NCBI GenBank assembly: GCA_030765065.1
Contig: CM060975.1
Coordinates: 198,184,507 to 198,248,506, forward strand
Direction: 5' to 3'
Origin: Deroplatys truncata
Taxonomy: Eukaryota > Arthropoda > Insecta > Mantodea > Mantidae
Length of the DNA: 64,000 nt
A program made the translations under genes and the position numbers. Positions within the stretch are counted from its first letter, which is position 1. The number at the start of each line of letters is the position of its first letter. Shown here in pieces: positions 1 through 64,000 of the stretch. The notes beneath the pieces were generated by a model, which was not told the origin of the DNA, did no database searches, and was given only the letters and a program-made list of their open reading frames with translations.

Positions 1-350
1 ATTTTTATTTAATTCTTTACATTTTACATAACACGTATGCACTGGCACAACACAAAAGCACTACACACGATACTCAGTTTTAATATTTGCACTAATAACA
101 TCAGGAATAACTGAAGTCTGCAAACAGTCATTTCCCATGTGCAGCCTTACGTACAGAGAACGTGTGTGGCTGATCTATGTGTAAAAAGAGCCTGAGAGCG
201 GATGTACGTCAGCGGTAAAATCTTTTAAATGCATTTTTATTGGCGATGGTAGAAATCGTGCAGTGGTGGATCGTGAAAATTCATATAAATGGATGTATCA
301 CCTCATAATAAGCCTCTATATACCAAGAATATTGAGTTTTTAAAAAGTCA
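1..350 (+). repeat. FB1 left outer terminal inverted repeat
   Basis: Unique-sequence outer part of the left inverted repeat. It pairs base for base with 3400-3749 and contains no tandem units. The inner edge is at GTCAGC, where the first 76-bp unit starts. No convincing open frame is seen. Confidence 0.85.
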
Positions 351-1247
351 GCAACTGTACCTGTGTTTCTATACGTGAACGTCAGATGGCAGCTTCGATA
401 CGTGTCCACGGAGACCTTAGTGCTAGGCAACTGTACCTCTGTTTCTATACGTGAACGGCAGATTGCAGCTTCGATACGTGTCCACGGAGACCTTAGTGCT
501 AGGCAACTGTACCTCTGTTTCTATACGTGAACGGCAGATTGCAGCTTCGATACGTGTCCACGGAGACCTTAGTGCTAGGCAACTGCACCTCTGTTTCTAT
601 ACGTGAACGGCAGATTGCAGCTTCGATACGTGTCCACGGAGACCTTAGCGCTAGGCAACTGCACCTCTGTTTCTATACGTGAACGGCAGATTGCAGCTTC
701 GATACGTGTCCACGGAGACCTTAGTGCTAGGCAACTGTACCTCTGTTTCTATACGTGAACGGCAGATTGCAGCTTCGATACGTGTCCACGGAGACCTTAG
801 TGCTAGGCAACTGTACCTCTGTTTCTATACGTGAACGGCAGATTGCAGCTTCGATACGTGTCCACGGAGACCTTAGTGCTAGGCAACTGCACCTCTGTTT
901 CTATACGTGAACGGCAGATTGCAGCTTCGATACGTATCCACGGAGACCTTAGTGCTAGGCAACTGCACCTCTGTTTCTATACGTGAACGGCAGATTGCAG
1001 CTTCAATACGTGTCCACGGAGACCTTAGTGCTAGGCAACTGTACCTCTGTTTCTATACGTGAACGGGAGATTGCAGCTTCGATACGTGTCCACGGAGACC
1101 TTAGTGCTAGGCAACTGCACCTCTGTTTCTATACGTGAACGTCAGATTGCAGCTTCGATACGTGTCCACGGAGACCTTAGTGCTAGGCAACTGTACCTCT
1201 GTTTCTATACGTGAACGGCAGATTGCAGCTTCGATACGTGTCCACGG
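351..1247 (+). repeat. 76-bp tandem repeat array, left arm of FB1
   Basis: About 11.8 head-to-tail copies of a 76-bp unit that includes CTCTGTTTCTATACGTGAAC and GTCCACGGAGACCTTAGTGC. The unit spacing can be read directly (CTCTGTTTC at 437 and 513). Copies differ by only a few substitutions, such as GTACC/GCACC and TGCT/CGCT. The outermost unit is a variant (CTGTG, GTCAGATGG) and its exact complement is the outermost unit of the right arm. Confidence 0.9.
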
Positions 1248-1628
1248 GCATCTTGCTCAATATGATTTTTGTTTTATTGCCCGGGCGTGACGCATTGCGC
1301 GGCGCGCGTTTGCCGTAAACCGTTACAGTTGCCGTACTTATATTATCCTTTTTTTAAAAAAAAAATCTTCGCCATCTTAGTTCACAAATTCACCGCTAAT
1401 TCCTTCTCGTCATTTTTCATCCAATCACCTTTGATTTTATTTTCGCCTATCACATCACGTTATTTCAATTTGTCCACCTATCAGAGATCGTCTTATTTAC
1501 ACCAATCACAACGCTCCACGTCACTACTTGTTCTGCTTTTTAACCCTCGGTCGTGCATGTTTTGCGTCCTTGAGTTTCCATACCTCGCACACGCAACACC
1601 ACAGCGCGATAACATGTCCACGTGCTAG
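1248..1628. other. Central segment of FB1, CCAAT-rich non-coding part
   Basis: Non-repeated left half of the foldback centre. It opens with a CpG-rich stretch (GCGCGGCGCGCG near 1300), then a T/A tract, then several CCAATCA/CTATCA motifs. The run CCAATCACAACGCTCCACGT with the following CTTTTTAACCCTCG closely resembles copies near 7700, 8560 and 9705, so the segment shares ancestry with the 7.5-9.9 kb region. I see no credible coding frame here. Confidence 0.6.
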
Positions 1629-1836
1629 CTGGTGTACCGGTACGATCGCCTCCTGGGCCTGCTCAACGCCGAGGAAGTGGTAGTGCAGACCTGCGTACCC
1701 GTGACGAACCAGGTCATGTACGTGGTGTTGAGGTAACTCCGAGGAGAGCCCCAAGGAGATCCACGCTACCAATACCGTGATTGCGGCTTACACCACGGCA
1801 CACAAGTGCCTAGTGTTATTTTGTCACCTGAAGCGA
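1629..1836 (+). pseudogene. Fragment resembling protein-primed family B DNA polymerase, frameshifted
   Basis: Read from 1629 the frame gives about 36 codons (start LVYRYDRLLGLLNAEE, end VTNQVMYVVLR) to a stop at 1737. A one-base shift there opens a second frame to about 1836 with TNTVIAAYTTAH and a following helix-like stretch. In family B polymerases of Polintons, adintoviruses and similar viruses, a TNxxIAAxTT-type stretch precedes the catalytic DTDS motif. The DTDS motif itself is not present, because the 76-bp array starts at 1838. The codons are GC-rich, unlike the surroundings. A TAG lies directly upstream. The fragment is too short and broken to be functional, and the identification is by motif memory only. 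Confidence 0.45.
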
Positions 1837-1837
1837 A

Positions 1838-3399
1838 AGGTCTCCGTGGACACGTATCGAAGCTGCAATCTGCCGTTCACGTATAGAAACAGAGGTACAG
1901 TTGCCTAACACTAAGGTCTCCGTGGACACGTATCGAAGCTGCCATCTGACGTTCACGTATAGAAACACAGGTACAGTTGCCTAGCACTAAGGTCTCCGTG
2001 GACACGTATCGAAGCTGCAATCTGCCGTTCACGTATAGAAACAGGTATAGTTGCCTAGCACTAAGATCTCCGTGGACACGTATCGAAGCTGCAATCTGCC
2101 GTTCACGTATAGAAACAGAGGTATAGTTGCCTAGCACTAGCACTAAGGTCTCCGTGGACACGTATTGAAGCTGCAATCTGCCGTTCACGTATAGAAACAG
2201 AGGTACAGTTGTCTAGCACTAAGGTCTCCGTGGACACGTATAGAAACACAGGTACAGTTGCCTAGCACTAAGGTCTCCGTGAACACGTATCGAAGCTGCA
2301 ATCTGCCGTTGACGTATAGAAACAGGTATAGCTGCCTAGCACTAAGATCTCCGTGGACACGTATCGAAGCTGCAATCTGCCGTTCACGTATAGAAACAGA
2401 GGTACAGCTGCCTAGCACTAAGGTCTCCGTGGACACGTATTGAAGCTGCAATCTGCCGTTCACGTATAGAAACAGAGGTGCAGTTCCCTAGCACTAAGGT
2501 CCCCGTGGATACGTATCGAAGCTGCAATCTGCCGTTCACGTATAGAAACAGAGGTGCAGTTGCCTAGCACTAAGGTCTCCGTGGACACGTATCGAAGCTG
2601 CAATCTGACGTTCACGTATAGAAACAGAGGTGCAGTTGCCTAGCACTAAGGTCTCCGTGGACACGTATCGAAGCTGCAATCTCCCGTTCACGTATAGAAA
2701 CAGAGGTACAGTTGCCTAGCACTAAGGTCTCCGTGGACACGTATTGAAGCTGCAATCTGCCGTTCACGTATAGAAACAGAGGTGCAGTTGCCTAGCACTA
2801 AGGTCTCCGTGGATACGTATCGAAGCTGCAATCTGCCGTTCACGTATAGAAACAGAGGTGCAGTTGCCTAGCACTAAGGTCTCCGTGGACACGTATCGAA
2901 GCTGCAATCTGCCGTTCACGTATAGAAACAGAGGTACAGTTGCCTAGCACTAAGGTCTCCGTGGACACGTATCGAAGCTGCAATCTGCCGTTCACGTATA
3001 GAAACAGAGGTACAGTTGCCTAGCACTAAGGTCTCCGTGGACACGTATCGAAGCTGCAATCTGCCGTTCACGTATAGAAACAGAGGTGCAGTTGCCTAGC
3101 GCTAAGGTCTCCGTGGACACGTATCGAAGCTGCAATCTGCCGTTCACGTATAGAAACAGAGGTGCAGTTGCCTAGCACTAAGGTCTCCGTGGACACGTAT
3201 CGAAGCTGCAATCTGCCGTTCACGTATAGAAACAGAGGTACAGTTGCCTAGCACTAAGGTCTCCGTGGACACGTATCGAAGCTGCAATCTGCCGTTCACG
3301 TATAGAAACAGAGGTACAATTGCCTAGCACTAAGGTCTCCGTGGACACGTATCGAAGCTGCCATCTGACGTTCACGTATAGAAACACAGGTACAGTTGC
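1838..3399 (-). repeat. 76-bp tandem repeat array, right arm of FB1
   Basis: About 20.5 copies of the same 76-bp unit in reverse orientation (for example GGTCTCCGTGGACACGTATC). The array is nearly twice as long as the left arm, so it expanded or contracted after the inverted repeat formed. Shortened units occur near 2035-2055, 2125-2145 and 2215-2245. Open frames through it arise only because three units (228 bp) keep frame. Confidence 0.9.
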
Positions 3400-3749
3400 T
3401 GACTTTTTAAAAACTCAATATTCTTGGTATATAGAGGCTTATTATGAGGTGATACATCCATTTATATGAATTTTCACGATCCACCACTGCACGATTTCTA
3501 CCATCGCCAATAAAAATGCATTTAAAAGATTTTACCGCTGACGTACATCCGCTCTCAGGCTCTTTTTACACATAGATCAGCCACACACGTTCTCTGTACG
3601 TAAGGCTGCACATGGGAAATGACTGTTTGCAGACTTCAGTTATTCCTGATGTTATTAGTGCAAATATTAAAACTGAGTATCGTGTGTAGTGCTTTTGTGT
3701 TGTGCCAGTGCATACGTGTTATGTAAAATGTAAAGAATTAAATAAAAAT
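3400..3749 (-). repeat. FB1 right outer terminal inverted repeat
   Basis: Reverse complement of 1-350. It ends in AATTAAATAAAAAT, after which the sequence (CAGCAGATACTTCC) is no longer matched by anything in the window. Confidence 0.85.
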
Positions 3750-3839
3750 CAGCAGATACTTCCTTTCTAAGGAGTAACACCAACTGTTGAATATAAATTC
3801 TCAAAGTGCTACGTTCGTACGACCTCTACCCTCTATATC

Positions 3840-6695
3840 TTATAGGTGAGTACGAAAGTATGTAGATCGCGTTAAAATACACAACTTATGTCATATACAT
3901 CTTTATTGTTGAGTGAACCGTTTTCGAGATATTGCTTGTTATTTACTTAAATTTTCCAATAGTTATTTTCTCAAATGGGAATTCGTTATTCATTTTTTTT
4001 TTGTCTTTGATATGCAAAGAGTATTAATCTGTGGCAAAAAGAATGGTACTGCACATAGCAACCAGCTATTAAGAGATATGTATGTGCTTAAAGGCTACTG
4101 TTTTTCTATATTCCCCTTGTAAATATATTTTCCCTACATCTACAACAAAATTAGCAATAAAATAGAGTTTGCAAATGTTTATCTCGATTAACATGAACTA
4201 GATGGGGAATAAGCGTTTGTAAAAATACTTTGTACAAGAGATGAGAAAAGTCATGTGAGTGTTACACATCAGATTTTTTTTATGTGTTTCAGTGGGTGAA
4301 TAATAATTAGTTTTGTTGGTATCGTTATCACAGTACTGTTTCACTTGTGAAATCCCGTTCTCTTTGTATTAAAAAAAATGGCTCTAACGATTTTGATGAA
4401 AAATATCGTATGTTTAAGATAATGTCGTGAGAAATGAAATGTATATCTCGAATTTTCTGGGAATGTCTCCAAAAGTATTCTTCATTGTGAACGTCTTTTT
4501 CATAACTGAAAAACCGTAAGAGATAGACAAAATTTTACTACACAAAAAATGTAGATCGCGTTAAAATACACATCTTATGTAATATACATTTTTGTTGTTG
4601 AGTGAACCGTTTTCGAGATATTGTTTGTTAATTTTCCAATATTTATTTTCTCAAATGGGACTTCGTTATTCATTTTTTTTTGTCTTTGATATGCAAACAG
4701 TATTAATCTGTGGCAAAAAGAATGGTGCTGCACATAGCAACCAGCTATTAAGAGATATGTATGTGCTTAAAGGCTACTGTTTTTCTATATTCCCCTTGTA
4801 AATATATTTTCCCCTACATCTACAAGAAAATTAGCAATAAAATAGAGTTTGCAAATGTTTATCTCGATTAACATGAACTAGATGGGGCATAAGCGTTTGT
4901 AAAAATACTTTGTACAAGAGTAGAGAACGTCATGTGAGTGTTACACATCAGATTTTTTTTATATACAAGAAAATTAGCAATAAAATAGATTTTGCAAATG
5001 TTTATCTCGATTAACATGAACTAGATGGGGAATAAGCGTTTGTAAAAATACTTTGTACAAGAGTTGAGAAAGTCATGTGAGTGTTACACATCAGATTTTT
5101 TTTTTGTTTCAGTGGTATCGTTATCACAGTACTGTTTCACTTGTGAAATCCCGTTCTCTTTGTATTAAAAAATGGCTCTAACGATTTTGATGAAAATATC
5201 ATATATTTAAGATAATGTCGAGAGAAATGAAATGTATATCTCGAATTTTCTGGGAATGTCTCCAAAAGAATTCTTCATTGTGAACGACTTTTTCATAACT
5301 GATAAACCGTAAGAGATAGACAAAAGTTTGCTACACAAAAAATGTAGATCGCGTTAAAATACACAACTTATGCCATATACATTTATTTTGTTGAGTGAAC
5401 CGTTTTTCGAGATATTGCTTGTTATTTCCTTTAAATTTTCCAATACTTATACTTTTTCTCAAATGCGTTATTCATTTTTACTTTCTCTACTACGTATAGT
5501 AAGTAGGGGAAGTATTGCATTCCACCCAAAAATTCGATACCGAGATTTCACTGGAAATACATGTTTTGAGAATCACTGAATCCAGAAAAAAAAAGCATTT
5601 TTGGAAACATGTCCGTGTGTGTGTCTGTCTGTGTGTCTGTGTGTCTGTGTGTCTGTCTGTCTGTGCGTCTGTGTGTCTGTGAACAGCATAACTCAAAAAC
5701 GAACAGTCGGATAAACACCAAACTTGGTATTTAGGTTCAGTATGCATAACTGGTAAACCATAAGAGATAGCCAAAATTTTACGACACAAAAAATGTAGAT
5801 CGCGTTAAAATACAAATTTATGTCATATACATTTTTTTTAGTTGAGTGAACCATTTTCGAGATATTGCTTGTTATTTCCTTAAATTTTCCAATTCTTATA
5901 CTTTTTCTCAAATGCGTTATTCATTTTTACTTTCTCTACTACGTATAGTAAGTAGGGGAAGTATTGCATTCCACCCAAAAATTCGTTACCGAGATTTCAC
6001 TGGAAATACATGTTTTGAGAATCTCTGAATCCAAAAAAAAAAGCATTTTTGGAAACATGTCCGTGTGTGTGTCTGTGAACAGCATAACTCAAAAACGAAC
6101 AGTCGGATAAACACCAAACTTGGTATTTAGGTTCAGTATCTTCCAGAGATGCGACACGAAGGTTTTCAAGAAAATCCCCCCACCCCAGACTACCCTTTAC
6201 ATGGAACATTTTTCGAAAATTTTAATTTTCTCAAAAACGGCTCTAACGATTTTGATTAAAACATCATATGTTTAAGATATTGTCATGTCAAATAAAATGT
6301 ATATCTCGAATTTTCTGCGAATGTCTCCAAAAATATTCTTCATTGTGAACGACTTTTGCATAACTGGTAAACCATAAGAGATAGACAAAATTTTACTACA
6401 CAAAAAATGTAGACCGCGTTAAAATACACAACTTATGTCATATACGTTTCTTTTGTTGAGTGAACCGTTTTCGAGATATTGCTTGTTATTTCCTTAAATT
6501 TTCCAATACTTATACTTTTTCTCAAATTCGTTTATTCATTTTTTTTATGTCCTGAACATGCAAACAGAATGGAATTCGCCACATAGCAACCAGCGTTAAA
6601 ATATTTGACTATCGCTTAAAAGCTACCAATTAGATTGTACAAGAGTAGAGAAAGTCATGTGAGTGTAACACATCAGTTTTTTTTATACGCTACTA

Positions 6696-6731
<36 letters not shown>

Positions 6732-7100
6732 CGCGAGTACGTGCCTAGTATCCGTGCGCCACAAGCCAAAACGACGACGTTATAGAAAAACTTTATCATT
6801 TGCCTACCGGCCAGGGACAACCGCTAAAAAACCTGAAAAAAGCTCTAAGAGTATTCTAACGCTTACCGATCTGGAAAACCCTTGAAAACAAGATAGTACA
6901 CTTTTGAGATATTGCTTGTTATTTCCTTAAATTTTTCAATACTTTTTTACTTTCTCTACTACGTATAGTAAGTAGGGGAAGTATTGCATTCCGCCCAAAA
7001 ATTCGATACCGAGATTTCACCGGAAATACACGTTTTGAGACCTCCTGAATCAAAAAAAAAAAAAAAAAAAAAAGCATTTTTGGAAACATGTCCGTGTGTG
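3840..7100 (-). repeat. Family E repeat cluster, left side (degenerate multi-copy)
   Basis: Staggered, diverged copies of one repeat. The phrase GTAGATCGCGTTAAAATACA recurs near 3863, 4552, 5344, 5791 and, with one change, 6410. The terminal motif beginning TTTTTACTTTCTCTACTACG recurs at 5475, 5934 and 6944. The orientation is opposite to 10080-10578. Internal phrases (CAAACTTGGTATTTAGGTTC, CACCCAAAAATTCG) recur at many later loci. GT/CTGT microsatellites lie at about 5610-5680, 6700-6735 and 7093-7165. No coding sequence is supported. Confidence 0.75.
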
Positions 7101-7199
7101 TGTGTGCCTGTCTGTGTGTCTATCTGTCTCTCTCTCTCTGTGTGTGTGTGTGTGTGTGCGCGCGGGTACGTGCCTAGTATCCGTGCGCCGACAAGGTAA

Positions 7200-7500
7200 A
7201 ACTTCATCATTTGCCTACCGGGCAGGGACAACCGCTAAAAAACCTGAGAAAACCTCGAAAATTAGAAACGCCTTCGTCAACCAGTACAGAAAACGCCTAC
7301 CAACCAGGGAAAACCTATGAAAAAGCAGAAAGAGCTTGCATTTGTTTACCATCCGCAGAAAACTCCCAAAAAAATAAAAAAAAAAAACTAGTTATTTTTT
7401 AAAAAAAAAAAAGGAAAAAGACGAATAATATAAGTATGGTAGAAACAGCTTGCATTCGTCTACCAACCAGAGAAAACCCCCGAAACACTAGTTATTTAAA
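7200..7500. repeat. Short degenerate repeats with CTACC-AACC phrases
   Basis: Three to four loose copies of a phrase built on TTTGCCTACC...GGGCAGGGACAACC...AAAACC (also near 6800), separated by A tracts. Nothing gene-like is visible. Confidence 0.4.
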
Positions 7501-7529
7501 ATTGCTGATGAGTTCTGGATAGGCTTTTG

Positions 7530-9924
7530 CAAATGTTGTTGGTAGCAAAACTTGCCTTTTCCATCACCTCCAACATACCCCACTCCCACACCTTTTTTCT
7601 TTCCACCAATCATAATCTCTCTTATTCTCGCCAATCAGCAACTTTCATTTGTTCCTTTCCACCAATAACATCACTTCTTATTCCCACCAATGACAACTTC
7701 ACACGTCACTTTCTGTTATACTTTTTATCCCTCGTTCGCCATCTTTTCCCCTCTTTCAGACCCCAACCGCCGCACAGTCAACACCTCGCCGCTCCTTAAC
7801 CTCAACTTCGTGCCTCCGCCATCTTATTTAGTTCACATTTTTACCACCGCGCCTCTCATCTCTCAACCAGATTGCCTGCAAGAACAGATCTCGTTCATTC
7901 GCACCTCGACGGTTGCCTCGGCAGCAGCTACTGCCAACACCTACGTCGTACACGTTTTTGACCGCTTTCGACCGGCTATGAGAACCCTGCTCCTACGTAC
8001 GCTAGCGACCATCACGATGGTCCAGTACCAGGTTTTTGGTATAGTTAAATTACGCCTCTGCAAAGGGTGTCTGTACCGCTTTAAAAACCTAGGTATATCA
8101 GTGCGTAGTGATGTTGGTTGATCTTAAAGCTGGTTAAGCATTTTCAAAAACAGTTTGCTTTTATTTTTCCGTCTCGCGTGCCGCGCTTTTAGTTCCCATT
8201 CTCACCACCGCATCTCCTTACCCCACCTCTTGCGACCGCCATGTTCACCACTAACCTCCAAATTTCCTCGTCCTTAAACCTCTTGTCTCAACCACCTTGT
8301 TTAGTTCCCATTTTCGCCACCGCATCTCATATCGCCCCATCTCTCTATCCACTCAAGAAAACTACCATCCAACGTTCAAAAAAAATTGCTGATCAGTTCA
8401 CGACAGGCTTTTGCAAATCTTGTTGCTAGCAAAACTTACCTTTCCCATCACCTCCAACATACCCCACTCCTTTTTCTTTCCACCAATCATAATCTCTCTT
8501 ATTCTTACCAATCAACAACCTTCATTTGTTCCTTTCCACCAATAACAACACTTCTTATTCCCACCAATCACAACTTCACACGTCACTTTCTGTTATACTT
8601 TTTATCCCTCGTTCGCCATCTTTCCCCCTCTTTCAGCCCCCAACCTCCGCACAGACAACGTCTCACCGCTCCTTAACCTCAACTTCGTGCCTCCGTCATC
8701 TTATTTAGTTCCCATTTTTACCACCGCGCCTCTCATCTCCCAACCACATTGCCGGCAAGAACAGATCTCGTTCATTCGCACCTCGACGGTTGACTCGGTA
8801 GCAGCTACTGCGAACACCTACGTCGTACACGTTTTTGACCGCTTTCGACCGGCTATGAGAACCCTGCTCCTACGTACGCTAGCGACCATCACGATGGTCC
8901 AGTACCAGGTTTTTGGTATAGTTAAATTACGCCTCTGCAAAGGGTGTCTGTACCGCTTTAAAAACCTAGGTATATCAGTGCGTAGTGATGTTGGTTGATC
9001 TTAAAGCTGGTTAAGCATTTTCAAAAACAGTTTGCTTTTATTTTTTCGCGTCGCGTGCCGCGCTTTTGGTGACGCATCCACACCGGTAACAGGTAAGTAC
9101 CACACGCATAATTATTTTTCGGACCTGCTTGGCGTAGGAATATATCCTTTCGTGTTTTGGTACTGTAACCTCAAACCTCCTTACCCACCTCTTGCGTCCG
9201 CCATCTTGTTTAGTTCTCACCGCATCTCCTTGTCGCAGACCCTCCGCCATTTTTAGTTCCCACTATTTTAACCTCAAAATCTACTCTTCTAAACTCTTGC
9301 TTCCCCCATCTTCTTTTAGTTCCCATTCTCACCACCGCGTCTCCTTACCCCCCACCTCTTGCGACTGCCATGTTCACCACTAACCTCAAAATTTCCTCGT
9401 CCTTAAACCTCTTGTCTCAAACACCTTGTTTAGTTCCCATTTTCGCCACCGCATCTCATATCGCCCCCCATCTCTCTATCCACTCAAGAAAAAACTACCA
9501 TCCAACGTTCAAAAAAATTGCTGATCAGTTCACGACAGGCTTTTGCAAATCTTGCTGCTAGCAAAACTTACCTTTCCCATCACCTCCAACATACCCCACT
9601 CCCACAACTTTTTCTTTTCCACCAATCATAATCCCTCTTATTCTTACCAATCAACAACTCTCATTTGCTCCTTTCCACCAATAAAATCACTTCTTATTCC
9701 CACCAATCACAACTTCACACGTCACTTTCTGTTACACTTTTTATCCCTCGCTCCCCATCTTTACCCCTCTTTCAGTACCGACCTCCGCACAGACAACACC
9801 TCGCCACCCAATTCCTCTCCATCACGCGACCTCCATACTCCTCCATCTTCCTTCCTTCATCTCCCACCCCAAATTAACGAACCAATCAAAACACTCCACG
9901 TCACTTCCTCAATTCTTTCAACTC
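7530..9924. repeat. CCAAT- and GCCATCTT-rich region with an 877-bp direct duplication
   Basis: The stretch around 7530-8190 recurs at 8400-9070 with a fixed 877-bp offset over the near-identical 330-bp 3' part (ACAGATCTCGTTCATTCGCA to the run ending near 8190/9067). A third, partial copy covers 9535-9790. CCAATCA/CCAATAA motifs are clustered, and CGCCATCTTRTTTAGTTCYC-type phrases recur near 7817, 8695, 9199 and 9313. The mix resembles NF-Y and YY1 sites and could be promoter-like DNA of a mobile element. Open frames here (for example 7690-8121) have no recognisable domain and fail in the third copy. A good splice-donor match, CAGGTAAGTA, lies at 9089. Confidence 0.6.
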
Positions 9925-10073
9925 GTCCCGGATGAGCCAATCGATTTAACGATAATCCTACCGCTCAGGGCGCTTTTCAAACTTACCGCCGCCGCCGCCG
10001 CACGCAGCGACACTAGCGACACTAGCGCCCCTAGCGGCAGGATTATCGTTAAAACAATTGGCTCATCCGGGAC
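9925..10073. mobile_element. 149-bp palindromic MITE-like element
   Basis: The left end GTCCCGGATGAGCCAATCG is the imperfect reverse complement of the right end (CAATTGGCTCATCCGGGAC). Pairing continues through ATTTAACGATAATCCT/AGGATTATCGTTAAA for about 45 bases. The loop is GC-rich with CCG repeats and a doubled CGACACTAG. No clear target duplication is seen (flanks TTTCAACTC and TATTACT). Confidence 0.65.
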
Positions 10074-10079
10074 TATTAC

Positions 10080-10390
10080 TACTCTTATGGTTTACCAGTT
10101 ATGCAAAAGTCGTTCACAATGGAGAACACTTTTGGAGACATTCCCAGAAAATTCGAGATATACAATTCATTTTTCATGACATTATCTTAAACATGTGATA
10201 TTTTCATCAAAATCGTTAGAGCCATTTTTGAGAAAATTAAAATTTTCGAAAAATGTTCCATGTAAAGGGTAGTCTGGGGTGGGGGGATTTTCTTGAAAAC
10301 CTTCGTGTCGCATCTCTGGAAGATACTGAACCTAAATGCCAAGTTTGGTGCTTATCCGACTGTTCGTTTTTGAGTTATGCTGTTCACAGG

Positions 10391-10421
<31 letters not shown>

Positions 10422-10578
10422 ACACACAGACACACACACGGACATGTTTCCAAAAATGCTTTTTTTGGATTCAGGAGGTCTCAAAACATGTATTTCCGGC
10501 GAAATCTCGGTATCGAATTTTTGGGTGGAATGCAATACTTCCCCTACTTACTATACGTAGTAGAGAAAGTAAAAATTA
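10080..10578 (+). repeat. Family E repeat, right side, inverted relative to 3840-7100
   Basis: Reverse complement of the 5475-6380 copies, ending in a 31-base terminal motif at 10545-10575 that is the exact reverse complement of 5475-5505. A (CA)n microsatellite occupies about 10389-10440. Together the two sides make a 5-kb inverted-repeat structure around 7100-10075. Confidence 0.75.
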
Positions 10579-10629
10579 TTAAAGCAGCTCTTATGCAACA
10601 CAAATTTGAGCAAAGTTTCTTACACAAAC

Positions 10630-12161
10630 GAGCCTTAATACAGATTTAACAAACTATGACACACAGGTGGAAATTAAGTTGGAAAAACCGAGGTAAAGGA
10701 AGTATAAATTACTTTTCAGTTTGACAATGGAATCATAATACTTAACAACTTTGAGCTTAAAGTGGATTCGAACCAAACAGCTGTCTAGTATTGTAAACAT
10801 GAAGACAATCTTATGAGAACCATATTGGACATAATTTCCCCTTGTTTTCTTTGTACAGTTAAATTCTTAATACTTAAAATACCTAACTATTCTTTCTTTC
10901 TACAGCTGCGGATTAAAATATTTTACTTATGTAGAGCAAATGGATTAATAAACCATGAAAAAAAAACTAAACTGCAAAACATCATGAGCTTTGTTTCCTC
11001 AGTAAACCCTTATGTTTCATTACTATAAATTTTTTGCCCCTCCCATGAAATTAAACTAATTTTGGCTTTCTTTAAAGATCATATTGACATAAACTATGAA
11101 GTTTAAATAAATAAATAATAATAATAATAAAAAGCTAAATAAATAAATAAATAATATCGATTTCCCCCAGCATTATTCTTGACACACAATTTAAAATGAA
11201 AGGAGCTTTTTATAACCACTTGAAGTGTACCATCATTTGTCACCCTTGCCATACCAACATCACTGTGTATGGCAGGAAAGAGTGCTATTTGTATGAATTT
11301 ATAGCCAAGAAAGTGGTACAACCCGAACCATTAATCAGCGTATGATGTCTGTTGTAATATCATGATTAACAACAGATTGTAAGCCCTACAGCATATGAAA
11401 TTAAATTAAATATTTCAAACACAAATTCAAATAAATTCAACAAATCCTACTCAGGCTGCCTAGTTAGAGTTTGCCAATAATAGTATATTGTAAAAGCCTA
11501 ACAATACATACATTGTTTTGTTTTATTTTGCTTTAATGCGAATTAAAATTTCGTTTTTGCTTATATGAAGACAGTGAAAGCAAATCTAGTTCACAAATTA
11601 AAATTACAGAGTAACTATAATTTAGGAAAGCTATTGTCTTTAAGCTAAAAACTACTTTCATTAAATGGACTGTTAGTGGTGACACTTTACATTCTGTGTA
11701 ACATGAGTTAAATTAAATTGAGTTTTATTTATGGACACTCTTTAACTGCTGTAGTTCTTAGCATCCCATTCTATATTGGTTGTGAAAGACCGGTAATTTT
11801 GCTCAGAGGCCTCTTTATCAGGCTTGAGGTTCTTTTACGTGCCGTAAATCTACGACACGGGACCACCGGCTTTACTTCCCTTCCGAAGGAAGCCATGCCA
11901 AGGATTTTTACGCCCTCCGCCGGGTTTGAACCCGCGACCTTGGGAACTAGAGGCTAGCACGGTACCACTAGTCCACGGAGGACGAATCTGCAACACGAGG
12001 CGTACTATTTCTTAGTAATACAAGAATCACAAATCCTTACTACTATTTTGTTTATTTAGTGGAAAGCAAACAATTTCAGGAAAAGCATGTCTGTAGTTAT
12101 ATTCAGCTATTAACAACGTTAACTATAAATTATAACTTTAAAGCTATTAACACATAATCAC

Positions 12162-12202
<41 letters not shown>

Positions 12203-13973
12203 GTAATAATAATGCACTGAAATAACTGCCTAACACATGTTTCCAGCAATAGTCCTCAATGTTTTTGTTAATTTTCAACTCATGTTGAAATTAAGCTACA
12301 AATTGTAAGGAATGTTTGATATTATACTACAACAAATTGGTGTAGGTGAGCGAAAAGGCTTCGTACAATGTTAATAATATTCCTAGAGGTGATCACTACA
12401 CCTCAACATACCCAAATTCCCTTGACTCCATGCTTTGGATATTTGCCAGCGTACCTCTGGTAGCTTGAGTCGGTGACTGTGCTAAACAAAAGAAAGGAGA
12501 GAAAACCTCATTAATACTTCAATAATTAAGTAATAAGGTTCATAAAAGTACTTGGAAGGTGATGGACTTTGCATCTACAACAACCATGACTGATAGTTCA
12601 TCACTATTTGCTGCATTAATTAAGAGTTTGAACTGTAAAATATCCCATTACTTTTAATATACTCTTTGTTCATTATTCAGCAACACAGATACAAAAAAGT
12701 GTTTAATGTTGTAAATATGGCACTGTTTTTTGACTTATTTACTATAAAAGCTTGCTTTTTATTTAATTTTTTTTACTTAATCTGAAAACCCAATCCTTTT
12801 ACAAAAAATGTTTTCAGCGTGAAAATACCACAAGTTGTTTATAAGTTAAACTAAATATCAAGTAAACCAATACTAAGATTGCACACTGAAACAATGCAAC
12901 AACTTATGAAGTACCCAATACCAGAGGTTTTACAACTTTCTTTACTAAAATTTGTAAAGTTAAATGATTTCTTTGATAAAACAGCATATTACTTTGCGCA
13001 GTTTGAAAAGCAGTTAATCCTAACATATAGCGCTAGGCCAGCATAATGCTGTCCCAGAAGCGCTCATGTTTGTGTGCAGTGTAATCTCACAATGAAAAAG
13101 GAACGACAAATACATAATTTAGAAAGATGTGACAATAACTCTGTCATTTGTTTATAAAAGCAAAACCGTAATTCTGTTAAATATAATTCAGTTCAAATGA
13201 TGAGCGAAGGAAACTTCTGAGGATACTGAAATTCTGAAATTCAAAGAATACAAAAATGAATGTAATATTTAAATGAGAAGGAAAAGTCTTTCAATTCTAG
13301 CTTTCTAACAACTGTAAATTCCAACTAGGATACCAAAGAGACTTTTTATTTATTTCACTCATTAAATGACCATTATTATTAGTATTATTATGCATAGGTA
13401 GACTAGATTAGAACTACAGCTGACTTACAAAATGTAATATTAGTCAATAACATACTACGAGTAGTTATTGCAATTTTGTTTTGCAAATAAATGTATATGT
13501 ATGGAATTCTGGTTATGTTATGGATTTAATTTTGGTTAGATATTCTTTGTTATTTATTACCTTCTTACTTCCTATTTACCAACAGGCCCTTGAAAAAATA
13601 GACCGCTTCCTTCTTGCTTCATACCTTGCCTTTCAATTTTTGCCAGGTTTATTAAACCGGAGAGTTTTCTTCTAGGATTCACTTTCGCAGTACAAACAGT
13701 TCACTAATATTATGAAATCAACGTTATACAAGGTAAACTGATATAATATATCAAATACTGGACTAAATATGCGTTATTTAAAATATAAATTAATATTCAA
13801 CACAGGAGTTTATAATAATTGTTTTGGCAGCTTTGAATGTTAAGCTGCACAGTGTCACCTAGTGTCTACATTTGGATGCAATGGGCATATGCAGCGCTCA
13901 GAATGTAAATTTCGGGTGGTCGATGCTGGAATATCGATGCTGCTCCGGAAGTTCCTATTCCAATTGATATACG
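10630..13973 (-). repeat. Partial inverted copy of the 5.4-kb palindrome (loop plus one arm)
   Basis: Bases 12130-13973 match the right arm at 32350-34271 directly and the left arm at 28884-30870 inverted. Bases 10630-12130 match the loop (30870-32090) in inverted orientation. The far arm is missing. The copy is interrupted by the SINE at 11708-11988 and a (TAA)n tract at about 12166-12215. No coding sequence is supported. Confidence 0.7.
11708..11988 (-). mobile_element. tRNA-derived SINE with target duplication
   Basis: On the minus strand the head at 11984 carries a pol III A-box-like TGGACTAGTGGTACC (11961-11975) and a B box GGGTTCAAACCC (11922-11933) in a tRNA-like T arm. Imperfect 11-bp target duplications flank it (TGTAACATGAG at 11697-11707, TGCAACACGAG at 11989-11999). 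The paralogous site near 31010-31020 lacks the insertion, which confirms a discrete element. The plus-strand open frame through it, ending in FEPATLGTRG, is the familiar artefact of reading a tRNA arm. Confidence 0.85.
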
Positions 13974-16150
13974 TTGTCAGATATGTAACGCTTAGTGGTG
14001 CTACCTTGTGAGGATTGTATAAATTACATGGAACTACTATGCATTTGTGCCAATCAATAAAAACTGATGTAAAGCCATTGTTAATGACGGAAGTATATTT
14101 TTAGTTGTCTACGTGAAGTATAACGTAAACGGAGGCAGTATAGGCTATTCTTAATGAAGTTAAAGCTTTTTTAATAGGACAATGAACAAAATTATGAACT
14201 GAACAAGAAAATGTACTTGGAAATTTGAAATACTAAAGTATTTCTTACTAATGTAAGAATAATGCTCTTTTACATTTACTCTTAAGGATAATAAATAATA
14301 CAGCAGAATGTCAGAAAACGTCTATATATAATGCACATATTTTCTTAATAACATGTTTACAGGACACTAAATTCGTTTGAAAACCCTTTGTAATGCACCC
14401 ATTAAACTAACTTTAAACAATAATTGTACCGCAAATTGAATTTAATTTTTAATCTGTTGTGTAGAGATTCACCATTTAATGATCAAAAGCTAAGTTAAAA
14501 TGGCCATGTCCTATTGGTGTAAAACAGATGATTATCCACCAAATTCAATTTCATGTAAAATAATTGTTTGAATTTACAAAGTCCGATTAATTATATTAAA
14601 CAGGTTTCAGACATTGCATTGTATTATTTAATGATAGGAGGAACTTGGCAAGCTACAAGAGCCTAGAATTAAATAATAACAATAATAATAAAATCCCTTT
14701 CCTCTCTCTCTCTCGCCACTTCTGTGCAAGTTAACACATTGTGAAGTTTTGCAAACCGAAAATAAAATCTTTTTTGCGGTATTAATAATAAATTAAAATA
14801 TAAAAGGCAAAAAGGTGTTTATGTAGGTACTTTTGTTATTTACATTTTTCGAAGAATAATATAATCAAATCATGTCGCGAAGGGCTGGTGACTTAGGAAA
14901 GGTTGTACCATACTAATTCTGTTTAAGATGCAATATTTGTGAAGTATTTGTGTGTGTCTTTCGCTCCTTGTTTATTCCATTTAAACGTTTAGAATTTTTT
15001 AATTTGCTCCCTATTGGAACCCCTCCCTTTGGGGGAAATATATTAATATACAAAATAGCTCTTTTTCTAAGTGGTGCCTAAGATATATTGTATATCAGTT
15101 TTGGCCATTCTTGCATGAAAAGATAACATACAAGAAACGTTTAGAAAACGCTACTTTTTGCCCCAAGATAACCCTAGTATTAATTCGGAAATGGCCAAAA
15201 AATTCCAGTCACAGTTTCATTGTATTGTAACGAATGGGAGTACAAATGCTGCGAAACACACTTAATGTATCACTTAGGCACTCAGCGTAACACTAATGTT
15301 ACACTTGTGTCGCTTTTGGCACACACTCGGAACACAACACAACTTCTCCGATGAATCCCAACTTATAACTGAACTACTGAGTCACAACGCACAATTGAAC
15401 TGCACTCGGCACTGTACGCCTTTAAGTGTACAAACCCTTCGTAACTTTTTAACTTACTAACTTCTGAACTGTCCAACCGGGCGTTAGTAGCACCTCTTAT
15501 ATATCTCCACACACAAAGCGAAACGTCCTCGAAGGGGAAGCTACTCGAACCTGCCGAAAGGTACCTTCTGGAGCAGAAATTACCAAAACTACGTGGAGAC
15601 TGGACATGATGAGTTTGTTGCGCGGGCCATTGTTCTGAAGGGCCATTCTAGAGGCTCACCCTGTGGGCAGGTAAACGGGCCGGCATGCGCTTATACTGCA
15701 GCCTTCAGATAACACCGCGTTGTCTCAACTCCGCTTGTGTTTCCCGGTACCAGAAATTCTTCTATTTCTCTTCCTCTCACTCTCTCCCTCTACCTTACCC
15801 ACTTCCTTCATCTCTCCTTCTTTGCATCTTCTCTACCACATAACCCAACCTCTCTCGTCCCTTCTCTCCCACTCTTCTCGCTTCGCGTTTTCTGCCTCTC
15901 ACTATGCAACGTGCAATCATGTGATGTTCTAAAAATTTGTAATTAAATTGGATGGCAACAAAACTTAAAAAAAAAAGATTAGTAAAAAGTTTGATAATGC
16001 ATAAACCTGTGCTGCTTCCTTATACTCCATATCTAATGAGAACTGCAGTTTTATGTAATTGTTTGTTTAATGCGAATAACAATGAAAAATTGGTAAAACT
16101 TATTATTTAGCTATGGAAATTGTGTAGATTGCAAAGGTGTCAGAAATATT
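13974..16150 (+). repeat. R1 interspersed repeat, copy 1
   Basis: Starts at TATGTAACGCTTAGTGGTGC, the point at which copies at 34265, about 56785 and 60297 also start despite different upstream flanks, so this is a real element edge. The first 130 bases have a TATA-like GTATAAATTACATGG and an AATAAAA signal. Downstream are a shared AT-rich body, a second TATA-like CTTATATATCTCC near 15500, and a pyrimidine-rich tract at about 15735-15900. The layout is LTR-like but I could not match two ends. No conserved reading frame survives between copies. Confidence 0.55.
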
Positions 16151-16162
16151 GTACTAAACTTA

Positions 16163-17571
16163 TGGTAGGTATGGGAAGTGTTGTATTCCACAAAAATATT
16201 CGATATCGACATTCCACGGGAAATGTGTTTTGAGGTCCACTGAACCCAAAAAGAATTTTAGGAAACAAAATGCACGTACGCGAGAGTGTGGACAGCACGG
16301 GTCAAAAAAGAAAAGTCAGAGAAATACCAAACTTGGTATTTAAGTCCAACATCTTCCAAGGTTTACACCAAACATTTACATGAAATCCCCAAGCGACTTT
16401 TTATGGAACAATCCTAAATTTTCGTTTTTCTTAGTTTTCTTAAAAGAGCTTTAAGATTAAGATTTAAAATATTTAATGTTTGAGATAATGGGTTACAGGA
16501 AGAAAAAAAAAACGTATATCTTTAATTTTCTGGGCAGAGCCACTGAAGTCCTGTTCGTTCTTGTTGGATTTTGAGTAACTGGTAAAACATAATTCTAAAC
16601 AAAATCTTAGTGTACAAAGATATTGAGCTTATTAAAGCAATTTATGTGAAATAAAAACTCTTATGTCAATAGTTTCCGAGCTATTCCTTGTTATCGGTTT
16701 GCATTTTCAAACTATTTATACTTTTCTCAAACGCAAATGGATATTATTTTTCTCCCTCCATGTTCATGCACAGAGAACGTTAATTTATAAGCCAGAAGTC
16801 GCGAAAACGGTACTCGCGAGTCATTTTGACTCGTAGGCGCCGTTCCCTCTCTGCCACTGTCCCTTTGTTTTTCACATGCTGCTGAGTGATGCAGTGCGTG
16901 TTGCATATTTGGTACTCGCGGAAGGAAGGCGTTTTCGCCACCCTTGGTAAGCCATCAAAAGCGACTGCTTTGAAAAATTTGACTATCGCTTTCGCCTATT
17001 GTATTCTTCTTATACCTACAACGAAATATATATAAATAAATAGTGAAAGCTATCCGTATTAACCAGAATTAGATAGAAGTATAAGCTGATGTAGGAATAG
17101 TTTATAGCAGAATGAGCAGAGAAACTCATGTGAATGCAATTGATAACATTTCTGCAGGCGTTTCTTTTTTGTCTCGTGTTATCATGCAAAGCCACTTTAT
17201 CTAGTTTCAAAGGCACCGTGTATAAGTCTTTTTTGGTTCCAATTATATATTTATTTTAAACATATGATATTTTAATAAAAATCGTTAGAGTCCTTTCTCA
17301 GATGTAAACGGAACGTATTTTTTCCATGTAAAGGGAAGTTTAGGTTGGGAGATTTTCTTGAAAATCTTCGTGTCGCATCATCGGCTGAACTTAAATACGA
17401 GGTTTGGTGTTTAAACAACGTTCGTTTTTGAGTTATGTTGTACACAGACAGACCGACAGACTGGCACACACACACATGGACTTTTTCTTTAAAGTTTTTG
17501 TTTGTTTCGCGGAGTCTAAAAACTTGTATTTTCTGTGAAATCTTTACTCTTAGAGAGAGTAAAAATTGTTA
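16163..17571. mobile_element. Family E foldback element, copy E2
   Basis: The left half (from GGTATGGGAAGTGTTG) is in the orientation of 5475, and the right half (about 17270-17571, ending AGAGAGTAAAAATTG) is inverted, so the copy is a diverged hairpin with a short centre near 16750-17000. The centre has a small palindrome (ACTCGCGAGT, about 16810-16840). No gene is present. Confidence 0.6.
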
Positions 17572-18316
17572 CATGCGAAGCTTATCATCATTTAAACTGG
17601 TTACTTTCCTGATTAGTTATCTCAGTTTTGTATAAATTCTCATATGTATAGCTCAATATACCTCTCAGGTTTTGGCCAACTCAATCCTGGAAATCTGTTA
17701 TTGGAGAAATTAAAAAATGGGAGGAAAATGATTAATTGGACTTTAATTAAATATTTATATCAGATACATGTTGTCCAAAACTAATAAAAGTTTTTCATTG
17801 TTCCATTCTTAGCACTGAACAAAGCAGTGCATGTTTTATCGTGGTTGAATTTTAATGAAACCGCTAAGAAATGGGGGAGGGAAGGAAAAGTCAGTTAATA
17901 TTTGAAATGTTTGTCACCAGGTGGTAGGATGACGTGATAGTAGAAGCAACTACAACCTCTAGGTGGCAGAATTATCGTTAAGCTGCAATAACACTAGTGA
18001 CAGGTTAAGTAGATGGTGATCGTGGTCGCTAGATGGCGCGATTAACATGTATTTACTGGTCAGTAACATTTATAATTTATGAGGTTTTAGAGTTTTGTTG
18101 CATTTCAAAGGCTACAATGATTTAATTATTGTAACACTTTAAGAGCTACAAAATCGCAGTATTTACAATCAATAATTATTATCTGTAAACATTAATTACC
18201 CACGGAGTTTATAAAGCAGTTCAGGAATATTATAATTTGGAAGTTTCAATATATGTGTAATAGTCTTTAATGAAAATTCCAGCTTTGAACCCCTCTTGTT
18301 TCATTTTTTCTTGTCC
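17572..18316 (+). repeat. G repeat, copy 1, with CTCF-core-like motif cluster
   Basis: About 740 bp lying between two E elements, with copies at 28355, 37568, 39840 and about 61155. Bases 17915-18045 contain CACCAGGTGGTAGG, CTCTAGGTGGCAG, AGTAGATGGTGAT and CGCTAGATGGCGCG. These resemble the CTCF core (AGRKGGC) and repeat at about 30-50-bp spacing. No coding sequence is seen. Confidence 0.6.
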
Positions 18317-19914
18317 TTTTTTACTTTTTCTACTAGGTATAATAAATGGGGGATTATTATATTCCACCCAAATCCTCGATGTCGAATTTTCCCGGAAATA
18401 AATATTTTGAGACCCCTCGCACGCCCCAAAAGGGTGCTTTTATTTTGTCTACCACGTATATAGTAGGTAGGAAAGGTATTGTATTCCACCCAAAAATTCG
18501 ATATCGAGATTTAACAGGAAATAAATGTTTTGAGGCTCCCAAAATCCAAAAATAGCGTTTTTTTAAAAAAAAATGTCAGTGTATGTGTTTGAGACCAGCG
18601 TAACACAAAAACGAAAATTCGGATAAATACCAAATTTGATATCTAAGTTCAGTACCTTCCTAAGATGCAACACAGGAATTTTCAAGCAAATCTCAACTTC
18701 TCAAAAAACGCTTTGCATGAATTACTTTTCTTAATGTTTGATTTTTAAGGAATGACACCAAAGATTTTAATTAGAATACCATATATTAAAGTTGACAAAT
18801 AAAATATGTATTTTGATTATCTGGCAATAGCTTTTTAAGCTCCACTTCATTCGGAAGGAATATTCTGTTATCTTGTATAATTGGTAAATCGTTATTTGGG
18901 TATAATTGTTATTTCGAACTCAAGCTGTTTGTTAGATGTCGTTGATTTACCATATAGCTTCGGACCTCCCTAAGTGTTAAACATTAGAGGAAATTGTACT
19001 ACGTAGAAAATGTGGATCTCTGTAAAAAACAATTTATTTCAAAATATTTTTTTTTGGTTACGTCAGCGTTTCCGAGATATTCATTATCAACGATTAGAAT
19101 TGTGCAATACTTGTAATTCTTTTAAATTCCTGTCGATTTTCAATTGTTTCTTGCGATGTCATGGAATTTTAATATAGCTTCCAGTTCTAAAATAGTTGAC
19201 TATCGCTATTTACCTTGTGTCTATAACAGATGAGTAACACAGATATCTCCGGAATGGGCTATCTCACTTAAATGTGGTAGATAGGAAAATTTCCCTTCGT
19301 AAAAATAATTTATATACCCACTTATAAGCGATAGAGGGTAGAGAAAGTCGTGTGAATGGAACACATTAGCATTTAAAAAATATTTTCGCATGTGTCTGAG
19401 AACAGCATAACTCAAAAACAAAAGCAGATAAATACCAAACTTGGTATTCAGGTTCAGTATCTTTGAAAGTTGGACACGAAGATTTTTAAGGAACTCTCAG
19501 TTCAATCTACCATTTGCATTTAACATTTTTCGTAATCTTTTATTTTCTTAAAATGGTCCAAAAGATTTTGATTAAAATTCCATATATTAACGATATTTAA
19601 TTACAAACAAAATGTTCTATCTTGAATATTCTGGAAATAACTTATGAAGTCCACTTCATTCAGAAGGAATTTTGTATAATCTTATATAACCGATAGACAA
19701 TATCGTAGTGCACAAAAATTCTGATGTTTTACATTCGCATGCCTTTCCCTAAGTTCTATTGTTTATTAGTGATATACAATTTATTTTTTTGAAAGTTTAT
19801 TTTTCTATCTAATTCATTTTAATCTGCCTTTGCAGAAATGTTTACATTACACATTTCGTTAGCGTTTTAAGGGAATAGTGATAGTCAAATCTTTAACTAG
19901 ACGCTATATGATGG

Positions 19915-20204
19915 CATTAGGGATAGAAAAAGGAGCGGAGTGGGACTTGCGCAGATCTTTTGTATCTAGGCCCCTAATGGGGCGCCCCCGGAACGGAGGG
20001 ATTGGGTGAGAGGAGACAAAGTGCGGCCGGCAGCTGTTCAGCCGGATCCCCTCCTTTTTGTGGCCCGGGATTCAAACACTACCCCCATTTCGGGGACGAA
20101 AATTTACTCAGAGCATCCGATTCCACTGCCATGCACACGCCGAGATCTCCCGCCGACACTTGCAGCCCTGAAGTAGACCAAGCAGATGATAGTTGAAGTG
20201 AAAT
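19915..20204. other. GC-rich island next to a SINE, nature unclear
   Basis: About 290 bp much richer in GC than its surroundings (GGGGCGCCCCCGGAACGG, GTGCGGCCGGCAGCTG). Read on the minus strand, GTTTGAATCCCGGG at about 20068-20081 resembles a tRNA T arm, so this may be a further SINE piece or the 5' end of a longer composite SINE. The plus-strand frame 20002-20196 has no known domain. Confidence 0.35.
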
Positions 20205-20398
20205 AAGAATGGAGGTAAAATGGAGAGGCAGGAAATTCGAGGGATGTAATCATCCGTCCCACGATTCGACTAGCGACGGGGAAAGTCCCCGAAAAAATCC
20301 ATGGGTCAGGAAGGTAGACCGCGGGAATGGAACCCATGACCTTCAGAATGCGGGCCCCAGACATTATCGCCTGCGCCATCACACTGGGTTATGCTGTC
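20205..20398 (-). mobile_element. tRNA-derived SINE
   Basis: The minus-strand head near 20395 has an A-box-like GTGATGGCGCAGGCGA and a B-box-like GGGTTCCATTCCC (20323-20335) about 50 bases apart, as in tRNA-headed SINEs. The body continues leftwards, and its 3' end is not certain because the adjoining GC-rich block may belong to it. Target duplications were not found. Confidence 0.65.
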
Positions 20399-20487
20399 TT
20401 TAGCATTTCATAGTATTTCCTTGCAATCGCAAGAAACAGGTGAATTTCGACAGAACTTAGAGAATAACAGGGTATTGAACAATTCGA

Positions 20488-20670
20488 GCTCTGCTGGCCT
20501 CGTAGCACAGTTGCTAGAGACCTGCCTGCTGTGTGCGGAGTCCTAGGTTCGATTCCTGGCTGTGGCTGTGGGAATTTGTCTCTAACTAGGATTATTCTCT
20601 ATCCTTCCCAGAGTCTGGAAGTATAAATGGCAGTGTGAATGTTTGTGTGATCTAATGAATAAAACCCAAA
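20488..20670 (+). mobile_element. tRNA-derived SINE, plus strand
   Basis: Starts GCTGGCCTCGTAGCACAGTT (A-box region) followed by AGGTTCGATTCCT at 20545-20557, an almost canonical pol III B box. The body has GGGAATTTGTCTCTAACTAGG. The 3' end is put near an A-rich AATAAAACC at about 20660. It lies 90 bp from an oppositely oriented SINE. Confidence 0.7.
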
Positions 20671-21366
20671 GCCTATCAGAAATCCCATGCTAAGCTAATA
20701 CGAGTTAACACTATTGCCTAGAGGCAATAATATGTTTCAAAGCAGAGGACGCCGATAAGACCATTGTGGCTAAAGCAAGGTATAAATCAACCCCCCAAAG
20801 AAATAGAACCATTAATAACGGATACCTGGGAAACAACGTTAGTTTTGAAATAAATTGGGATTTTAAAGATATCATATATGGTTTGTGTAGTATGGTTTCA
20901 TCTTCCGCGTAACATTTAGCAGTTATACCAGATGATATAAAATTCCTCCAGAATGAACACTTCACAGGCTGTTCCCAGAAAACTTAAGATATACGTTTTA
21001 TTTCTTATGTAAAAATCTTTAATATGTAGTGTTTTAATAAAAATTGTTAGAGCCATTTTGAGAAATATAAAAAATTCTAAAATGCTCCCTGTAAAGGGTA
21101 GTTGGTATGGGGGGATGTTCTTGAAAAACTTGGGTCACATCTTTGGAAGATATTGATCTTCAATATCAAGTTTAATACTTATTTGACTTTTCGTTTTTAA
21201 GTTATGTTTGTCACAGCCTTGGATTCACAGACACTTAGGCAGACCTTTTTCTAAAAATGCTTTTTCTGGATTAAGGGGCTTCAAAACATGTATTTGCGGT
21301 AATAATTTGATAACAAAATTTTGGGTGGAATGCAATACTATCACTTACGTGGTAGAGAAAATAGAA

Positions 21367-22139
21367 AGCGATCATCGATCCTGTTTATAACGGTAGAATT
21401 TTATGTTATATTTATATCTTTAACTGCTATTTATCAAATGTGTGTTAATGAAACCTTTATTCTATTGATGTTTGCACTGAAGGTTCTGAATAATAACCTC
21501 ATGTAGGAATGTTTTGATTTATTTGCTTTGTACTCATGTTATAATCAAGTTCGTTATGGGGACGTGTTAACAATTGTATAAAGCCAGAAGGCTGCTAACA
21601 TTAGAACTCGGTGAAGCGATATTTAGATTAACAACTGAAAAAATTATTTTTCTTGATGGTCGCAGATCTTCCAACCTTTGTGGTTTGGGAGTGCAAAGTC
21701 TTCATATTCACCAGCTTCACCTCTATTTCATTGTATAGAGGTATTAAGGGCTTCTACATTTTATGAAAATGATGTAGCTTTTATGTTATTAAACAAACAT
21801 GAGACCAAAGAGAAGATACAATTATTTAAAATTTAATCCATTATAATTATCTAAAACGTTACACAACCGTTTTTACCGATGATTGTTCCACCACCAAAGG
21901 GTACGTATAGATTGCAGCATTTCCAAACTCGGAAGACCGTCGGTGGGGGTTAAGGAAGCCAGAAATTCCGCCACTGTTTCACATCTTTTGCGTGAATATC
22001 GGGGGATTTTTCATCCGTTATTAGGAATAGCCGTGGCTGTAAGAAGTTACAATTATAAGGGTTAAAGAGTAGGATTCACCATTTTGTGACTTTCAAGTTT
22101 TTTAATTGTCATTATCTGTTTTTGAGTTGAGACTACTGA
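21367..22139. other. No recognisable feature
   Basis: AT-rich sequence with scattered stops in all frames. A slightly GC-richer patch at 21880-22065 (CGGAAGACCGTCGGTGGGGG) has an open frame of 60 codons without a recognisable motif. Confidence 0.5.
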
Positions 22140-22697
22140 GAAATACCTTACTTGTTGGCATGGGACACATCTTGTACGGAAATTTGAAGAAAGTGGCTCA
22201 ACAAAACAAACTCAACAAACTATAGAGATGGAAATATCGGACATTTTGCTTTGGAATCCTCCTGATTCCAATAGTACCTTCAATAGCAGACCTTCACTTT
22301 AAGAAAGTGATTAAAATGTATAAATTCTCCTGTACAAAATGTAAGCTTACCAGCGGCACAGCGAGCAATATTTTTATAAAACATAGTTTTGTAAGCAAAT
22401 GTCTCAGAGAATTGAATGTAAACCAAATTTGACACGAAAGATAAACATTTCAGTAACGAATATACACTGCCACGTCTTTAACAGACTCTATTCTGACCAG
22501 AAATACTAACAACCACGGACATTGTGCGATGTTGTATTGTTATTGCCAAATTGACATACGAATATCAACCTAATGGGAGAATGGTATTGTAAGACCCATA
22601 AGGGGATGGAAAGAGGTATGAGAGCAGAACAGCAGATACCTCCTAATCCACGAACAGGTTATTTATTATTATTATAATATTATTATATATTATTATT

Positions 22698-22747
<50 letters not shown>

Positions 22748-23470
22748 TTTATTATAGTCAGAAGTACCACTGCATATGGCGTTACATTTGGAAATTCAGT
22801 AATGAGTTGACATTTTAAGGTCAGCAAGATGTTCAAAATAAGTCAAAATTAATAACACTCCTTTTAAGGAAGAAACTGAAATTGCAAGTCTATGACAGGA
22901 CATGTAAGAAATAAACAACTAAATTGGTATGGGCACATAAGGAGAATATTGGAGAAAAGTATACCCAGAAATTTTTGGAATGGTGTCCACATGGGAGAAG
23001 AGAGAGGGGAGGAGGAAGGAGGAGGAAATTGGACGGGGATGAAATCGAAGGGATTGGAAGGGGCGGAATGAATGAGAGGGATAATGGAGAAGGAAAATAA
23101 AACTTTTGGAACAGAAATATGAGTAAACATTGTAATTCTGTATATAAATAAGTAATTATATTATAATTATTATTATTATTATTATTATTATTACAAATCA
23201 TGATGTAGACCTCAACTAATGTCACGTTTTCCCATGTATTGTACTGTTTTACCTCCGCTTTCGAAGTAGATAGATAATAATGTGTGCTTCCTCGTAGTAA
23301 TTGGTGCGGCCACATGGTGCGCTACTGTAGTGTGTTTTGTCACTAATGCCCCATCTGTGTACGTAGTGCAGAACTTCATGTTGTGACAGCTATAGATGTC
23401 AGGCTATGTGTTATTTGCCTATGTTCTGAAGTTAATAATAAAATTATAGAATGCAAAAGTCAAATTGAAA
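22140..23470 (+). repeat. LINE-tail containing repeat (J), copy 1
   Basis: Matches 42470-43554 plus 52166-52230 plus 53650-53770 (the interrupted copy), and 63370 to the window end. Shared phrases are CATCTTGTACGGAAATTTGAAG, AAATGTCYCAGAGAATT and, beyond the tail, ACATGGTGCGCTACTG. A long (ATT)n tract occupies about 22663-22757, a second about 23165-23193. Confidence 0.65.
22860..23170 (+). pseudogene. 3' end of a LINE reverse transcriptase ORF
   Basis: The frame from 22905 reads VRNKQLNWYGHIRRI, then IPRNFW and MGEERG. This is the signature C-terminal region (RxxQLxWxGHxxRM, PRxxxxW, GRRxRGRP) of many arthropod non-LTR retrotransposon polymerases. After the stop comes an AT-rich stretch ending in (ATT)n, a normal LINE 3' tail. 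The catalytic RT region is absent, so this is a 5'-truncated dead copy. The paralogue is at 43085-43440. Confidence 0.65.
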
Positions 23471-23745
23471 CTCATTAGGTATCTGAAATGCGAAAGTAAT
23501 GTTGTGGATACAGCAAGAGATCTTCAATGAAAACAGATTTGCCTTCTTTTTCCAATAATTTGAATATTTTCTTTAATAAATATTCGTTAAAGGGTACAAC
23601 ACAAATTATAAGTTCTATAGGAGACGGACTGCTCATATAGATATATAATATATTTTTTATACGTTTATACGTTTAAGTATTGCATTCGTACATCGTATAA
23701 ATTTTTGTAGTGGATTGAACCTGATATAGGACCTCAATCCGCATA

Positions 23746-23913
23746 ATGACTGCGTATAATTCATTTGACATTATAGCCTCTGGTGCTGGGGTTTCAAAGG
23801 TATTTGAATGGTTGCAATGTCTGGTACTCTTATCCGTTGGGCCAGTATTGTTAATATCAGCATTAGTGAGCCATTGTTTTCAGACTTACAAAGAATTGGA
23901 AGCTCCTAGGAAG
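23746..23913 (+). CDS. Candidate first coding exon, small membrane protein
   Basis: An ATG in fair context (CATAATGACTG) opens 56 codons ending in phase 0 exactly at a splice-donor-like AAG/GTATGC. The peptide has a soluble start, a likely membrane helix (CLVLLSVGPVLLISALVSHC, residues 25-44) and a charged end ELEAPRK. An AT-rich TATA-like stretch lies at about 23640-23700. Part of the exon's 3' end and the sequence downstream recur in damaged form at 25345-25580. I do not recognise the protein. It may be a real first exon with later exons outside what I can trace, or chance within a repeat. Confidence 0.3.
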
Positions 23914-24376
23914 GTATGCGTGCAATTACTTACCTGTATTAATAAATGGCAGCAAGAGAGATAAACGGCAAGTGGTGCAAACTTAAATTTTGTAAATAGT
24001 CTAATTTAAACGAATAAATTACACTTACGGTAAACTGAGAGTGACTTAAACTGAATAGACTGGTAGATAATGGTTCATTGAAGTTTATATTATTTACAAA
24101 AATACAAATATGTATAAACACACACTTCCTCTGTAAACGCATATTTGTGCTCTTAATTTGATAATTATTCACAACTAGTCGCTGCTCTCTCTCTCTCTTT
24201 TCTAAAACAAAGAAACTGACTTTAGCAGCAAAATGAACAAGTACTCATGCCCAAAACCGAAGACATAAAAAACCAGAAAAATTTTGCCGCAGAGAAGACT
24301 CTGTTCTACCAACAAGAATAGCACTTCCCATTGCAAAACCAGATATAGCGTAAGAGAGAGAGAGAGCAGAAACTAG

Positions 24377-24389
24377 TGTGAATAATTAT
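24377..24389 (+). repeat. Target site duplication, left copy
   Basis: TGTGAATAATTAT, exactly repeated at 25260-25272, bounding the 870-bp retroposon between them. Confidence 0.85.
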
Positions 24390-25259
24390 TGTTTATTTAT
24401 TAATTTATTTATTTTATTTCGTTTTACCTACATGGTCATATAGCAACGGACCTGTTAGTAGATAACTCATGAATCGATGTGTGGCGAACAGTTGGCTTTC
24501 TAAGTCTCATCCCCGTAACCGTACCATCTGGCTTCGTCACTTGTCCACAGAGACCTTAGTGCATAGCAACTGTATCATGCAACACGCGCAGATGGCATTA
24601 GGGTGTCGTCCAGTCTAACTGCTTCCATTGTCTGCGGATAAAAAGGCGAACTATTAGCTTTCTAAGTCTCATCCCCGTAACCGTACCATCTTGCTTCGTC
24701 ACTTGTCCACAGAGACCTTAGTGCATAGCAGCTGTATCTTGCAACCCGCGCAGATGACATTAGGGTGCCGTCCAACCTACCTGCTTCCACAGTTAGGCTT
24801 CTAGGTCTCGTCCCTGTAACCATACCGTCTTTCCATTCAGTCTACCTCCTTCCATTGTCTGTGAATAGAAAAGCGGACAGTTAGCCTTGTAGGTCTCATC
24901 CCTGTAACCATACAATTTTGCTTCGTCACGTGCCCACAGAAACCTTAGTGCATAGCAACTGTATCTTCTCTTTCGTTCCGTCCAGATGGCATTAGAGTGC
25001 CGTCCAGTCTAGTTGCTTCCATTGTTTGAGGATAGATGGCACAGCATTCTCTATTACCATCTATTTTTCATGTTACTATTGTTTTAGACTTAAGGTGGAA
25101 CTTTGGGTCGTGGTATTAAATATTCAATCCGATATTTAATTTAGCAGCTGAGTGAAACCACGAAGAAACCTCAGTCAGATTGATCGCCCCACGGGATTTG
25201 AACTCGGGTCTTCCCGAATGCAGGGCATCACACATTACCAGCCGAGCTAACCCGCTCGA
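24390..25259 (-). mobile_element. Composite tRNA-headed retroposon with internal tandem repeats (SINE-VNTR)
   Basis: Flanked by an exact 13-bp target duplication. On the minus strand it starts at 25258 with a tRNA-like head (A box TTAGCTCGGCTGG, B box GAGTTCAAATCCC at 25193-25205), then a SINE-like body. Next come three to four degenerate tandem units (24495, 24657, about 24797, about 24890; first spacing 162 bp). It ends in an A-rich AAATAAAATAAATAAATTAA tail at 24391-24420. Two units contain GTCCACAGAGACCTTAGTGC, then GCAACTGTAT and CAGATGGCATTA, matching the order of motifs in the FB1 76-bp unit. The head, tail and duplication show LINE-type retrotransposition of the whole 870 bp. No protein is encoded. 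Confidence 0.8.
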
Positions 25260-25272
25260 TGTGAATAATTAT
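25260..25272 (+). repeat. Target site duplication, right copy
   Basis: TGTGAATAATTAT, identical to 24377-24389. It abuts the tRNA head of the composite retroposon. Confidence 0.85.
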
Positions 25273-25344
25273 CGAAGATCAAAATTATGAGTTTAGAGTG
25301 GTGTGTGTGGTTATATTTTTATCTTTGAAAATAATATTAAATTC

Positions 25345-25580
25345 AGTGAACCATTGTTCTCAAACTTATAATGAAGACTGAAACAGAATGTATATGACTG
25401 AGTATCTGAATCAGCATTCATAATTTGAATCTCATAGGAAGGTGTGCGTACGATTATTTTCTTGTGTCGTCTGCAAGAGAGAGAACCGGCAGCAAGTGGT
25501 GGTGCAAAGTTGAATTTTGTAAATAGTCTAATTTATCAAACAATTGCAATTACAGTACCTGAGAGTAATTTTTGAACTGA
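25345..25580 (+). repeat. Degenerate second copy of 23870-24070
   Basis: GAACCATTGTTCTCAAACTTA, then ATAGGAAGGTGTGCGTACGATTA, GCAGCAAGTGGTGGTGCAAA and TTTTGTAAATAGTCTAATTTA follow the order seen after 23870. The open frame of the candidate exon is destroyed here. The copy is either a local duplication or a low-copy repeat. Confidence 0.5.
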
Positions 25581-25869
25581 AATTATGAATGTACATTCAG
25601 TTATATAGATTCAGTTTCACTCTTTATAAATTTCAGAAATAATGGTTCGGTGAAATTAACATTAACGCTACCGGCAGACGGAGGAAGGTCCTGTGCATCG
25701 TAACCATTCGGATTTCTTCGGAGACCCGAAGCTATAGAACGGCATCGGTTTATAACGTCAAATGTATAATTCAACCAAATGATATGCACACGCAATCGAT
25801 GTGCGTTATGGAAAGGTAATGTGTCTGCAAACAGGCAAGATGTATTGATGGACAGTTCCTCATAAAAAC

Positions 25870-28354
25870 AAATCTGATGTGTTACACTCCCATGACTTTC
25901 TCTACTCTTGTACAAACTATTTTTACAAACGTTTATTCTCCAAATACTACATGTTAATCGATATAAAAATTTGCAGGACTATTTTATTGCTAATGTTCTT
26001 GTAGGTGCAAGGGGAGACGCGATAGTCAAATCTTTGAAGAACTGGTTGCTATGTGGAACATTTCATTCTATTTGTATGTCCTGGACATAGAACAAACAAG
26101 TAACGAAGTCCCACTTGAGAAAAAGCATTAAGTATTGAAAGTTCAAACAAATAACGAGGAAAATCTTGTAAATGGTTCACTCGACAAAAGTTAATATGTA
26201 TATGACAAAAATTGTGTGTTTGAAATGAGCTCTACCTTTTTTGTGCAGTACAATGTTGTATCTCTTACGGTTTACTAGTTATGCAAAATTCAAATTGAAG
26301 CGGAATTTGGGGACATTCCCAGAAAATTCAGGATATACATTTCATTTGTCATGAGAGTGTCTTATAGCCATTTTTGGTAAAATCAAATTTTTCGAAAAAC
26401 GTTCCATGTAAATGGTAGTCTGGAATGACAGAATTATCTTGAAAAGTCTTCGTGTCCCATCTTTGATAGATACTGACCCTAAATACATAGCCGACTTTTC
26501 CATTTTGGGTTATGCTTTTCACAGACAGTTTATGCTTTACTCAACTTCAAATCGCGATTATTTTTCCCCCAAGTTCATGAAAAGAGAACGGAGTTTCTAA
26601 GCCATCAAAACGGACCGTTTTTGAAAACATTTGAATATCGCTTTAGCCTAGTGTATTCTTCTTATATCTATAAGGAAATGTGTAAATGAATAATGAAAGT
26701 TTATCTGTATTATCAAAATTTAGGTAGAGGAATAAACTTGTGTAGGAATGGTTTATAGAAGAATGAGCAGAGAAACTCAGATGAATACAACACATAACGT
26801 TCTTTGCAAGCGTTTTTTTTCTTAAAGCGTTCAAACTAATCTCAAAAGCCATTTTTGAGAAAAGTAAACGTAACGTATTTTTGCCACGTAAAGGGAATTT
26901 TGGGTTGACGGATTTTCTTGAAAATCTTCGTGTCACATTCTTGAAAGATGCTGAACTTAAATACCATGTTTGGTGTTTAACTGAATTTTCGTTTTCTGGT
27001 TATGTTGTTCACAGACAGACACATACGAACACGCACGGACTTCTTTTTCTAAAAATGCTTTTTCTGGTTTCAGGGAGTCTCAAATGTGTGCTTCCTATAA
27101 CATCTATGGCGAATGTTTGGTGGAATAATTTAGGTACTTCCTCTGCTTACTATAGGTATAGATATAGATATAGGTGATACAACGGAGAAGGACACCTTGC
27201 GATGAGGTGAAGGAACCACAGGAGGTTACAGAAAGACATGCCACAGATGCGTGTGGAGGTCTCAACATTTCCAAGCTGGTTGGAGCCGCCGAGAGAGGAC
27301 GATGAACGACCCACCAATCAAGCAGCCGTATGGTGTCCACGGGGATTACTCTTTACATTGAGCATGCATCCGCGCCATCTGTCCGACACCTTCATACGCC
27401 ACAAAACATAGAAGCATATCTGAAAGATGAGAACGGACAGGAATGAAAGGGAAATGATGGAAGACAAAAAACCACTCCAGCATTCACCTGCCGACTCCAG
27501 GGAGACGGCGAAAAACCCATGAGTGAGAGTGGACGGTTCCCGGAGATCGAACTAGGGGCAACCCGAATGCGAGTGCCATACGTTACTGCGGCGCCACCTG
27601 GCTCGGTAAGTAGTAGTGAAAGTAAACATGTGATGTGGTACATTCACATGGCTCTCTACCCTGTATCTTTATTAGTGGGTATACAAACTATTCCTACTAA
27701 AGCTTATTTTTCTATATCTTCACTTTAATCCAAATAATTCGTCCTTTGCTGAAACAGCTACATTACACATTTCGTAAATACAAAGAGAACAGCGATAGTA
27801 AAATGTTTTATGAACTGGACGCTATACGCTGCCGTAAAATTCAATATTGCTTCCAAGCAATCGCGAGAAACAACTGAACGGTGACGGTACCTAAAGAGAA
27901 TGGCCAAGGAATCAACAATTCGAATCATTACTACTGATATCTCGGAAATGCCTTATGTAGAAAAATATTTGAAATAAACGGTTGTTTTAAAGGGATCTAC
28001 ATTTTCGGTCTAGTGCGTCTTCCTCTATAGCTTAACATTTACTAGTTATACAAGATTATTCAAAATTTCTTCTGAGTGAAGAGGACTTGGTAGTTATTCC
28101 CAGAAAATTCAAATATACATTTTATTTGGCAGTTAAATTTCTTCAGTATATGATACTGTTTCCTTTTCGAGTTATGCTGTTCTCTCTCTCACACACACTT
28201 ACACACAAACACCCGGAAATGTTTTCAAAAATGCTTTATTTGGATTCAAGGGGCCTCAAAGCAAGTGTTTTTGGTGAAATCTCAATATCGAAATTTTGGG
28301 TGGAATACAATTCTTTCTCTACCTACTATGTATGTGGTAGAGAAAGTAAAAACG
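25870..28354. mobile_element. Family E repeat cluster, copy E4, with nested SINE
   Basis: Contains E phrases in alternating orientations: minus-type near 25880-25960 and 26560-26780, plus-type near 26290-26560, 26880-27150 and 28080-28352. It ends with the family terminus GTGGTAGAGAAAGTAAAAA at about 28335-28353. The alternation suggests several E copies inserted into each other or a collapsed hairpin. A SINE at 27165-27606 splits it. Confidence 0.5.
27165..27606 (-). mobile_element. Long tRNA-derived SINE
   Basis: The minus-strand head at 27606 reads CCGAGCCAGGTGGCGCCGCA (A-box region) with a B box TAGTTCGATCTCC at 27542-27554. The body is about 440 bp and ends in a simple tail of GATATA/CTATAT repeats at 27156-27176. 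It is inserted in the terminus of an E repeat (CTTACTATAG on one side, GTAAGTAGTAG on the other), so the E copy predates it. Confidence 0.65.
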
Positions 28355-28883
28355 CTACAATTGTCATATTATTACTATTATTATTATTATCATTATTATT
28401 ATTATTATTATTATTGATTATTTTCCATGGATAATGCCATATGGTTGTTTTGGTTTTGTATAAATTCTCATACATCTTTCAGGTTTTGCCAGCACAATGC
28501 TGAAAATTTGTTATTGGGGTAATTAAATAATGGGGCTGAAAATGAACAAGGTAGCTTTAATTATTTACAGCACATTCTTCACAGGCTGTTCAACAGTGAC
28601 ATACAATTTTCATTGCTTCATGTTAAGCATTGAACAGAGCATGTTCTTCTTTGTTGAATTTTAATAAGAAAGCTGCATGTGGGAAAAGCGAGGTTAATAT
28701 TTGTAATTTTAGCCACCAGATGGTAGGATAACAGGGTAGGAATGTTTAGAAGACGGAACTACCACCGCTAGGTGGCAAAATTATCGTTAGGCTGCAATGA
28801 GACTAGATGGCAGAGTAAGCAGATGGCGATCAATGTCGCTAGATGGCAGGATTAAACATTTGTTTGGAATCGCTATACAGCAG
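28355..28883 (+). repeat. G repeat, copy 2, with CTCF-core-like motif cluster
   Basis: Begins with an (ATT)n tract (28363-28417), then GTTTTGGTTTTGTATAAATTCTC as in the other G copies. Bases 28711-28850 contain five motif copies: CACCAGATGGTAGG, CCGCTAGGTGGCA, ACTAGATGGCAGA, GCAGATGGCGATC and CGCTAGATGGCAGG. It is cut short by the left arm of the palindrome at 28884. Confidence 0.6.
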
Positions 28884-31800
28884 CGTATATCAACTGGCAT
28901 AATAACTTCCAGTGTAGCATCGATGTTCCCGCATCGACCTCCCGAAAGTTACATTTAGAGCGCTGCATCTGCCCAGTGCATCAAATGAAGATGCTAGATG
29001 TCACTAAACAGCCTGTACGTTCAAAGCTGCCAACACAATTATTCTAAACTGTTGTTTTGAATATAAATTCTTTTAAAATAACCTATATTTAGTCCAAACT
29101 CTTATATATTATATCGGTTTACTATCTATAAAGTTGTTTTCATAATATTGGTGTACCGGTTTGTACTGTATTTGCGTTTAGTGTACGATGTGAAGAATAC
29201 CTAAGGTTGGCTAAGTGTATCTTACTTGAGTTGAAATTTTAAAGCTGACGATTGTATTTTAACGGATGCGAAAGTGAATATGACAAGAGCATTCTTCTTT
29301 TTAGTAAAACTGGCAAGTAAAAAAGGCGTGCAAGAGCGTATAAAAAGCAAGAAGGAAGCTATCTACTTTTTCAAAGGCGTGTTGTTAAATAGAATGTATG
29401 AATATAATAAATAATAATAATATCCAAATTTAAATCCATAACATAACCAGAATTGAATTACAGATTTCTGACTACTCATGACTAATGTTACCGTTTTAAG
29501 TCAACTTTAGTTCGAATCCTGTCTACTTATCCCTGATAATACTAATGATATCATTTGATGAGTGAAATACTAGAGAAAAATAAAAAGCATATTTGATATC
29601 CTAGTTGGGATTCACATTTGTTAGAAAGCTAGAATTGAAAGGCTTTCCCTTCCCATTTAAACATTACATCCATTTTTGCATTCTTTGAATTTCAGAAGTG
29701 AATTTTTTATACATGGGCTACGCAGTTCATTCTCCTGCTCCACACTCCCAGAAGTAGTATCCTCAGGATAATGGCACAGATTACCTTCGTTCATCGTTTA
29801 AAGTGAGTTATATTTAACAGAATTTCTGTTTTGCACTCATAAGGTAATGTCAGATTTATTGAAACATCTTTCTAAATTATCTTTTTGTCTTTCTTTTTCA
29901 CTCTGAGTTTACATTGTTCACATCCATGAACATTTCTGGAACACCATAATCACGTGGCCAGGTACTATATGTTAAGATTAAACACTTTTGCTAAATGCAC
30001 AAAGTAATAATGCTGTTTTATCAAAGAAATCATTTAAGTTTCCAAACTTTGGTAAAGAAAGGTGTAAAACATGTGTTAATGGATACATACTTGATAAGCT
30101 GTTGCATTTTTTCAGTTTGTACAATCTTCTGCTTATTTACTTGCTATTTACTTTAACTTATACACAGCTTGGTATCTTCACCCAAAAAGTATTTCTTTGT
30201 AAAACGTTTGAGATTTTGGGTTAAGCAGAAAAAATAAATAAATAAAAAGCAAGTTTTACAACAAATTAGTGAAAATACAGTGCCATATTTACAAAATTAA
30301 AGACTTTTGGTCTCTGTGTTGCTGAATAATTATCAAAATAGTTGCTGCAAAGGAACAAAGGGTATGTTATAAAGTTATAGGATATTTTATAGTTCAAACT
30401 CTTGACTAATGCAGCAATATGATGAAATATCACTCGTGGATATTGTAGATGCAAAGACCATCCCTTCAAAATACTTTATTAACCTTATTACTTATTTATT
30501 GAATCATTAATGAAGATTTCTCTCATTTCTTTGCTTAGTGCAGTCACCGTCCCAAGCTTCCAGGGTTACGCTGGCAGATATCCAAAGGATAGAGTCAAGG
30601 GAGTTTGTGTATGCTGGGGTGCAGTGAACACCTCCAGGAACATTATTAATATTGTACGAAGCTTTCTCTCTCACCTATTTGCAATTTGTTGTATAATATC
30701 AAGCATTCCTTACTATTTGGAGCTTCTTTTCAACATTAGTTGAAAACTAACTAAAACATTGAGGACTATTTCTGGAAACGTGTTCTGAATTTTCATAAAA
30801 AATGAAGTCTGTGTTAGGCAGTTATTCAGTGTATTGGTAGGTTTTAGAGATTCTGTGTTACTAGCTTTAAAGTAAGAGGTTTTGAGTTAATGCTGTTAAT
30901 AGCTGAATATAACTATAGACATGCTTTTTCTGAAATTATTTGTTATCCACTAAATAAACAAAATAGTAGAAAGGATTTGTGATTCTTGTATACTAAGAAA
31001 TGGTACACCTCATGTTGCAATAAACGTAAAGTCACCATTAGCAGTCCATTTAATGAAAGTTGTTTTAAGCTTAAAGACAATAGCTTTCCTAAATTATATC
31101 TATTCTGTAATTATTGTAATTTGTAACCTATATTTGCTTTCACTGTCTTCATACACAATGGCATTAAAGCAAAATAAAAGAAAAAGTGTAAATATTGTTT
31201 GTTAGGTTTTTCTAATATATCTACCATTATTGACATATTCCAACTAGGCAGCCTATAGGATTTGGTAAATTTATTTGAAATTTGTGTTTGAAATATGTAA
31301 CTTAATTTCATATGCTGTAGGGCTTAGAACCTATTGTTAGTAATGATATTACAACAGGCGTCATATACTTATTAATAGTTCGGGTTGTACCACTTTCTCG
31401 GCTATAAATTCATGCAAATAGCACTCTTACCTGCCATACACAGTGATGTTGGTATGGCACGTGTGACAAATGATGCTACACCTCAAGTGGTTATGAAAAA
31501 CTCCTTTCATTTAAAAATTGTGAGTCAGGAATAACGCTAGGGAAAATCGGTATTATTTATTTAGTTTTTATTATGATTAATATTATTTATTTAAAATTCA
31601 TAATTTATGTCAATATGATTTCAAAAAACATAATTAGTGCAACTTCATAGGAGGGGCAAAAACTTTTATATTAATGAAACATAACAAGTTTACTGAGGAA
31701 AAAAAAATCATGATGTATTGAATTTTAGTTTTTTTTCCCATGGCTTATTAATAAATTTGCTGCACAGGAATAAAATATTTTAATATGCCGCTGTGGAAGA

Positions 31801-34271
31801 AAATATTGATTATGTATTTTAAGCATTAAGTATTTAACAATACAAAGAAAACAATGAGAAATGATGTCTAATATGGTGTTCATAAGATTGTCTTTATCTT
31901 CACAATTACTAAAGACAGCTGTTTGATTTGAATCCGTATTAAGCATAGAGAGTATTATGATTCCATTTTCAAACTGAAAAATAATTTTTCCTTCCTTTAC
32001 CTCTGCTTTTCCAACTTCACTTCTACCTATTTGCTGTCTCGGGCACATGTTTCTCAGTGCACCATGGAGCAGCGAGTTGATTTTCTGCATATTACAAGTT
32101 TCTGTATTTAAATTGGACTAATAGAAAATAACTGTTAAACGTTTTTAACGTTCTTTCATTTGAAGGGAAAAAAGGAGATAGAATTCATGGTGTCAGTGCT
32201 TATTTTACGTACCTTGGCAATAGATACTAGATTAGACAGCAAATATATTCCAAATAAAAGTCCAACAAAGAGGAATAACAAATCACAAGTTAATTGCTAA
32301 GAAATATATGATTCGCATAATGTACGAGCAGTTATTACAAATGTATCATAGCTTGTTAATCACTAAAAACACAATCAATAATAAAAAGTAATACACTGAA
32401 ATAACTGCCACACAGACTTCACTTTTTATGAAAATTCAGAACATGTTTCCAGCAATAGTCCTCAATGTTTTAGTTAATTTTTAACTGATGTTAAATTACG
32501 CTCCAAATTGTAAGGAATGTTTGATATTGTACGACAATAAATTGTGTATAGATGAGAAAGAAGGCTTCCTACAATGTTAACAATGTTCCTCGAAGTGATC
32601 ACTGCACCTAAACATAGCCAAGTTCCCTTGAATCTTTGCTTTGGATATCTTGCCGGCGTACCACTGGTGGCTTGAGACGGTGACTACGTTAAACAAAAAA
32701 AAGCAGAGTAACCTCATTAGTGCGTCTATAATTAAGTAATAGGATCAATAAAAGTACTTGGAAGGTGATGGACTTTGCATCTACAACGTCCTTGATTGAT
32801 ATTTCATCTCTAATTGTTGCATTATTCAAGAGTTTGAACTATAAAGTATCCTGCTATTTTTAACATACCCTTTCTTCCGTTGCAGCGAATATTTTGTTCA
32901 TTATTCAGCAACATAGATCCAAAAATTCTTTAATTCTATAAGTAGTGCACTGTTTTTTCACTTATTTACTCTAAAAACTTGGTTTTTATTTACATTTTTA
33001 CTTAATCTGAAAACTCAAATATTTTATAAAGAAATATTTTCTGTGTGAAGATACCACAAACTGCGTATAAGTTAAAGTATATATCAAGTAAACCAATACA
33101 AAGACAGTACAACAACTTATGAAGTATCCAATACCAATGCTTTACACCTTTCTTTACTGAAGTTTGGAAATTTAAATGATTTCTTTGTTAAAACTACACC
33201 ATTACTTTGAAAAAGTATTTAATTTTAGCATATAGCACTAAGTCATAGTATAATGGTGCCCCAGGTTTGTGTGCAATGTAATCTCACAATGAAAAAAGAA
33301 CGACAAAAGCATAATTTAGTAAGACGTGTCAATAACTCTGTCATTTGATTAGGAGAGCAAAAAAGAAAATTCTGTTAAATATAGTTGAGATGAAATGATG
33401 AGCAAAAGAAACCTGTGCCATAATCCTGAGGATACTATTTCTGGAGGTGAAGCAGGAAAATGCCCATATATAAAATATGCACAGTTCTGAAATTCAAAGA
33501 ATGCAAAAATGAACTTAATATTTAAATGAGAAGGGAAAGCCTTTCAGTTGTAGCTTTCTAACAACTGTAAAACCCAAATAGGATACAAATAGACTTTTTA
33601 TTTTTCACTAGCATTTCACTCATTAAATGATCATTATTATTATTGTTATCCTGCATAAATAGACCAAATAAGAACTACAGCTGTCTTACAATGTAATATT
33701 AGTCAAGCACATATCACGAATAGTCGAACAATTCTGTATTGCAAATAAATGTATATATAATGCAATTCTGGTTATGTAATGTATTTAAGTTTGGTTATTC
33801 TACATTATTTATTACATTCATACATCCTACTTACCAACAGGGCTTTGAAAAAATAGATCGCTTCCTTCTTGCTGTTCATATGCTCCTGAATGTCTTTTAA
33901 ATCTTACCAGTTTTACTTTCGCATCCATTAAAATAGGGAACGCAGCTTTAAAACTTCGTCTCAAATCGGATACACTTAGCCAACCAAAAGTTTTTTTTTC
34001 ACATCACACATTGAGCTCAAATGCAGTACAAACAGTTCATTAATATTATGAAAACAACGTTATACAGGGTAAACTGAGATAATATACCAAATACTGGACT
34101 AAATATGTGTTATTTTAAATATACATTAATATCACACACAGGCTTTTAGGAAAATTGTATTGGCATCTAGCGTCTACATTTGGATACAATGGGCATATGC
34201 AGCGCTCAAAATGTTTCGCGTGGTCGATCCTAGAATATCGATGCTGCTCCGGAAGTTCCTATCCAGTTGAT
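28884..34271. mobile_element. 5.4-kb palindrome (FB2): two 1.9-kb arms around a 1.5-kb loop
   Basis: The left arm 28884-30870 is the inverted, diverged copy of 32350-34271 (compare the minus strand of 28950-29030 with GGGCATATGCAGCGCTC near 34190, and the minus strand of 30520-30620 with 32590-32690). The loop spans about 30870-32350. The outer ends carry CGTATATCAACTGG (28884) and CCAGTTGATG (34262). A partial copy is at 10630-13973. No coding region is recognisable in arm or loop, so it is either a non-autonomous foldback element or an inverted duplication. Arms diverge by roughly one base in ten with indels, so the structure is old. Confidence 0.6.
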
Positions 34272-36380
34272 GTAACGCTTAATGCTGCTACCTAGTGAGG
34301 ATGGATAAAACTACATGAAACTACTATGCATTTGCGCCAATCAATAAAAACTGATGTAAAGCCATTGTTAATGTCGAAAATAAATGTTTATTTGTCTGCT
34401 GATGCAGTATAAGCTATACCTATGAAGTTAAAGGTCTTTTAATAGGACAGTGAACAAAATTATGAACTGAACAAGAAACTACACTTGGAATTCTGAAATA
34501 CTAGAGTTATGAATGTAAGAATAATAAAGGAAAATAAATAATACAGCAGAATGTCACAAAACGTATATGTATAATGTGCATATATTTTCTTAACAGGTTT
34601 ACAGGATACTAAATTCGTTCGCAACCCTTTGTAATGCGACCATTGAACAATAATTGTACTGCAAAATGAATTTAATTGTTAATCTGCTGTGTAGAGATTG
34701 AGCATTTGGTAGCCAAAAGCGAAGTTAAAATAGCCAAGTTGTATTATTGGTGTAACAAAAATATTATCAATCAAATTCAAATTGGTGTAAAATTATTGGT
34801 TGAATTTATAATGTTAGGTTAATTATATTAAACAGCTTTCAGGCATTGTGTTGCATTATTTACTGATAGGAGGAATTTAGCAAGCTACAAGAGCCCTAGA
34901 ATTAAATAATAACAATAATATTAAACTCCCTTTCCACTCTCTCAACCCTTCTGTGCAACTTACACATTATGAAGTTTTGCAAACCGAAAATAAAGTTTTT
35001 TCTGCGGTATTAATAATAAATAAAAATATAAAAGTAATAAAACATGACAAAAAGCTGTTTATGTAGGTACTTTTGTTATTTACACTTTCTGAAGAATAAC
35101 GTAATCAACTCATGTCGTGAGGGGCTGGTGATGTAGGAAAGTTGTACATATTAATTTTCTATAAGGTACATGTTTGTGAACGATTTATGTGTGTGTTTCT
35201 CTCCATTCATTATTACGTTTAAAAGGTTTAGAACTTTTTGTTTTGCTTCCGAATGGTACACTTCCCTTTGGGGAAAATGTATTAATAATACTAAATAGCT
35301 CTTTTTCTAAGTGGTGCCTAAGATATGTTGTATATCAGTTTTGGCCACTCTTGCATGAAAAGATAACATACAAGAAACATTTTTAAAACGCTACTTTTTC
35401 GTCAAGATAACCTTAGTATTAATTCAAAATGTCCAAAAAAGTTCCAGTTCCAGTTTCATTATATTGTAACGAATGGGAACGCGGTTGCCGTGAAACACAC
35501 TTTATTTATCACTTAGGCACGCAGCATAGTACAAAGTTACACTTGAGTCACATAGGCACATACCTGGAACACAACACAACCGATCCGACGTATCACAACT
35601 CATGATTGAACTGCTGCGTCACAAGTCACAATTGAACCGTACTCGGTACGTACATTCGTAAGTTTTAACTTATTAACTTCCGAACTATCCAATCGGGCTC
35701 TAGCAGCATCCCTTATATATCTCCTCACACAAGCGAAACGTTCTAGAAGGTGAAGCTACTCGAACCTGCCGAAAGGAACCTTCTAGAGCAGAAATTACCA
35801 AAACTACGTGTGGACGGCACATGTTGAGTTTTTTGCGCGGGCCATTGTTCTAGGGACATCCTAGAGTCTCACCCGGCGACCAGGTAAACGGGTCGGCATG
35901 CGATAACACGGCAGCCTTCAGGTAACTCCGCGTTGACTCAACTCCACTTGTGTGTCCCGGCACCAGAAAATCTTCGTCTTCTAATTCTCTTGCTCTCACT
36001 CTCTGCATCTACATTATCCACTTCCTTCGTTCCTTTCTCTCTCCTTCTTGGAACTCAACTTCCCTCTTCCCTTCTCTCCCATTCTTCTCACTTCATCTTT
36101 TCTACCTCTCACTAAGCAACATGCAATCATGTGATACTCCAAAACTTGGAATTAAGTTAAATTTTCTGCATAACAATAAAGCTTAAAAAAAAGATTAGTA
36201 AATGGTTTGATAATGCATTATATTGTGTCTCTTCCTTACACTTCACATGTGATCAGACCTACAGTTTCCTGTAATCGCTGGCTTGCGTACGAATAACAAC
36301 GAAAAATTAGTATAACTTATTATTTACCTATGGATATTTTGTAGATAGCAAAACTGTCGAAAATATGGTAAACTTACTTA
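34265..36380 (+). repeat. R1 interspersed repeat, copy 2
   Basis: Direct paralogue of 13974-16150, starting TGTAACGCTTAATGCTGC and including AAGCTACTCGAACCTGCCGA near 35752 and a pyrimidine-rich stretch at about 35960-36115. The order of flanking repeats (foldback arm before, E after) is the same as in copy 1, so the whole block was duplicated. No coding frame is conserved. Confidence 0.55.
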
Positions 36381-36381
36381 T

Positions 36382-37567
36382 GGCAGGTATGGGATGTATT
36401 CTATTCCACAAAAATATTCGATATCGACATTTCACAGGAAATAATGTTTTCAGGTCACCTGAGTTAAAAAAGCAATTTTAGGAAACAAAGTGCACGGGCA
36501 CGTATATGGTAGTAGGTGTGTTTGTATATGGACAGCATGCATAAGAAGAAATAAACAGTCAGATACATACGAAACTTGGTATCTAATTCTAGCATTATCT
36601 AGGGATTTACATAACATTTCCAAACAACTCTTTAAATGGAGCTGTACTCGTTTTCTTTAATTTTCCTAAAATGGCTGTAAGGTTACGATTAAAATACTCC
36701 CATGTTTGAGATATTGGCATAGAGAGAAAACAAATGTATACCTTGAATTTTCTGGGAAGAGTCACTGAAGTCCTGTTGGTTCTTGTTGGATTTTGAGTAA
36801 AATGTAAGATCTAGACAAAATCTTACTACACAGAGATGTTGAGCTTATAAAAGAAATTTATGTAAAGTAAAGTTTTGTCATTCATAGTTTCCGAAATATT
36901 CTTTGTTACTGGTTTGAATTTCCAAACAGTTTATACTTTTCTCAACTGCAATTCGCTATTATTTTTGCTGCTCCATGTTCATGCACAGAGAACGGAGTTC
37001 TCGCTATGAAAAGATCTGACTATCGCTTTAGCTTGCTATATTCTTCTTATACTTACAATGAAATATATAAATAAGTAATGAAAGCTTATCTGTATTGACA
37101 AGAAGTAGACACAAGAATAAGCTTATGTAGGAATAGTTTAGAGAAGAGTGAGTAGAGAAGTTCATGTGAATGCAATGCGTAACCTTTTGTTTTATCTCGT
37201 GATATCATGTCCCGTGTGTAAGTCTTTCTCGGTTCCAATTACATATTTATTATAAAAATGTGTATTTTAAACAAAATCGTTAGAGCCGTTTTTCAGAAGT
37301 AACATATTTTTTCTATGTAAAGGGAAGTTTAGGTTGGGGGATTTTCTTGAAAACCTTCGTGTCTCATCCTTGAAAAGTAAACGACTTTTCTTTTTTGAGT
37401 TATGTTTTTACAGACAGAAACACACACACGGACCTTTTTATTTCTAACTTTTTGTATGTTTAGGGAGTCTCAAAGCTTGTATTTTCGGTGAAATCTCGGT
37501 ATCGATATCTTGGGTGGAATACAATTTTTTCTCTACTTACTATGGGTAAGCAGTAGAGAGAGTAAAC
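36382..37567. mobile_element. Family E foldback element, copy E5
   Basis: Paralogue of E2. Left half from GCAGGTATGGGATGTATTC; inverted right half about 37260-37567 containing TTGGGTGGAATACAAT and ending AGAGAGAGTAAACATTG. Non-coding. Confidence 0.6.
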
Positions 37568-38338
37568 ATTGTTACATGCGAAGTTTATTGTTATTATTAT
37601 TATTTAAACTGGTTATCTTTCCTGATCGGTTGTCTTAGTTTTGAATAAATTTTCATATATATGGCTCAGCACACCTTTCAGGTTTTGGCCAATGCAAACC
37701 TGGAAACCTGTTATTGGGTAAGATAAAAAATGACAGGAAAATTATTAATTGAATTTTAATTATTTGCAGTAGATTATTCACATGTTGTTCAAAACTGATA
37801 CAAACCTTTCATTGTTCCATGCTTATCACTGAACAGAGCAGAGCATGTTTCGCGTGGTTAAATTTTAATGAACCCCATAAGAACTGGGGGGGGGGGGAGA
37901 AAAAGTTGGTTAATATTTGAAATATTTGTCACCAGGTGGTACGATAACGTGATAGTAGGAGGAACTACCACCGCTAGGTGGCAGAATTAGCGGTAAGATG
38001 CAATAACACTAGATGACAGGTTAAGTAGGTGGCGATGAGGGTCGCTAGATGGCGCGATTAAAATGTATTTATTGGTCAGTAACATTTATAATTTATGAGG
38101 TTTTGGAGTTTGTTGCATTTCAAAAACTAGAATGTTGTAATTATTGTAACACTTTAAGAGTTACAAAATCACAGTATTTACAATCAAGTATTATTATCTC
38201 TAAACATCAATTCCCATGGAGTTTATAAATTTGTTCAGGAAGATACATATATTATAATATGGAATTTTCAATACATTTATAATAGTTTTTAATGTGAATT
38301 CCAGTTTTGAACAACTCTTGTGTAATTTTTTCTTGTTC
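37568..38338 (+). repeat. G repeat, copy 3, with CTCF-core-like motif cluster
   Basis: Paralogue of 17572-18316. An 11-12-base G run lies near 37887-37898. Motif cluster at 37930-38060: CACCAGGTGGTACG, CCGCTAGGTGGCAG, GTAGGTGGCGATG and CGCTAGATGGCGCG. Confidence 0.6.
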
Positions 38339-39839
38339 ATTTTTACTTTTTCTACTATGTATAGTTAATAGGGAAATTATTGTGTTCCACCACATCCTCG
38401 ATGTCGAGGTTTCACCGCAAATACCTGTTTTGAGAGCCCTGAATCCCCAATAAGATATTTTTATTTTCTCTATTATGTGTTAGGTAGGAAAGGTATTGCA
38501 TTCTACCCAAAAAATTTGATACTTAGATTTCAACAGAAAACATATTTTCATGCTCCTTGAAACCAAAAATAGAGCTTTTTAAAAAGATCTGCGGGTGAGT
38601 GCGTCTATATGTATTGGTTTTCAGCGAAACATAAAAACGAAAGGTCGGATAAATACCAAACTTGGTATCTAAGTTCAGTACCTTCCAAAGATGCAGCATG
38701 TGAATTTCAAGAAAATTCCTCCATCTCAAAAAGCCCTTACATGGATTGCTTTTCGAAATTTTTGATTTTCTAAAGAATGGCACTAAATATTTTGATTAGA
38801 ATACCATATATTAAAGATATTTACATGACAAATAAAATGTGTGGTTTGATTTTCTATTATCAGCTCTTTGAGCTCCTCTTCATTGAAAGGAATTTTGCAT
38901 AATCTTGGATAACTGGTAAACGTTAAGCAATAGGCGAAATCGTACTACGCGGAAATGTAAGAAATGCGATTTATTTCAAAATAATGTTTTTGGTTTGTTA
39001 CGTCGGCGTTTCCGAGATATCCGTTAGTAACGGTTAGAAATGTCCAATACTTAACAATTCATGACTTTCTCCGCCCTTGTAGAAACTATTTTTACAAACG
39101 CTTATTCCCCAACTACTTCATGTTAATCTTTTTGCTAATTTTCTGATAGGTACAAGAGGAGTTTGTAAGCTTTAAGTGATAGTCAAATGTTTTAAAAGCT
39201 GGCTGCTATTTGGAGCATTCGATTCTCTTTGCATGTCCAGGACGTAAAAAAACGAATAAGGAATTTCCAGTTGAGAAAAAGTATAAGTAGTGGAAATTTT
39301 AAACAAATAACGAGGAATATCTGCGTAATGGTTCTCTCTACAAAAAAAAGCTGTCATAAATTGTATGTTTTAACGAGATCTACCTTTTTGTGTAGTAAAA
39401 TGATGTCTGTCCCTTACGGTTTACCAATTATGCGAAAGTTATTCAGAATGAAGAGGGCTTTTGAGGACATTCTTTGACAGTTCAAGATATATATTTCATT
39501 TGCCATGAAAATATCTTAAACATATATTTTAAGCAAAATCATTATAACCATTTTTGGAAAATGAAAATTCTCGAAAAATGTTCCACGTAAATCGTAGTCT
39601 GAGATGAGAGATTTTCTTGACAACCCTCGTGTCGCATCCTTGAACGGTAGTAAACTCAAGTACCAAGATTGGTATTTATCCGACTTTTCGTTTTTGAGTT
39701 ATGCTGGCCACAGTATAACACACAAAAAACGAGCATATTTCCAAAAATGCCTTATTTGCATTCAGGGGCCTTCAAAACATGTCTTTCTGGTGAAATTTTG
39801 GTTTCGATTTTTTGGGTGAAATACAATACTTCGTGTAAA
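38339..39839. mobile_element. Family E foldback element, copy E6
   Basis: Left terminus TTTTTACTTTTTCTACTATG at 38340, nested second terminus near 38460, and an inverted right half about 39400-39839 (AAATGTTCCACGTAAATCG, TCGTTTTTGAGTTATGC). The right terminus is eroded. Non-coding. Confidence 0.55.
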
Positions 39840-41464
39840 ATAGTAGTTTTATTATTATTATTGTTATTATTATTATTTAAAATCGTTATCCTTCCTGTTA
39901 ATATCATATAGTTGTTTTGGTTTTGATAAATTCTCGTACATATATCTTTTGCCTTCGCAACCCTGGAAATTTGTTATTGGGGAAGTTAAATAATGGGGCT
40001 GAAAATTAACAACTGGTCTTTAATTAAGTATTTGCTGCAGATGTTTCACATGTCGTATCAACAGTGATATAAAATTTTCATTGTTCGATGTTTATCGCAG
40101 ATCTTGGTTGAAACTGAATGAAACCCATTAAGGTAGGATGACGGATGGGAAAAGGGTGGTTAATATTTGAGAGGTTTGTCACTAGATGGTAGGACTGTAG
40201 GAATGTAGTAGAAGGAACTATCACCGCTAGGTGGCAAAATTATCGTTAAGCTGGAATGACACTAGATGGCAGAGTAAGTAGTGGCGAACAATTTTGCTAG
40301 ATGGCACGATTTAAATGCCTTTATAGATCAATAACATTTACAATTTATACCTTTGTAAGAGTTTTGAGTTTCAAAGAGTACAGGTTATAAGTATTGTAAT
40401 ACTTTAAAGAGTTACAAACTAACAGTATTTACAGTCAATAATTATCTCTAAACATTAACACTAAGGAATTTAGTAAATTGTTAAGGAATTAACATATTTT
40501 ATAAACTGAACAATTTAATAACTTTACAACAGTTTTAATGAGAATTTCAGTTTTTAACAACTCTATTTTCATTTTTTTCTTTTTCTGTTTTGAGGCTCCC
40601 TGAAACCAAAGAAAGCATTTCTACTTTCTCTATCGCGTATATAGGTAGGGGGATTTTTAGAAAATGGTCCATGTGTGTGTCTGTATGTCTGTATGCACGT
40701 GCGTTCGAGAACAGCGTAACATAAATCGAAAAATTGGATAATTACCAAAATTGGTATTTAAGTTCAGTACCTTTGAAAGATGCAAGAATAAGATTTCAAG
40801 ATCACCCCATTCCACACTACCTTTAAATGGAATTATTTTTCAATTGTTTTTATTTTCTAGATTGGCTCTAAAGATTTTGATTAGAATACCGTGCATTATA
40901 GAGATTTAAACGTTAAATAAAATGTATATATTGAATTTTCTGGGAATAAGCTGTAAAGTCCACTTCATTCAGAGGGAATTTTGTTTAATTTTAGTAAGCT
41001 TTAAGCTATAAATGAAAACGTAATACGCAACACAAAATCTGATGTGTAATTATCACATGACATTGTCTTCCTTCTATTATTTATTAGGGAGTACCTACAT
41101 AAGTTATTATTGCCAAAGGTTATTTTCCTATCTACTTCATTTTAGTTGAGAAGTCTTTGGCTAATTTAATCATTAGTGTGAGAAACTTACACCAAAGTAT
41201 TTGTTCGATTTTTGTCGAACTTTTGCATCTTTCTTACTGGCGACCTCCAACCAATACACGATATGCTTGGTCATTGTTAAAGTTGATGGAATGATCCTAT
41301 GGAGTTGAGGAAGTGGAACGAACTCTGAAGTTCCTTGTGAAAGGAACTGTTAAGGAAGCAGAGTGGTTAATCCACACTTTCAAGAGGGAAGCGTTCCCTT
41401 GATACGACTCCGTCTCCGTCGACTCAACAGTAGACTAACTGTTTCAAATGAAAGGTGTAGTCAG

Positions 41465-42012
41465 AATTTATCCATGTGCTTGTGTATAAATCGTCAACTC
41501 CTTAAGTGTAGTGGTTCGCTTATGAATTATTGACAGTTTCCACGAGACTCTCCATTTATCCATGTTTTTGTGTATAAAGCGTCAACTCCTTAAGTGTAGT
41601 GGTTCGCTTATGAATTATTGACAGTTTCCACGAGACTCTCCATTTATCCATGTTTTTGTGTATAAAGCGTCAACTCCTTAAGTGTAGTGGTTCGCTTATG
41701 AATTATTGACAGTTTCCAGGAGACTCTACATTTATCAATGTGTTTGTGTACAAAACGTCAACTCCTTAAGTGTAGTGGTTCGCTTATGAACTATTGACAG
41801 TTTCCAGGAGTCTCTACATTCATCCATGTGTTTGTGTACAAAACGTCAACTCCTTAAGTGTAGTGGTTCGCTTATGAACTATTGACAGTTTCCAGGAGTC
41901 TCTACATTCATCCATGTGTTTGTGTATAAAGCGTCAACTCCTTAAGTGTAGTGGTTCGCTTATGAATTATTGACAGTTTCCAGGAGACTCTACATTTATC
42001 CATTCATTTTGT
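41465..42012 (+). repeat. 88-bp tandem array, six copies
   Basis: CGTCAACTCCTTAAGTGTAG occurs at 41492, 41580, 41668, 41756, 41844 and 41932, a constant 88-bp period. Adjacent units share private variants (TTTCCACGAGACTCTCC in the first ones, TTTCCAGGAG in the later ones), showing stepwise expansion. The paralogous segment near 62840-62930 has a single unit. Confidence 0.9.
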
Positions 42013-42873
42013 ACAAATATTAACAAGAATTTGTTGACATAAACGTATCTGTTCGACAGATTTTATTCAAGCTACTATACAAGACTTTGATTCTAAAACT
42101 TCCCAGTGTAAAGAATTCAATAAGGAATTTTAATTTAACTTAACACAAAAATATTCCAATTTGGATATTGTGGCGGAGACTTAAACCAGGATTAAATACA
42201 ATTTAGTTTTCCGTAACTTACCTCCTCAGTTTGAAATTTCAAATCACACTTTAGATTAGTACATAGTTGCACCTATATTGTTGCTTTTGTTGATCATAGC
42301 TGACCAGAATAGCACCACAAAGGCACTAATTAGAATATATTTTGTGTTTGATGTTAAGCTATTCTAAAGTTGTAAATGGATTGAACTGAAATAATGTTTT
42401 TTGTGGAGCTAATATCATTGTGTTCGTAAAAAGTGCTGGTGTTTTTAATTAGAGCACCTGAGAAAAATCTAAGTCATTGGATGCATCTTGTACGGACATT
42501 TGAAGAAAATAGCTCAACAAAACTAAGAAGCTCAACGAAACCTTAGAGATGGAAATACTAGCACATTTGGCTTTGGAACCCCCTGATACAAAAAGTGGCT
42601 TTAATAACAAATCGTTCAGCTGCTAACAAAACTAAAGTGATAAAAATGTATAAGCTCCACTCTAGAAAATAGAAACTTAACAGCGACACAGCGAAGATGA
42701 TTTTGATGGAAGAACATAGTTTTGTAAGCAAATGTCCCAGAGAATTTAAAATAACCCAAATTTGATACAACATATTAATATTTCAGTGACGACTGTACAC
42801 CGCTATAAGTCTAGAAGGACCCCTTTAACAGAACCCTATTCTGATCACAACTACTCACAACCGTATATATTGT

Positions 42874-42877
42874 GGAC

Positions 42878-42962
<85 letters not shown>
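42874..42962 (+). repeat. (ATT)n microsatellite
   Basis: About 29 perfect ATT units. The copy at 63793-63813 is much shorter. Open frames of poly-Ile or poly-Asn here are artefacts. Confidence 0.95.
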
Positions 42963-43084
42963 GTGTGAAGTAACACCACATATGTGGCTGAAATTTGGAT
43001 ACCCAAGAGATAACACTGTAGTTATGGTATTTGAAAACTGACATTTTAAGTAGGTCAACAAGGCATTCAAAATAAGACAAAATT

Positions 43085-43440
43085 GAGAACATTCCTTTAA
43101 GAGAGAAATTACAGTTAATAACTCTGTGATAGGATATTTAAGATAACCAGAACAAACTGGGTTGGGAACATCAGGAAAATGCCAGAGGAAGGAATGGCCT
43201 GAAAAGATGGGAATAGTGTCTACTTGGGAGAACAGGAAGAGGTAGACCTAGAAACACCTAAAGTATGAAATAAAGATGGGAATGAAATCAAAAGGACCGG
43301 ACGCGGATGAAAGGAATGACAGGAGTGAGTGGAGAATATTAATAATGCTTTTGGAACAGAAATGTGGGAAAACAATTTAGTTTTCATATAAATAAATATT
43401 TAAATAAATACATTATTATTATTATTATTATTTTTATTAA
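43085..43440 (+). pseudogene. 3' end of a LINE reverse transcriptase ORF (paralogue of 22860)
   Basis: With frameshifts the sequence still reads RTNWVGNIRKM, then GRTGRGRPRNT. This is the same C-terminal LINE signature as at 22905, followed by a tail ending in (ATT)n at 43411-43440. The LTR retrotransposon inserted 115 bp downstream. Only the extreme C-terminus is present, and it is broken. Confidence 0.6.
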
Positions 43441-43550
43441 TAGTAGTAGTAGTAGTAGTTTTAATAGTGGTGGTGGTGGTGGTGGTGTGGATCTCCAGAA
43501 AGCGCCTCGTTTACCCAAGTTCTGTACTATTTTAGTTTCGATTTCGTAAT

Positions 43551-43554
43551 GGCT
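43551..43554. repeat. LTR retrotransposon target duplication, left copy
   Basis: GGCT directly before the 5' LTR, repeated at 52162-52165. A 4-bp duplication is usual for Ty3-type integrases. Confidence 0.75.
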
Positions 43555-44049
43555 TGAAACGGCAACTCTAGGCCGAGCCCAAGAACTGTAATTACAGATA
43601 ACTTATTAATTAACTTTTAGTGATGTTAAATCGTATTATGTAAATATCTTTTTCTCATACTGCTTGTATATTTTAAGAAGGGTGATTTAACGTTATGTAT
43701 CTATCTAGGTTATTAATATTAGTAGAGTTATAAATGGTTTAATGTAAATAATTTAAGCGCTATGTTAAAATACTGTCCACGAGGGAATGTTTTAGCTACA
43801 GGAATAGTGCTTTCGAAGGCAGAAAACCTAGTTTTATTACCTCTCTCCGGTCGCAGTGCTATTATTCCTACAGCGAGGGTGTAGAGCCTTTGTCCCATTA
43901 TTTGATAATTCGCCGTGACCAAGTGAGTGAGAAGGACAATCTAACGGTACATGTAGGAAAAGCCGCGATTTATATTAAACATTGGACCAATGAAATCCCT
44001 GAAAGTCTATTCGAAATAGTTAGACGCGTCGAGTCGCGCTAAAAATGTA

Positions 44050-44092
44050 CCAATAGGAAAGGAAGCAGCCTCAGGAGCCTGAGACTATAAAT
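44050..44092 (+). promoter_or_regulatory. LTR promoter: CCAAT and TATA boxes
   Basis: CCAAT at 44050-44054 and TATAAAT at 44086-44092, 32 bases apart. The same pair is in the 3' LTR (51516-51520 and 51552-51558). Placement fits a pol II promoter for the genomic RNA. Confidence 0.6.
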
Positions 44093-44130
44093 GGATCTGT
44101 TTGGGGAAAATTCGGGGCAGTTTATGTCAT

Positions 44131-44303
44131 GTGTGGTCAGGGAGAGATGCTGCAGGATGTGTGAGATATCGCGCCAAAAAGGGAATCAAGTCAAATTTGT
44201 CATGTCAGCTTAGTATTGCATTTTATTCGAGAGTTTTCGTAATGTGTGGTCAGGGAGAGATGCTGCAGGATGTGTGAGATATCGCGCCAAAACAGGGAAT
44301 CAA
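44131..44303 (+). repeat. Internal 60-bp direct repeat of the LTR
   Basis: GTGTGGTCAGGGAGAGATGC begins at 44131 and again at 44244, each followed by about 40 further matching bases (ATATCGCGCCAAAA). It lies just after the TATA box, probably in R, and is repeated in the 3' LTR at 51597 and 51710. Confidence 0.85.
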
Positions 44304-44454
44304 AATAGTTTTAGCAACACACCTAAGATCCGCTACTCTGAAAGCGACAATAAGAATAGTTATATTTCGTGACATATCCACGCCATAGTCTAACAGCGGT
44401 GGACAGTATTTTACAGCGGCAATACCAGTTTTGTATACTACGAGTGTTAAATTA

Positions 44455-44460
44455 AATAAA
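44455..44460 (+). promoter_or_regulatory. Polyadenylation signal in LTR
   Basis: AATAAA in ATTAAATAAAAAG; the copy at 51921-51926 would end the transcript. Confidence 0.6.
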
Positions 44461-44698
44461 AAGAAACGGCAGTGTCATCTTTTCATAAACAAAGCAAGTC
44501 TATGTCTTCCTATATCACCACCCGAGATCTACGTTTTCCTTTACCGAGGATAAGTCCATGCTCCCATATAATTTAAGGAAAATTACTGCAGCTAGCCGAG
44601 GATAAATTGAAGAACCAACACGCTGAGAACTTCTGGAAGCAACGGGAGAAGCATCAAGGTAAGCTACAGCAACGGATGAGGAGGTGATCGCCGCAAAC

Positions 44699-44720
44699 TG
44701 GCGCCATAACGTGGAGCTCG
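44699..44720 (+). promoter_or_regulatory. Primer binding site, tRNA-Lys type
   Basis: TGGCGCCATAACGTGGAGCTCG, read across 44699-44720, starts three bases after the LTR. Against the complement of the 3' end of insect tRNA-Lys(CUU) it differs by an AT for C change after TGGCGCC and one G-to-A change. tRNA-Lys priming is known for gypsy-type elements. Confidence 0.75.
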
Positions 44721-44990
44721 AAGGGAAGAACGACACAAACGGAGGACTAGGAAACAACGAACAGACGAAGAATCTTCAGAGGAAAGGGGCACAGCAGAAC
44801 AAAATTACAACGCGAACTTCTAGTCTACCTACGTGGGACAACAAAACAGCTGAGAGCATCGCTTCTAGAACTTCACCAGGATTCGAACCCGGAACGCATC
44901 AGTTAACATAAAAAAAAATACAGGTTAGAACATTTATTCAAAAAAAAAACAAAAAGGCATGCAGAGTAGTGACTCAGTTTTGGTGAACAC

Positions 44991-47045
44991 ATGCTATTGA
45001 GAGGGGGTAAAGTCATTACTAGGGAGGTAGAACTTGCTAACGGAACCATGAGTAGGTCAAGGGAAGGTTCAGAAGAACTGGATGGGGAGGCTATTGTCAG
45101 CATAACAACAGATGGAAAAAATATGGGTGCAGCAGAAGTAGAAGTTAGGCTAGAAAGGCAATCACCGATGGAGCAGGTCATTGACGCAGGTCAAAACCAG
45201 CTGCTAATATTGCTTCAACATTTGAGCACAAAGATAGACGAGATGGGTAAGGACTTAAATGAGCAGAGGAAGGACTCACGTGAACAAAATAAAAATTTAG
45301 AGGGGAAATTAGGTGAGCAGAGTAAAAACTTGGAAAAATTAAGTGAGCAAAGTAAGAATTTAGAGGGGAAATTAGGTGAGCACAGTAAAAACTTAGAAAA
45401 ATTAAGTGAACAAAGTAAAAATTTAGAAGGGAAATTAAATGAGCAGAGTATACATATAGGTGAATATGTCAGAGAGGAAAACAGGAAGATGAGAGGGGAA
45501 TTAGCTCAGGAGATGAGGGAATATTTAGGTGAACAGGTCACCCGATTACAAAGTCAATTGGACTCCAAATTCAGTCAGCAAGGGAAGGTAGTGCAAGAAA
45601 TTCAGGCAGGACAACTATGTCTAAGAAACGATGTAGAAAAACTAAGGAAGGATGTAGAAACAGAATTAAGTGTTACCAGCTTAGCCATAAAGGAGCAATT
45701 GGATGATGACTTAAGAGCTGTAAATGTTTCTTTAGAAAAAAAACAAAGTACATTAGAATCTAACATTCAAAGGGAGTTCAGAGAATTTAGAACAGTGTTA
45801 GAAAAGGATCAGGGAAAGATGAATGAACTTTCGTCAAAAATGACTGAACAGCTCTCAAATCATCATGAAATTGTGAAGAGGGTGGAAGAGCATGAAAATT
45901 GTGTAAAGGAGTTAAAACGCTCTATTGGTAGACTAGGGATAAGTGTGAGACAGAGTGATGATAGCTCACCCAGTGAAACTAGCACCACTTTTAGGGAGGT
46001 AAATGGAGGCCAAAGTCCAGCTGCCGACCCATATAATTTTAATTCAGGGCACCAATGTACATCTAACCATGCAAGTAATGCAAACTACCATTTATTAAAT
46101 GAGATAGGGGTACCTACTTTCGAGGAAAATTCGGCTGATAATCCTAAACAATACCTAAATGACCTTGAGGAGTATTTCCGTTTGAAGCAGATTCCGGACG
46201 AGCTAAAGATGTTAATCGTTCGTAAAGGTTTACGTCAAAGGGTTCTCCAATGGGTAAGATTGACTTTGGGGGAGAATAATAATTTTGAATATTTCAGAAG
46301 GGCATTTTTGAATAAGTACTGGAGTACTAATACTCAGAACCAGGTGAGATCTATCCTAGTTAATGGCAAGTACGATGAACGCGGAAACCTAAGCATGGTA
46401 GATTATTTGCTAACTAAAGCACAGAGTAGTAGACTAATCGAGCCACCCATAAGCGAGAGGGATTTCATTAATATGATTGTACCACATTATCCAGAACGTA
46501 TACACCATTACCTACTCATTGCGAAGCCAAATTCTATTCCCGAATTGATTGAGTTGGTATCATCATTCGAGACAAGTAGTAGGAACCACGTACAAAACTA
46601 TACAGTTCGAACATTACCGGATAATTCAAGGAATGCGAATTGGAGAGGAAACGCGAGAGGGAACTATAACCCCAGAGAGAGATACTGGAACGACGTACCT
46701 CAATCCGGGAACAGAAACTGTCAAAATAACCGTTTCAGGAGGGAAGGTGATAACCAATATCACATAAATGCTATACAAACCAGACCAAGATATAGTGGCC
46801 GTTTTAATTATAGGAGAGGCAGAAACAATGAAAACAGATCCAGAGAACATTATTTTTCTGACCGAGGGGAAAGTGATGTAGGAGAAAGGTATGACGAAAA
46901 TTATCCAGAAAGAAACGAAAGGAGAGAGAGACATTCCCGGGGACATTTTAGAGGAAGCAGAGGAAACTATAGGCAAATGCAGAGAGAGGGAAATGTGGAA
47001 GAGACTAGCGGAGCACCAAATAGTGTCGATAACCCGGAAAACTAA
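44991..47045 (+). CDS. gag: Gag polyprotein of the LTR retrotransposon, coiled-coil type
   Basis: 684 residues from an ATG at 44991, after a 295-bp leader. Residues 70-310 are rich in E, K, Q and L with heptad-like spacing, a long predicted coiled coil. Within it residues 103-144 are two near-identical 21-residue units (LEGKLGEQSKNLEKLSEQSKN type) plus part of a third. Residues 370-530 match the retrotransposon capsid domain (NPKQYLNDLEEYF, LQWVRLTLG, FEYFRRAFLNKYWS). Residues 545-665 are rich in R, G, N and Y (RGNARGNY, RGHFRGSRGNYR). No CCHC zinc knuckle is present, so the arginine-rich tail probably binds RNA. The frame ends at TAA 47043-47045, ten bases into the pol frame. Confidence 0.9.
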   Translation: MLLRGGKVITREVELANGTMSRSREGSEELDGEAIVSITTDGKNMGAAEVEVRLERQSPMEQVIDAGQNQLLILLQHLSTKIDEMGKDLNEQRKDSREQNKNLEGKLGEQSKNLEKLSEQSKNLEGKLGEHSKNLEKLSEQSKNLEGKLNEQSIHIGEYVREENRKMRGELAQEMREYLGEQVTRLQSQLDSKFSQQGKVVQEIQAGQLCLRNDVEKLRKDVETELSVTSLAIKEQLDDDLRAVNVSLEKKQSTLESNIQREFREFRTVLEKDQGKMNELSSKMTEQLSNHHEIVKRVEEHENCVKELKRSIGRLGISVRQSDDSSPSETSTTFREVNGGQSPAADPYNFNSGHQCTSNHASNANYHLLNEIGVPTFEENSADNPKQYLNDLEEYFRLKQIPDELKMLIVRKGLRQRVLQWVRLTLGENNNFEYFRRAFLNKYWSTNTQNQVRSILVNGKYDERGNLSMVDYLLTKAQSSRLIEPPISERDFINMIVPHYPERIHHYLLIAKPNSIPELIELVSSFETSSRNHVQNYTVRTLPDNSRNANWRGNARGNYNPRERYWNDVPQSGNRNCQNNRFRREGDNQYHINAIQTRPRYSGRFNYRRGRNNENRSREHYFSDRGESDVGERYDENYPERNERRERHSRGHFRGSRGNYRQMQREGNVEETSGAPNSVDNPEN

Positions 47046-50000
47046 GACAGGATCCATTCAAGAGCTCGGAGCGGATTCTAAGCGCGCAAAATTCTCAAAT
47101 AAACAGAAAATGTGAAACAGGGCTCAAAAATGAATTTATACTGGGAGAACTGATAACTACTATTCAAAATCACTCGGAAAAGGATCTGACAGATTCCCCT
47201 AGCATAAAAGTAGTATTATTGGATGAAGAATATAACGCTTTAATAGACTCTGGAGCCAATGTGAGTGTATGCAGCCTGAGGTTATATCAGAACCTGGTAA
47301 ATAAAGGAATTAAGCTAATGACATTACCCATAAGGAACACGGTATGCCGGGTAGCAGTTAACAAAGAGGTTACCCGAATAAAAATGCAAGTAATGTTGAA
47401 CATGAAAATAGGAGAAGAAAATTTTGAGTTTATTTTTCTGGTAATCAATAATTTGATTTGTGACATTTTGATTGGGTGTGACGTTTTGTTTGAATTAAGA
47501 GCTAGGGTTGATTTTGCTGATAAAGTTTTGAAAATAGAGAAGAACAGAAAAACATTAGAAATCCCTTTTGTAGAGGGTATGAAGCAGGATACTTATAACA
47601 AAACCCAAGGAGAAGAAGATATAGCCGAAGAAAGATTTTTCGTACAATTATTACAAACAGGTAGGAGTGAGAAATTAATTGCTATAGTACAAGGGGAAGA
47701 AACCGATGAGATGCATGCGTTCGCTGACAGGTTTTACAACGGGTATACGGAGCACAATGAGAAAGATTATGGTTACGCCCGAAATAAAGAATTCCAAGAT
47801 ACCGGCAGCCAGGTAGAAGCAGTAGAGGAGAAAGTGACCCTTGCCGAGAACCTCACAGAGACACAAAGGCATCTATTAAGGCGAATGTTACAAGAAAACA
47901 AAGCGGTATTTTCGGACGTCCCAGGCAAGTGCAAAGCATACAAACACAGTTTTAAGGTACAAGATATTGCACCCTTCACACACAAGTATCGGGATATTCC
48001 GATTGCATTAAGGGAGAGAGCCAAACAGGTGATCGATAAGATGTTGAGAGACCGAATAATACAAACGTCAAATTCTCCGTACAGCAGTCCATTATGTTGG
48101 GTGACGAAACGCAATGGCGAACTTAGGATGACAATAGATGCTCGAAGGATAAATAAATATACACAACCAGACAGATTTCGGAGCGAAAGTGTAGAAAAAT
48201 TGCTGTCAAAAATAACCAAAGGCAAGTATTTCTCCACTATTGATTTAACGGCGTCATACTGGCAGATTGAGCTTCACGAGGATGTTAGAAAGTATACTTC
48301 TTTTTTATTTTTTGGGAAACAGTTCGAATTTTTGAGAATGCCTTTTGGTATGCTTACGTCATGTAGTGGACTATTAAGAGCCATCGATAAAATATTTGGC
48401 GACTCAGCCGACGAATTTTTGATCCAATATATCGACGATTTTCTAATAGTTGATGAAAATTTTGATGAGCATATTAAACATGTGAATTATGTGCTTAGAA
48501 AGCTGAGAGAAAACGGTATGACGGTGAACATTAATAAATCCAAATTTTGCATCCGTGAGGTGGAATTTCTAGGCTATGTAATTAATGATAGAGGAATGAA
48601 GCCAAACGAAGAAAGAGTAGCGGCTGTGAGAAGAATACCAGCGCCCAAGAGTGTTAAGCAGGTTAGGTCCTTTCTTGGAGTGCTAAATTATCAAAGCAAA
48701 TTTATCCTGAGGTACGCCGCAGAAATAGCGCCTTTGCGCGAATTACTTAAAAAGAAAGTGCGATGGAAATGGGACGAGGTACACCAGAAAGCTTTTGAAA
48801 AGATAAAAGAACTATTTGCGAAATCAATTCTACTAGAGAGACCCAAGGACAACCTACCATATGTAATTTACGTGGATGCTTCAGGTCACGGGTATGGGTG
48901 TGTCCTAGCCCAATCAGATGAGGAAAATCAACTGCACGTGATAAGTACCGCTTCAAGAGGTTTAAGTCAAATAGAGAAAAATGCTTCGGTCACCGAATTA
49001 GAGATCTGTGCTGTGTATTACGCACTACAGAAATTTAGATCATATATATATCTACAGAAGGTTATTATATACACAGATCATGTGAGTCTTTCATTTATGA
49101 AACGTTGTCGGCTTACGAGTACTAAATTATCTAGGTACATCCATGAGATTCTTTCGTATGATGTTGAGGTGAAACACATTCCAGGAAAAACAAATGTTTT
49201 TAGCGATTTGCTGTCTAGGTTACATAACAACAGTGAAATACCGGAGAGAATAGAACGCCCTAAAAATGAAGTAACATTAATGAGTATTGAAATACCCTTG
49301 AGTAAAGGATTGATAAAAGAATTAAAAGGAATAGGGGACCAGCAGCGACGAGATGAGAAGTTAAATAAATTAATAAAAAGGGCCCCAGAAATAGATGAAA
49401 ATATCAAGGGAAACATAGGGGTAAAAGGGGGCGTGTTATATAAACTACATGGCAGCGAAATACAGAAATGGAAGACATATATACCTAAGAACATGGAGAA
49501 TGAACTCATAAGCACGTTCCATCAAGCTCTAGCACATTCTGGCTCAGAACGCACAGCTTTAATGATCCAAGAAAATCTGTATATTCCAAAATTACACCAT
49601 AAAGTAAGGAGAATAATTTCGACATGCTTACAATGTCAAAAAGCAAAGCCATTGAATATACAATATGAATACGAGACAAACTCCATACTAAGGGAAAAAC
49701 CAGGCATGTTAGTGACCTTGGACTGTCATGGTGAGATGCCTTGTAGTAAATTTGGATTTAGGTATATAGTGGTGTTAATAGATGTATTTTCAAAATTTGT
49801 GAAAATTTACCCAGTCAGGAAGATTACAAGTGAAACATGCCTAAGGAAGATAATGAAGTCGTATGTTCCACAATTTGGAAAGATGAAGGCAATTTTATGT
49901 GATAATGCTTCAATATTTACCAGCAGAAAATTTGTAGACACCTTAAAAGAAAACGAAATCACGTTGTATCATTGCTCAAAATACCACCCACAAAGCAATC

Positions 50001-50605
50001 CCTGCGAAAGAATAATACGGGACATTTCGGTTTATTTGAGAATTTTGGCCAATAAAAAACACAGTGATTGGGCAAATCACTATCAGCGCATGGAAAGTAT
50101 TTTAAATGAAAGTGTGAGCCCTACTACCGGTTATAAGCCCATCGAGCTGATGAAGGGGAAATTAATGGAAACACTTGAAGGGGAATTACCACAGACACTA
50201 GAAGCTAAAGATCCGAAAGCACTAACGGAAGAAGAGATGTTTAAGAAAGCTTTTGAAAGAATGGCCAATAAGGCGCAGAAAAGAAAAGAAAAGTTTAAGA
50301 AAAAGAAACGAAAACACTGGTTGATCAAATTGGGAGACTTAGTATTGGTACGGGACAAGAAAAAGTCTAGCATTCTGAACAAAAGGTATCATAGAATGGA
50401 AAATTTATTTAAAGGTCCATACCGGGTGATTAACATTTTTGGCTCGGATACATTTGAGTTACAAGAAATAAAGAATTCCAAAATCGTAGGGAGATATCAT
50501 AAACAGTTGCTCAAACCATACAAATGTTTAGAGAATGAGAAGGGTGAAGAATGTAATGAAAATAGTCAGGTTAGTTTTACTCGAAATGAGGTAGCAACCC
50601 TGTGA
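47033..50605 (+). CDS. pol: Pol polyprotein: protease, reverse transcriptase, RNase H, integrase
   Basis: Open in the -1 frame relative to gag from just after a stop at 47030-47032, and probably made by frameshifting in 47033-47042. With the codon at 47219 as residue 1: aspartic protease DSGA at 10-13 and LIGCDVL near 84-90; RT about 260-455 with TIDLTASYWQIEL, MPFGM and YIDD (404-407); RNase H about 548-668 with YVDASG, TELE, YTDH and FSDLLSRL; integrase zinc finger H768, H773, C803, C806; catalytic D835, D895, E930 (34 residues between the last two); GPY-type module FKGPYRV at about 1064-1070. The usual NAPATFQ region reads LTSCSGLLRAI, a variant also known in other insect Ty3 lineages. No stops or frameshifts, and all catalytic residues are present. 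It ends at TGA 50603-50605. Confidence 0.95.
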   Translation, partial: PGKLRQDPFKSSERILSAQNSQINRKCETGLKNEFILGELITTIQNHSEKDLTDSPSIKVVLLDEEYNALIDSGANVSVCSLRLYQNLVNKGIKLMTLPIRNTVCRVAVNKEVTRIKMQVMLNMKIGEENFEFIFLVINNLICDILIGCDVLFELRARVDFADKVLKIEKNRKTLEIPFVEGMKQDTYNKTQGEEDIAEERFFVQLLQTGRSEKLIAIVQGEETDEMHAFADRFYNGYTEHNEKDYGYARNKEFQDTGSQVEAVEEKVTLAENLTETQRHLLRRMLQENKAVFSDVPGKCKAYKHSFKVQDIAPFTHKYRDIPIALRERAKQVIDKMLRDRIIQTSNSPYSSPLCWVTKRNGELRMTIDARRINKYTQPDRFRSESVEKLLSKITKGKYFSTIDLTASYWQIELHEDVRKYTSFLFFGKQFEFLRMPFGMLTSCSGLLRAIDKIFGDSADEFLIQYIDDFLIVDENFDEHIKHVNYVLRKLRENGMTVNINKSKFCIREVEFLGYVINDRGMKPNEERVAAVRRIPAPKSVKQVRSFLGVLNYQSKFILRYAAEIAPLRELLKKKVRWKWDEVHQKAFEKIKELFAKSILLERPKDNLPYVIYVDASGHGYGCVLAQSDEENQLHVISTASRGLSQIEKNASVTELEICAVYYALQKFRSYIYLQKVIIYTDHVSLSFMKRCRLTSTKLSRYIHEILSYDVEVKHIPGKTNVFSDLLSRLHNNSEIPERIERPKNEVTLMSIEIPLSKGLIKELKGIGDQQRRDEKLNKLIKRAPEIDENIKGNIGVKGGVLYKLHGSEIQKWKTYIPKNMENELISTFHQALAHSGSERTALMIQENLYIPKLHHKVRRIISTCLQCQKAKPLNIQYEYETNSILREKPGMLVTLDCHGEMPCSKFGFRYIVVLIDVFSKFVKIYPVRKITSETCLRKIMKSYVPQFGKMKAILCDNASIFTSRKFVDTLKENEITLYHCSKYHPQSNPCERIIRDISVYLRILANKKHSDWANHYQRMESILNESVSPTTGYKPIELMKGKLMETLEGELPQTLEAKDPKALTEEEMFKKAFERMANKAQKRKEKFKKKKRKHWLIKLGDLVLVRDKKKSSILNKRYHRMENLFKGPYRVINIFGSDTFELQEIKNSKIVGRYHKQLLKPYKCLENEKGEECNENSQVSFTRNEVATL

Positions 50606-51020
50606 ACAAATAGTAAAGGTAATACACCCGATAAATAAGGATGTAAAGAAATAAATAAAGGCATAATAATTATGTACCAACATGTATGTAAATAGATTTA
50701 ATTTTAGAACTTAATTTGGGTATTAGTGTATTTGTTTGCGTTACAAGTTATTCGTGTGCGCGAAGTGTATTGGGTATAAGAATGTCTCTCGGAAAACCTG
50801 TTTTTAAAAGGGAGAGAGGAATCAACCATAACAAGGGGTAAGGTGAACGACCCAAATGTAAACACCACTGGTTTGGCAGAACCCTTGTGAAGGAGCAGGT
50901 ATAGCGAAGGGTCTCTGTCAACAAAACAAACGAACAAAGGCCATAATCAGAGGAATTATTCTGTAAAAGAAAATTGTATCAACTGTTGAAAAATTTATTC
51001 TTTTCCAGAACAGGGCAATT
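50606..51020 (+). other. Non-coding stretch between pol and 3' LTR
   Basis: 415 bp without an env-like frame. The best purine run, AAAAGGGAGAGAGGAA, is at about 50807-50822, some 200 bp before the LTR. The 20 bases next to the LTR (TTTTCCAGAACAGGGCAATT) are not a good polypurine tract. Confidence 0.6.
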
Positions 51021-52161
51021 TGAAACGGCAACTCTAGGCCGAGCCCAAGAACTGTAATTACAGATAACTTATTAATTAACTTTTAGTGATGTTAAATCGT
51101 ATTATGTAAATATCTTTTTCTCATACTGCTTGTATATTTTAAGAAGGGTGATTTAACGTTATGTATCTATCTAGGTTATTAATATTAGTAGAGTTATAAA
51201 TGGTTTAATGTAAATAATTTAAGCGCTATGTTAAAATACTGTCCACGAGGGAATGTTTTAGCTACAGGAATAGTGCTTTCGAAGGCAGAAAACCTAGTTT
51301 TATTACCTCTCTCCGGTCGCAGTGCTATTATTCCTACAGCGAGGGTGTAGAGCCTTTGTCCCATTATTTGATAATTCGCCGTGACCAAGTGAGTGAGAAG
51401 GACAATCTAACGGTACATGTAGGAAAAGCCGCGATTTATATTAAACATTGGACCAATGAAATCCCTGAAAGTCTATTCGAAATAGTTAGACGCGTCGAGT
51501 CGCGCTAAAAATGTACCAATAGGAAAGGAAGCAGCCTCAGGAGCCTGAGACTATAAATGGATCTGTTTGGGGAAAATTCGGGGCAGTTTATGTCATGTGT
51601 GGTCAGGGAGAGATGCTGCAGGATGTGTGAGATATCGCGCCAAAAAGGGAATCAAGTCAAATTTGTCATGTCAGCTTAGTATTGCATTTTATTCGAGAGT
51701 TTTCGTAATGTGTGGTCAGGGAGAGATGCTGCAGGATGTGTGAGATATCGCGCCAAAACAGGGAATCAAAATAGTTTTAGCAACACACCTAAGATCCGCT
51801 ACTCTGAAAGCGACAATAAGAATAGTTATATTTCGTGACATATCCACGCCATAGTCTAACAGCGGTGGACAGTATTTTACAGCGGCAATACCAGTTTTGT
51901 ATACTACGAGTGTTAAATTAAATAAAAAGAAACGGCAGTGTCATCTTTTCATAAACAAAGCAAGTCTATGTCTTCCTATATCACCACCCGAGATCTACGT
52001 TTTCCTTTACCGAGGATAAGTCCATGCTCCCATATAATTTAAGGAAAATTACTGCAGCTAGCCGAGGATAAATTGAAGTACCAACACGCTGAGAACTTCT
52101 GGAAGCAACGGGAGAAGCATCAAGGTAAGCTACAGCAACGGATGAGGAGGTGATCGCCGCA
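51021..52161 (+). repeat. 3' LTR
   Basis: Same length as the 5' LTR, at a constant offset of 7466. The only difference found by reading is T at 52079 against A at 44613. Followed directly by GGCT (52162-52165). Confidence 0.95.
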
Positions 52162-52165
52162 GGCT
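52162..52165. repeat. LTR retrotransposon target duplication, right copy
   Basis: GGCT, matching 43551-43554. Confidence 0.75.
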
Positions 52166-52234
52166 GTACAATATGTATGCTTCCTTATAGTAGTTGGTGT
52201 ATCTACATGGTGCGCTGCTGTAATATGTTTTTTT

Positions 52235-53641
52235 TTAAATTCTCTATATACAAAATATAGCAAAGATTTGTTTTGCTATTGTCGCCAATACGGTTTGCTC
52301 ATTAGCTAAGAGCTGATCATTTGCTAAGTGCGCGCCATCTTGGTTTGGGTGCCTGAATATAAACATAATGAAGCAACTGTGACGAAGCTGATTTACGAGT
52401 GAAAATGCATTGCTTTCGGGTGCACTACGAGTGCACAAAGGGGGTAATAAATTATATTGGTTAGCGTTGAAGCTCAGAAACCTGGAAGGAAGAAGGATTT
52501 GGTTGGCGAAACTCGGTAGAAAGCACTGGATTCATGGACAAGATGCAAGACTTTGTGAGCTAAGTACCTATTCCGTTTTTGTTTAGCATTTATTTACTAC
52601 TGGATTTTACTAGTGACTAGATATCTATATTACGCACTTTCAATGGATTTGTGCTTCTGGAACAGAAATTTCGAAGTTTTTGCGTATTATAAACAGCAAT
52701 GTACTTATAATTTCTGTTTTTACTGATTGTGATCCCAACACTTCTGACTTCTATCAGTTTTGTATTTTATATATCTGTATTTTATTGAAAATTGAACCAG
52801 TTTTATAGTTTGTTTCTTTGTTTCGTGATTATTAGTATAAACAATGTTGGCAAAGTTACAGTGCTAGCGTTGACTGTGTTCACAATTTCACTGCAGTCAC
52901 AGGTTGAAAGGTATGCTAGTAGGTAAGAATGCTAAATAAACATTTTATACTCTACTTACCAAATGCACTTTTATATTTATGGCCGAAGTTGCATAAAGTT
53001 AAATATATCAAAACAGAAGAATTTACTAACACTTTCAAAATGCTTATAGATCCTAATCTATTATACTGACTTTATTTTGCAATATTATTGTGGATTTTTT
53101 AAAAAGTTATTTTGTAATTAGTATCATTTTTTCCAAAAATGATCCCTTTCTAAGTAGGATTTATAGGAATAAATAAACATTTTACATAAAAATGTGCAAC
53201 ATATCGGTAGATATCCTTACAAATACCAAAAGTGTATTTTCTTCATGCTGCTTCTGTAATTAATGGATAGATGTTAATAGTTATCATAATACCAGGAAGC
53301 ATTTGTAAATAATTGTTCGCTACGGTTTAAACTGTGGACAGGATAATGTCATGAATGTCATTGCAAGTCGCGTACAAGAGCACAGGATTCTTTAATTATA
53401 CAACATTAATTTACGACAACAGCGTTAAAACAGATCTAAAGAGAGTAATATTCTTATTGCCGGAAATACATAAGCCGTGCGCAGGCGTTTTGGTGTCCTT
53501 TGTGTGTGATTTCTGTGTTTTATTTCGGTTTTCTAACTGGAAACAGTCCGCATTTCTTGTATACAGGAAGATAGGCGAGAAATCAATCCAACATGGCTGC
53601 CACGTCAAGCTTTGCTGTACCTTTTATATAGAGAACTTTAG
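52235..53641. mobile_element. Non-autonomous TIR element inserted in the J repeat
   Basis: The left end (52235-52265, TTCTCTATATACAAAATATA then GCAAAG) is the inverse of the right end (53610-53640, CTTTGCTGTACCTTTTATAT then AGAGAAC) over about 31 bases with few mismatches. The copy at 23315-23360 is uninterrupted here (ACTGTAGTGTGTTTTGTCAC then CCATCTGTG), which defines an insertion of about 1.4 kb. The interior has no transposase and only short frames. Exact ends and target duplication are uncertain; both flanks have T runs. Confidence 0.55.
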
Positions 53642-53644
53642 TAG

Positions 53645-54284
53645 CTTTTGCTGATATACCGCCATCTGTCCACATAGCACAGAACTTGATGTTGTGGCAA
53701 CTGTAGATGTCAGGGCCCGCTTAATTTGCCTATACTGTAACCTGAATAACTAAATTTTTGAATGCGAAAGACATATTGAAATTACTTATGTATTAGATCA
53801 TTAAAATAATGGTTTTTATAAGTTAAATAAATCTGAATAACAGCATAAATGATATATTTTTATGATAATCTGTATTTGTTCTTTAATATGTAATCCTTAA
53901 AGACGACAACGCAAATTATAAGTTTGTAGGATTTCACTTTTTGCAGTATAATTGTAAAGTAAACTATACACTTCCTAAAACATACCGTGCTTTTCATAAG
54001 CATTGGTCTGAATTTTTGTAACGGACTATTCCTGTATTGTGGGATTAGTCCGTAGTTTGGACGAAGAAATGTTTGAAGAGCTGCGTATTCATGGAAGCAG
54101 TTTATTTAAAATGCGTAAAAGAGCCGTATTTGTTTGATGGCGAAATACTATCTGACGGTGAATAAAAACCAAAATTTTAAGTTCGTATGAATTCCGTTTA
54201 TTTTAAGTTTCTGCTCTTTTTAACGGTGTTATCAAGAAAAATTGATTTACCTTTCTTGGGTTATTTAACATAAATTCATCACAG
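53645..54284. other. End of J repeat and AT-rich sequence without features
   Basis: 53650-53770 continues the J repeat (GCCATCTGTCCACATAGCAC, compare 23350). From 53770 to 54284 I see no gene, no clear repeat and no open frame of note. Confidence 0.5.
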
Positions 54285-55330
54285 TTGTTAATTTCAAACC
54301 TATACGCAAATAGGTGTACGGGCACCAATGTAATAGAACTAAAAAGCACCGAATCAACAAAAATAGCGTCACAATTTGCAACTTATAATCCATTTGCACC
54401 TCTGGAAAGCCCAACAAAATATGAAGAAAAGGAAAACGTAAGTCACCAACCATCACCAATGGACGAACCAACGAGACCACCTCCGACATATGTAACTGAA
54501 GTAATACAAGCAATAGCAGTACCGTATAAATTCTATAATACAACACTCGAAACAAAAATATTGGATCTTTTAAGCATATCGCAATTGAAAATTGTAAAGT
54601 CAGATATAATAGAAAGCCACAGAAGAGCAATCGTAGACCTTGGGACTCAAAAACTCATTATCATACATAAAAAATAAAAAATGATCGGAGCTTTCGGGTT
54701 GTAAATGGTGGACTGCACTCTACCTGTGACATTCATATGGTAATGGATGTGAACTAAATTCTTTGAACCAAATCAAACGATCCCTCAGCACCATCCACCG
54801 TTGCCACTGTTATTTCTTGATCTGAAACCTAAGCTAACAGCAAAGAAATCTACATTACAAGATTCTAATATGCTGTTGTGAAAGTTATACCTCCTAAAGC
54901 TAAACGTGGCATCATCCAGTGCAGTAATTGTCAAGAGCAACAGTTGCTGCAAGCAATCCGATGTGTGAAATGTGATGGTTGGCATTTGATATCTGCATGC
55001 ACTAAGTCCACGCAAGCACCACCTCTTCCATGAACTTCAAGGGGCAGCACACTGCAAACTACAGAGGTTGCCTAGTACACTTGAAGCTACAAACTGCTTC
55101 AAAGCCAACATTAAACTAGCAAAATAAACGTGTTGCTGCTACCAGAAACGTGACCCCTCAGGTCATTAGCAACACTGTGTCAACACAACCACAAACACTA
55201 CACCTTATATAGCAAACATAAGTTTTCTGACAGAAGAACATACACTAAAGTTGTTCAGAAACATGAGAATAAAGTAAAAACTCTCATAAACAAAATGGAC
55301 ATGCCACTTCTGCAACCGCTAATTCACGTC
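54285..55330 (+). pseudogene. Jockey-like LINE ORF1 (Gag-like), broken
   Basis: An intact stretch to 54677 has NPFAPLES and PPPTYVTEVI, typical of Jockey-clade ORF1 proteins in which a PPP-Y/F-V stretch precedes an RNA-binding region. After the stop at 54675-54677 homology continues in pieces: NDRSFRVVNGGLHS, then (54890-55020) PPKAKRGIIQC, a CSNC pair, and a clear zinc knuckle CVKCDGWHLISAC (CX2CX3HX4C), then NYRGC in a shifted frame. Several stops and frameshifts show a dead copy. The family assignment rests on these motifs. Confidence 0.6.
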
Positions 55331-55439
55331 TAATGCAGATAATTCCTGTTTTATCAAAACGATGATTCCATTAATGCTAGCAGAAGAATTCGTATCTGCA
55401 CTTGGAAGTACGAAGGAATAAGCAACAAATGTCATGAAT

Positions 55440-56530
55440 TGTCTATTTTCATAACACAAATTAAATTGTTATGTTTTTCGCTACTGAGACAAAATTAGTA
55501 CCCCATATGCACTTCAATATGTCTGGTTACAAAGTATATAGAGCTGATCACTCAAGTAAGAATAGAAAAGGAGGTTCAGCAGTTTTTATTAATGCAGGTC
55601 TACCGACCGATAAGCTGCTTCACATAAATCAACCTTAAAATCAAATTGAAACAATACTTAAATCACTTTAATCAAAAAGTTCAAATTGGATCTTTTTATT
55701 CAGCACCCTAAACAAAATAACCAACAGTGACTTTTGGGGAATTACATGTTTAATTTAAGGTCACTTTAATAGTAAACATCCCAGTCGAGGTTCCTCTACT
55801 TCAAATCCTAGAGGAAAAACACTTCAAAATACACTCTACCAGCTTAAATGCACAAGATATATTTCCTGTTGAAGCTACGTTCTACCCAGCAGATGCAGGT
55901 ACACCCGATGCTTAGGATTTCTTTATTGGCAAAAATACACTTAATATGTGCTCCAAACTTTCCGTGTTGTACGAGCTAAGTTCTGATCACTATCCAGTAA
56001 TTACTACCTTATCCCTAAATGAAATAAACGAAAATAGTTCTACATTGTTAAAATATCCTTTTAATTGAAGCACTTTCACCTCAACACTTGAGCACTTATC
56101 AACACTAAATATACCTCTCAAGACAACATGATATATTGACATTGCTGTTTCACGGATTGCAAAAAATGTTCAAAACACTGCAAATGTAGCAAACAAATGT
56201 CTTAAATCATCCAAAGACAAAACGAGAGCATTAAATTCTCCAACAGTTGAATATTTACATATGATTAAAACGTAATATAGAAGGCTGTGGGTACAGATAA
56301 TATTCTGATCATAAGAATAAGTACAACTGGACTACTGATGGCCTAAAACATGCATGACAGCATTACTGTAACAGTCTCCAAAATCATCTGCAAACAGTCA
56401 ACACACAAGATGGGTCTCTGTGGGGGGAACCTAACAGATAATAAAACAGTTTTCTTTGATTGTTGCAATGATGTGAAATAAATAAAGGTTTTCATATCCT
56501 GAAGAAAAAACTCAGCTATTTTTAGAAGAA
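55440..56530 (+). pseudogene. Jockey-like LINE ORF2 remnant: endonuclease domain
   Basis: Pieces in order: ATETKL, GYKVYRADHSS, RKGGSAVFI (55480-55600), GHFNSKHPS (GDFN motif with D changed to H, about 55760), PRGKTLQNTLY, YPADAGTP, DFFIGKN after an in-frame TAG, and YELSSDHYPVI (about 55967-56000). This is the APE-type endonuclease of non-LTR retrotransposons with its SDH motif. The linker can be followed loosely to about 56530. No RT catalytic motif is seen, so the 3' part is lost. The loss of the catalytic Asp, with stops and frameshifts, rules out function. Confidence 0.65.
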
Positions 56531-56559
56531 CTACACAGCTCCACATATGCTCTCCGTTC

Positions 56560-56784
56560 GACTGCCAGTCACAGCATGCTATACGTCGTGCACGATGCAG
56601 ATGTACGTAATTAAAATGCTAACTCAATCGGTCTGGCTGAAGTTTTCAGAGAAAAGGGCAGTGAACAAAACCGAAGGACTGTATCCACAGTGTAAGCATA
56701 GATAACCACCTCAAAATATGAATAGAAGGTTAACCCACTGAGGAGGATCGCGTCTCGCATTCCATTTCTGCCATTCGACACTTT
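56560..56784 (+). repeat. Repeat unit preceding R1, copy 1
   Basis: CGTGCACGATG, GTAAGCATA, AGGTTAACCCACTGAGGAGG and ATTCGACAC follow the same order at 60070-60260, and both copies lie directly before an R1 copy. No coding content. Confidence 0.55.
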
Positions 56785-58235
56785 TCGTGTAAAGCTTACT
56801 GGTGCTACCTAGTGAGCATTGTATAAATTACATGGAACCTCTGAGCATTTGTGACGAGAACTCAACCAAGAAATAAAATCTAATGTAAAGCCATTGTTAA
56901 TGTCGTTGTCTACGTGAAGTACAACGTAAGCCGAGGCAGTATAACCCGTACTTAATTAAGTTATCGTTTTTCAACAGGAAGTGAACAAAATTATGAACTG
57001 AGCAAGAAAATCCACTTTTAAATGCTAAAGCTTATAATATAAGGATAATGATTAATGCAGCAGAATGTGTGAAACCTTCTGTATATGTTGTGCATACATT
57101 TTCTTAATAGAATGTTTGCAAAGCCTTTGTAATGTTCCCATTCAACTAATTTTAAACAGTAATTGTACCGCAAATTAAATTTGAGGTCTTAATCTGCTGT
57201 ATAAAGATTTACCATTTGATGGTCAAAAACTTAGTGCAAATGGCCAAGTTGTACCGGTGTAACACAGATGAAATTCAATTTCAATTCCATCAAATTCAAT
57301 TTCGTTTAAAATTATGTTTGAAATTACAGAGTTAGGTTGAATATATTAAGAACCTTTCAGGCATTCTGCTGTATTATTGATAAGAGGAGTATGGCAGGTT
57401 ACAAGAGCTCTGGTATATAATAATGATAATGATAATAATAATGAAATCCCTTTCTACTCTCCCGCTCTCTCTCTGTGCAACTTACACGTTGTGAAGTATT
57501 GAAAACCGATAATAAAATTATTTTTCTGCGGTATTAATAATAATTTAAAATATAAAAGTAATAAAACATACCAGAAGCTTATTTATGTAGGTAATAAAGC
57601 AATCAAATAATTTCAGGAGGATGTAGGAAAGGTTATACCATATTAATTTTGTATGTATAACGTACAATTTTTGTGAACTATTTATATGCGTGTTTGGCTC
57701 CAAAGTTTATTACATTTAAATCAATTATATTTAATTTTGCTCCCGATTGGAACCCATGGAGTTGGGGGAAATAAACCAATATACAAAATAGCTCTTTCTA
57801 AGTGGTACCTAAGGTATGTTGTATATCCGTTTTGGTCATTTTGGACTGAAAAGATAATATACACATAAAAGTAAACGTTTTTAAAACGCTACTTTTCGCT
57901 TTAAGATAACCTTAGTATCAATTGTCCATTGAAAATACCCAGCAAATGTTCAGTTACAGTTTTATTTTACTGTAAGAAATAAGAGCAGCAGTTACTGCGA
58001 AACACACATTATTTATCACTTAGACACCCACTGTAGCTCGACACGTAACTCTCGAGTTACTCTTGACACACACTCAGAACAGAAGAGAAATGATCCGTCG
58101 AATCACAACTCAAGATTTAACTAATGAGTTATGATTCACAACTGAACTGGACTCAGCACTGTCCACTTTGAAGAGTCCAAACTCTTTTTAACAGTCCAAC
58201 CGGGCGTTAGAATTCCCTTATATAGTCTCCGCATC
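56785..58235 (+). repeat. R1 interspersed repeat, copy 3
   Basis: From TAAAGCTTACTGGTGCTACC to CTTATATAGTCTCCGC, parallel to 13974-15515. The pyrimidine-rich 3' part of copies 1 and 2 is missing. Diverged and non-coding. Confidence 0.55.
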
Positions 58236-58650
58236 CTACTTAATTCCATAGGCTAAAATACCTTTAAGGGGCCTCTAATACTCTTGCCTGAACCTCGAAA
58301 CACACCTATGAAAGTGTAAGATACTTCAAAACAGCATAAAATCCTCAAAATGTTAAAAAACTAGTGCCAATACTATGAAAATACCTGCACTAATGGCTAA
58401 AATACCTTTGAAAGACCTGAAAATCTCCTGTCTGTGCTTAAAATGTCCTAAAGCCTGTAAGTGTATGGTATATGTCTATTCCACTGCATCGAAATGTCGT
58501 CAGAATACCTTTAGAGCAAGCTAAAAGTGTCCCCCCCCAAAATGGTTTCTAAGTGTTTTCCGAAATACCTATAGGGACTCCAAAATTCTAAATACCACTT
58601 AAACTATGCCATCTCTCTTGGAAAACATCCCTAAATACTAAGGGATAGCA
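58236..58650. repeat. Loose short repeats around AAAATACCT
   Basis: The phrases GCTAAAATACCTTT, GAATACCTTTAGAG and GAAATACCTATAGGG recur irregularly, probably an eroded short tandem repeat. No gene. Confidence 0.35.
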
Positions 58651-58669
58651 TGGTAGCCCTAGACTATGT

Positions 58670-58965
58670 AGAACGACTCTACCCCTCCTAGTCTAATATC
58701 TCTCCACGTATTGCTATCTCCCTAATATAAACGTGTATTCTACTTTTCAACCCTAACCCAGTCTTGCATCTCTCCTCGTATTCCCTATCTCTGGCATATA
58801 AACTGTCCTTCAACCCCTGTTTAGTATAGCATCTCTCTCGCATTCCCTATCTCTGCTCTATAAATGCCCACTCTACTTCTCAACGCTGTCTAACCTTGCA
58901 TTTCTAATTTTCCCTACCTCTCGCGTATAAACGGATATTTCGCCCTTCTGCCCCTGTCTGTTGGT
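58670..58965 (+). repeat. Degenerate 66-77-bp tandem repeat
   Basis: Four units of the type GCATCTCTC-CGTATTCCCTATCTCT-ATATAAAC-TTCAACCCTG, at about 58694, 58772, 58836 and 58901. Pyrimidine-rich, no coding content. Confidence 0.6.
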
Positions 58966-59029
58966 AGCATTTACTAATATAATTCCACGCTCAGTTTCTA
59001 TGTACATTGTTAGCTAATTTGGATAACTG

Positions 59030-59225
59030 ATGTTGAAGTATTTGTTCGATTTGTGCCGAAGGTTTGCGTCTTTCAAGTCAAGGAACATGGGGACCTCAAA
59101 CGAATAGACGTAACGATTTGCTTGGTCATGTTAGAAGTGATGGAGTGATTCTATGGAAGTGAGGAAAAGGAACGAACTATGAAGTCCCTTGTGAAAGGAA
59201 CTCTGAAGGAAGCGGAGTGGTAAGG
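59030..59225 (+). repeat. H segment, partial third copy
   Basis: TATTTGTTCGATTTGTGCCGAA to GGAAGCGGAGTGGT parallels 41195-41370 and 62560-62725, then similarity stops. Confidence 0.6.
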
Positions 59226-60069
59226 AATGTTTTTATTTGCCTTTTAAGGTTTCCTGGAGTAGTTAAGTGAATGACATTAGAAATAAACCTCAGGTATAAT
59301 TCATGCATTGTTGGAGTATTAGACCTTGAACAGTAGCAACAACACCAATACACACAAAATTGTCAAAACAGCATTTCTGTATTTATATTCAGTATTGCAC
59401 CGCACACCACATTATTTGTGGCAATTATTGTAAAATACTTGTATGATTTTACTTTGAGTTCAAATTAAGTAATTGAATTTATTTTTTCTGGCACAAACCC
59501 AACTCTGTACAATTTAACCTCCAAAATGTACCATGTGCATTTAGAACGTAAATTAATCAATCATTTTTATTTTGCTTAAACTACTTATTTTCCTTTTGTT
59601 ACCTTACTTTACCAGTTGTATTAATTTTATTGACATTTATTCTGAAATGTAATCAATAAGGGGAAAAAGCGAAATGTTATGAACAAGGTTGTATTATTGT
59701 AGTACCCACGATTTCGGCAGCTTTACAGCAGCCTTGAATGAATTGAGCGATTTAGCAATTTCCCATTCTTAATCCCCTCCTTACAATCTGAGGTGATATA
59801 ATACCTTACTTGTTAATTTCTTCATAGATATGATTATTGGGTTATCGGTCAATATATTTCACTGTACACACAACAGATTTTGTGTGATTCACAGGGGGGG
59901 TTGATGGTTTTAACGAACTATGACACATGCTATGCCTGACACGATTCTTACGATTCATGATAAGACTTGACACTATTCATGTTGTCAAGCTATGAACGAT
60001 TCATTCAAGAATCGCCCAATGTCTAATCTGAGTTTTACTCTATTTAATTAATTTAGTTCTGTTAACCCA
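59226..60069. other. No recognisable feature
   Basis: AT-rich sequence without open frames of note. A short G run is at about 59893-59901 and loosely repeated CGATTC/ATTCATG phrases lie near 59935-60015. Confidence 0.5.
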
Positions 60070-61154
60070 CGCCGTGCACGATGGAAGTATATAACAAAAT
60101 GCAAACTCAATCGCTCGGACTTAACTTTAAAGAAAGGCAATGATAAAAATCGAAAGTCAGTCTCCATAGGGTAAGCATATATAACCACATCAAAACACTC
60201 ATGTGAATAAAAGGTTAATCCACTGAGGAGGAACGCGTCTTGTATTCCGTTTCTGGTATTCGACACGTTTGAATAACGGCGCCTGGCGGCAGCCGATATG
60301 TAACGCTTAGTGGTGCTACCTAGTGAGGATTGTATATATTACATGGGACTGCTATGCGCTTGTGCCAATCAATAAAAACTGATGTAAAACCATTGTTAAT
60401 GCCGGAAGTATAGTTTTAGTTGTCTACGTGAAGTATAACGTAAACGGAGGCAGTATAGGCCATACTTAATGAAGTTAAAGCTTTTTTAATAGGACAGTGA
60501 AAAAAATTATGAACTGAACAAGAAAATAAACTTGGAATTTTGAAATACTAAATTTAATAATGTAAGAATAATGCTGTTTTACCTTTAGTCTTTAAGGATA
60601 ATAAATAATGCAGCAGAATGTCAGAAAACTTCTATATATAATGTGCATATAGTTTCTTAATAACTGGTTTGCAAGACACTAAAAGCCCGTGTAATGCACA
60701 CATTGAACTAATTTTAAACAATAATTGTACTGAAAATTGAATTTAATTGTTAATCTGCAGTGTACATATTGACCATTTAATGGTCAAAAGCTAAGTGGAA
60801 TTGCCAAGTTCTATTGGTGTATCACACATGATTATCCATCAAATTCAATTTCTAGTAAAATATTGTTTGAATTTACAAAGTTAGGTTAATTATACTAAAC
60901 AGGTTTCAGACATTGTGTTGTATTATTTATTGATAGGAAGAATTTGGCAAGCTACAAGAGCCTTAGTATTAAATAATTCCAATAATAATAATTAATAAAA
61001 TTAATAAATTTTAAAAAAATCCGTTTCCACTCTCTCGCCCATTCTGTGTAACTTTTACATTGTGTAGTTTTGTAAAACAAAAATAAAATTATTTCTCTGC
61101 AGTATTAATAATAAATTAATATCTAAAAGTAATAAAACTTGTCTAAAACATGTG
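60070..61154 (+). repeat. Pre-R1 unit and R1 interspersed repeat, copy 4
   Basis: 60070-60260 repeats 56560-56784. R1 starts at TATGTAACGCTTAGTGGTGC (60297) and follows copy 1 closely to about 61145, where it is cut off by the G repeat (AATAGTAGTTTTATT). Confidence 0.6.
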
Positions 61155-64000
61155 TCAAATAGTAGTTTTATTATTATTATTATTATTATTATTGTTGTTG
61201 TTATTGTTATTATTATTATTATTATTTAAACTCGTTATCCTTCCTGTTAGTACCATATAGTTGTTTTGGTTTTGATAAATTCTCGTACATATATCTTTTT
61301 GCTTCGCAACCCTGGAAATTTGTTATTGGTGAAGTTAAATAATGGGGCTGAAAATTAACAACTGGTCTTTAATTAAGTATTTGCTGCAGATGTTTCACAT
61401 GTTGTTCAAAAGTGATATAAATTTTTCATTGTTCTATGTTTAACACAGAGCAGAGAATGTTCTATCTTGGTTGAATTTGAATGAAACCCATAAGTTAGGA
61501 TGACGGATGGGAAAAGGGTGTTTAATATTTGAGAAGTTAGTCACTAGATGGTAGGACTGTAGGAATGTAGTAGAAGGAACTATCACCGCTAGGTGGCAAA
61601 AATTATCGTTAAGCTGGAATGACACTAGATGGCAGAGTAAGTAGTGGCAATCAATTTCGCTAGATGGCACGATTTAAATGCGTTTATAGATCAATAACAT
61701 TTACAATTTATAACTTTTTAAGAGTTTTGTTGTATTTCAAAGAGTACAGGTTGTAAGTATTGTAATACTTTAAAGAGTTACAAAATCACATTCTTTACAG
61801 TCAATAATTATCTCTAAACATCAACACTAAGGGATTGATTAAATTGTTAAGGAATTAACATATATTATAATCTGAACAATTTAATAACTTTACAACAGTT
61901 CTTAATTGGAATTTCAGTTTTTAGCAACCCTTCTTTCATTTTTTCTTGTTCTGTTTGGAGGCTCCCTGAAACCAAAGAAAGCATTTCTAGTTTCTCTATC
62001 GCGTATATAGGTAGGGGGGATTTTTAGAAAATGGTCCATGTGTGTGTCTGTATGCATGTGTGTTTGTGAACAGCGTAACATAAATCGAAAAATTGGACAA
62101 ATACCAAAATTGGTATTTAATTTCAGTATCTTTCAAAGATGCAACACAAAGACCTTCAAGAAGATCCCCCATCCCACATTACCTTTAAATGGAACTTTTT
62201 TCCATATTTTTAATTTTCTAGACTGGCTCTAAAGATTTTGATTAGACTACCGTTCATTAAAGAGATTTAAACGTCAAATAAAATGCATATATTGAATTTT
62301 CTGGGAATAAGCTGTAAAGTCCAATTCTTTCAGAGGGAAATTTGTTTAATTTTGGTAAGCTTTAAGCTATAAATGAAAACGTAATACGCAACACAAAATC
62401 TAACGTATTATTATCACATGACTTTGTCTTCCTTCTATTGTTTATTAGGAAGTACATACATAAGTTATTCTTACCAAAGATTACTTTCCTATCTACTTCA
62501 TTTTAGTTGAAAAGTCTTTGGCTAATTTAATCATTAGTGCGAGAAACTAACGCCGAACTATTTGTTCGATTTTTGTCGAAGTTTTGCATCTTTCATACTG
62601 GCGACCTCCAACCAATACACGTACGATATGCTTGTTCATTGTTAAAGTTGATGGAGTGATCCTATGGAGGTGAGGAAGTGGAACGAACTCTGAAGTTCCC
62701 TGTGAAAGGAACTGTTAAGTAAAAAGAGTAGTTGATCCACACTTCCAAGGAGGGAAGCGTTCCCTTGATACGACTCCGTCTCCGTCGACTTATCAGTAGA
62801 CTAACTGTTTCAACTGAAAGATGTAGACAGAATTTATCCATGTGTTTGTGTATAATACGTCAACTCCTTAAGTGTAGTGGTTCGCTTATGAATTATTGAC
62901 AGTTTCCAGGAGACTCTACATTTATCCATTCATTTTGTACAAATATTAACAAGAATTTGTTGACATAAACGTATCTGTTCGACAGATTTTATTCAAGCTA
63001 CTATACAAGACTTTGATTCTAAAACTTCCCAGTGTTAAGAATTCAATAAAGAATTTTAATTTAACTTAACACAAAAACATTCCAATTTGGATATTGTGGC
63101 GGAGACTTAAACCAGGATTAATTACAATTTAGTTTTCCGTAGCTTACATCCTCAGTTTGATATTTCAAATCACACTCAAGATTAGTACATAGTTGAACCT
63201 AGATTATTGCTTTTGTTGATCATAGCTGACCAGAATAGAACCACAAAAGCATTAATTAGAATATATTTTGTGTTTGATGTTAAGGTATTCTAAAATTGTA
63301 AATGGATTGAATTGAAATAATGTTTTTTGTGTTCGTAAAAAGTGCTGGTGTTTTTAATCAGAGGACCTGAGAAAAACCTAAGTCATTGGTATGGGATTCA
63401 TCTTGTACGGAAATTTGAAGAAAATGGCTCAACAAAACTAAGAAGCTCAACAAAACCTTAGAGATGGAAATACTAGCACATTTGGCTTTGGAACCTCCTG
63501 ATTAAAAAAGTAGCTTTAATAACAAATCGTTCAGCTGCTACCAAAACTAAAGTGTTAAAAATGTATAAGCTCCACTCTAGAAAATAGAAACTTAACAGCG
63601 ACACAGCGAAGATGATTTTGATGGAAGAACATAGTTTTGTAAGCAAATGTCCCAGAGAATTTAAAATAACCCAAATTGGATACAACATATTAATATTTCA
63701 GTGACGACTGTACACCGCTATAAGTCTAGAAGGACCCCTTTAACAGAACCCTATTCTGATCAGAACTACACACAACCGTGTATATTGTGGGCTATTATTA
63801 TTATTATTGTTATAGTGAGAAGTAACACCACATATGTGGCTGAAATTTGGATACCCAAGCGATGACATTGTAGTTATGGTCTTTGAAAACTGACATTTTA
63901 AGTAGGTCAACAAGGCATTCAAAATAAGACAAAATTGAGAACATTCCTTTAAGAGAGAAATTACAGTTAATAACTCTGTGATAGGATATTTAAGATAACC
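61155..64000 (+). repeat. Segmental duplication, copy 2 (runs off the window)
   Basis: Collinear with 39840-43148: G repeat with motif cluster (61545-61675), E left half (61965-62530), H segment with one 88-bp unit (62840-62930), and J repeat to the window end, where 64000 corresponds to 43148. The LTR retrotransposon is absent from the visible part. Non-coding. Confidence 0.7.

Follow-up and report, generated by a model that had tools for sequence, protein, structure and literature searches.

The window (the whole stretch of 64,000 nucleotides analysed here, from Deroplatys truncata) contains part of a non-autonomous Maverick/Polinton, recognised as such by its end motif, its 6-bp target duplications, its inverted terminal repeats and the termini that it shares with relatives coding for a family B DNA polymerase (PolB). 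In its intact form the element is a single palindrome of about 18 kb, composed of two arms of about 9 kb around a 28-nt spacer. From this anatomy we infer that it is probably mobilised in trans and replicated by way of a hairpin. It appears to parasitise a virus-like transposon.

The window copy spans 16,421 bp (C1:198178169-198194589). The preliminary description had placed the element at positions 1-3749, and although the inverted repeat seen there is real, that segment is only the middle of an element more than four times longer, into which the start of the window cuts. The in-window part occupies 1-10083 (no strand assigned), as delimited by arm pairing, termini and target duplication, and the left outer arm, 6,338 bp long, lies upstream and outside the window (C1:198178169-198184506). 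The repeat extends outward until it reaches fixed ends at window position 10083 and C1:198178169; over the 6,343 bp that align, window positions 3749-10084 match the upstream flank at 99.65% identity. The right terminus (10074-10083, forward strand) reads TATTACTACT and the opposite end AGTAGTAATA, the (AGT)2//(ACT)2 motif of Mavericks. It is followed by CTTATG (10084-10089, forward strand), which is the right-hand 6-bp target duplication, and preceded by a terminal hairpin (9925-10073, no strand assigned) whose 50-nt arms are 90% complementary and which, modelled as single-stranded DNA, has a folding z-score of -11.7. The flanking DNA beyond the ends is not mirrored. In the six copies read at both ends (16,421, 15,741, 17,328, 16,962, 18,050 and 17,606 bp in full length), all 12 arms bear the AGTAGT...ACTACT ends and stop at one common base, ...CCGGGACTA(T/A)TACTACT, and all six copies are flanked by matching 6-bp target duplications (CTTATG in the window copy, and AATACA, AGCGCT, TGTCTG, TACAAT and GACGTT). 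Given the common stop base and the matching duplications, an assembly artefact is unlikely. Vertebrate Mavericks have 6-bp target duplications and ends of the form (AGT)2//(ACT)2 or (AG)3//(CT)3, according to the available text of PMC8097293, and the link to Polinton or virus-type elements suggested in the preliminary description is borne out by the ends, the duplications and the PolB-bearing relatives with the same termini.

At the centre of the window copy, an inverted repeat of 1254 nt pairs 1-1254 with 2496-3749 at 100% identity after rounding. Its left inner block (1-350, forward strand) is the exact reverse complement of the right inner block (3400-3749, reverse strand); these outer 350 bp had been said to pair perfectly, and they do, a letter-by-letter walk along the repeat of this copy meeting its first mismatch only after 430 nt. 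A genome search with 1-350 gave 40 scored matches (853 first-look candidates), all 100% identical. Further inward are two arrays of 76-bp units, the left one with 11.8 units in 897 bp (351-1247, forward strand) and the right one with about 20 units, in overlapping rows, in 1,563 bp (1837-3399, reverse strand); between them lies a core half (1255-1836, forward strand) that is single in this copy. The foldback architecture with tandem-repeat arms is therefore real, and the array lengths originally reported (897 and 1562 bp) were right. Their inequality, however, does not belong to the architecture: the arms of the window copy became unequal secondarily because part of its centre was lost, which shortened the left array. 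The right outer arm (3750-10083, forward strand) pairs with the upstream flank and contains internal duplications, such as 7498-8190 against 8382-9067. No Pfam match, transposase included, was found in 6 of the 24 listed outer-arm open reading frames of at least 60 aa, and across the window Rfam returned 0 matches at gathering score; the tRNA search found 0. Weak tblastn matches of PolB C-termini at 7959-8054 and 8821-8931 (E 0.02-0.5) were taken as chance.

The intact form was read from 20 copies, fetched from 25 places made by the 40 identical matches to 1-350 (the 15 places with paired matches and 5 of the 10 with a single match), a set biased to young copies because it was chosen from identical matches. 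The core is present twice and in opposite orientation in 15 of the 20 (12 of 15 in one batch and 3 of 5 in another), and the 28-nt spacer occurs in all 20 with at most three substitutions allowed; this inverted duplication around a shared spacer identifies the single palindrome of about 18 kb as the intact form. When the two 620-nt flanks of the spacer were compared with each other, 614-618 bases aligned with 0-3 mismatches in 14 of the 15 copies with two cores, and the fifteenth (L023) has 3 mismatches over 546 bases beside the spacer. Measured from spacer to outer block, 17 of the 30 halves of these copies are 2,471-2,478 bp long; the two halves differ by a gap of at least 76 bp in 10 of the 15 copies, and in nine of those ten the gap is a multiple of 76. 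One core is wholly or partly missing in the window copy (L009), L011, L019, L024 and L026, the last two of which show rearrangement on one side. The 37-nt centre of the window copy (1246-1282, forward strand) holds the 28-nt spacer between GGGC and GCCC. A whole-genome exact pattern count found this centre 574 times (285 and 289 by orientation) and the symmetric 68-nt centre 476 times (242 and 234), with 0 occurrences across the genome for the reversed-pattern control of either. At about 17.8 kb per copy, 574 copies amount to about 10 Mb, or 0.24% of the 4.29-Gb assembly. The suggestion in the preliminary description of recent activity was judged right.

The core also carries a broken PolB fragment (1602-1836, forward strand), 235 bp long, which contains a stop and a frame change and reads toward the right terminus. 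In tblastn, PolB pieces from three families of the same genome match 1602-1836 in two reading frames, with a stop; the identities are 41-48% and 53-56% and the best E is 6e-15. At the DNA level the remnant is closest to the PolB of an element with the same termini, 231 bp matching at 74.9% identity (E 1e-43). Both results confirm the polymerase-like fragment first suspected in the core. The remnant corresponds to a position between the NSFWGKYG and FDTDS/YFDTDS motif stretches of PolB, and the identical stop is kept in 35 of 35 full-length remnant fragments (36 pieces compared). Pfam found nothing in three short core peptides, the polymerase being recognised only via PolB of the same genome; of 11,882 candidates for PF03175 there, 76 were scored and yielded 152 matches, in open frames of up to 1,350 aa, and in the control genomes the domain had a match in 0 of 14. 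No intact Maverick gene set (PolB, integrase, ATPase, protease, capsid) was found within the element. With another Maverick family of this genome (L045), in which an rve-type integrase was read, tblastn of the other Maverick proteins gave no match to the element at E 1, and blastn of the stretch after PolB gave none to window positions 1-10083 at E 0.01.

Elements with an open PolB frame share the termini. In the genome, 3,582 places carry the exact 20-nt terminus (1,785 and 1,797 by orientation; control 0), about three times the number that two per exact centre would give, an excess that is an upper estimate because centres with any change go uncounted. Among the first 100 of these places, which span C1 up to 154.9 Mb, 46 pairs of termini face each other at less than 25 kb: 18 bear the exact centre (median 17.8 kb, range 16.0-19.0 kb), four bear a PolB tag (19.1-19.8 kb) and 24 have neither. 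The tag, a 24-nt sequence from the PolB gene of a same-termini element, has 169 exact copies in the genome (control 0), fewer than the 574 exact centres, the two patterns differing in length and in tolerance to change. In the listed C1 stretch, all four PolB tags of the matching family fall inside terminus pairs (19,055, 19,591, 19,757 and 19,797 bp), none of which has the palindrome centre, and lie 9.3-9.8 kb from the terminus upstream of the PolB gene; the polymerase-B relatives envisaged between the same termini thus exist. In the 19,757-bp pair, a 401-bp mid-piece has an open PolB frame beginning at FDTDS, and the frame continues open through the preceding 300 bp, the piece with the DNA-level match to the remnant (701 bp read, in one element). 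The ends of coding elements were compared over 158 bp: the window-copy terminus of this length has 40 scored genome matches that are 99-100% identical (412 first-look candidates), among them, at 99% each, the right terminus of a coding element (C1:134591252-134591409) and another at C2:155977327 whose tag lies 9.3 kb further in.

In six of six copies the two outer arms are each other's sisters, a pattern not seen in the inner halves. Over 5,132-5,873 bases compared, the two outer arms of the six copies differ by 8, 11, 15, 2, 20 and 9 mismatches, against 74, 22, 65, 24, 29 and 22 to the nearest arm of another copy, and a tree joins both arms of every copy with support of 0.97-1.0 (the tree and these counts leave out columns 780-1510 in every copy). 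With all columns kept, copy a is exceptional, with 51 mismatches within it and 25-27 to its nearest others, because a 795-bp deletion is misaligned. On this full set of columns, the variants private to a copy and present in both its arms number 36, 5, 18, 7, 5 and 10, those in one arm only 10, 47, 15, 2, 18 and 7, and the splits in which both states are known elsewhere 2, 4, 2, 0, 3 and 4. The inner halves are closer within a copy than to the nearest other copy in only 4 of 15 copies, and equal in 1, by a yardstick that is strict, being the lowest of many comparisons; this test did not discriminate.

In the history that we favour, a Maverick strand would have folded back at the short GGGC/GCCC inverted repeat and been copied onto itself, leaving one end duplicated in inverted orientation and a replication origin at both tips. 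That the copies share the spacer, with GGGC on one side and GCCC on the other, suggests a single founding fold-back of this kind. Since a palindrome with ends of this kind carries two origins, only factors acting in trans would be needed, and coding Mavericks would provide the polymerase, the terminal protein and the integrase. Protein-primed strand displacement could then free a single strand, which would collapse into a hairpin of about 9 kb; the arms would be alike at insertion because the duplex is restored by copying one of them. Insertion with a 6-bp duplication, which fits an integrase of the rve type, would follow, and later central losses of array units or core pieces would produce copies such as the one in the window. 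The triplet repeats at Maverick ends are given a jumping-back role in protein-primed replication in the accessible part of PMC8097293, and that of PMC1864894 considers intermediates of racquet or panhandle shape for invertron plasmids, whose replication is protein-primed. A more speculative extension, which we put forward as a possibility only, would make the gene-less palindromic Maverick a satellite of the defective-interfering type, copied by its helper as a hairpin of about 9 kb and possibly held to its size by capsid packaging: centre-bearing pairs have a median of 17.8 kb (18 pairs) against 19.1-19.8 kb for PolB-bearing ones (4 pairs). Maverick particles were unobserved as of PMC8097293, as far as its accessible part goes.

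Gene conversion in the chromosome is the main rival to hairpin replication. It would leave the element and its helper as described, with ordinary Maverick replication and with the arms kept alike by conversion after insertion, and we consider it less likely than the hairpin route. Large chromosomal palindromes elsewhere, such as those of the Y chromosome, are kept alike by conversion, and likeness of the arms within a copy is predicted by conversion and the hairpin route both; however, the array lengths of the halves have not been evened out, being at least 76 bp apart in 10 of 15 copies, and the arm differences are mostly private one-arm changes, as if the arms had been equal at insertion and had then drifted, although this is compatible with conversion too.

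It is far less probable that the element belongs to another superfamily, as a foldback or cut-and-paste element with a captured PolB piece. Its long tandem-repeat arms do recall Foldback, Galileo and Tetris elements, as far as the accessible descriptions of these go, but the 6-bp duplications, the (AGT)2 ends and the PolB-bearing elements with the same termini speak against such an origin, as does the lack of a transposase match among the six outer-arm frames tested with Pfam. Foldback and Galileo elements have target duplications of other lengths than 6 bp. Still harder to credit are a sequencing or assembly artefact, such as a hairpin read, and an inverted segmental duplication that lacks ends of its own: palindromic reads are a known artefact, but the flanks are unmirrored, fixed ends and matching duplications accompany six of six copies, private changes distinguish the arms, and 574 centres are dispersed over the genome, 285 in one orientation and 289 in the other.

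With a gene-less parasite of near-genome length and coding Mavericks with the same ends in one genome, the Maverick replication route becomes testable, with respect to protein priming, hairpin intermediates and the copying of arms, and the same pairing also makes a packaging constraint on Maverick length testable. Long palindromes are generally regarded as unstable; here, hundreds of near-perfect ones of about 18 kb persist in a genome of animal size.

In the literature searched, no paper naming non-autonomous or palindromic Polintons/Mavericks was found, and, Repbase and subscription papers lying outside the search, no nearly gene-free palindrome of near-genome length in hundreds of copies was met. 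Defective genomes of the adenovirus type have one end duplicated in inverted orientation and origins at both tips, and are gene-less and of near-genome length. The element resembles them in its palindrome, its presumed origins at both tips, its lack of genes and its near-genome length, the sequence shared with a coding element being read over 158 bp; unlike them, it is integrated and heritable, and it is known here from genome sequence alone. Like Foldback elements (FB, Galileo, Tetris), as the accessible descriptions present them, it has long inverted repeats that contain tandem units, whereas in its ends, its target duplication and its relatives it agrees with Mavericks. Invertron-type linear plasmids likewise have inverted terminal repeats and are protein-primed, as the element would be, but they are mitochondrial, gene-bearing and not palindromic throughout (accessible part of PMC1864894). 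Vertebrate Mavericks/Polintons offer the (AGT)2//(ACT)2 ends, the 6-bp duplications, the inverted terminal repeats and a comparable length (about 17 kb on average, with about 10% variation, in the accessible part of PMC8097293), and PolB ancestry is a further likeness to Mavericks/Polintons; in contrast to them, the element has no intact gene, terminal repeats that make up nearly its whole length, 76-bp arrays and hundreds of near-identical copies. By its ends, its duplications and its PolB-bearing relatives it is of a known kind.

The copy of the palindromic Maverick/Polinton derivative carried by the window is flanked on both sides by pieces of a dispersed repeat, at window 10084-10576 and, upstream, in the sequence L030, which holds the flank on that side. 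Several occurrences of the same repeat lie within the outer arms of the palindrome itself, and the insertion site of the window copy was therefore a repeat akin to what its own arms contain. Two further genomic copies, L024 and L026, retain a single core, and their other side is rearranged; immediately after the core of L026 comes the terminal ~1.25 kb of the outer arm.

Repetitive sequence is also found elsewhere in the window. When the 76-bp unit of the palindrome was compared with the rest of the window, it matched 45 nt of the units of a 162-bp tandem repeat (24483-24960; 84-87% identity, E 1e-8), which, judged from this resemblance, may be an older relative of the 76-bp unit, or both may derive from a common source repeat. 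An 88-bp tandem array (6.1 copies, 96%) occupies 41466-42003. The segment 43554-51319 is a young retroelement of the gypsy type: sequence comparison showed its 300-bp repeats (43554-43853 and 51020-51319) to be identical, and of its two open frames (44991-47045 and 47219-50605) the second matches RVT_1, RNase H and rve.

Across the first 154.9 Mb of contig C1 of the Deroplatys truncata genome (G000, 1-154.9 Mb), 46 pairs of facing Maverick termini were listed, and 24 of them lack both the exact palindrome centre and the PolB tag of the coding Maverick with the same termini. These 24 pairs measure 10.0-19.6 kb and may be copies of one or the other class that have mutated, or may form a third class. 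The same genome additionally holds further Maverick families with PolB (L042, L043, L044 and L045). In L045, the sequence downstream of PolB contains an rve integrase and two small frames, together with a frame labelled ATPase-like by eye, for which Pfam gave no ATPase match.
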